Below, piece after piece: positions 1 to 42,228 of a DNA stretch of 42,228 bases (position 1 is its first letter; every line of letters starts with the position of its first letter). This stretch comes from Candidatus Parcubacteria bacterium (lineage in GTDB: Bacteria; Patescibacteriota; Minisyncoccia; Phycocordibacterales; Phycocordibacteraceae). The position numbers and the translations under genes are program-made. Below the pieces are notes generated by a model, which did no database searches, was not told where the DNA came from, and saw only the letters and a program-made list of their open reading frames with translations. Where the stretch lies: the NCBI GenBank assembly GCA_021731495.1, contig JAKFXG010000008.1, forward strand, positions 1 through 42,228, written 5' to 3'.

Positions 1-78
1 CCCTGGCTGACTTTTGTGTGCGTGGTAGTCTAGATGCAGATAGATGATCCCGTAGCAATTCACAAGTAAGGAGGTCCT

Positions 79-630
79 ATGGCTCGGACATCACGACGCC
101 CGGCGACACCCACTAAAGGTAAACTCATACTGCTCGTTTCGAAGCATCCGAGCGATGCCGATACCAAGGCAAAAGACGCTCTTAAGGAATTCGATTCGTC
201 CGCAAAGGTTGTCCCTGTCGTTCTATCGTCAAGCATCCGCACTCCACGGTTAGATGCGATTGAGTACAACATGAGCATCTACCGCGGACTGGATTCCATC
301 CTCGGTTTCATCAAAATGGAGAAAAACCGAGCTGCGGATGACGAGAACAGGGAGCGGGAAAAAGCACTGCGAAAGTATCTCACCATCGATCCAGTCCTTC
401 GAGTCCACAAAAGAAAGACTGCTGACGATCGGAGAGCCCTCAAGCTCGCACAGGAGGAATTCGGCGATAAATTGACCATCATCGCCTACAATTACCGTGA
501 ACTACGACTCCCTGTGCTCTATTGCGCCACGAGCGTCATGGAGGGGCTCAAGAATATAAAGGCGTTCCTGAGCTATATTCAGAAACTGCCAAAACCCGAT
601 GAGGAACCCTCTCTGCGACGCGTCGGCTGA
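79..630 (+). CDS. hypothetical protein, 183 aa
   Basis: Open frame with a TGA stop, followed by a hairpin plus T-run; no recognised family. Confidence 0.75.
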   Translation: MARTSRRPATPTKGKLILLVSKHPSDADTKAKDALKEFDSSAKVVPVVLSSSIRTPRLDAIEYNMSIYRGLDSILGFIKMEKNRAADDENREREKALRKYLTIDPVLRVHKRKTADDRRALKLAQEEFGDKLTIIAYNYRELRLPVLYCATSVMEGLKNIKAFLSYIQKLPKPDEEPSLRRVG

Positions 631-635
631 AACTC

Positions 636-662
636 AAGCTGCTACTTCGGTAGCAGCTTTTT
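636..662 (+). terminator. Rho-independent terminator
   Basis: aagctgctac-ttcg-gtagcagctttttg directly after the 79..630 CDS. Confidence 0.85.
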
Positions 663-919
663 GTTTCCCCTAAAGCAGCTGTGTATTTTGATTCTCCGGT
701 GGCGCATCTGAGAGATGGGCCACGATCCATTCGACAAGCTTCTTTTTGATGCCAGGGAACTCAAGTGAGTTCGTGAGAGACATTGTGCTCTTTAGAACCT
801 AACTCATCGCGTAGGTCGAAAGCCGCTTTGCCGTTCTCCGCGAGGAGAGAAACATCTTGAGTTAACTTGATCTTGCGAGCAAAAGATTTTATGCGCCTAG
901 ATATCTAACCCCGATGGGG

Positions 920-2332
920 TCAATAATTCGTGGTGACGTAGTACCCGGCCCTCCCTGGGCAAGGGTAATCACTTCCCTTTGATTTATGAGCGCCGATAGT
1001 AGACGATTGGGTCTTTTTTGAAATCTGCTTGCCGCAGTACGCGCAGCGATACACGTATGTTGGCCCAGATCGAACGCGGTGCCTTCGTGTTCCGAAAATG
1101 GAGCGCGGTCTGGACGAGGCGGTAGCCGGTTTATGAGGATCAAATAGATAGCGGTTTTCGGGAAATTCACCAGCCTTGCATAGTTCAATAGGATTGCGTG
1201 GAGAGAATTTTACTTCCGTGTTCTCGATGGATTGAAATCCACTCGCCACCAACGATCGAATGCCGGGAGCGCTGTTCCCGCCCGACACGTTATATACGTA
1301 AAAATATTCCTTGGCCTCCCCCGTTCTCTTTTCCATGTACTTTAGCGCATAGGGTTCTACCATCCGCTCGGCGCCGTTGTACACGATTTTCAACATAGTC
1401 TGTTCCCGTCCGGCTTTCATCATGGGAACACGCAAATCCGGACCGAAGAACGCAAAATCACGATAACCCGTATCTCCGAAGGGGCTAAAAAGGTTCTCAA
1501 GATCCGCAAGAAAAAATTCAATTGCGTCTTCAGCAGTGAAGAATATTTGCTTGGCGCAAATCAGTGTCTTATTCCAGTATTCCTTGAAATAGTCGAAAGC
1601 GGTCTTATGTAAAATCTCTTTCAAGACTCGGGGGTTGTTCCTGAATATGGTTTTCTGAATAAAGGTTCTTACAACCTCATCTTTGTTAAGTTCTCCGCCG
1701 AGGAGCCTGATTGAGTAGACGTAATCAAACAAATCAGGAGCGTGCTGCCTTTGTAAAAGACATTTGAGCTTCGTCGCTATTATCTCTTCCAGCTTCATGC
1801 ATTTGATAGGCCGCGTCACTTCGTGCGCATCTGAATATGGATGTATCAGCTGACACTCCTGCAACGGCAGGATCACTTTATCGAAGCGCGTAATGTCCAT
1901 CGATACACGAAGAACGATCTGGTTTTCCTTGCTGATAAAGAAGTCTCTGAAGTAAACACGAACTTCGTATACACGGAGCCCCGGTATCGGCGCTTCGGAA
2001 GCGCCGAATTTCTCTTCTACTTTGTTTCTCTCTTTTACGAACTGCACGCCTGCCTTATCTTGGATGAAATCGCATACAGTATTAATTTCCTCGAGCAGTT
2101 TTTCTTCCGAAATATCGTTGGGAATTCCGAAGTCCAAATCGCTTGAGTACCTTGTGTTCTCAAAATAACCTTTTCGTAGAGCGTTGCCACCTTTCAGGAA
2201 AATTTCGTCCTTCAAGCTGCTTACGGTAAAGAAACCGGCGATAACCCATCCGAAGATGTAGTCGCGCTGTACGGCGGCCTCATTAATCTCGAACTCTTTT
2301 GCCTTAGTGCTGATTTCAGCCGGATCAATCAT
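920..2332 (-). CDS. AbiEii/AbiGii-type nucleotidyltransferase with WYL-like segment and C-terminal Zn-ribbon-like tail
   Basis: GGNALRKGY...RYSSDLDF and LRVSMDITR nucleotidyltransferase motifs; IVYNGAERMVEPYALKYM...IRSLVASGFQSIENTEVKFSPR resembles a WYL domain; CAYC...H...CPGRAGYYV tail. Confidence 0.85.
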   Translation of the reverse strand: MIDPAEISTKAKEFEINEAAVQRDYIFGWVIAGFFTVSSLKDEIFLKGGNALRKGYFENTRYSSDLDFGIPNDISEEKLLEEINTVCDFIQDKAGVQFVKERNKVEEKFGASEAPIPGLRVYEVRVYFRDFFISKENQIVLRVSMDITRFDKVILPLQECQLIHPYSDAHEVTRPIKCMKLEEIIATKLKCLLQRQHAPDLFDYVYSIRLLGGELNKDEVVRTFIQKTIFRNNPRVLKEILHKTAFDYFKEYWNKTLICAKQIFFTAEDAIEFFLADLENLFSPFGDTGYRDFAFFGPDLRVPMMKAGREQTMLKIVYNGAERMVEPYALKYMEKRTGEAKEYFYVYNVSGGNSAPGIRSLVASGFQSIENTEVKFSPRNPIELCKAGEFPENRYLFDPHKPATASSRPRSIFGTRRHRVRSGPTYVYRCAYCGKQISKKTQSSTIGAHKSKGSDYPCPGRAGYYVTTNY

Positions 2333-2412
2333 GCCGTGATTATTTACTTCTTTAGAAGAAACGCAAGCATTCGGCGCTATTCGGGTGCCGAGAGCTGGCA
2401 GGAGAGCGGTCC

Positions 2413-2574
2413 TTACTCCTCTCGGCGACTTGTGGTTGATTCCGTGATGTAGTGACGTAAGGCCTCACGGATGAGCTCAGAGCGTGTCCGATGCTCCTTC
2501 TTCCGGACTTCCTCTACCTGTGCCGCCATCTCGGGCGGCAGTGATATGGTCAGTGTTGTGGTTGTGCGTGCCAT
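2413..2574 (-). CDS. Ribbon-helix-helix (CopG/Arc-like) DNA-binding protein, 53 aa
   Basis: Manual translation MARTTTTLTISLPPEMAAQVEEVRKKEHRTRSELIREALRHYITESTTSRREE*; classic RHH pattern; below the 60-aa cutoff of the supplied ORF track. Confidence 0.9.
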   Translation of the reverse strand: MARTTTTLTISLPPEMAAQVEEVRKKEHRTRSELIREALRHYITESTTSRREE

Positions 2575-2719
2575 ATTCGCAATTGTCGCTTTCGCGAGTC
2601 ATCTAGTACTAGTGGTGGAGATGCACTCGCAACGTGCAAATTTGGCTTTCAGACCTTTCAGACTCTACCTACGCCGTTTTTTGAATCGGTCACACCAGGT
2701 GTGACTAAGTGTTACTCAG

Positions 2720-2790
2720 CTGCCGGCCAGGGACTCGAACCCCAATACCATCCTCCAGAGGGATGTGTCCTACCTTTAGACGAGCCGGCA
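2720..2790 (-). tRNA. tRNA-Gln(CTG)
   Basis: TGCCGGC/GCCGGCA acceptor, anticodon loop CTCTGGA, T-loop TTCGAGT, G73 discriminator. Confidence 0.93.
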
Positions 2791-2880
2791 ATAGCATGAC
2801 ACCAAAGTGTCATGCTCCCTAGACGATACGTTAAAGAGTCGCTTTATTCAATATCGTTTTGGAAATGCTAAACTCGTGCA

Positions 2881-3276
2881 ATGGACTCGTACTCTTTGTA
2901 TCAAAGTCTTATCCAACCCGCATGGGCGCCACCAGCGTGGCTCTTTGGGCCAGTATGGACGGTGCTTTATATCATCATCGCGATATCCTTTGGCGCAGTC
3001 TTTTATCGTGCATTTACCGCAGGGCTGCCGTGGATGGTTGTTGCGCCCTTCGTCCTCAACCTGATTTTCAATTTCTCCTTCACCTGGCTTCAATTTGGAT
3101 TAAAGAACAATACGCTCGCCGCAATTGATATCCTCCTCGTTCTCGCAACACTCATTTGGGCGCTGGTCGCCATCTATCCGTACATAAAATGGGTCGCTCT
3201 GACCAACATCCCCTATCTCCTATGGGTCTCCTTCGCGACCGTCCTTCAGCTGACCATCACCTATTTGAATAAATAG
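2881..3276 (+). CDS. TspO/MBR-family membrane protein
   Basis: PAWAPPAWLFGPVWTVLY...NFSFTWLQFGLKN...PYLLWVSFATVLQ motifs. Confidence 0.92.
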   Translation: MDSYSLYQSLIQPAWAPPAWLFGPVWTVLYIIIAISFGAVFYRAFTAGLPWMVVAPFVLNLIFNFSFTWLQFGLKNNTLAAIDILLVLATLIWALVAIYPYIKWVALTNIPYLLWVSFATVLQLTITYLNK

Positions 3277-3335
3277 CCCACCTCTGCGGTTTATCCTTCT
3301 ACGGGCGAGCCGACTTTGTTATACTGCAGAATCAA

Positions 3336-4094
3336 ATGGAAAACGCTCTTGTCATAACCGACCTTAAGAAACGCTATGCGGGCGGTACCGAAGCATTGAA
3401 GGGTGTATCTCTCACCGTGCCTGCGGGCGAACTCTTCGCGCTCCTTGGTCCGAACGGTGCTGGTAAAACGACCATCATCGGCATCATCACCGGACTTGTC
3501 GCCAAGACAGAAGGGCGCGTCGAAGTATTCGGCATCGACGTCGAGAAGGAGCCGGAGCGCGCACGAACGATGATCGGGCTTTGCGGGCAGGAAATTAATT
3601 TCGACCCGTGGATGAAACCGCTCGACATCCTCGTAAACCAGGCGGGCTATTACGGTATCCCCCGCTCTGCCGCCATCCCACGCGCGGAGAAGCTTCTCGA
3701 AGACCTCGGGCTCGCAGACAAGCGGGACCAGATCGGATTTCGTCTTTCGGGCGGAATGAAACGCCGCCTTATGATTGCACGCGCGCTCATTCACCAGCCG
3801 AAATTCCTGATACTCGACGAACCGACTGCTGGGGTCGACGTCGAACTGCGCCGGAGCATGTGGGACTACCTCACGGCCCTTACGAAAGAAGGCATTACGA
3901 TACTCCTCACCACCCACTACTTGGAGGAGGCAGAGCGGCTCGCCAAACATGTCGCCATCATCAATAAAGGCGAGATCGTCGCGAAGGGCACGATGGAGGA
4001 GATCCTCGCACTCCATGATGGAAGTTCTCCGAAAGACGGCTATGGCGGCGGCAAACTTGAAGAGGTATTCGTAAAGCTCACGAGCAATTCCTAA
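3336..4094 (+). CDS. ABC-2 type transporter ATP-binding protein
   Basis: Walker A GPNGAGKTT, signature LSGGMKRR, Walker B LILDEPT. Confidence 0.95.
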   Translation: MENALVITDLKKRYAGGTEALKGVSLTVPAGELFALLGPNGAGKTTIIGIITGLVAKTEGRVEVFGIDVEKEPERARTMIGLCGQEINFDPWMKPLDILVNQAGYYGIPRSAAIPRAEKLLEDLGLADKRDQIGFRLSGGMKRRLMIARALIHQPKFLILDEPTAGVDVELRRSMWDYLTALTKEGITILLTTHYLEEAERLAKHVAIINKGEIVAKGTMEEILALHDGSSPKDGYGGGKLEEVFVKLTSNS

Positions 4095-4095
4095 C

Positions 4096-4872
4096 ATGCC
4101 CATTGAAAAACAACTCGTTTCTTTTTACACCATCTTACGCAAGGGCATTGTGCGCATCATGCGCATCTGGCCGCAGACACTTCTGCCCTCAGTCGTCACG
4201 TCCATACTCTACTTCGCCGTCTTCGGCAGTATCCTCGGCTCACGGATCGGCGAACTGAATGGCGTCCCGTACATTCTCTTTGTCGTGCCCGGCCTTGTCA
4301 TGCTTGCCGTCATTACAAACTCGTACATGGACGTGGCGACGACGTTTTTCGTCTCTAAATTCTTCTCGCGCAATATCGACGAGATCCTCGTCTCCCCTAC
4401 TCCGCCGAGCGTTATCATCGCGGGGTTCATCGCGAGCGGAGTCGTGCGCGGCATGCTGGTAGGAACCATGGTGCTCATCGTCTCTTTTTTCTTTGCCCTT
4501 CCCTCAGTCGCCCACCCGTTCGTCGTTCTCCTCTTCCTCTTTCTCTCAAGCCTCGTCTTCGCGCTTGGCGGTCTCGTGAATGGTATTTATGCGAAAAGTT
4601 TCGATGGCGTCTCCATCGTCCCGACGTTCGTCCTCACGCCGCTCGTCTACCTCGGCGGCGTATTTTACTCCATCCACTCGCTCCCACCCGTGTGGCAGAC
4701 CGTGTCGCTTTTCAATCCTATTTTCTATCTCATCAACGGCTTCCGCTACGGCTTCCTCGGTACGAGCGACGTCTCACTTCTCACATGCGTACTGGTACTC
4801 CTTGTTCTCATGCTTGTTCTCCTCGGTATCAATGTCTACTTCATTAAAAAAGGTCTCGGTCTGAAGCAATAA
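4096..4872 (+). CDS. ABC-2 type transporter permease
   Basis: Multi-TM protein immediately after the ATPase gene; YLGGVFYSIHSLPPVWQ...NPIFYLINGFRYGFLG motif. Confidence 0.93.
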   Translation: MPIEKQLVSFYTILRKGIVRIMRIWPQTLLPSVVTSILYFAVFGSILGSRIGELNGVPYILFVVPGLVMLAVITNSYMDVATTFFVSKFFSRNIDEILVSPTPPSVIIAGFIASGVVRGMLVGTMVLIVSFFFALPSVAHPFVVLLFLFLSSLVFALGGLVNGIYAKSFDGVSIVPTFVLTPLVYLGGVFYSIHSLPPVWQTVSLFNPIFYLINGFRYGFLGTSDVSLLTCVLVLLVLMLVLLGINVYFIKKGLGLKQ

Positions 4873-4902
4873 AAAATTAGGACATCGGATGTCCTAATTT
4901 TC
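4873..4902. terminator. Bidirectional terminator between convergent genes
   Basis: aaaattaggacat-cgg-atgtcctaatttt. Confidence 0.85.
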
Positions 4903-6613
4903 ATTTCTTTCTCTTTTGCGCGATTGCCGCGCGGAGGAATTCGGTGAACAATGGGTGCGGAGCGAGCGGGCGAGCTTGCAACTCGGGATGGAACTGTGTG
5001 CCGAGCATAAATGGATGCACCGAGCGCGGAAGCTCGGCTATCTCCATCAAGACACCGTCTGGGGACGTACCCGAGAAAACGAGGCCGGCGGCCTCGAGCG
5101 GCTTCACATATTTTGAATTGATCTCATAGCGGTGGCGGTGACGCTCGTCGACCAATTCCTTTTTATACGCGGCGCGCGCCATCGTGCCCTTCTTCAGGTA
5201 CGCCGGATAGGAGCCGAGACGCATCGTGCCGCCGTATTTATTGTCGGCGAGATGCTTCTTCTGCTCGAGCATGACGTCGACCACAGGGTCTTGTGAATTC
5301 TTCTGGATCTCGGTCGTATGCGCATTCTTGAGCTTCAAGACGTTGCGCGCGTACTCAATGACCATGAGCTGCATACCGTAACAGAGGCCGAAGTATGGAA
5401 TTTTCTTTTCTCGCGCGAACTGTATCGCCTTGATCTTCCCTTCGATACCGCTCTCACCGAAACCACCCGGAACAATGATGCCATTAAATTTCCCAAGCAC
5501 GGCAGTAGCCTTCGTGCCTCCCCTAGACCGGCCGATGCGGCCGGTTGGGCGAACATCGCGGAGCGATGTTGTAGCCTTCTCGAGGTCTTTTGAATTCACC
5601 CAGGTGATCTTTGCGTGTCGACCGAGCTTTGCTGCAGAGAACTTGATAGCTTCGATAACTGAAAGGTAGGCGTCGGAGAGCACGAAGTCGCCCGTATCAA
5701 AATATTTCCCGACGATGGCGATGCTGATTTCCGGAGCTTTCTTGTTCGTCGCCGCTTTTACGAACCGACTCCACTCGGCAAGCGATGCCTTACGCTTCTC
5801 CGGCAACTTGAGCGCATCGAGCAGCATATCGCCCAGCTTATCCTTTTCAAAATTGAGCGGCGCTTCGTAGATGCTGCTGATATCGGGCGCAGAGATGACA
5901 TGCTCTTTGCGGACATTGCACCAAATCGCTAACTTTTCTTTTCGCTTTTCATCGAGTGTGTGCGTCGAACGCGCGATAAGGAAATCCGGCTGCACGCCGT
6001 TGCTGTTCAGCTCCCGCACGGCGCTCTGAGTCGGCTTGGTTTTCATCTCGCCGATAGTGCCGGGCACGGGCAAGTACGAGACCATCACGAAAAGAACGTC
6101 GTCAGGGTGCTTGATCTTCATGATGCGCGCCGCTTCGATAAAGAGCGCGTTCTGAAAGTCGCCCACGGTGCCACCGATCTCAATGACCGAAATGCGGCTT
6201 CCGTTGTAGGAAGCCGCGGCCTCCATGCGCTCGATGATCTCGTCGCGCACATGCGGTATCGCCTCAACGAACTTACCGTGATATCCGAGGGCCCGCTCAC
6301 GATTGATCACCGACTGGTACACCATGCCGCTCGTCATATAATCCTCTGCGGTGAGGTCGCGGCCGAGGAAACGCTCGTAGTTCCCCATGTCCTGATCGGT
6401 CTCGAGTCCGCTCCGCAGCACAAACACTTCGCCGTGCTCAGTCGGATTCATCGTTCCCGCGTCAACATTTAAGTACGGATCTATCTTCACTAGATTCACT
6501 GGATACCCTTTCTGCTGGAGCAAAAGGCCGATGGAACTGGTGACGACGCCCTTGCCGACGCCGCTCATGACACCGCCGAGGACGAATATGTACTTGTGAC
6601 CTTCTTTTGCCAT
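4901..6613 (-). CDS. pyrG: CTP synthase
   Basis: KYIFVLGGVMSGVGKGVVTSSIG N-terminus; glutaminase PGGFGESGIEGK...FGLCYGMQ; contains a 22-aa in-frame insertion. Confidence 0.97.
   Translation of the reverse strand: MAKEGHKYIFVLGGVMSGVGKGVVTSSIGLLLQQKGYPVNLVKIDPYLNVDAGTMNPTEHGEVFVLRSGLETDQDMGNYERFLGRDLTAEDYMTSGMVYQSVINRERALGYHGKFVEAIPHVRDEIIERMEAAASYNGSRISVIEIGGTVGDFQNALFIEAARIMKIKHPDDVLFVMVSYLPVPGTIGEMKTKPTQSAVRELNSNGVQPDFLIARSTHTLDEKRKEKLAIWCNVRKEHVISAPDISSIYEAPLNFEKDKLGDMLLDALKLPEKRKASLAEWSRFVKAATNKKAPEISIAIVGKYFDTGDFVLSDAYLSVIEAIKFSAAKLGRHAKITWVNSKDLEKATTSLRDVRPTGRIGRSRGGTKATAVLGKFNGIIVPGGFGESGIEGKIKAIQFAREKKIPYFGLCYGMQLMVIEYARNVLKLKNAHTTEIQKNSQDPVVDVMLEQKKHLADNKYGGTMRLGSYPAYLKKGTMARAAYKKELVDERHRHRYEINSKYVKPLEAAGLVFSGTSPDGVLMEIAELPRSVHPFMLGTQFHPELQARPLAPHPLFTEFLRAAIAQKRKK
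5505..5579. repeat. In-frame palindromic insertion within pyrG with 9-bp flanking direct repeats
   Basis: gtagccttc at 5505-5513 and 5571-5579 (66-nt period) enclosing hairpins accggccgatgcggccggt and aacatcgcggagcgatgtt. Confidence 0.8.
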
Positions 6614-6619
6614 ACGAAG

Positions 6620-7546
6620 CTAGCCTTTCAGATACTTACGAATAGCGAGCACGGACGCGACTGAACCCAGCGCGACGCCCGAGAGCAAAAGTATGGAAAA
6701 GACGAGGACGAAATGGCCGGCATAATAACTTGCCAGATTGAAACCGTCGAACCATCCTGCAGTCTTTACCCCCGCATACCAGGTCGCTGGCCACATGAGA
6801 ACCAGGACGACGCTCGCGGCAATGACGCCCGTGATGATACCCGTCACGATGAACGGCCCTTGAATATAAAAGTTGCTTGCGCCGACGAGCCGCATGACCG
6901 CTATTTCTTCCTTAGCGGTATAAATGGCGAGACGGACGGTTGCGAACGCAATGAGTACCGATGCAATGGCAAAGAGGATGATAATCGCAAAACCGATCTT
7001 GCGGGTCACCTGTATCGCGAGCGAGAGGCGGTCGATAGCTTCTTTGTTCTGCGCATAGTTGATGCGGTCGACTATGGAGGTGCCGCCGGCTGAAAGTACG
7101 GGCGAGGCTTCGAGGAATTTCACGATGCTCTCATATTCGGAAGGATTCTTCGCGCGCACCTCAAGCGAAGCATCAAGCGGATTGCCGCCAAGCTCATTCA
7201 GCGCCTGGAGCGTGAGCTGATCGGTCGCATGCCGTTCGCGAAAGGCTATGAGCGCTTCTTCGGCAGAAGTATAGGTAACGCTTGCTACCTGCGGCAGCTT
7301 CTTGAGCTGATCTTGTACCGCGAGGATGTCCGCTTCGCTCGCCGTGGTGACGAAATACACGGACACGTCGACTTTTTCACTGACCGTATCCAGAGTGAAG
7401 GAGAGGAGCGCAGAGAGGAAGATCAGGGAGGCAATAATCGCAAGTGTCACCGTCATAATAAGGACTGTCGCCGCTGAGACCGCGCCGCCGCGGGCAAAGT
7501 TTTTGCCGCCCGTAACCAACATTCTCTTAAAAAGCATCCAGTTCAT
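6620..7546 (-). CDS. ftsX: Cell division protein FtsX
   Basis: FtsX/permease-like fold with 4 TM segments, KEEIAVMRLVGASNFYIQGPF motif, next to ftsE. Confidence 0.94.
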   Translation of the reverse strand: MNWMLFKRMLVTGGKNFARGGAVSAATVLIMTVTLAIIASLIFLSALLSFTLDTVSEKVDVSVYFVTTASEADILAVQDQLKKLPQVASVTYTSAEEALIAFRERHATDQLTLQALNELGGNPLDASLEVRAKNPSEYESIVKFLEASPVLSAGGTSIVDRINYAQNKEAIDRLSLAIQVTRKIGFAIIILFAIASVLIAFATVRLAIYTAKEEIAVMRLVGASNFYIQGPFIVTGIITGVIAASVVLVLMWPATWYAGVKTAGWFDGFNLASYYAGHFVLVFSILLLSGVALGSVASVLAIRKYLKG

Positions 7547-7569
7547 ACTCTTATTGTATCAGGCCGTGC

Positions 7570-7610
7570 GCCGGAATTTCTCGGCAGGAAAATCCCCGAG
7601 AAATTCCGGC
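7570..7610. other. 15-bp perfect stem-loop in the ftsE-ftsX gap
   Basis: gccggaatttctcgg-caggaaaatcc-ccgagaaattccggc. Confidence 0.85.
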
Positions 7611-7645
7611 ATCTAACGAACACATAGTCGCTACGCTCGTTGTGT

Positions 7646-8323
7646 TCATAAGATATACTTTCCGCCCGTGTCGTCGCGAACCATCTTTCCGCGGTCGATG
7701 GTAATCACGCGCCCGCCGATGGCGTCGACCACGCCCTTGTTGTGCGTCGTGATGATGACCGTCGTACCAAGTTCGTTTATTTTCTTGAGTATCTCCACAA
7801 CCTCGTAGGTGTTGATGGGGTCCAGGTTGCCGGTCGGCTCATCGGCGACGATAAGATCCGGTTGGTTGATGATGGCGCGACCGATAGCGATACGCTGTTT
7901 CTCGCCGCCGGAGAGCTGATCGGGGAAGTGAAATGCCTTATCGGCGAGATTCACCAATTCCAAAATGTATGGGACGTCGCTTGCAATCTCGTCGTCGGTG
8001 CGGCCCGCGGCCTCCATCGCAAATGCGATGTTTTCATAGGCGGTTTTGTTCGGAATGAGACGGAAGTCCTGAAACACCATGCCGATTTTGCGGCGATAAA
8101 AATGCAGGGCCGAGCTCGGCAGGTCATTGATATCGATCGACTCAAAAAAAACAGACCCGACGGTCGGCCTCTCTTCAGCGAGAAGGAGTTTCAGGAGCGT
8201 CGTCTTCCCTGCCCCCGAGTGACCGACAACGGAGACAAATTCTTTCGGGGCGACGGAGAGGGTCACATCCTCGAGCGCCACCATATCTCCGTATCGTTTC
8301 GTCACCTTGTCGAAATAAATCAT
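7646..8323 (-). CDS. ftsE: Cell division ATP-binding protein FtsE
   Basis: [50 protein letters not shown]; upstream of ftsX. Confidence 0.95.
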
Positions 8324-8381
8324 GATTCGTTTCCTATTATACCTCACTTACTTCCGTTCCGTCTATAAAAGCCGCGCACCC

Positions 8382-9278
8382 CTACGGGTTGCTTCGTCCC
8401 TTCGAACGTTCGGATGCCTCAGATGCGGCATCTATAAAATCATCCAGGTTACCTTCAAGGACCTTCTCCGGATTCGAAGATTCGTGATTAGTCCGATGGT
8501 CTTTCACCATTTTGTACGGGTGCAAGACATACGAACGGATCTGACTGCCCCACTCGTTTGCGGTCGTTGCCGCTATCGAGCGACCCTTCGCGACGACCTC
8601 GCGATCAGCCTCTTCCTTGGCAAAGATTTTCGCCTTCAGAAGCTCGAGACCCTTCTCGCGGTTCGCGAGCTGGCTCCGCTCGCTTGAAATGTGTACTGAA
8701 AGATTGGTCGGTTTGTGGAGAATGCGCACGGCCGTCTCGCGCTTATTCACATTTTGTCCGCCCGCGCCGCCCGAACGCGCGAATTGTATCTCGAGGTCGT
8801 CCGGCTTGAGCTCTACCTTGTCAGTCGGGACCAGAGTCGGCAGTACTTCGACGAGTGCAAAGGAAGTCTGGCGCTTCGCATTCGCATTAAAGGGTGATTG
8901 GCGCACGAGGCGATGCACACCCGCCTCGTGCCGAAGGCGGCCATACACGCCCGAACCTGTGATCTCAAGCATCACGTTACGATACCCGCCATGGTCGTTC
9001 TCGTTCGCATGGAGCTCGCGCACGCGCCAACCATGCTTCGCCGCATACCCCTCATACATGCGGTGAAGTATGCGCGCGAAGTCCTCGGCGTCGTCGCCGC
9101 CGGCACCCGCGAGAATGGCAAGCGTCGCATTGCCGGAATCGTGCGGATCGCCGCCTCCCCCTTCTTTCAGCATTTGATACTCCTGTACGAGCATTTGTGC
9201 CTGCTGTTTATCCAGCCAAAAATCAGGTGATGCCATCATCGCTTCGAGTTCTTGGAGACGCTGTTCCGGTTCGCTCAT
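8382..9278 (-). CDS. prfB: Peptide chain release factor 2 (compact N-terminal domain)
   Basis: SPF codon-recognition motif (VHRLVRQSPFNANAKRQTSF), GAGGQNVNKRETAVRI, WGSQIRSYVLHPYKMVKDHRT. Confidence 0.95.
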   Translation of the reverse strand: MSEPEQRLQELEAMMASPDFWLDKQQAQMLVQEYQMLKEGGGGDPHDSGNATLAILAGAGGDDAEDFARILHRMYEGYAAKHGWRVRELHANENDHGGYRNVMLEITGSGVYGRLRHEAGVHRLVRQSPFNANAKRQTSFALVEVLPTLVPTDKVELKPDDLEIQFARSGGAGGQNVNKRETAVRILHKPTNLSVHISSERSQLANREKGLELLKAKIFAKEEADREVVAKGRSIAATTANEWGSQIRSYVLHPYKMVKDHRTNHESSNPEKVLEGNLDDFIDAASEASERSKGRSNP

Positions 9279-9407
9279 CGGCCGATTATACCAAGTTTTT
9301 TCTGGCGTTTGACACTAAGCTCAATTAAGTGAGCAATAAAGCACCGAAAAAATTAATGCGTAGATGGGGAACCATGCCGGCTAGCGCGGTTATTTTTGAG
9401 ACTGGTT

Positions 9408-10097
9408 CTAAGCTTCGCGGGTGAGATCACGCTTGAACCACCAGCCGCCGACCGCCGCAAAGAGGACGGCGGCGGCTGTCGCCACAGCCAAGAAAATCGG
9501 ATTGCCCGTGAGAAGCGCGTTCCCAAACAACACTATGAGCGCGACGAACGGCGTATGGGGTACCATTTGTGCGATTATAAAGACGGGAAATGAAACTTCT
9601 GTAAGGCCCGCGGCATACGCAAAAACTTCGGGGAATCCAGCGAAGGCGAGACGCGCCTTGAGAAAAGACTTGAGCGCAGACCCTTGGATGAGCAGTTTTT
9701 CTATAAAAGGAAATTGCGTGCGGGGTATGAACACATTGATAATGTTCCGCCCAAAGACCCGACTCAAATAGAACGCCACGGAAAAACCAAGCACGTCGCC
9801 TATAAAAGTGATACCGAGCCCTTGCCAAAAACCGAACGCCGCACCGGCGATTGCATAGATGGGAGCACCGGAGAGCGGCACGATAATTATCGTAGCCATC
9901 TTAAGCGCGATGACCGCGAGCGGGCCCCATATACCCGCTCGCTCGATGAGCTGCTCAAGACCATCAATCCCTATTGAAACGATAAGCCCATACGCGGCAC
10001 CGGCAGCGATCAGGACGAACGCCACATTCTTGAACGCGTCGCGCCTCGCCTCGCGCCGCGCCGCGTCCTCGTCTTGGGTCGTTGTTGTAATTTCCAT
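9408..10097 (-). CDS. VTT/DedA-like (TVP38/TMEM64) membrane protein
   Basis: Multi-TM; PIYAIAGAAFGFWQGLGITFIGDVLGFSVAFYLSRVFGR and FPEVFAYAAGLTEVSF. Confidence 0.85.
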   Translation of the reverse strand: MEITTTTQDEDAARREARRDAFKNVAFVLIAAGAAYGLIVSIGIDGLEQLIERAGIWGPLAVIALKMATIIIVPLSGAPIYAIAGAAFGFWQGLGITFIGDVLGFSVAFYLSRVFGRNIINVFIPRTQFPFIEKLLIQGSALKSFLKARLAFAGFPEVFAYAAGLTEVSFPVFIIAQMVPHTPFVALIVLFGNALLTGNPIFLAVATAAAVLFAAVGGWWFKRDLTREA

Positions 10098-10102
10098 CTT
10101 TG

Positions 10103-10175
10103 AGCCGGAGGTCGGGATTGAACCGACGACCTAGGGTTTACGATACCCTCGCTCTACCAACTGAGCTACTCCGGC
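10103..10175 (-). tRNA. tRNA-Thr(CGT)
   Basis: GCCGGAG/CTCCGGC acceptor, anticodon loop ATCGTAA, T-loop TTCAATC. Confidence 0.93.
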
Positions 10176-10217
10176 AAATGAGGCGTTCCTCTTTTTTAAC
10201 ACAAAATTCGCAATAGA

Positions 10218-10250
10218 AAAAGGACGCGCGCCCGTACGGGCGCGCAAAAG
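10218..10250 (-). terminator. GC-rich palindromic terminator between the two tRNA-Thr genes
   Basis: gcgcgcccgtacgggcgcgc (10226-10245) followed on the minus strand by CTTTTT. Confidence 0.75.
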
Positions 10251-10326
10251 TAAGAAGCATTCGACGAATACTAAGTTGCATCAGTAGTTTCTCCTGACGA
10301 CGAAATTGACCTGACTTTGAAACTGG

Positions 10327-10399
10327 AGCCGAGAGTCGGGATTGAACCGACGACCTCATCCTTACCATGGATGTGCTCTACCAACTGAGCTATCTCGGC
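10327..10399 (-). tRNA. tRNA-Thr(GGT)
   Basis: GCCGAGA/TCTCGGC acceptor, anticodon loop ATGGTAA, T-loop TTCAATC. Confidence 0.93.
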
Positions 10400-10631
10400 G
10401 AGAGAGGAAACATACTGTGCGTCCTCGCATAAGTATGTTCTCCGAGCGAGCCGAAGAAAAGCGTGCAAGCGATGCCTCATCGTGCTGTCGAGTGCAACGC
10501 TTATCCCAGCAGCCCGAACTTTCTCGCACCAACGCATACTAGCGGAGTTTCTCCATTCTTTCAAAGCCGACGCCGGGAGTCGGCTCCGCGACCCCACGGA
10601 CGACGTCGGGGTTTTGGTATATACTTTCTGC

Positions 10632-10985
10632 ATGGAAGGCCTTACCAACTACGAGAAAGAAATACGCCCATGGGGGGATTTTGAACGCTTTACGCTCAAC
10701 GAGAAAACGACCGTAAAGATTGTCACAGTCAATGCCGGAGAGTCTATCAGCCTGCAGACCCATGAGCATCGCGATGAATTCTGGCGTGTCATTAAGGGCT
10801 CCGGCACTATCCGTGTCGGAGACACGGATACCAATGCGCACGAAGGCGACACATTCTTCACTCCCCGGCATTCGAAGCATCGGGTAGAGGGTGGCCCAGA
10901 GGGGCTCACGTTCCTCGAAATAGCATTCGGTGATTTTGATGAGAAAGATATTACACGCCTCGAGGACCGCTACGGCCGATCATGA
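10632..10985 (+). CDS. Cupin-domain protein (mannose-6-phosphate isomerase type II-like)
   Basis: RPWGDFERFTLNEKTTVKIVTVNAGESISLQTHEHRDEFWRVIKGSGTIRVGD; the start at 10632 sits 6 nt after a TATACT -10 box. Confidence 0.9.
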   Translation: MEGLTNYEKEIRPWGDFERFTLNEKTTVKIVTVNAGESISLQTHEHRDEFWRVIKGSGTIRVGDTDTNAHEGDTFFTPRHSKHRVEGGPEGLTFLEIAFGDFDEKDITRLEDRYGRS

Positions 10986-11674
10986 ACGAGAACTTCAAGG
11001 ACGATGAAGAACTTGCCCACTCCCTCAACGATCCCGCTCTCCGGGCGGAGTATGCGGCGCCGTTCGACCACTATCGCCCCATGTTCATCGTGCGAGTGCT
11101 TGGATCGCTCCTCGTGGGCTCAGGCACTCTTTTCTATGGACGCAAGCCATCCTACGCGAAATTCAAAGCAATAGAGGTCATAGCTCGTATCCCCTACCAG
11201 TCATGGGAGGTCGCGACGTATACCATCCTATCGGCAATGTATGGAAACGAACGCCGCGCTATCAACCTCACCAAATTAAGCGCGTTCAGTCGCATGGCGC
11301 AGGATAATGAGACCATGCATGTCGTCGTCATGTCGCACATTGTGCGGCGTCTCCACTGTGAGAGCTTCCTCCGTCACACGCTCATCCCTCTCCTTTTTTC
11401 ATTCTTCTATTTCTGGACGACCTACCTTCTCTTCCTCATTTCTCGCCGGGCGGCACTTGAGCTCAATTATCTGTTCGAGTCGCATGCGTACGCACAATAC
11501 CAAGAGTTCCTCGACCGTGAAGGAGATCGTCTGCGGCAGACTCCCATCACGTCCGACTTCCTCGCGTTCTATGGGCGAAATGTCCGGAGCGAATACGAAC
11601 TTTTCGAGCTCATACGCAACGACGAACTGATCCATCGTAATCGCTCCCTGCGCGAACTGCCGTCGATAACTTAA
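10982..11674 (+). CDS. Alternative oxidase (AOX)-like diiron membrane protein
   Basis: AIEVIARIPYQSW (cf. AOX LETVAAVPGM), DNETMH (cf. NERMH), NYLFESHAYAQYQEFL (cf. YLEEEAVHTY), RNDELIH (cf. ADEAHH); ATGA overlap with the cupin gene. Confidence 0.72.
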   Translation: MNENFKDDEELAHSLNDPALRAEYAAPFDHYRPMFIVRVLGSLLVGSGTLFYGRKPSYAKFKAIEVIARIPYQSWEVATYTILSAMYGNERRAINLTKLSAFSRMAQDNETMHVVVMSHIVRRLHCESFLRHTLIPLLFSFFYFWTTYLLFLISRRAALELNYLFESHAYAQYQEFLDREGDRLRQTPITSDFLAFYGRNVRSEYELFELIRNDELIHRNRSLRELPSIT

Positions 11675-11696
11675 CGAACCTTCAGCCGCACAAACG

Positions 11697-11719
11697 AAAG
11701 ACCCCCACAGGGGGTCTTT
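11697..11719. terminator. Terminator hairpin
   Basis: aaagaccccc-aca-gggggtcttt. Confidence 0.85.
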
Positions 11720-11723
11720 CTGG

Positions 11724-11795
11724 CGCGGCTGATGGGTGCTGACCCCACGACCTCGCGCGTGACAGGCGCGTGCTCTACCGTTGAGCTACAGCCGC
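11724..11795 (-). tRNA. tRNA-Asp(GTC) with atypical T-loop
   Basis: GCGGCTG/CAGCCGC acceptor, anticodon loop CTGTCAC, G73; T-arm GTGGG-GTCAGCA-CCCAT. Confidence 0.85.
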
Positions 11796-11796
11796 A

Positions 11797-12480
11797 TTAT
11801 TTGTCAAGTCCCAAGACTTTAACCGCTCGTTCTAATTTTTTCCGTTTCCGTGGCAAAAACATCCCCGAGGTATCCACAGTATCATACATTACCCGATGTA
11901 ACGCAAGACTGTCGTAGCGACTAAACACGAGGTCGTATCCTCTATTTTTTTTAGATATGTGTCCCCCTTTGATACCGAATCCCATTAGTGTAGTAAGAAG
12001 ATCTTCAAGAAACGAACGGCTCCCGCAGGTAAATATGGTTGTGAAAACCCATATTTTCTTTTTTCTTTCCTTTGCATAATGCTTTTTAAAATAGACACAA
12101 CCATCGCCATCGAAATATCCGCGTACAAAATCTCCTAGATAGGGTCTCGGAACATCCGGAAAACTAATTGTATTACTTTTGTTTTGGATAAATCCAAACT
12201 GTAATAGATCAGCAAACCATTCTTTGCTGCCTATTTGGAGTCTGTACTGAGGTTTCCATACACCTGGGTTTCGGTCTCGTTTTTTTATCTTGTGAGTTGA
12301 GCCGACTGCCTCTTTGATTTCTTTGAGTACGATGCGGTCCGTAATTGTGAATTCGATAAAATGTGCACCACGATTATTCTTAATCATAGAGCCGTCAGCG
12401 GCGAAGAAGCCAAGCACGTATGCCATCTCGGGCGACCATTTTTTGAAGAAGTTGTGGTTCAGCTCTCGATGCATCGGCAT
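11797..12480 (-). CDS. LAGLIDADG-family homing endonuclease
   Basis: MAYVLGFFAADGSM and LGDFVRGYFDGDGCVYF (two LAGLIDADG-type motifs); 227 aa. Confidence 0.92.
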   Translation of the reverse strand: MPMHRELNHNFFKKWSPEMAYVLGFFAADGSMIKNNRGAHFIEFTITDRIVLKEIKEAVGSTHKIKKRDRNPGVWKPQYRLQIGSKEWFADLLQFGFIQNKSNTISFPDVPRPYLGDFVRGYFDGDGCVYFKKHYAKERKKKIWVFTTIFTCGSRSFLEDLLTTLMGFGIKGGHISKKNRGYDLVFSRYDSLALHRVMYDTVDTSGMFLPRKRKKLERAVKVLGLDK

Positions 12481-12543
12481 GCGTAAAGTATATGACAGGA
12501 CATAGTTATAACCACTATATATCCCCAGAACATGACTTATCGG

Positions 12544-12617
12544 TGCCGAGGGTGAGAGTTGAACTCACGACCTTCTCTTTATGAGTGAGATGCTCTAACC
12601 ACCTGAGCTACCTCGGC
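12544..12617 (-). tRNA. tRNA-Met(CAT), elongator-like
   Basis: GCCGAGG/CCTCGGC acceptor, anticodon loop CTCATAA, GCTC/GAGC D-stem, T-loop TTCAACT; a tRNA-Ile2 identity is not excluded. Confidence 0.85.
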
Positions 12618-12660
12618 AATGTAAGAACAGTACCAAAAGCATCTCTTAGAGACAATGATT

Positions 12661-14445
12661 CTAATCTGCGCGAATAAACCCGCCCGCTTGGATCTCCCAA
12701 AGCTTTTTGTAGAGATTGCTCTCGTGCGCGAGAAGTTCATCATGCGTGCCGGAAAGGACAACCGCACCGTTCTCCATCACAAAAAGCCGGTCCATATTCA
12801 TCACGGTGGAAAGTCGGTGCGCGATGGCGATGACTGTCTTCCCTTCCATCAAACGCTGGAGCGCATCCTGGATGAGCCGTTCAGACTCGGAATCGAGACT
12901 CGATGTCGCTTCATCAAGAACGAGGATAGGCGCATCTTTGAGAATCGCCCGGGCAATGGCGATTCTCTGGCGCTCGCCGCCCGAGAGCTTTACGCCACGC
13001 TCACCGACCATCGTATTGAACCCATCAGAATATCGACTGATAAATTCGTGACAGTGCGCCTGCTTTGCCGCCTCCACAACTTCCTCGTCTGTCGCATCCT
13101 GCCGGCCATAGCGAATATTTTCCATAAGCGACCGATGAAAAAGAAGCGGCTCCTGCGGGACAAATGCGATCGCCCTGCGCAAGCTCTCTTGCGTCACCTT
13201 GGCGATATTTTGCCCGTCGATAGAAATGGTCCCACTGCTGACTTCGTAGAGGCGAAGCAAGAGTTTGGTAATGGTCGATTTCCCCGCGCCCGACGAGCCC
13301 ACGAGCGCGACTTTTTCATTCGGCTGTATGGTGAGATTGAAATTCTGAAGCAACGCTTGATCGCCATGGTACTCAAAACGAACCTTGTCGAAGACAATCT
13401 TACCCTCGGTAACTTGAAGCGGCACTGCGCCCGGGACATCTCGAATCGCATGGGGCAATTCGATGATATCGAGCATCTCGGTTGCGTCGGCGAATGCGTC
13501 ATAGAGCTGACGCATATTGCGCCCGATGCCCCAAATGCGATTCATGAGACCAAGGACATATATCTGAATGAGCACGAAGTCTCCCACGGTCATGAGGCCG
13601 CGCTGCCAGAGGAGCACTGCGCCGGCAAGGAGCGCCACTTCTATTCCGATGGCGAAAAGTCCTTGCACGCCATAAATCCACGCATCGGCATCCCATACAC
13701 GTTTGGTTGCCGCATACCAACGAAGGATCGCTTCCTTGAACCGCGAGTTTTCATGCCGGGCGGCCGCAAAAGCGGTTATCGTTGAATGATTGAGTACCGC
13801 GTCTGAGAGAAAACCGGTCACTTTACTGTCTTCCTCGGTACGTGCGGCGCGCAGGGGCTGCAGAGAGTGCATCATCTTGAATTGAATGAAGACGAATACA
13901 ACCGTCCACACCAAAAGTCCTGCTCCCAAAAGCGGGCTCTTCAGCGAGAGCACGATAACTATGCCGACCGCAAATATAAATGCCGGAAAAAAGTTAAGAA
14001 GAAGATTGTCGAACACTTGTTCATAGGAACGCGCATAGCGCGTCACGCGGCGCGTGAGCGTCCCGGTAAAGTTTGAGATGAAAAATTCGTGTGCATGCCC
14101 GAGCAAGTACGAAAACGCGCGGTCGTAGAGATCAACCATGACTTTTGCTTCGAGCCGGCCAATCGCCAGCATACGTACACGCTGACCAACCCAACCGGCC
14201 AGATTTACCGCAGCAAACAATACAAGCACCGCGAAAAGCGCCTGCACTACCGACGAGGAAGGTTCGCCTCCCGAGAGCAGGTTTACGAACTGACGCAGAT
14301 AGAGCGGCGCGATGACACTCGCCGTCTCAATGAGAATTGCTCCGCCGATCGTAGCGCTCAAAAGCCACGGATACGCGAGCGTGGCGTTGCCGTAGGCGCG
14401 GAACATAGACCAGACGCGCGGAGTCTTTTTCTTCAGGGGAGGCAT
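12661..14445 (-). CDS. ABC transporter, fused permease/ATPase (MsbA-like exporter)
   Basis: 6-TM region plus GSSGAGKSTITKLLLRLY, LSGGERQRIAIARAIL, LVLDEATSSLD. Confidence 0.95.
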   Translation of the reverse strand: MPPLKKKTPRVWSMFRAYGNATLAYPWLLSATIGGAILIETASVIAPLYLRQFVNLLSGGEPSSSVVQALFAVLVLFAAVNLAGWVGQRVRMLAIGRLEAKVMVDLYDRAFSYLLGHAHEFFISNFTGTLTRRVTRYARSYEQVFDNLLLNFFPAFIFAVGIVIVLSLKSPLLGAGLLVWTVVFVFIQFKMMHSLQPLRAARTEEDSKVTGFLSDAVLNHSTITAFAAARHENSRFKEAILRWYAATKRVWDADAWIYGVQGLFAIGIEVALLAGAVLLWQRGLMTVGDFVLIQIYVLGLMNRIWGIGRNMRQLYDAFADATEMLDIIELPHAIRDVPGAVPLQVTEGKIVFDKVRFEYHGDQALLQNFNLTIQPNEKVALVGSSGAGKSTITKLLLRLYEVSSGTISIDGQNIAKVTQESLRRAIAFVPQEPLLFHRSLMENIRYGRQDATDEEVVEAAKQAHCHEFISRYSDGFNTMVGERGVKLSGGERQRIAIARAILKDAPILVLDEATSSLDSESERLIQDALQRLMEGKTVIAIAHRLSTVMNMDRLFVMENGAVVLSGTHDELLAHESNLYKKLWEIQAGGFIRAD

Positions 14446-14507
14446 AAGAATGTATCCTACCACTCCCTCTGGGCGGGAAAACAGTGTAGAATACAAAGCA
14501 CCCTTGT

Positions 14508-15512
14508 ATGAACATCCATTACTTTTCGGGCGAGCCGTGGGAAGAGAAATATGTGCGCACGAAATTGCAGGGAGAACACATCACCTTTCATGAAGGTCCT
14601 TTCTCCGCATCAGCGGAGCTTTCCGACCCTGATGCGACGGTCCTTTGCACGTTCATAGAATCCCCCATCGGCGAGGCGGACCTCGCCCGATTCCCTGCAC
14701 TCAAGCTTATCGCGACCCGCTCGACCGGCTTCGATCATATCGACCTCGCGGCGGCGAAAGCACGAGGCGTTGCGGTGGCAAATGTTCCTTTTTACGGCGA
14801 GAACACGGTCGCTGAATTCGCATTCGCCCTACTTCTTGCGCTTTCGCGACGCATCATCGACGCTGATGAACGCGTGCGTGAGATAGGTACTTTCTCACCC
14901 GTAGGGCTCCGTGGTTTCGATCTTGCGGGGAAAACGATCGGCGTCGTCGGCACGGGACATATCGGCGCCCACGTTATCCGTATGGCCCAGGGCTTCGGCA
15001 TGAAGGTCATCGGATTTGATGCTTTCCCGAATGCAGAACTTTCTCGTACGCTTGAGTTCCCGTACGTTTCTCTCGCCGAGCTCCTCGCCGCGTCCGACAT
15101 CGTGACGATCCATGTGCCCTATAACGAACACACGCATCATCTCATCAACCGCGAGAATATTGTTGGCATGAAAAAGGGAGCCTATCTCATTAACACTGCC
15201 CGGGGCGCCGTCATCGAAACGCAAGCGCTGGTAGACGCACTTCAGAGCGGCACTCTTGCCGGGGCCGGACTCGATGTGCTTGAAGAGGAGGGAGATCTTG
15301 CTGAGGAAATGAAACTTCTCTCCGCACCGCACCCTCGTGAAGAGGAGTTGCGCATCACACTTGAGAATCACTACCTCATTGCGCACCCGCGCGTCATCGT
15401 GACGCCCCACCTCGCTTTCAACACGACCGAAGCCGTCGAGCGCATCTTGGATACCACCATCGAGAACATACGGAATTTTGCTAAGGGATCGCCCACGAAT
15501 ATCGTCTCTTGA
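14508..15512 (+). CDS. D-isomer-specific 2-hydroxyacid dehydrogenase
   Basis: TRSTGFDHIDLAAAKARGVAVANVP, GVVGTGHIGAHVIRMAQGFGM, INTARGAVIETQALVDALQSG. Confidence 0.95.
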   Translation: MNIHYFSGEPWEEKYVRTKLQGEHITFHEGPFSASAELSDPDATVLCTFIESPIGEADLARFPALKLIATRSTGFDHIDLAAAKARGVAVANVPFYGENTVAEFAFALLLALSRRIIDADERVREIGTFSPVGLRGFDLAGKTIGVVGTGHIGAHVIRMAQGFGMKVIGFDAFPNAELSRTLEFPYVSLAELLAASDIVTIHVPYNEHTHHLINRENIVGMKKGAYLINTARGAVIETQALVDALQSGTLAGAGLDVLEEEGDLAEEMKLLSAPHPREEELRITLENHYLIAHPRVIVTPHLAFNTTEAVERILDTTIENIRNFAKGSPTNIVS

Positions 15513-15513
15513 A

Positions 15514-15900
15514 TTACAGACCGCGCATTCCTTCGCGGAAACGCACCTCATCCTCATCCATACCGAAGTAGTGCGCGTATTCGTGCCAAATGGTCTCGGC
15601 GATTACCCTCCGGACTTCTTCGGGAATGCCGTTCGCTTCTTCCTCTATCGGTAATTTGAAAAGAGTGATGGTGTCCGGCAGCGTCGGGCCGACGCCATAC
15701 GAGTTGCCGCGCGCAGTGTTCGGTATGCCCTGATATAAGCCGAGCAACGTCTCCCCCGCTTCGAGACCCTCCCGCCTGCAAACTTCCGGCGACGGCTCGT
15801 CCTCAACAAGAAGCGCGACATTCCGAATCTTCGCGCGAAACTTTTCTGGGATGAGGAGGAACCCCTCTTGCACCAGCTTTTCGAATTCTTCCTGGTTCAT
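15514..15900 (-). CDS. Zincin-like metallopeptidase family protein
   Basis: ETIWHEYAHYFGMDEDEV (HExxH) and LLGLYQGIP. Confidence 0.88.
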   Translation of the reverse strand: MNQEEFEKLVQEGFLLIPEKFRAKIRNVALLVEDEPSPEVCRREGLEAGETLLGLYQGIPNTARGNSYGVGPTLPDTITLFKLPIEEEANGIPEEVRRVIAETIWHEYAHYFGMDEDEVRFREGMRGL

Positions 15901-15945
15901 ATCTTGCAGTGTACAAGATATGGGACACGAAGAATTATGTCTGAC

Positions 15946-16665
15946 CTAGTACCCTGCAAATTCTTCGAAGCGAATATCGTCGTTGCTCACGCCCGTGTCG
16001 TTCAGCACTGCCCTCATCGCGGTAACCATCGCGGGTGGCCCAGCAAGATAATAGATCGGTGAACTATCCGCGGGTACATGCCGCTCAAGCATAGCCGCAT
16101 CAATGTAGCCTCGCTCCCCTTCCCATGATTGACTCGATTTTCCCATCTCAGTCATCGTTGCGACGAGAGAGAAGTTCCGATTTTTTTTCGAAAATTCCTG
16201 AAGTTCACTGAGAAACACCGCGTCCTCTGGCCGACGGTTCGAGTAAAAAAGAATAATCTTGTGCGGCAAGTTACGTTCAACGGCATCTGCGATCATTGAA
16301 TGAAACGGGGTAATGCCGATTCCGCCGGAAAGGAACACTGCCGGGCGCGCTATGTTCTCATGAAGCGTAAACGAACCGAACGGACCTTCGAAAGATATTT
16401 CAGTACCCTCCGGCATAGTGCGCAAGGTACGTTTGAATGCTGTGTCACGCATACGCGTCGCTATAGCGAGATATGGCTCATGCGGGGCTGTAACAATTGA
16501 GAATGTTCTTGAATTTCCCTCCGCATCCGTCTCAGCAGGATTGATGAGTGTAAGATCAATCGTTTGCCCGGCTTGATACTTAAATCCTTCAGGTTTCTCG
16601 AAGCGAAAGAGCTGCGTACCTTCCGCGATAGATTCTTTTGCAAGTAATTTTGTCGTGTGCATGAT
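15946..16665 (-). CDS. FAD/NAD(P)-binding oxidoreductase (ferredoxin-NADP reductase-like)
   Basis: RTFSIVTAPHE (FAD), FLSGGIGITPFHSMI (NAD(P)), YYLAGPPAMVTAMR. Confidence 0.92.
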   Translation of the reverse strand: MMHTTKLLAKESIAEGTQLFRFEKPEGFKYQAGQTIDLTLINPAETDAEGNSRTFSIVTAPHEPYLAIATRMRDTAFKRTLRTMPEGTEISFEGPFGSFTLHENIARPAVFLSGGIGITPFHSMIADAVERNLPHKIILFYSNRRPEDAVFLSELQEFSKKNRNFSLVATMTEMGKSSQSWEGERGYIDAAMLERHVPADSSPIYYLAGPPAMVTAMRAVLNDTGVSNDDIRFEEFAGY

Positions 16666-16928
16666 TTTGTACAATTTCTACCAATGTACAGTGAGAAATC
16701 AAGCGTCGCAACTTTCTGTTTTCCTAAAACTTGTTGCCCGTGTCGGTACGGTACCCTCCACCACAAGCAATCCAAAGGTTCTTTCGGGGTTCCTCTTCCC
16801 TCTTTAGCTATGGGGGTCGGTATGGGTTGATTTCCAAACAATTAAAGCGCTCTGGCGCGATTACGAACGCGAAACACGGGGGTCGATACCGTACTAGATT
16901 CCGAAGAACTTTTTGAAATGCTAGATGG

Positions 16929-17552
16929 CTAACTTTCGACCTTGAAGCGCGAGAGACCTATATGATCCGCTGCAGCGAAGAAGTTTTCCCTGTTACCATT
17001 TCCATTCTCAATACTCGTGACAAATCTCTGAACAGCATCTTGAAAGTCAATCAATAACTTACCCACAACAACTCCCCAAGTACCATTAAAAGTTACTCCA
17101 CATGTAACCTGTTGAATACTTGGTTCGAGGAGAATATGCGCAGCGATATAGCCGTTTCGTAATGTCTCATCATCAACTTCTTTATGAGAGCCTAGAATGA
17201 AAAAGTCCCGATTTTTAATTAACCCTTGATGAGACATACCACATCGTAACTCATTGTAGAACTTTACCTCTGGATTATTCTTTCGTAACTGCTCATACTC
17301 GGAACCTAAATAATCGAAAAAGGAATGGAAGCGCACAGATGAACTAGTTTCTTCCCCATTTGAATCAGTTGGCCCTACTAGAAAAAGTCCGCATACTTCT
17401 ATGAAGTCAAATAGCGCTGTGGCAACGACAAATGTTGCCATCGCAGGTGGAAACAGAGCTCGCTTCCCATCCTCATACATCCAGCGAGTGAGGGTTTGGA
17501 ACTTCCCGAGCAATAACTTCTCTTCTGATGTTAAGGAATGCATTGCTGTCAA
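16929..17552 (-). CDS. Hypothetical protein with HEPN-like R-x4-H motif
   Basis: FYNELRCGMSHQGLI; start overlaps the stop of the upstream glycosylase-like gene. Confidence 0.6.
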   Translation of the reverse strand: MTAMHSLTSEEKLLLGKFQTLTRWMYEDGKRALFPPAMATFVVATALFDFIEVCGLFLVGPTDSNGEETSSSVRFHSFFDYLGSEYEQLRKNNPEVKFYNELRCGMSHQGLIKNRDFFILGSHKEVDDETLRNGYIAAHILLEPSIQQVTCGVTFNGTWGVVVGKLLIDFQDAVQRFVTSIENGNGNRENFFAAADHIGLSRFKVES

Positions 17553-18268
17553 ACTTCAGGCAGGAAGTTATTCCGGCTCCAATTCCAAAGTACGGGATGC
17601 ATCTCAATCGGCGCTAAACTGCTGCCGTTGAGTAAGTCCTTCCAAATCGCAGCAACCTCAAGCGAGGACATTTCTGGAGTCGTAAGACCGAGCTTGATCG
17701 AACATTGCAATACGTGAGTATCTGGGATAATCGAAATCTCCTCCATATTCTTGAACTTTGCGTCGGTATAGTGCGAGAGAATGTACAACCAATAGTTCGC
17801 CATCTTCGGACCACTGATATACGGGAAATCCTTGCGTAAGTCTTGTTGAATAATCTGGTGAATCTTGGTCACATCCCAGTCCGCTACCTCGAAGAGCTTA
17901 CGCGGATCGTTTTCGAAGTGTTTGTTAAACGCATTAGATATAGCAGTCCATATATCAATATGTTTGTTGGGTTGGAGGGCAAGCTTATACTTCAGGAGAT
18001 CTTTTTGAACTTGTCCGCGTGTTTTCTTTGCAACTTTTTCAGGAAAGAAAAGATAGTTTGTTTTTGGATTATTCCAAGTCTTAAGGGCCGCAGCCCACAT
18101 AGCTGGTGATTGTCTCTGAAAGTTAATACTAGGAGGAAGAGTGAAGTAAAGATAGTTCTCACGACTACCCTTTGGGAGATTGGGGTTTACTTCGTGTTGA
18201 GCAAGCGTGGGTATCTCTCCTTGCTTAAACAGCCCATGCAACTTCAAAACCCGATCTAGTATTTGCAT
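17549..18268 (-). CDS. HhH-GPD superfamily DNA-glycosylase-like protein
   Basis: FPYISGPKMANYWLYIL...IIPDTHVLQCSIKLGL resembles the GPKTA hairpin and VDTHVxR catalytic region; PIEMHPVLWNWSR tail. Confidence 0.65.
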   Translation of the reverse strand: MQILDRVLKLHGLFKQGEIPTLAQHEVNPNLPKGSRENYLYFTLPPSINFQRQSPAMWAAALKTWNNPKTNYLFFPEKVAKKTRGQVQKDLLKYKLALQPNKHIDIWTAISNAFNKHFENDPRKLFEVADWDVTKIHQIIQQDLRKDFPYISGPKMANYWLYILSHYTDAKFKNMEEISIIPDTHVLQCSIKLGLTTPEMSSLEVAAIWKDLLNGSSLAPIEMHPVLWNWSRNNFLPEV

Positions 18269-18292
18269 GGCAAAAGTATAACGTAGATTAAC

Positions 18293-18322
18293 GCAAAAGC
18301 CGCCCGTTAGGGCGGCTTTTGC
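18293..18322. terminator. Terminator hairpin
   Basis: gcaaaagccgccc-gtta-gggcggcttttgc. Confidence 0.88.
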
Positions 18323-18336
18323 TCACGTGATGCCCC

Positions 18337-18363
18337 GCGGTTCGATTCCGTCCCTCGCGCACC
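18337..18363 (+). pseudogene. Orphan tRNA 3'-end-like fragment (T-arm plus acceptor)
   Basis: cgcggttcgattccgtccctcgcgcacc with no upstream tRNA body. Confidence 0.45.
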
Positions 18364-18366
18364 TAG

Positions 18367-18409
18367 AGCAAATGAAAACACCAGCACGAGGCTGGTGTTT
18401 TCATTTGCT
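18367..18409. terminator. 19-bp stem terminator downstream of the initiator-like tRNA
   Basis: agcaaatgaaaacaccagc-acgag-gctggtgttttcatttgct. Confidence 0.9.
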
Positions 18410-18411
18410 TG

Positions 18412-18482
18412 TTGCGGGGGCCGGAATCGAACCGGCGTCTGGAGGTTATGAGCCTCCCGAGGTACCTCTCCTCTACCCCGCT
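18412..18482 (-). tRNA. tRNA-Met(CAT), initiator-like (fMet)
   Basis: Anticodon loop CTCATAA; unpaired A1:A72, A11:T24 D-stem pair (GAGG/CCTC); T-loop TTCGATT. Confidence 0.88.
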
Positions 18483-18636
18483 ATACTAATTTCTAACATA
18501 ATCGAAAAAGCTTCGCATTTGTCCTCCCGCTTGGATTACCAACTCTCCTCTACCCCGCTGTATATATTCTACTTTCATTACGAGGAGCTTCGCAACTGCC
18601 CTCCCGTTTGGATTACCAACTCTCCTTTACCCCGCT
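18482..18636 (-). repeat. Two 77-bp-period tandem copies resembling the 5' part of the initiator tRNA
   Basis: AGCGGGGTARAGGAGAGTTGGTAATCCAARCGGGAGG...TGCGAAGCT twice; ccccgc anchors at 18476, 18553 and 18630. Confidence 0.85.
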
Positions 18637-18728
18637 ATATAAAACCTATTCCGCGGTTATAAGTCCCACTATCAGAAAGTATACACACAAAAATACGTGC
18701 GGCAACCAAACGTATAGAGGTATCAAAG

Positions 18729-18750
18729 ACTTGTACCTATAGGTACAAGT
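18729..18750. promoter_or_regulatory. 22-bp perfect palindrome
   Basis: acttgtacctataggtacaagt. Confidence 0.6.
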
Positions 18751-18783
18751 TGTGGATAGTCCATACCAAATCAAATCTGGTGC

Positions 18784-19437
18784 TTAAATTACTTTGAACT
18801 CGCGGAAGACCGCCTCGAAGCGTGCGATGGTACGGCGTGCGAGCGTCTCGGGAATGTTGAACGAGGATCCTTCGTGCGCTATCTGATTGCGCACTTTGTG
18901 CGCCTCCCAAGCATCCTGCAGTGTCCTGAACTTCGCCGGATCAGCGGCCTTCAACTTCTCACCAACACCCGCACCTACGTATCCCTGCCGTGTCAGCATC
19001 TCATCGAGCATGATGTCAGCCTCGATAATAGCTTCTCGCCACCCGCTCGGACTCGCACCCTCGGCAAGCGACTGAATGTGCTCCCAGCGCGGATGGGTGC
19101 CTCCTTCTGCCCCGGGCGGAATAAGGAGCGTGCTGTAATACTTCTCTTCCCGCTCGCGTAATTCAAAAAGGCGCACCAGTGCGTATACGATAATGAACAA
19201 CCCTATGACCGACAGCGCGTAGCCGACGCCCGTAATCCAAATCCACACATGGGCAAGCCATGCCGAGAAACCCTCAAATCCGGACGAACCGTAGCACGCG
19301 CCGTGGAAACAGTTGTAGAGGAGGCGGAAGAAATACTCGACGTTCAGCTGATTGGCCTGCATCACCTCCAGTATAGACGAGAATACTAAACACCTTGTAG
19401 CTTCTCCACTACCAAGCGAGCCGAGCAACAAGTGCAT
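18784..19437 (-). CDS. Membrane protein with C-terminal HEPN-like R-x4-H motif
   Basis: TM segment VGYALSVIGLFIIVYALV; EAHKVRNQIAHEG. The true start may be internal (MQANQLN...). Confidence 0.7.
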   Translation of the reverse strand: MHLLLGSLGSGEATRCLVFSSILEVMQANQLNVEYFFRLLYNCFHGACYGSSGFEGFSAWLAHVWIWITGVGYALSVIGLFIIVYALVRLFELREREEKYYSTLLIPPGAEGGTHPRWEHIQSLAEGASPSGWREAIIEADIMLDEMLTRQGYVGAGVGEKLKAADPAKFRTLQDAWEAHKVRNQIAHEGSSFNIPETLARRTIARFEAVFREFKVI

Positions 19438-19439
19438 TC

Positions 19440-20900
19440 TTATGCATTTGTTCGAGGCGAGCGCAGGGAGAAAGCTTTGTCTGCAAAGCTTACTACTTCA
19501 CCAAGGGTGAAGAGAACATTCTCAGCCTGATGTGGGGCGGTGAAGTGGACGCCGACTGGTAGACTCTTCCCTTCGCGCTCCACAAAGCCTATAGGGACTG
19601 AAATTGCGGGCATGCCGGTGAGATTCGCCGTCACCGTGAAAATATCTTCAAGATACATCGAGAGCGGGTCGCTCTTTTCTCCAAACTTAAACGCGGGAGA
19701 TGGTGTCGTCGGGAAAGCGATACCGTCGACCTTCTCAAACGCGTCCATGTACTCGCCACGCAACACGCCACGTGTAGCGTCCGCTTTGCGATAATAGGCA
19801 TCAACGTACCCTGATGAGAGCACAAAGGTGCCGAGCAAAATGCGGCGCCGCGTCTCTTCGCCAAACCCTTCAGTACGCGAGAGAACATAATCGTCGAGCA
19901 GTGTTTCCCCGCGAGCGGCATGCCCGTAGCGGATGCCGTCAAGGCGGGCGAGGTTGGTCGAAACTTCAGCAGGCATAACGATGTAATATGCCGCAAGCGC
20001 ATGTGCACTTGTCGGCAGCTCGATGTCGACGAGCGTGTGCCCCGCACTCTCGAGCGATTCGAGCGTTGTGTTAAAAGCGGCGAGCACATCAGCACCAACT
20101 CCTTCAGCAAGAAGATGTCGGGGTACTCCTATGCGCAAGCTCTTTGAAAGTTCGCGCGCCGTATACAACCCGTCTGGAATTGTTGTGGCATCGAGAACAT
20201 CCTTCCCGCGAATGGCTTCGTGCAAAATGCGGGCATCCTCAACGGTCTTCGCGAGAGGTCCGATCTGATCAAGCGAAGAGCCCATCGCAATAAGTCCCGA
20301 GCGCGAAACAGCCCCATACGTCGGCTTGAGGCCCACAATACCGGTGTGTGCCGCCGGTTGGCGGATGGAACCGCCGGTATCGCTCCCCAAAGCGGCAATA
20401 CAGAGATGTGCAGACACGGCTGCCGCAGAGCCCCCAGAAGAGCCGCCAGGCACGCGCGACAAATCATGCGGATTCATAGTCCTGCCGTATGCCGAATGCT
20501 CGGTCGAGCTTCCCATTGCGAACTCGTCCATGTTGGTACGGCCAACAAAAAGCGCACCGGCTGTTTTTAGTTTCTTCACCACTGCCGCGTCGTAGGTCGC
20601 ACGATAATTCTCGAGCATTTTGCTCGCTGCACTTGCAATCTTCCCTTCTATTAAAATGTTGTCTTTTATTGCGAGCGGAATCCCGCAGAGAAGCGACGCA
20701 TCGTTTGCATCAATACGTTTCTGCGCCGATTCAATTGCAGCCTCATCCGCATCGAAAACTTCAAGATAGGCATTGAGTTCTGGGTTTCTCTCGACTGCCG
20801 CATTGTGACATGCGTCCCAGAGGTCTTGTACGGAAATCTCCCGCGCGCGCAGCGCGCGGGCCGCCTCCACTATGGTCATTTCATTTTGCTTTTTACTCAT
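19440..20900 (-). CDS. gatA: Asp-tRNA(Asn)/Glu-tRNA(Gln) amidotransferase subunit A
   Basis: Amidase signature GGSSGGSAAAVSAHLCIAALGSDTGGSIRQPA; downstream of gatC. Confidence 0.97.
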   Translation of the reverse strand: MSKKQNEMTIVEAARALRAREISVQDLWDACHNAAVERNPELNAYLEVFDADEAAIESAQKRIDANDASLLCGIPLAIKDNILIEGKIASAASKMLENYRATYDAAVVKKLKTAGALFVGRTNMDEFAMGSSTEHSAYGRTMNPHDLSRVPGGSSGGSAAAVSAHLCIAALGSDTGGSIRQPAAHTGIVGLKPTYGAVSRSGLIAMGSSLDQIGPLAKTVEDARILHEAIRGKDVLDATTIPDGLYTARELSKSLRIGVPRHLLAEGVGADVLAAFNTTLESLESAGHTLVDIELPTSAHALAAYYIVMPAEVSTNLARLDGIRYGHAARGETLLDDYVLSRTEGFGEETRRRILLGTFVLSSGYVDAYYRKADATRGVLRGEYMDAFEKVDGIAFPTTPSPAFKFGEKSDPLSMYLEDIFTVTANLTGMPAISVPIGFVEREGKSLPVGVHFTAPHQAENVLFTLGEVVSFADKAFSLRSPRTNA

Positions 20901-21183
20901 GCGTTATGATCTGCTTCACACTTAGCGCGTTGCCTTCGCGGGCAGGAAATTGCTCGGCAAGCTTTTCGGTGTAGGCCAGTGGCTCGTGCGGGACACTATC
21001 CTCGCGCATAATGTTGCGCAAGAGGGGCTTCTCCTCACCCGTTTTTGGTAGTTCGAGCTTCTCAAGCTGTCCAATATACGCCAGTATCGCGTCGAATTCG
21101 CGCGTGAATTTCTCGAGTTCCGCATCCCCCACTTTAATGCGGGCGAGTGCTGCCAGTTTTTTCACCTCCTCTACTGTTGCCAT
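20893..21183 (-). CDS. gatC: Asp-tRNA(Asn)/Glu-tRNA(Gln) amidotransferase subunit C
   Basis: VKKLAALARIKVGDAELEKFTREFDAILAYIGQLEKL. Confidence 0.94.
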   Translation of the reverse strand: MATVEEVKKLAALARIKVGDAELEKFTREFDAILAYIGQLEKLELPKTGEEKPLLRNIMREDSVPHEPLAYTEKLAEQFPAREGNALSVKQIITHE

Positions 21184-21196
21184 TATTTGCACTTTA

Positions 21197-23263
<2,067 letters not shown>

Positions 23264-23361
23264 CTAAAGGACTGCTATTTGTCCCTCATCGCTTCGCTCT
23301 GAGACAAACAGGGAGCACAAATCGCATCGGAAATCAGCAGATTCCCGACGTTCCCCGTCAT

Positions 23362-23945
23362 TTAGTAGCGGACATTGAGGCCGCGCGAGACAAAACGCGC
23401 GCCGGAGGGGTTTGCCACGGTCGCACATGGCACGTCATATCCCTGCGCAAAAATGTAGGAAGTTATGCCGTCGGGCGGCTGTGGTGCGCTGTACTTATAC
23501 ACCGTCACGTCCGCACAATGCTTTCCCGAATCGAATGAGAGGCGCGATGCGGTAACCCATACTTCCAGTGTATGCGGGGAGGGTTCCGTTACCGAAATCG
23601 GTTCAGCATTATCGCAGGACATTATAGGAACGGCTGCGGTCAAAACAGGGTTGTAGGCAAAACGGTTCTCCTGTTGGTCTGCGTAGAGAGCGCATTCAAG
23701 GGCGGCGTCGGCGGCATAAAATGCATACTGCGATTCGATAGCGGTCGATGCGAGTATCTGCTGTTTATAGCTCAGAGAGCCGAGTGCGAGGCCGAAAGAA
23801 AGCATCACCGACATGAAAATAACTGCGATGAGGAGTGCGAACCCCTTACCACTTTCAGAACTGCATGGTACACGTGAAGAGTTAAAGTGCTGAAAACCTT
23901 TGTTCAAGGTGTTCTCTTTCTGAAAGTGGTAAGGGGTTATTGCCA
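23362..23945 (-). CDS. Minor pilin / PilX-like protein
   Basis: GKGFALLIAVIFMSVMLSFGLALGSL prepilin-like N-terminus in the T4P locus; start position uncertain. Confidence 0.7.
23840..23938. repeat. 19-bp perfect inverted repeat around the minor pilin start
   Basis: aaccccttaccactttcag (23840-23858) and ctgaaagtggtaaggggtt (23920-23938). Confidence 0.9.
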
Positions 23946-24608
23946 TGGCGTAAGGTGGTCGGTAATGGTCACCGAGTAAGGAGAGCCGTGGAAAGTCCAC
24001 GACACCGTTGAGACAAGGCGCTTGTCATGATACAGGGCATCCGTGGCAGGAACATCAAGCACTTGGACTGTGCGCGTAAAAGAGGTCGCGACACCGCCCT
24101 GTTGCGTGTATCCGTACGCGCCATTAGCAAGAAGTGTCAAATGGAGTGGTGCGCAGGAATTGCTGGTGGGAGAGCAGGGCGTGAGTGAGAAACCGGCTCC
24201 TGTGCCCATGCTCCGCGACGGGTCGAGCGTGCAAGTTGTCACACGGCACGAGGCGATCGATGCCGCGTTTCCCCCCGTTAGAAAGCTGATCCACGCATCT
24301 TGTGAGACGGTGGAGCCGCCCGCCGCGTACGCGGCGAGATACTCGTTATCGCGCATGGCGCGTACGTATTCGATACCTTCCTGCGCAAGATACGAAGCGG
24401 TCAGCTGGTCACGAGCGATCTGTGCCGCAACAATGGCGCGACTTGCGGTGAATAAAGGGCCCACTACTGAGAGTGTAAGGATAGTTACGGCAACCAGCGC
24501 CTCGATGAGAGTAAACCCGCAGAGCCGGGTTTGCTCTCTGCGCTCGTTCGCAAAAGAAAAATAGGAATTTCTCTTTTGCCTCTCTCGCTTGATAGTAAAG
24601 CCTTTCAT
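23937..24608 (-). CDS. Type IV minor pilin (PilV-like)
   Basis: CGFTLIEALVAVTILTLSVVG prepilin motif. Confidence 0.85.
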   Translation of the reverse strand: MKGFTIKRERQKRNSYFSFANERREQTRLCGFTLIEALVAVTILTLSVVGPLFTASRAIVAAQIARDQLTASYLAQEGIEYVRAMRDNEYLAAYAAGGSTVSQDAWISFLTGGNAASIASCRVTTCTLDPSRSMGTGAGFSLTPCSPTSNSCAPLHLTLLANGAYGYTQQGGVATSFTRTVQVLDVPATDALYHDKRLVSTVSWTFHGSPYSVTITDHLTPWQ

Positions 24609-24610
24609 AC

Positions 24611-25168
24611 TTATATGTCGGTGCCGCGCATCGCCGCGGACGTCTCAATGACGAAGGATTCCGTCTTCCCTGCTCCGGCAGTAACCGTACCAGCAACGAT
24701 GATAGTGACATAGGGCTGTCTCCCATCGCCTGGTGATCCGCGCTGGGAGCCGACAGTATAGAAGGTGAGAGAAGAAATGACTATTGATGGGTCAGTGAGG
24801 ACGCTTTGCGTAGCGCCGACCGTTTTCTGCAATGAGGAGCCGGAGAGGCTGTAGGTGGTCGTGAGACCATTCTTATTCAAGGAAGAGAAACTGCTTGCGC
24901 CGCTCGGACAATCGCCGAGGCCGCCGCAATTATAGTCAATGCTCGTACGGATGTCGCGCGTCATAGTTTCAAGCGCAAAAGAGAGATTGTTGATGCCGGT
25001 GGCAACGGCTTGAACCTGACGGTGCACACTGATCATCGTGAGGTACGCACCAGAAGCGAGTGTCATGATGAACGCGAAAAGTCCGACCGCGACAATAAGC
25101 TCGACGAGTGTATACCCCTCAGAACGAGCTTTGCGCTGTATGCTGTGTACTGTTCTTATCATGGGCAT
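24611..25168 (-). CDS. Type IV minor pilin / GspJ-PilW-like
   Basis: EGYTLVELIVAVGLFAFIMTLASGAYL prepilin motif. Confidence 0.87.
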   Translation of the reverse strand: MPMIRTVHSIQRKARSEGYTLVELIVAVGLFAFIMTLASGAYLTMISVHRQVQAVATGINNLSFALETMTRDIRTSIDYNCGGLGDCPSGASSFSSLNKNGLTTTYSLSGSSLQKTVGATQSVLTDPSIVISSLTFYTVGSQRGSPGDGRQPYVTIIVAGTVTAGAGKTESFVIETSAAMRGTDI

Positions 25169-25785
25169 GATGAGACATTCGCGGTGATCGCCCCTGAGGA
25201 TCCGACTGAAATATAGCGGAATCCTCCTTGAGGCGATGTGATGGTGAGGCAGGCATCAGTATACGGGGAACCGTTTGCGGTTATAAACGCATCCGGATTT
25301 GGGCGCGAAAAAACAATGTCGAGCGATGTTAAACCGCCACCATTCGCATACGCGCATGCCACCGTAGGGCCTGGGCGGGTGGCGCAGAAATCGCTTACGA
25401 TGATGCCATTCCCGAGCGCGTACGTCTGTATGAGCGCGTCGGAACCGAAAGTATACGCATGGTCTCCCGGCTTGCAGTCGGGAGTGGCACAAGGCATGGG
25501 CGCAGTAGAGTGTGTATCGGCAAAGAGAAAGAACGAATCCGATGGAGAAGTCTGGAAATGAACGCCGTACCCCGCATTCGCGATACTGCCGACCGCACGA
25601 CTGCCAAGACCGAAGGTTTGGGCGGAGCGCAGTGAAAGCGCGATGTCATACGCCGTATTCGAGAGCAGAAGCGTCTTGTTGAAGGTGCCTTGATTCGTGA
25701 AAACGATGCCGGTAATGATACCGATGATCGCAAACACGACCAAGAGCTCAATCAGAGTGAAGCCGCGAAATTGAAAAGGTTCCAT
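25159..25785 (-). CDS. Type II/IV pseudopilin (GspH/FimT-like)
   Basis: RGFTLIELLVVFAIIGIITGIVF prepilin motif. Confidence 0.87.
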   Translation of the reverse strand: MEPFQFRGFTLIELLVVFAIIGIITGIVFTNQGTFNKTLLLSNTAYDIALSLRSAQTFGLGSRAVGSIANAGYGVHFQTSPSDSFFLFADTHSTAPMPCATPDCKPGDHAYTFGSDALIQTYALGNGIIVSDFCATRPGPTVACAYANGGGLTSLDIVFSRPNPDAFITANGSPYTDACLTITSPQGGFRYISVGSSGAITANVSSCP

Positions 25786-26525
25786 TGAGTGAAGTAGGCG
25801 AGGAGAAAGCCGGCCGCCAGATAGGGCGCAAACGGCACCTCAACTCCCATTCTAGAGCCACGAGGCCTTCGTGCCAACAGCACTATCCCAACAACAGCGC
25901 CGATCCAGAATGAGAATACGAATCCCGTGAGTGCGGCGGGACCAGTGAGAAGGGAGAGACCGAATGCAAGCGGCGCATCTGAAAATCCCATGGCGCGGCC
26001 GCGGGAGAGAAAATGAACGAGCGCGAGAGAGGCCGCAATGAGAAGAGCGGTAATCAACGTAGGCAAGAAATCAGAAAGAGACGGCGCGGATATAACACTG
26101 GTTATCAGCGATGCGGCGACAAATACTCCCAGAAGCGGAGGCGGGAGCATTTGGTGCATGAGATCATACAGAACAAGCGCGAGAAGCACTGAAAGCGAGA
26201 GGAGTGTGCACAGAAGCGTTACTGTGAGACCGACTTTGAGATAGGTGAGCACAAAAAACCCTCCAAGCAGAAGCTCCGTAACGGGGGCATAGAGGGAAAG
26301 AGAGACGCCGCAACAGCGCGCACGGCCTCCCCCGAAGAGGTACGAAATGACCGGAACAAGCACGTGAGGTGTGAGTGGCGCGGCACACGCATCGCAGTAC
26401 GAGCGGCCGGTAAGGAAACTTTGCCCGGTGTAAAGGCGCGCGACGAGTACCCCAATGAAGCTTGCAATAATCGCGCCGAAAAAAAATAAAGAGGCGGGAA
26501 CGAGAAAAAGCATACTCCGCATCAT
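25752..26525 (-). CDS. pilD: Prepilin peptidase (PilD/GspO family)
   Basis: GQSFLTGRSYCDACAAPL N-terminal domain; LVLYDLMHQMLP and GFSDAPLAFGLSLLTG peptidase regions. Confidence 0.88.
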   Translation of the reverse strand: MMRSMLFLVPASLFFFGAIIASFIGVLVARLYTGQSFLTGRSYCDACAAPLTPHVLVPVISYLFGGGRARCCGVSLSLYAPVTELLLGGFFVLTYLKVGLTVTLLCTLLSLSVLLALVLYDLMHQMLPPPLLGVFVAASLITSVISAPSLSDFLPTLITALLIAASLALVHFLSRGRAMGFSDAPLAFGLSLLTGPAALTGFVFSFWIGAVVGIVLLARRPRGSRMGVEVPFAPYLAAGFLLAYFTQWNLFNFAASL

Positions 26526-26586
26526 AGCAGAAACCGGTCCACCAAAGGCGGACCGGTTTCTGCTATTTCACCAATGTGAGGGGATA

Positions 26587-27012
26587 CTAAGGGCAGGATT
26601 CTATGGTATTTGCAGCAGTTTCCTTCCCTGCCGAACCGTTCGAGTCGACACACCAGAAACCTCCCGTAGGAAGCACGGAGGAAACGGCATATGCGCTCGT
26701 CGTATTGATACAGGTGAGTGCAGTGCCTCCGTTGGCAGTTTGGGCACCCGCAATCGCCCTAGTGATTACTGGATCGGAGAAAACTGCAGCGGCACAGGAG
26801 GAACCAGCGGTGCCATAAGAATTATTATTGTTGCCATAATAAATCTCCGCCTGCGTCCGGATGGTTGAAAGATCGGACTGGACAGCGGCGTCATTACCCT
26901 TGGTGCGCGCGGTATTGAGCGATGCGAGGACGACCGCTGAGAGGATGCCGATAATGGCGATAACGACGAGAAGCTCGATGAGAGTGAAACCTTTGGAACG
27001 ATTTTTATACAT
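26587..27012 (-). CDS. pilA: Type IV major pilin
   Basis: SKGFTLIELLVVIAIIGILSAVVLASLNTARTKG. Confidence 0.93.
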   Translation of the reverse strand: MYKNRSKGFTLIELLVVIAIIGILSAVVLASLNTARTKGNDAAVQSDLSTIRTQAEIYYGNNNNSYGTAGSSCAAAVFSDPVITRAIAGAQTANGGTALTCINTTSAYAVSSVLPTGGFWCVDSNGSAGKETAANTIESCP

Positions 27013-27115
27013 AATTTCTTGTATGCGGTTAATGGTTGGATTATACGCCTATCAAGGCCCTTCCGGAAACGGGGGTGTGGATAGCTTAATCCGACAGTGT
27101 GCGGAGATAGCCCTT

Positions 27116-28324
27116 CTAGATTGAGCCTGCGAGGTTGTAAATCGGGATGAGTATCGCCGCAAGCAATGTGCCGACGCCAAGGCCCAGGAGGACGATCATA
27201 ATAGGCTCAATGAGGCCAACGAGTGTATCGACGGCATTTGACACTTCACGGTTGTAGAATTTGGCGAGCGTCGTGAGTATTTTCCCGAGTTCGCCCGTCT
27301 CCTCGCCGACTTTTGTCATGGCGACCATGATGCCCGGTATTCCCGCGTGCTTGCCGAAAGCGCCAGAAATGGAAGAACCGCCCTTCACATCTGCGGCGAC
27401 TTCATCAAGCACGGCCTTATACGCGGCATTTCCTACGACCGACGCAGTGATCTCAAGCGCCTCGACAACCGATACTCCCGATAAGAGCATCGTGGCGAAG
27501 TTGTCCGCAATGCGCGAAAGATAGAGCTTTTTGTAGAGGTCGCCCACGTAGGGAACGCTGAGCTTCAGACTATCCAACATGAGTTTGCCACGCCCGGTCT
27601 TCCGGAGTTGCCAGACATAAAATCCGAAAGCGATGAGCGCAATGAGTACGAAGATGCCGTATTGGACAAGAAAGTTCGAGAATCCTATGACGATGCGAGT
27701 ATACAGAGGTATTCCCTGGCCTGAGTCAATCAAAATAGCGCTTATCTTAGGAATAACGAGCGTGAGCATGAGCGTCATCACGCCGAAGAAGACGGCAATA
27801 ACGAAAGCCGGATAGACAAGCGCATTCTCGGTCTTACTCAAAATGTCATACGAGCGATCCAGATAGTCGGCGAGATAGACGAATGTTTCCGACAGTTTAC
27901 CCGACTCCTCGCCCGCGTGAACCATATTCACATAGAATGCCGTAAAGACTTTGGGGTGGCGCGCGAGCGCCTTGCTGATAGGACTCCCGCCTTGAATGTC
28001 GTCGCCTACCGCAGAAAGGACAATCGCAAGTTTTTTATTATCGACCTCGGCGGCGAGAAGGCGGAACACGCGGAGCGCGGACACCTGCGCCTCGAACAGC
28101 GTCGCTATTTGCCGAGAGAGTATGACGACGTCTTTATTGGTGACACGACCGAAAAACGGCAAATCAATATCGGCAAAAAGCGCGCGCTTCTCCGAAGATT
28201 CGATCGACGAGATGATGAGATTGCGCCGCTGAAGCGCGGATACCGCAATCTCCTGAGAAGGCGCCTCGATAGTCCCGTCCCGCTCGTGTCCGTCTTGATC
28301 AATGGCGTGATAGCTAAATAACAT
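27116..28324 (-). CDS. pilC: Type IV pilus inner membrane protein PilC (GspF family)
   Basis: Two T2SSF domains; GEESGKLSETFVYLADYLD and VGEETGELGKILTTLAKFYN. Confidence 0.95.
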   Translation of the reverse strand: MLFSYHAIDQDGHERDGTIEAPSQEIAVSALQRRNLIISSIESSEKRALFADIDLPFFGRVTNKDVVILSRQIATLFEAQVSALRVFRLLAAEVDNKKLAIVLSAVGDDIQGGSPISKALARHPKVFTAFYVNMVHAGEESGKLSETFVYLADYLDRSYDILSKTENALVYPAFVIAVFFGVMTLMLTLVIPKISAILIDSGQGIPLYTRIVIGFSNFLVQYGIFVLIALIAFGFYVWQLRKTGRGKLMLDSLKLSVPYVGDLYKKLYLSRIADNFATMLLSGVSVVEALEITASVVGNAAYKAVLDEVAADVKGGSSISGAFGKHAGIPGIMVAMTKVGEETGELGKILTTLAKFYNREVSNAVDTLVGLIEPIMIVLLGLGVGTLLAAILIPIYNLAGSI

Positions 28325-28326
28325 GT

Positions 28327-29388
28327 TTAGAGATAGCGTTCGAAGGTTTTTGGATCCATCGCATGCTCGTAGGCATGCTCAACCGTCACTTCCCCGCGAC
28401 GCACAAGATCCGCAAGCATACGGTCCAAGTCGATCATTCCCTCCTGTGAAGATGTTTGGATGACCGCACTGAGTTCGTGTGTTCGTGCGTCGCGGATAAG
28501 AGTGCTCACCGCATTGTTGTTGATAAGTAACTCGTAGGCCGGAATGAGCCCGCCGGAAACCCGAGGAATGAGGCGCTGGGAGAAAATGCCGGCAAGGCTT
28601 CCCGCCAACTGCACCCGCACCTGAGACTGTTGTTCGGAGGGAAACATGTCGATGATACGGTCAATGGTCTGTGCGGCATTATTGGTGTGGAGTGTGGAAA
28701 AGACGAGATGGCCAGTCTCCGCGGCGGTCACCGCCGCGGAGATCGTTTCGTAATCGCGCATCTCGCCGACCATGATCACGTCCACGTCTTCGCGAAAAGC
28801 GCTTTGCAGCGCCGTATGGAAATCAGGTGCGTCGATGTGCACCTCGCGCTGATGGATGAGCGACTTCTTGGGGGTAAAGAGATACTCGACCGGATCCTCG
28901 ATGGTGAGGATGTGTTCTGCGCGAGAATCATTGATGCGATCAATCATTGTGGCAAGCGTGGTCGATTTACCCTGCCCTACCGGCCCGACGACGAGAAAAA
29001 AGCCCTGCTCGCGCTGCGTAAAGGCCTCCAGTATGGAGGGGAGGTTGAGGTCGGCTAAGGTGCGTATCGCATGCGGTATAAGCCGGAACGCAATCGACGT
29101 CGCTCCTTGTGCACGATACCCGTTCACCCGGAAGCGCACATTGGCCTCATGCTCATAGGACAAGTCAATGGTCTGATTCTCCTGGAACGAGTTCCAGCGG
29201 TCCGGGAGCACGATGGACTTGAGCATGGCTTCCGTCTCCTCAGCGGTAAATGCGGGATACTTAGAAAGGGGGATCAGTGCGCCCGCGACACGAATCATCG
29301 GTGAACCGCCGGTGAAAATGTGGAGGTCCGAACCACCCTCTTTCGCCACAAGTTCAAGAAGTTCCCCAAGACGTTTTTCGGCAATCAT
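28327..29388 (-). CDS. pilT: Twitching motility ATPase PilT
   Basis: VGPVGQGKSTTLATMIDRIN, EDPVEYLFTPKKSLIHQREV, VGEMRDYETISAAVTAAETGHLVFSTLHT. Confidence 0.96.
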   Translation of the reverse strand: MIAEKRLGELLELVAKEGGSDLHIFTGGSPMIRVAGALIPLSKYPAFTAEETEAMLKSIVLPDRWNSFQENQTIDLSYEHEANVRFRVNGYRAQGATSIAFRLIPHAIRTLADLNLPSILEAFTQREQGFFLVVGPVGQGKSTTLATMIDRINDSRAEHILTIEDPVEYLFTPKKSLIHQREVHIDAPDFHTALQSAFREDVDVIMVGEMRDYETISAAVTAAETGHLVFSTLHTNNAAQTIDRIIDMFPSEQQSQVRVQLAGSLAGIFSQRLIPRVSGGLIPAYELLINNNAVSTLIRDARTHELSAVIQTSSQEGMIDLDRMLADLVRRGEVTVEHAYEHAMDPKTFERYL

Positions 29389-29403
29389 ATTATATGTTTT
29401 TTA

Positions 29404-29808
29404 TTAATGACTCTTCGCACCAGATGAACCAGCTTCTATGGTGCGCAAGGTCTCGGCAAATACCTCGGAAGGAATAGCTGATGCCTTTATGATGTAACCG
29501 TCTGCAGCAAGCTGTTTCGCCTTTTCAATGTCGGAATCCTGGCCCTGATTCGAGAGGATGACGATCTTCGCGCCTTTGGCGAGCTGCTCTTTCCGTATCG
29601 CCTCAAGCGTCTCGAATCCGCTCATACCCGGCATGACAATATCGAGCAGAATCGCGTCCGGATCGGTGGCATCCTCTTTCCGGAGGGCAGTCAGAAGATC
29701 CTCGCCGCCGCCGAACACCTTCACCTCATGACCGGCGCTCCTGAACTTGACCGAGTAGAGATCAAGGAGAAACTTGTCATCATCGACGAGATAAATGCGG
29801 TACGCCAT
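29404..29808 (-). CDS. Single-domain response regulator (REC)
   Basis: IYLVDDDKFLLDLY, AILLDIVMPGMSGFE, VILSNQG; no output domain. Confidence 0.93.
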   Translation of the reverse strand: MAYRIYLVDDDKFLLDLYSVKFRSAGHEVKVFGGGEDLLTALRKEDATDPDAILLDIVMPGMSGFETLEAIRKEQLAKGAKIVILSNQGQDSDIEKAKQLAADGYIIKASAIPSEVFAETLRTIEAGSSGAKSH

Positions 29809-29901
29809 TACCAGACAGTATACCCCCGAAATATCTGGTACGCGCCAGATTGCGCGGTTTGTGTGGACAGTATGATTTGTCCCGAGGTCATGTTTTAAAC
29901 A

Positions 29902-31680
29902 TCAACTCAGTTCTTCTTCGGAGAAAAGTTCCCCGCCAAGTGTGTTAATTTCTTCAAACGGAATCTCACCCGCAAGCGCCTTCACGACTGCATCGTCGCG
30001 CATAGTGAGCATGCCGGTCATACGGGCGGCGGCGTAGATCTTCTCCTCGACCGGCTCGGTGAGCACGACCTGTTCAAGCTCTTTATTCATGCGCAATATT
30101 TCAAAGACAGCCGTGCGACCACGCGTGCCGTTCGGGCATTCGGCCGTCGGTTTCGTATGATAGAACTCCTTGAAGGGAGGGAGCTTGTTGCGATATTCAA
30201 GCGGCAGATCGGCGAATTCCCGGTCGAGGAGTTCTTTGACACTACCCTTGATAGGAAAAGGAGTCTTCCCGCCATCACAAAGCCTCCGGACGAGACGCTG
30301 TCCGATGACGGCGACCAGCGTCGGTGCAATAAGGAACGGGTCGACGCCCATGTCGATGAGACGAGGAATCGCGCCGACCGCGGTGTTGGTGTGTATCGTG
30401 GAAAAGACGAGATGGCCCGTAAGCGCCGCCTGGACCGCAAGCACGGCGGTCTCCTTGTCGCGAATTTCACCGACCATGATGATGTCCGGGTCCTGGCGCA
30501 AGACGGAGCGCAGACCGCTCGCGAACGTATAGCCAATCTCGGGCCGCATCTGGCTCTGCGCGACACCGGTAATTTCGTATTCGACAGGATCTTCGAGCGA
30601 AACGACATTCGCCGTCTCGCGGTCGAGCTCGGAGAGCATTGCGAAAAGCGTGGTTGACTTCCCTGAGCCGGTCGGTCCTGCGATGAGAATGATGCCGTAG
30701 GGGACTTTCATCATTTCGCGAACCTCGGCGAGATGCTCGCCGGTAAATCCGACCGACTCCAGTGTCGCCGTCGCATCCGACTGATCGAGAATGCGCATCA
30801 CAATCTTCTCACCGTATTCCGTCGGGAACGTAGAGACACGGAAGTCTATTTTGCGCTTATCGACGGTCGCCGAGAAACGTCCGTCCTGCGGTTTCCGTTT
30901 CTCATCGAGACGCAATTTCGCGAGGATCTTAATGCGTGCGATGACGGCTTCATGCACCTTCGTCGGTAACTCGAGCGAAGTATGCAATTCACCATCCATG
31001 CGGAAACGGACGCGAGTCTTCGTCGGCGTGGGTTCGATGTGGACGTCGGATGAATGTCCCTCGATGGCATAGCGTAATATAGTCGAGACGATTTTCGTTA
31101 CCGGCGCGTCCTCCTTCAGGGCTTCGTGGGGGCCGGTCAAATTGAGCATCTCCTCGGAGCCTTCAGTCTGGGCAGACGCATCGGGAGACGGGCGCGCATC
31201 GACAGATGAGGGTTTCGCGGCCATCTCGTATTCAGAAAGCGCTTTGCCGACCTCGCCCGGAAGATTCTGGTACGCGTCGATGACCCGGTCGAAATCCTGT
31301 TTTGTGATGAGGAATATAACATAGGGCATGCCAATCTTCCCTGAGATGAACTGCAGTGCATCGAATGCCTCGATGTTATCGGGGTCGGTAATGCCTACTT
31401 CGAGCGCGCCATTCACGACGGCGAGTGGCACGAACCCATAGTGGCGGGCCGAATCGATCGGGATGTAGCTGAATACCTCCTGCGCGGCGGGAGGTTCGCC
31501 AAGTATGCGACTCGGGAGGCCGTAGGCCTTCCCCGCTTCAGCGAGCGCGCTCTCGAGCGATATGCCATGCGCGGCAAGCACATCGGCAAGCGGCTTCTCC
31601 GCGGTAACGTCAGCCTCGATCGCCTTGCGATCGCTTGCGGAGAGGAGACCCTTGTCGACAAGATATCCGAGAAGGTTCAT
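29902..31680 (-). CDS. pilB: Type IV pilus assembly ATPase PilB (GspE family)
   Basis: MshEN-like N-terminus; AGPTGSGKSTTLFAMLSELD, LEDPVEYEITGVAQSQ, HTNTAVGAIPRLIDMGVDPFLI. Confidence 0.96.
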   Translation of the reverse strand: MNLLGYLVDKGLLSASDRKAIEADVTAEKPLADVLAAHGISLESALAEAGKAYGLPSRILGEPPAAQEVFSYIPIDSARHYGFVPLAVVNGALEVGITDPDNIEAFDALQFISGKIGMPYVIFLITKQDFDRVIDAYQNLPGEVGKALSEYEMAAKPSSVDARPSPDASAQTEGSEEMLNLTGPHEALKEDAPVTKIVSTILRYAIEGHSSDVHIEPTPTKTRVRFRMDGELHTSLELPTKVHEAVIARIKILAKLRLDEKRKPQDGRFSATVDKRKIDFRVSTFPTEYGEKIVMRILDQSDATATLESVGFTGEHLAEVREMMKVPYGIILIAGPTGSGKSTTLFAMLSELDRETANVVSLEDPVEYEITGVAQSQMRPEIGYTFASGLRSVLRQDPDIIMVGEIRDKETAVLAVQAALTGHLVFSTIHTNTAVGAIPRLIDMGVDPFLIAPTLVAVIGQRLVRRLCDGGKTPFPIKGSVKELLDREFADLPLEYRNKLPPFKEFYHTKPTAECPNGTRGRTAVFEILRMNKELEQVVLTEPVEEKIYAAARMTGMLTMRDDAVVKALAGEIPFEEINTLGGELFSEEELS

Positions 31681-31806
31681 CCTGGTAGAAACCCGCCACA
31701 GTTATGGCGTGCTATGTGAGCGAACGATGGATACGTTTCGTACATGCTCATACTCCAGACATTCTACTACAAGGTGCAGTGGTTCGGCTTCTCACAAGCC
31801 GCACAC

Positions 31807-32109
31807 TCATCTTCCGCCTATGCCGGAAATCGGCGCGAAGGGGTCGAGACGGCCGGATGTCTCAGGCGCCACAGGTGTCGACAAATCGACAAGCGCCATG
31901 AAACGCGTGTCGGAAAAGATGTCGGTAGTAAATGAGATCGGCTGCAATTGGCTGACGAGCATTTTGAACTGCATTTGTGCCGCGTTTTCCTCCACGCCCG
32001 TCGTGAGTGGTGGCTCGTTCCCTGTTCCGGTGAAAAAATACCAATAGGCTCCCGCCGCAACAACGAGCGTTGCGACGATGAGGATGATTGTGTTCGTGTT
32101 TAATTTCAT
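31807..32109 (-). CDS. Short T4P-associated membrane-anchored protein (PilP-position)
   Basis: Single TM; position between pilO-like and pilB; proline-rich LDPFAPI tail. Confidence 0.65.
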   Translation of the reverse strand: MKLNTNTIILIVATLVVAAGAYWYFFTGTGNEPPLTTGVEENAAQMQFKMLVSQLQPISFTTDIFSDTRFMALVDLSTPVAPETSGRLDPFAPISGIGGR

Positions 32110-32125
32110 ACTTCAAGACAGGGGC

Positions 32126-32686
32126 TTAGCGTAGCCAGTAAAGACGCAAGGTCATTTGATAGGTATAGACACCAGTGTCGGAACCCTTGACCGCGATGTT
32201 CTTGACATCGAGCAGACGTGCGCTCCGTTCCACTCCGTCCAAAAACGTCTGGAGGGCCGCAAAGGTACCAATCGCCGAGAGGGAAAGATTGACCGAGCCA
32301 ACGGGATTGGGAGCGGCAGCTCCGAGCGCGCCGGGTGTGTTGGTCACCGAACCGCTCGTGTCGTTTATGACAACATCGATATTTGAGAGCGACAGTCCTG
32401 AGCGCGCGGCGAGCGCATTGAGATCGAGAATGAGCCTGACGTTGTCGACCGAGTCGGGCAAGAAGACTGAAAGGCGTCTCAGGTGTTCCGGATCGATAGC
32501 GGATCGCGCCGCGGCGAGCGCATTCTGCTGCGCTTTGTACTCGCTCGCCGCCGTAAGCGCCTGCTCATTGAGCGCGATAGCGGCTTTGGTTTCGGCTATC
32601 GTACCGGACCATCCGGGTCTTACATAGCCGAAGAGTATGCCGATGGCAACGAAGAGAGCGAGGACGGGTAGGATGCGGCTGCTCAT
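32126..32686 (-). CDS. PilO-like protein
   Basis: N-terminal TM, coiled coil, LNALAARSGLSLSNIDV; position after pilN-like gene. Confidence 0.75.
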   Translation of the reverse strand: MSSRILPVLALFVAIGILFGYVRPGWSGTIAETKAAIALNEQALTAASEYKAQQNALAAARSAIDPEHLRRLSVFLPDSVDNVRLILDLNALAARSGLSLSNIDVVINDTSGSVTNTPGALGAAAPNPVGSVNLSLSAIGTFAALQTFLDGVERSARLLDVKNIAVKGSDTGVYTYQMTLRLYWLR

Positions 32687-33315
32687 AGAGGAGAGGGTGT
32701 GACCGGAGCGGCAGGTGCGCTCGGCACGGTTGCTGCGCTTGGTGAGAAGGCGATGAGTTTCGGGTCAAGTGTCGCCGAAAATCCGAACGTGATGGAGCTG
32801 TCTTTATTAACGACTATCTTGGAGAAAATGGCGTCCTTGATACGGCCGTCGGCGGCAAATGCGGTGGAAACGGCCGCAAGCGCATTGAAACTCTTCGCGA
32901 CTCCCGAACCCTCGACTTTTGTGGCGCCGGAAGGTTCGACCGAGACATTAAGCGAGGAGAAGCGAACGGTTGTAGGAAGCAACGTCTCGAGTGCAGCGAA
33001 GAAGTTGGAAAACGCGACGTGCTTCGAAAGGAGTGATGCGCTCAAGTTCAAGCGGTCGCGTAATTTGACAAAGCCCTCGATGGTCGCCGGATCGATTGCC
33101 GCCTGGGCCTGTGCGAGCTCGGCTTCCTTTTCAGAATGGCTTGATGAAAGAATGCGGCCGTAGAAGAAGACGCCGAGCGCCAAAACAAAGACAATGCCGA
33201 GAATCGCGTACATGAAGAAACCGAATGCACCAGTGAAATCAGCACGAAACCGCTGCGCTGCGGAACCCGAAGGGTGCGGAACGAACGAAGTTGGTATCGT
33301 GGGAGGAAGAGCCAT
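32683..33315 (-). CDS. PilN-like protein
   Basis: N-terminal TM, LLSKHVAFSNFFAALETLLPTTVRFSSLNV; downstream of pilM. Confidence 0.75.
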   Translation of the reverse strand: MALPPTIPTSFVPHPSGSAAQRFRADFTGAFGFFMYAILGIVFVLALGVFFYGRILSSSHSEKEAELAQAQAAIDPATIEGFVKLRDRLNLSASLLSKHVAFSNFFAALETLLPTTVRFSSLNVSVEPSGATKVEGSGVAKSFNALAAVSTAFAADGRIKDAIFSKIVVNKDSSITFGFSATLDPKLIAFSPSAATVPSAPAAPVTPSPL

Positions 33316-33372
33316 TTTATTTTCAGTATACCCAGCACGAACCGATTAGCATATAAAGGTTATCCACCCCGT

Positions 33373-34473
33373 TCAGATTTCTCTGAGCTTACGCAACGCA
33401 AGACCCACTGCAACCGCAAACTCGGGACCGATTTCTTCGAGGACTTGGCGCATGAAGGCCGGCGCTTCAGTCTTCGCGAAAGGATCCGCGACCCGTACGT
33501 CGATCGAGAAAACTTCTTTCGCGTAGGTACCGAGTTCTTTCGTGACGCCGCCGCCGCCCGTAAACACAATCGAGGTAACCGATTTCTTATGGGTCGTCTC
33601 ATACTGCATGAGGACGCGTCGCGCCTCTGAGAAAATGCGCGAGAATACGAGTTCCGGATTCCCGAGCGCGCCGGCGCCCCGTATCCCTTCTTCCTTTTTC
33701 AGAGCTTCGGCTCGCGCGATGGAAAGATTGCCGGAAACCGAGATGGCGCGGGTGATATCCTGGCTCCCAGCGCTTATGGCATGCGAAAGCGCCACGACGC
33801 CATGTTCGACGACATACGTTTTCGTCGAGGCGGCGCCGACGTCCATCACCATAACCGGCTTCACAGGGTCTTCGACTACCGCACGGATGGTGCTAAAGAT
33901 CTCAATCTCATAAAAGCTTGCGGTGAGTCCGGCTCCGGCTACGATGCTCTGGAGCAGAGAGAGCTCGTCGTTATGCACCGCGACCAGAAGCACTTCAATA
34001 GTCTCGCCTTTGGAAGCTGCGTCGCGGGAAGATTCTTCTTCAGAAAACTGCGCCGGTTCCGCTTCAGGCACTACAAACCAGTCGAGCTGTACTTCGCTTA
34101 CGGGAACGGGAATGTATTTACGCGCTTCAAGCTCGATGACGGTCCTTTGTTCCTTCGGATCTTTGCGGTACGGGAGTCTGACCAGCGTCAGAAGAGAGCG
34201 GGCGAAAGGTATCGAGACGCCGCAATTCGTCGTCGTCACCTTCGCTTCACGCAAGAGATCCTTCAGCGTCTCGGTGATCTGCTCCGCGGAAAGATTCGTC
34301 GCCTGTCCGACTTCGGATCCGCCATAGGGACCGAGCGCGAGTTCACCGTATGTTTCGAGTACCGCCTTCCCTCCCTCTTTGCGCAGCTGCACGACCTTCA
34401 AGGACGATGAGCCGATATCGACACCAAGCACGCTCTTATCCTCTTTTTTAAAAAGATTGCTGAGGAACGACAT
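33373..34473 (-). CDS. pilM: Type IV pilus assembly protein PilM
   Basis: SVLGVDIGSSSLKVVQLRKEGG, VMDVGAASTKTYVVEHG, IVFTGGGGVTKEL. Confidence 0.94.
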   Translation of the reverse strand: MSFLSNLFKKEDKSVLGVDIGSSSLKVVQLRKEGGKAVLETYGELALGPYGGSEVGQATNLSAEQITETLKDLLREAKVTTTNCGVSIPFARSLLTLVRLPYRKDPKEQRTVIELEARKYIPVPVSEVQLDWFVVPEAEPAQFSEEESSRDAASKGETIEVLLVAVHNDELSLLQSIVAGAGLTASFYEIEIFSTIRAVVEDPVKPVMVMDVGAASTKTYVVEHGVVALSHAISAGSQDITRAISVSGNLSIARAEALKKEEGIRGAGALGNPELVFSRIFSEARRVLMQYETTHKKSVTSIVFTGGGGVTKELGTYAKEVFSIDVRVADPFAKTEAPAFMRQVLEEIGPEFAVAVGLALRKLREI

Positions 34474-34487
34474 GTAAGAATAATACC

Positions 34488-35105
34488 ATGGTGGTTCTTC
34501 GACATTGGCTTGATTTCCTCTTCCCACCGCGCTCCGACGAGGTTGTTCTGCGCGGAGTATCGGTCGACGACTTCCTTGCGCTTGTTGCGCCTCGACTACT
34601 ACTCACCACGCAACCGGAAACTGTCGCCCTCTTTCCTTTCAATATCATTCTCGTCCGCGCTGCCGCCCATGAAGCAAAGTATCACGGCAATGCTTTTGCT
34701 TTCCGACTCCTCAGCTCTGCGCTTGCCGAATACCTACGAGACGCTGACGATGGATTTCGCAAACCCATCATCGTGCCAATACCGCTCGGTAAAGGTCGAT
34801 ATAAAGAGCGTGGCTTTAACCAGGTCGAAAAAATTATAGAGCTTGCGGCCGAAGGGCTCGATGTCACGGTCGACAGAACGCTTCTCGAGCGTACCCGCGA
34901 AACTGCGTCGCAAGTCTCGCTCCCCCGCCACGCCCGTGAGGAGAATATGCGTGGCGCCTTCGGCGCCACGCGCCCTGCTGACCCTGCGCACACATATATA
35001 GTTGTCGACGATGTAACTACTACAGGCGCCACGCTCCAAGCCGCCATAGACGCCCTGCGAGAGTCCGGCGCCAAACATGTCATTCCGCTCGCTCTCGCTC
35101 ACTAA
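34488..35105 (+). CDS. comF: ComF-family phosphoribosyltransferase
   Basis: AKYHGN, PIPLGKGRYKERGFNQVEKI, YIVVDDVTTTGATLQAAIDALR; lacks an N-terminal Zn finger. Confidence 0.9.
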   Translation: MVVLRHWLDFLFPPRSDEVVLRGVSVDDFLALVAPRLLLTTQPETVALFPFNIILVRAAAHEAKYHGNAFAFRLLSSALAEYLRDADDGFRKPIIVPIPLGKGRYKERGFNQVEKIIELAAEGLDVTVDRTLLERTRETASQVSLPRHAREENMRGAFGATRPADPAHTYIVVDDVTTTGATLQAAIDALRESGAKHVIPLALAH

Positions 35106-35127
35106 ATTTGATATTGTGGCGAAATAC

Positions 35128-35219
35128 GGAGGGGTCGCATAGAGGCCTAGTGCGGCGGGTTGCTAACTCGCTATACGAGTAAAATCGTATCGAGGGTTCG
35201 AATCCCTCCCCCTCCGCCA
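35128..35219 (+). tRNA. tRNA-Ser(GCT), CCA encoded
   Basis: GGAGGGG/CCCCTCC acceptor, anticodon loop TTGCTAA, long variable arm, T-loop TTCGAAT, G73 CCA. Confidence 0.95.
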
Positions 35220-35280
35220 GTAGTTTTGAAAAGTGAGCATTAAAATACCCTTGTTTTAAGCTACTTTCTAAAACTGAAAA

Positions 35281-35319
35281 GTGGTAAAATGTAAGAACCC
35301 TCAAGGGATTCGAACTATG
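35281..35319 (+). promoter_or_regulatory. Promoter/leader repeat, copy 1
   Basis: gtggtaaaatgtaagaaccctcaagggattcgaactATG; 36/39 identical to 36166-36204. Confidence 0.8.
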
Positions 35320-35862
35320 AATGAAAAAGTTTTAAAAGTAACTTTAAGAATCACAGCACTCTTTTTGTGGTATTTCGTTCTGCTATTCTTGTTCATTGTT
35401 TTGGACATGAATATGAGCACCCCTTTTCTTAAGGAAGGCACATTTATCGGGGACATGATGATTCGCTATCCGTACCAGTGGGACTACGAACTGATGTTCG
35501 CCGGTCTTTTTCTCGTCTGGGGAATCTTTTTATGGAAAGCGAGTAAGAAACTATCAGAAAATAAAATGGTGATTCAGTTTACCGCATGGGCATTTCTGGC
35601 GCACGCTGTCAGCATGATTATCGTAGGTTTAATTAGATCATCAGCATTCACACATCTAGTGACCGACAGCATACTGTGGTTTCTTATTAGTTTTCTGATC
35701 TTCTACCTTAGCCGCGAGAAACCTACTATCTCACTAGAACGCCTGGCGGAACTTCAACGTGCTGCCTTTGTTGCCTCCACTGGTGCATCTACTCGTCTTG
35801 CTGGTTCAAAGCTTTCGGATGAGCAAGTTGCGCAAATCAGTAAATCTTCCGAGCAAAAGTAG
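35317..35862 (+). CDS. Four-TM hypothetical membrane protein, 181 aa
   Basis: Start chosen at the ATG ending the shared leader (MNEKVLKVTLRITALFLWYF...). Confidence 0.75.
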   Translation: MNEKVLKVTLRITALFLWYFVLLFLFIVLDMNMSTPFLKEGTFIGDMMIRYPYQWDYELMFAGLFLVWGIFLWKASKKLSENKMVIQFTAWAFLAHAVSMIIVGLIRSSAFTHLVTDSILWFLISFLIFYLSREKPTISLERLAELQRAAFVASTGASTRLAGSKLSDEQVAQISKSSEQK

Positions 35863-35986
35863 GGACATCAAACAGACCAGGATTTTCTTTGTAGATTTGC
35901 CTTAAATCACGTACAATTTTATCAACGCTCCTGAAATTAAGCCGTTTTGGTTCTAATTTCGGGACATCGTCCCCGCAAAATAACGA

Positions 35987-36008
35987 GCCAAGAGCGTTAG
36001 CTCTTGGC
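35987..36008. terminator. Terminator-like hairpin
   Basis: gccaagagc-gtta-gctcttggc. Confidence 0.6.
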
Positions 36009-36023
36009 GACTATATTTTCGAG

Positions 36024-36152
36024 AGCGGGGAGGGATTCGAAAGTCACGGGCGCTTGGTGCCGACCAAGTAGGTCATTCTGCTGAATGAGACGGGGTAGCG
36101 CAAAAAAATCCAGCAGGATTTTTTTGCGTGACCGAATCCCTCCCCATCCGCT
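36024..36152. repeat. Inverted-repeat element E1 built from tRNA-Ser 3'-end-like arms, with 26-bp core
   Basis: Arms agcggggagggattcgaaagtcac and gtgaccgaatccctccccatccgct; core agtaggtcattctgctgaatgagacg at 36067-36092; inner hairpin cgcaaaaaaatcc-agca-ggatttttttgcg. Confidence 0.8.
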
Positions 36153-36165
36153 TGAACCCGCACGA

Positions 36166-36204
36166 GTGATAAAATGCAAGAACCCTGAAGGGATTCGAAC
36201 TATG
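36166..36204 (+). promoter_or_regulatory. Promoter/leader repeat, copy 2
   Basis: gtgataaaatgcaagaaccctgaagggattcgaactATG. Confidence 0.8.
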
Positions 36205-36525
36205 GGTGATATAACTATTGGAAAAGGAAATCTCGCCGGAAAAGGTGTGTATGCCGATAGGAACTTTAAAGCTGGTGAAGTTGTAATTACATATCACCTT
36301 AAATCTCTTACCGATCAAGAGTTCGAGGACTTACCGGAACCTGAAAAAATGTTTGTACATATTCATTACGGCATCAAGTACCTATATTCGGAACCAGAAC
36401 GATATGTTAATCATTCTTCCGATCCAAACACGAGACAAGATCTGGAAACCAAGCAAGACGTAGCTATTCGGGATATAGCAAAGAGAGAAATGATTACCAC
36501 CGACGCCACTAAAGATGATGTTTAA
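36202..36525 (+). CDS. SET-domain protein, 107 aa
   Basis: GKGVYADRNFKAGEVV...RYVNHSSDPNT...AIRDIAKREMITTD. Confidence 0.85.
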   Translation: MGDITIGKGNLAGKGVYADRNFKAGEVVITYHLKSLTDQEFEDLPEPEKMFVHIHYGIKYLYSEPERYVNHSSDPNTRQDLETKQDVAIRDIAKREMITTDATKDDV

Positions 36526-36631
36526 TAATCCAATGATAAAGCCCGAGCGTACAAAAAGAACCTTGGCATCTCACCAGAGCGCCTGACGGAACATTGAAAA
36601 GTGTTTTTGTGCAAGAAGCTTGCACTGAAAA

Positions 36632-36664
36632 GAAAACTCGGCGCATATGCGCCGAGTTTTCTTT
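36632..36664. terminator. Terminator hairpin
   Basis: agaaaactcggcgcatatgcgccgagttttct. Confidence 0.85.
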
Positions 36665-36666
36665 TC

Positions 36667-36703
36667 GATGTAAGATTTTCTGCTTCGCAGAAAATCTTAC
36701 ATC
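36667..36703. other. 17-bp perfect stem-loop overlapping the 3' end of the DUF378 gene
   Basis: gatgtaagattttctgc-ttc-gcagaaaatcttacatc. Confidence 0.85.
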
Positions 36704-36927
36704 CCCGAGGTGTTGCACATACGACAGTCTCTTTTGTGAGTGAAGAGAAGAACAACCGCTGAGACTCCAACGAGCAGATAGACGAGATTTTCGATTGACG
36801 GTATCGAGCCAAGAAGGAGATTCACGACATTCAAATTGCTACCCATATAGGTCCCGAGCGCGACAAGTCCCCAGTTGAGACCGCCGACGACAAGGAGAAC
36901 GAACGCTGTACTATGCAGTGCTTTCAT
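36697..36927 (-). CDS. DUF378-family membrane protein
   Basis: VLLVVGGLNWGLVALG...LLGSIPSIENLVYLLVGVSAVVLL. Confidence 0.92.
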   Translation of the reverse strand: MKALHSTAFVLLVVGGLNWGLVALGTYMGSNLNVVNLLLGSIPSIENLVYLLVGVSAVVLLFTHKRDCRMCNTSGM

Positions 36928-37103
36928 GTGAGTTAACAGATGATTAAAGCGGTGGTGGTGGTCCGCTCCCGCTAGTATGACTCCTTCTGTATAAGTTTGG
37001 GGCGATCAAGAGGCCGCCTGTGCAAAACTCAAAATCGATCAGGGAGCTGATTTTGATACTCTAGCCCCGTCAACACAAGTTCGGGTATACTACATGCATT
37101 ACC

Positions 37104-37811
37104 ATGACACTTACGCCCTTTCTCGTGCTAGTCTTTGTATTTTTTCTTGCGGTGTTCGTTATTCTTCGGATGCAACCTCGGCGTTTCTATATCGTTCGCC
37201 ACGGCGAGACGCTTCTCAATGCTTCGCATATAAAACAAGGCGCGGAGGGGGGATTGAGTGAAAGTGGGAAACGGCAGGCATCGAAAATCGGCGAGCTGTT
37301 TGCGCCACTCCATATACACAAAATTATTTCGAGTCCCTATGAACGAGCCCGCCAAACAGCAGAACTTATAAATGCGCAGTTGCATGTCCCCATTGTCTAC
37401 TCTCCGCTTCTCATTGAGCGACGCAATCCTTCCGAGGTTATCGGCAAACATACGCGCGATCCTGAAGTGGAGCGCATCATGGATTATATAGACAATACGT
37501 ACCATGAAGACGACTACCGATACTCTGATGAAGAAAATTTCAATGATTTGAAAAGACGCGCACGGGAATGCCTTTCGTTCCTTGCAAGACAGAGAACGCA
37601 CACAACCTGCGTCGTCACGCATCATGCATTCCTCAAGATGCTGCTCGCGTATATGCTCTATCGGGAAGAGCTCCACTCAAGCGATTTCGCCAAGCTCTCT
37701 TTTTTCAACATGTCAGACAACGGCGGCATCAGTACCTGCGAGTTCCACCCGTGGAAAATGTTCTCAAAAACGCGCGGTTGGGAGATTATCAGTTACAACG
37801 AGCAGCCCTAA
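37104..37811 (+). CDS. Membrane-anchored histidine phosphatase family protein
   Basis: N-terminal TM; YIVRHGETLLNASH, SSPYERARQTAELI, TTCVVTHHAFLKMLL. Confidence 0.93.
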   Translation: MTLTPFLVLVFVFFLAVFVILRMQPRRFYIVRHGETLLNASHIKQGAEGGLSESGKRQASKIGELFAPLHIHKIISSPYERARQTAELINAQLHVPIVYSPLLIERRNPSEVIGKHTRDPEVERIMDYIDNTYHEDDYRYSDEENFNDLKRRARECLSFLARQRTHTTCVVTHHAFLKMLLAYMLYREELHSSDFAKLSFFNMSDNGGISTCEFHPWKMFSKTRGWEIISYNEQP

Positions 37812-37845
37812 CAAAAAAACCGCATGTGCGGTTTTTTTGTTAGGG
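37806..37845. terminator. Near-perfect 40-bp palindromic terminator
   Basis: ccctaacaaaaaaaccgcatgtgcggtttttttgttaggg. Confidence 0.9.
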
Positions 37846-37849
37846 AGCG

Positions 37850-38004
37850 AGGTGCACGATTTTGGAGCGTCCGGAGCGTGACCCCAGTAGGTCATTCTGC
37901 TGAATGAGACGCGAGGAAGAGCTGATTTTACAAAATCACGTCGCACCATGTCCATTGAAGTGCGACGCCAGCAGAAAATTATGCGGCTCCAAAATCGTGC
38001 ACCT
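37850..38004. repeat. Inverted-repeat element E2 with the 26-bp core
   Basis: 19-bp perfect arms aggtgcacgattttggagc / gctccaaaatcgtgcacct; core at 37886-37911; nested hairpin cgtcgcac...gtgcgacg. Confidence 0.85.
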
Positions 38005-38012
38005 TGCGGATA

Positions 38013-39650
<1,638 letters not shown>

Positions 39651-39713
39651 TTATTAGTTATTGGTTAATAGGCGACGTTTCGTCGTACCCGAAGGGGTAT
39701 AAGTAGGGAGTAG

Positions 39714-40019
39714 TTAGCTCACGACACCGAGGATACTTGATTCTGAAATGATGTAATACTCCTGCCCTTCTATCTTCACTTCGTCATAACCATATTTGCT
39801 GAAAAGTACAGCATCGCCGACCTTTACCTGCATCGGAATACGCTTGCCGTCTTCGTATTTACCCGGACCAACGGCGGCCACCGTGCCTTGTGCTGGTTTT
39901 TCCTTATCAACGGTTTCAGGAATAATGATGCCTGATGCAAGTTTCTTTTCGCCCTCCTTTGCGGATGGCAATACCACAATACGGTCTCCAAGCGGCTTCA
40001 GTGAAAGCTTTTTTGCCAT
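39714..40019 (-). CDS. groS: Co-chaperonin GroES
   Basis: LKPLGDRIVVLPSAKEGEKKLASGIIIPETVDKEKPAQGTVAAVGPG. Confidence 0.97.
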   Translation of the reverse strand: MAKKLSLKPLGDRIVVLPSAKEGEKKLASGIIIPETVDKEKPAQGTVAAVGPGKYEDGKRIPMQVKVGDAVLFSKYGYDEVKIEGQEYYIISESSILGVVS

Positions 40020-40203
40020 AAGTTCTATATATATAATGAATAATCGCGCCCGATTGTTCCCGTGTGAGAGGAGTATATGGAAATCTCAGGGTCTATGCAA
40101 CCGTACCGAGTCTTGACAAGACAACGATAGCTTGCTATACTGAACTTTAGATGAAACTCTAGCGGCAGGACATGCCGTGCACTGCATAAGGAGCATAGAG
40201 GTC

Positions 40204-40620
40204 ATGGTTGAACAAGTCTTATCGTCCGAACTCACCCATTGGGTGGTCGGCGCTATTTTCATCTGTTCTCTTATAATTATAGCGATGTCATGGATCGCAA
40301 AGAAAGATGCCGACCTCGTCAGTTCTTTAGTGATAGGAGCAATTTGTTTGTTGCTCATTATCTTCGAGATTGCGCCGCGGCGGTTTGGGTATGGACACGT
40401 CCCCAGCACGGTCGAGGGCTTCTCGAAACGGCTCGAAGCTGGTATTGCCTACCAAGTAGCCTCGTCGAGCAAGGAGGCCGACGATAACTATGTTGTCATA
40501 GTGAGAAAGTTCGGGACGTCTGATATCATGGCAATTCGCGTGAAATCGGAGCCGCCGAAGAATTTCACTCTGGTCAACGGCAAACCCGTCGATCTCAGCT
40601 CCAACCAGAAACAAAAATGA
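40204..40620 (+). CDS. Hypothetical membrane protein, 138 aa
   Basis: Two predicted TM segments; followed by a terminator. Confidence 0.7.
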   Translation: MVEQVLSSELTHWVVGAIFICSLIIIAMSWIAKKDADLVSSLVIGAICLLLIIFEIAPRRFGYGHVPSTVEGFSKRLEAGIAYQVASSSKEADDNYVVIVRKFGTSDIMAIRVKSEPPKNFTLVNGKPVDLSSNQKQK

Positions 40621-40640
40621 TCTCGGTATCGTGCCGACAC

Positions 40641-40667
40641 AAGCCCCCGCAACTCTCGCGGGGGCTT
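40641..40667 (+). terminator. Rho-independent terminator
   Basis: agcccccgc-aactct-cgcgggggcttttа-type stem followed by T-run. Confidence 0.85.
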
Positions 40668-40738
40668 TTACATAATTCTCCCCACACTCATTGTTAACTT
40701 GCATACCACTCCCCCACCATGCTATCCTTCTCTCCAAG

Positions 40739-40978
40739 ATGGAGGCACTCGTATCGGCACTGCCGTACGCGGAAATCATCCTCTCAATACTCCTCATTGT
40801 CGGTATCGTGCTCCAGCAGCGCGGTGCGACCCTCGGCGGAGCTTTCGGAGGCGACAACTTCGCGTCGACGTTCTACAAGCGCAGAGGCGCCGAGAAATTC
40901 TTATTTGATGCGACAATCGTAGTCGCGGCGATACTCGTGCTCGTGGCGATAGCGAACTTCCTTCTTGTAGGATCATGA
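40739..40978 (+). CDS. secG: Preprotein translocase subunit SecG
   Basis: ILLIVGIVLQQRGATLGGAFGGDNFASTFYKRRGAEKFLFDATIV. Confidence 0.93.
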   Translation: MEALVSALPYAEIILSILLIVGIVLQQRGATLGGAFGGDNFASTFYKRRGAEKFLFDATIVVAAILVLVAIANFLLVGS

Positions 40979-42228
40979 TCGAGGAGGGGGACGGCCTGAA
41001 CGAACAACGCACCGGCGTCCCCGTAAAGGAGCGCATTCGTCTGTGCCGGGAACAGCTTACGCGGCCGCGCAGTTTCCAGGTACTGGAACGCGTGCATGAG
41101 CGCATTCGTTCCTTCTCCCCCGGCGACCGCGTCGTGTTCTATGTCCTTTCGGGCCTTGTCGGTATCGCATCTATTTCCGGCCTCTATGCCCTAGAACAAT
41201 CGCTTCTCGTAGAAATACCAGCCTACGGCGGTAGTCTGAGAGAGGGAGAGGTCGGAAGTCCTCAATTCATAAATCCGCTTCTTGCCATCAGCGACGCCGA
41301 CCGCGACCTCTCTTCGCTCGTCTACGCGGGACTCATGGGCCTTTCGGGTTCGGGAGAGCTTGTCCCTGTACTTGCTGAAAGCTATGCGATGAGCGAGGAC
41401 GGCAAAACGTATACGTTTACTCTGCGTGAAAACGCGATGTTCGCGGACGGCACTCCCGTCACGGCGAATGACGTGGTGTTCACGGTAGGAAAAGCACAGA
41501 ATTCCGCGCTCAAGAGTCCGAAATACGCAGACTGGTCCGGCGTGGGAGTTACCGCGGTCGACCAGCGCACTGTACGCTTCACTCTGACGAAACCATATGC
41601 GCCGTTCCTCGGGCTCACGACGCTCGGAATCCTTCCCTCTCGCCTCTGGCAGAACATAACGAACGAGGAGTTCCCCTTCTCTAATCTTCAGACGAGTCCG
41701 GTCGGCAATGGGCCATTTGGGGTTGCAAACATCTCGCGCGACGCATCGGGACTTATCAAGAGCGTGCTCCTTACGGCAAATAAAAATTTCGTGCTCGGCC
41801 GACCGTATCTCGATAGCATCCGCTTCGATTTCTACTCGCGAAATGAGGACCTCGCAAAAGCTCTTTCGAGCGGCGCGATAGAGAGCGCATATGATGTTTC
41901 GACGAAGGGGGCGCTGACCGCTCCTTACGCGCGTGTCTTCGGTGTGTTCTGGAATCCGAACGAAAAACAGGTATATGCACGCCTCGAAGTGCGCAAGGCT
42001 CTTTCGCTTGCACTCGATCGAACTGCCATTGTTGACACGGTGCTCGGCGGTTACGCGACCCCGATTATGGGTCCTGTGCCGCCGGGGAAAGGTATTCAGC
42101 AGGTCGCAGTCCCCCAATCGGAAAACTCGATAGCGGCGGCGGCAGAAGTGCTCAAGGCATCCGGATGGACCTATGATGGAGCTCTCCGCGCATGGAAGAA
42201 CGCCTCCGCAAAGCAAACACTCGACCGC
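40975..42228 (+). CDS. ABC transporter substrate-binding protein, family 5 (partial, runs off the window)
   Basis: Manual translation MIEEGDGLNEQRTG...YVLSGLVGIASISGLYALEQ...LSSLVYAGLMGLSGSGELVPVLAESYAMSEDGKTYTFTLRENAMFADGTPVTANDVVFT; ATGA overlap with secG; absent from the ORF track because it has no stop in the window. Confidence 0.93.
   Translation, partial: MIEEGDGLNEQRTGVPVKERIRLCREQLTRPRSFQVLERVHERIRSFSPGDRVVFYVLSGLVGIASISGLYALEQSLLVEIPAYGGSLREGEVGSPQFINPLLAISDADRDLSSLVYAGLMGLSGSGELVPVLAESYAMSEDGKTYTFTLRENAMFADGTPVTANDVVFTVGKAQNSALKSPKYADWSGVGVTAVDQRTVRFTLTKPYAPFLGLTTLGILPSRLWQNITNEEFPFSNLQTSPVGNGPFGVANISRDASGLIKSVLLTANKNFVLGRPYLDSIRFDFYSRNEDLAKALSSGAIESAYDVSTKGALTAPYARVFGVFWNPNEKQVYARLEVRKALSLALDRTAIVDTVLGGYATPIMGPVPPGKGIQQVAVPQSENSIAAAAEVLKASGWTYDGALRAWKNASAKQTLDR

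Follow-up and report, generated by a model that had tools for sequence, protein, structure and literature searches.

A probable divergent alternative oxidase in a Parcubacteria genome, with an FAD-linked D-2-hydroxyacid dehydrogenase as candidate electron donor

Alternative oxidase (AOX) is a quinol:O2 oxidoreductase that is insensitive to cyanide and sensitive to SHAM. Its diiron site (E, ExxH, E, ExxH) is of the same kind as that of the diiron hydroxylase COQ7/CLK-1. PTOX of cyanobacteria and cyanophages takes its electrons from plastoquinol. Crystal structures represent the enzyme of Trypanosoma brucei (TAO, here TbAOX; PDB: 3vv9, 3vva, 3w54, 9kun), and Tyr220 of AOX is totally conserved and close to the diiron site (PMC7904559). 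Trypanosomes also offer a precedent for pairing AOX with a glycerol-3-phosphate dehydrogenase (PMC12406258). For CPR bacteria, O2 scavenging without a full chain has been proposed for heme-copper (cytochrome bo-like) and bd oxidases (PMC9166423, PMC5220378), which are proteins unrelated to AOX. Beam et al. (PMC7507113) sought CPR oxygen reductases as members of these two families only, so AOX was not looked for, and a second survey (PMC9166423) likewise searched for heme-copper and bd enzymes. The view that CPR bacteria have no electron transport rests partly on surveys of this scope (PMC7507113). A search of open-access papers yielded no report of AOX in CPR, and we provisionally regard a CPR AOX as unreported so far.

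The DNA analyzed here (the window, a 42,228-nucleotide contig) carries an intact open reading frame, with an ATG start and a TAA stop, whose product is probably a divergent AOX, an iron enzyme turning O2 into water (Table 1). An earlier note on this DNA had read the frame as AOX-like by eye and suggested a search against PF01786. The protein matches this family with 31.7 bits (E = 1.6e-7), above the family cut-off of 22.7 bits. AOX is its sole Pfam match, with none to COQ7, NCBIfam returned no match, and the protein is the single AOX match of its genome. PF01786 is also matched by 25/25 relatives (best E = 2e-11) and by none of the 14 control genomes, which together with the E-value argues that the match is not due to chance.

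Table 1 Features of the AOX region (positions in the window; numbering of residues as in the 230-aa protein)
Feature	Position	Strand	Evidence
Small cupin (mannose-6-phosphate isomerase C-terminal-like)	10632..10985	+	PF01050, 69.5 bits
Gene for a divergent AOX of 230 aa (product assignment probable)	10982..11674	+	PF01786, profile-profile, Foldseek to TbAOX
Hydrophobic helix aa 35-52 (equivalent to AOX membrane-facing helix 1)	11084..11137	+	DSSP of AF2 model, hydropathy
First ligand motif K60..E65 (K60 where TbAOX has R118; E65 = E123)	11159..11176	+	Alignments
Second ligand motif N109-E110-T-M-H113 (= TbAOX N161, E162, H165)	11306..11320	+	Alignments
Hydrophobic helix aa 129-153 (equivalent to AOX helix 4)	11366..11440	+	DSSP of AF2 model, hydropathy
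Third ligand motif E166...Y173 (= TbAOX E213, catalytic Y220)	11477..11500	+	Alignments
Fourth ligand motif D214-E215-L-I-H218 (= TbAOX D265, E266, H269)	11621..11635	+	Alignments
Perfect 10-bp inverted repeat AAAGACCCCC-ACA-GGGGGTCTTT, 3' of AOX stop	11697..11719	+	Read directly
NAD-dependent D-2-hydroxyacid dehydrogenase	14508..15512	+	PF02826/PF00389
Stand-alone FAD/NAD(P)H ferredoxin-reductase-like (FNR-like) flavoprotein, alternative candidate donor	15946..16674	-	PF00175, 77.5 bits

The six ligand positions picked out by eye in the earlier note (E65, E110, H113, E166, E215, H218) all proved right. They align with the diiron ligands of TbAOX, as do N109, D214 and Y173 with its Asn and Asp neighbors and catalytic Tyr, and all nine residues are identical in 38/38 distinct members of the family. 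We infer that the protein binds iron and reduces O2. The two hydrophobic segments noticed at the same time are also real: they span aa ~33-53 and ~132-153 and coincide with two helices of the AF2 model. AF2 models of the window protein (pLDDT 82.8) and of a relative (L013, pLDDT 85.3) were compared with known structures, and the fold matches: the sole confident Foldseek matches of both in PDB are trypanosomal AOX crystal structures. These fill the top 12-13 positions for each model (prob 0.98-1.00, TM ~0.55, range 0.5-0.6), with best E-values of only ~0.01. The HMM match above the cut-off and a fold like that of trypanosomal AOX support family membership.

The protein resembles TbAOX in its ligand set, its fold and its two membrane-facing helices, but the two share just 10-17% identity in structural alignment. 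A 6-residue insertion precedes the NETMH motif (NExxH), where the CPR protein thus has residues that TbAOX lacks, and an N-terminal extension of ~40-50 aa is apparent in the alignment. R118 of TbAOX is replaced by Lys (K60) in 38/38 members and T219 by Gln (Q172) in 34/38. R118 contacts inhibitors bound in the quinone site. We read these replacements as a subfamily difference and not as an exclusion, since R to K is conservative and the residue at T219 is variable among other bacterial AOX/PTOX of the alignment as well. Neither phmmer with the window protein nor hmmsearch with the A2 profile gave a real match among PDB sequences, so the protein is truly divergent; AOX was reached solely through fold and profile-profile comparison. 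Profile-profile comparison of the divergent family with canonical AOX/PTOX gave a probability of 99.4 (E = 5.7e-22).

A scan of GTDB species genomes found 14 loci at 52-82% identity to the window AOX. Their titles name Kaiserbacteria, Nomurabacteria, Paceibacterota, Parcubacteria and Patescibacteria, and one names Flavobacteriales. The latter is a 1.9-kb contig (L015) whose AOX nests among CPR sequences; it is probably misbinned. Within the window's genus, 30/93 genomes match PF01786, 29 of these 30 above the cut-off, and the frames are intact in all 30. A profile of the divergent family found members in 10/387 genomes of the class (families f1, f225, f62), along with a copy from f232 that is far more distant and a fragmentary one from f200. 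Four of 384 genomes sampled across the phylum match AOX: the window's own, two of family f71 and one fragment below the cut-off. This fragment, in an open frame of 139 aa of genome G275, was discarded, as no AOX-like frame was seen there.

In the tree, the 38 distinct sequences form one clade (100/100) on a branch of ~5 substitutions per site. The window AOX most likely belongs to a new long-branch subfamily of Patescibacteria. Cyanobacterial and cyanophage PTOX are closest in sequence style, with the ARxPY motif and a His at the E215 position, and a relative (L005) is 28% identical to Acaryochloris AOX. Unlike PTOX, however, the CPR protein lacks an insertion before the last ligand motif, and a very long branch separates the two. 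AOX of Sphingomonas, Azospirillum and Legionella share the ligand set and fold class but show no close kinship to the separate 100/100 clade. The two f71 genomes (G179, G146), whose matches are far stronger than that of the window's genome, encode canonical cyanobacterial-type AOX/PTOX (L095:3690-4319 (-), L096:5174-5833 (-)). These group with a cyanophage PTOX, apart from the 38-member clade, and the L095 protein is 46% identical to Acaryochloris AOX, which argues for two or more acquisitions of AOX by CPR, with a cyanobacterial source probable for one.

Three other AOX-like proteins came to light alongside these. The f232 protein (L141:1423-2115 (+)) is very divergent (branch length 4.8) and may represent another AOX subfamily; its gene overlaps that of an uncharacterized protein by 8 nt and is followed by a gene for a multi-TM SfLAP-like protein. 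Phage C48C1 (OQ984149.1) encodes a 'hypothetical protein' (L127:2956-3507) that is a proteobacterial-type AOX and groups 100/100 with the Legionella, Azospirillum and Sphingomonas enzymes; other cyanophages carry PTOX. The 'alternative oxidase' of a Chelatococcus sp. CO-6 plasmid (L130:244-903) has Gln and Ala where the alignment places the second and third Glu ligands, and is therefore probably no functional diiron oxidase.

The window's genome comprises 665,720 bp in 30 contigs and is 98.7% complete. Its size, and the titles of its relatives (Kaiserbacteria, Nomurabacteria, Paceibacterota), agree with the CPR-like character that the note had suspected. The absence of respiratory genes, claimed for the window, holds there and largely extends to the genome, where COX1, CydA and an NDH-2-like protein were not found; the genome does, however, encode an F-type ATP synthase a subunit. 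AOX is the only O2 reductase detected in it. NDH-2 was rejected as a donor because the sole strong Pyr_redox_2 protein is a thioredoxin reductase, and no complex I subunit was found among ten proteins of the genome, mostly multi-TM. A TspO/MBR family protein, a heme/porphyrin-linked membrane protein, is encoded in the window (2881-3276 (+), 93.6 bits); heme enzymes are few in this genome.

Across the 93 genomes of the genus, the single-gene, heme-free AOX outnumbers the other two O2 reductases that were counted (AOX 30, heme-copper oxidase 11, cytochrome bd 5). AOX and heme-copper oxidase never occur together (0/93 versus ~3.5 expected; Fisher p = 0.014, kinship ignored), and AOX and bd co-occur in two genomes. 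This prevalence changes predictions of how CPR cells meet oxygen and balance NADH, and it opens the scavenging of host quinones by CPR bacteria to direct testing.

A UbiA-family enzyme is needed for the synthesis of both ubiquinone and menaquinone. Such proteins occur in 18/93 genomes of the genus and were not found in 26 of the 30 that carry AOX, so quinone synthesis is probably beyond most carriers, which would either import quinone or use a donor other than quinol. All 11 genomes with heme-copper oxidase encode a UbiA-family protein, consistent with heme O synthase. The window's genome itself has two short UbiA-family prenyltransferases (204-209 aa; C6:424-1038 (-), C20:761-1390 (-)) that are 89% identical to each other; three other genus genomes that were checked contain no close homolog.

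Clustering of the AOX neighbors yielded one recurrent functional partner, an FAD-linked D-2-hydroxyacid dehydrogenase. This protein of ~550 aa combines FAD_binding_4 and FAD-oxidase_C domains, belongs to the GlcD/D-lactate/D-2-hydroxyglutarate dehydrogenase family and lacks the C-terminal half of YdiJ. Its gene lies directly upstream of AOX on the same strand (~23 nt) in four genomes (G054, G012, G052, G495) and further upstream, also on the same strand (~760-786 nt), in three (G496, G508, G480). In L013 the order is reversed, with AOX first and the dehydrogenase directly downstream on the same strand. Adjacency thus concerns 8/38 distinct AOX genes, seven of them from one part of the tree, and the two gene orders argue for a functional link. 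A full-length homolog with 61% identity is unlinked in the window's genome (C15:4162-5835, PF01565 + PF02913), and another is unlinked in the AOX-bearing G023. None was found in 89% of the AOX-lacking G485 or in 399 kb of the heme-copper oxidase-bearing G039; these four genomes are the ones checked for co-occurrence, and about half of one was covered. The earlier note had allowed for an unusual donor. With quinone synthesis probably missing in most carriers, that suggestion can be sharpened: the best candidate is probably this FAD-linked, lactate-type 2-hydroxyacid dehydrogenase.

The window encodes a candidate for the other half of a shuttle. Its NAD-dependent dehydrogenase, 3 kb from AOX, could produce the D-2-hydroxyacid; it has a 75% identical homolog in G023 and just a 31% identical match in G485. 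NCBIfam matches to this protein (glyoxylate reductase, VanH, D-LDH) are below cut-off, as are all those to the FAD-linked enzyme. We propose, with evenly balanced confidence, a D-lactate/pyruvate-type shuttle that burns NADH with O2. The NAD-linked enzyme would reduce pyruvate, or a similar 2-oxoacid, with NADH to D-lactate or an analogous acid, which the FAD-linked enzyme would re-oxidize. Electrons would pass to a small quinone pool taken from the host or surroundings and from there to AOX, which at the membrane surface would reduce O2 to water without pumping protons. Fermentative reducing power would be drained, O2 removed and NAD+ regenerated, all without a classical respiratory chain. 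The scheme resembles the trypanosomal pairing of AOX with a flavoprotein shuttle dehydrogenase, but the host is a prokaryote without a mitochondrion and usually without quinone synthesis.

The lack of quinone biosynthesis in most carriers could instead mean that this AOX-fold protein dispenses with quinol and, as a peripheral O2 scavenger, receives electrons directly from a flavoprotein, either the FAD dehydrogenase or the FNR-like protein. A dehydrogenase gene that abuts AOX or sits ~23 nt away would suit such a transfer, as would the K and Q that replace R118 and T219, and the insertion and N-terminal extension could serve as a docking surface. We nevertheless consider this unlikely: the AOX fold, together with hydrophobic helices 1 and 4, points to a quinol site that faces the membrane, and we know of no AOX with a protein donor. 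FNR-family proteins are not positively associated with AOX (14/30 genomes with AOX versus 42/63 without), and the FNR-like flavoprotein was rejected as an obligate partner. Quite unlikely, in our estimate, is the more specific proposal that a D-2-hydroxyacid dehydrogenase and AOX form a quinone-independent pair, with the diiron site reduced directly, as the main O2 route in quinone-less CPR. Scavenged quinone is our preferred electron carrier over direct transfer.

AOX might also be a quinol oxidase fed by another enzyme, for example the DAO-family FAD oxidoreductase present in the window's genome (C3:9009), and the adjacency, limited as it is to a minority of AOX genes, would then be incidental. 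We regard this as improbable, since separate lineages showing two different gene orders would be unlikely by chance (crude P ~0.001, post hoc) and the DAO protein is absent from the AOX-bearing G023. A COQ7-like diiron hydroxylase or oxygenase acting on a lipid or quinone, and not a terminal oxidase, appears distinctly improbable. The shared kind of diiron site would allow it, and 4/25 relatives match COQ7 weakly (best E = 4e-4), but AOX is matched by all 25 (best E = 2e-11), Foldseek places COQ7 at E = 2.4 (prob 0.28) and TbAOX at prob 1.00, and most carriers have no quinone pathway to serve. A contaminant contig or a decaying, functionless gene, as a fragmented draft and patchy occurrence might suggest, is largely refuted already by the intact frames in the genus, the invariant ligands and the local gene order of the 42-kb contig, which is kept in close relatives, and we consider its probability very slight.

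The ATGA overlap with the cupin gene is as the earlier note described it, with the cupin stop on the AOX start (bases 10982-10985). Overlap, or a spacing of a few bases, is confined to the closest AOX subclade, and the AOX-bearing G023 has its cupin gene unlinked, so we rejected a general functional unit; the coupling is weak evidence for function and probably incidental. UvrC and Ddl are repeated neighbors and were set aside as housekeeping proteins. The inverted repeat downstream of AOX is a possible transcription terminator; its T tail is short, and a terminator scan did not return it. A free-standing LAGLIDADG homing-endonuclease-like protein is encoded between tRNA genes beside AOX (11797-12480 (-)), and several relatives (L002, L003, L006) have a homolog next to AOX or nearby.
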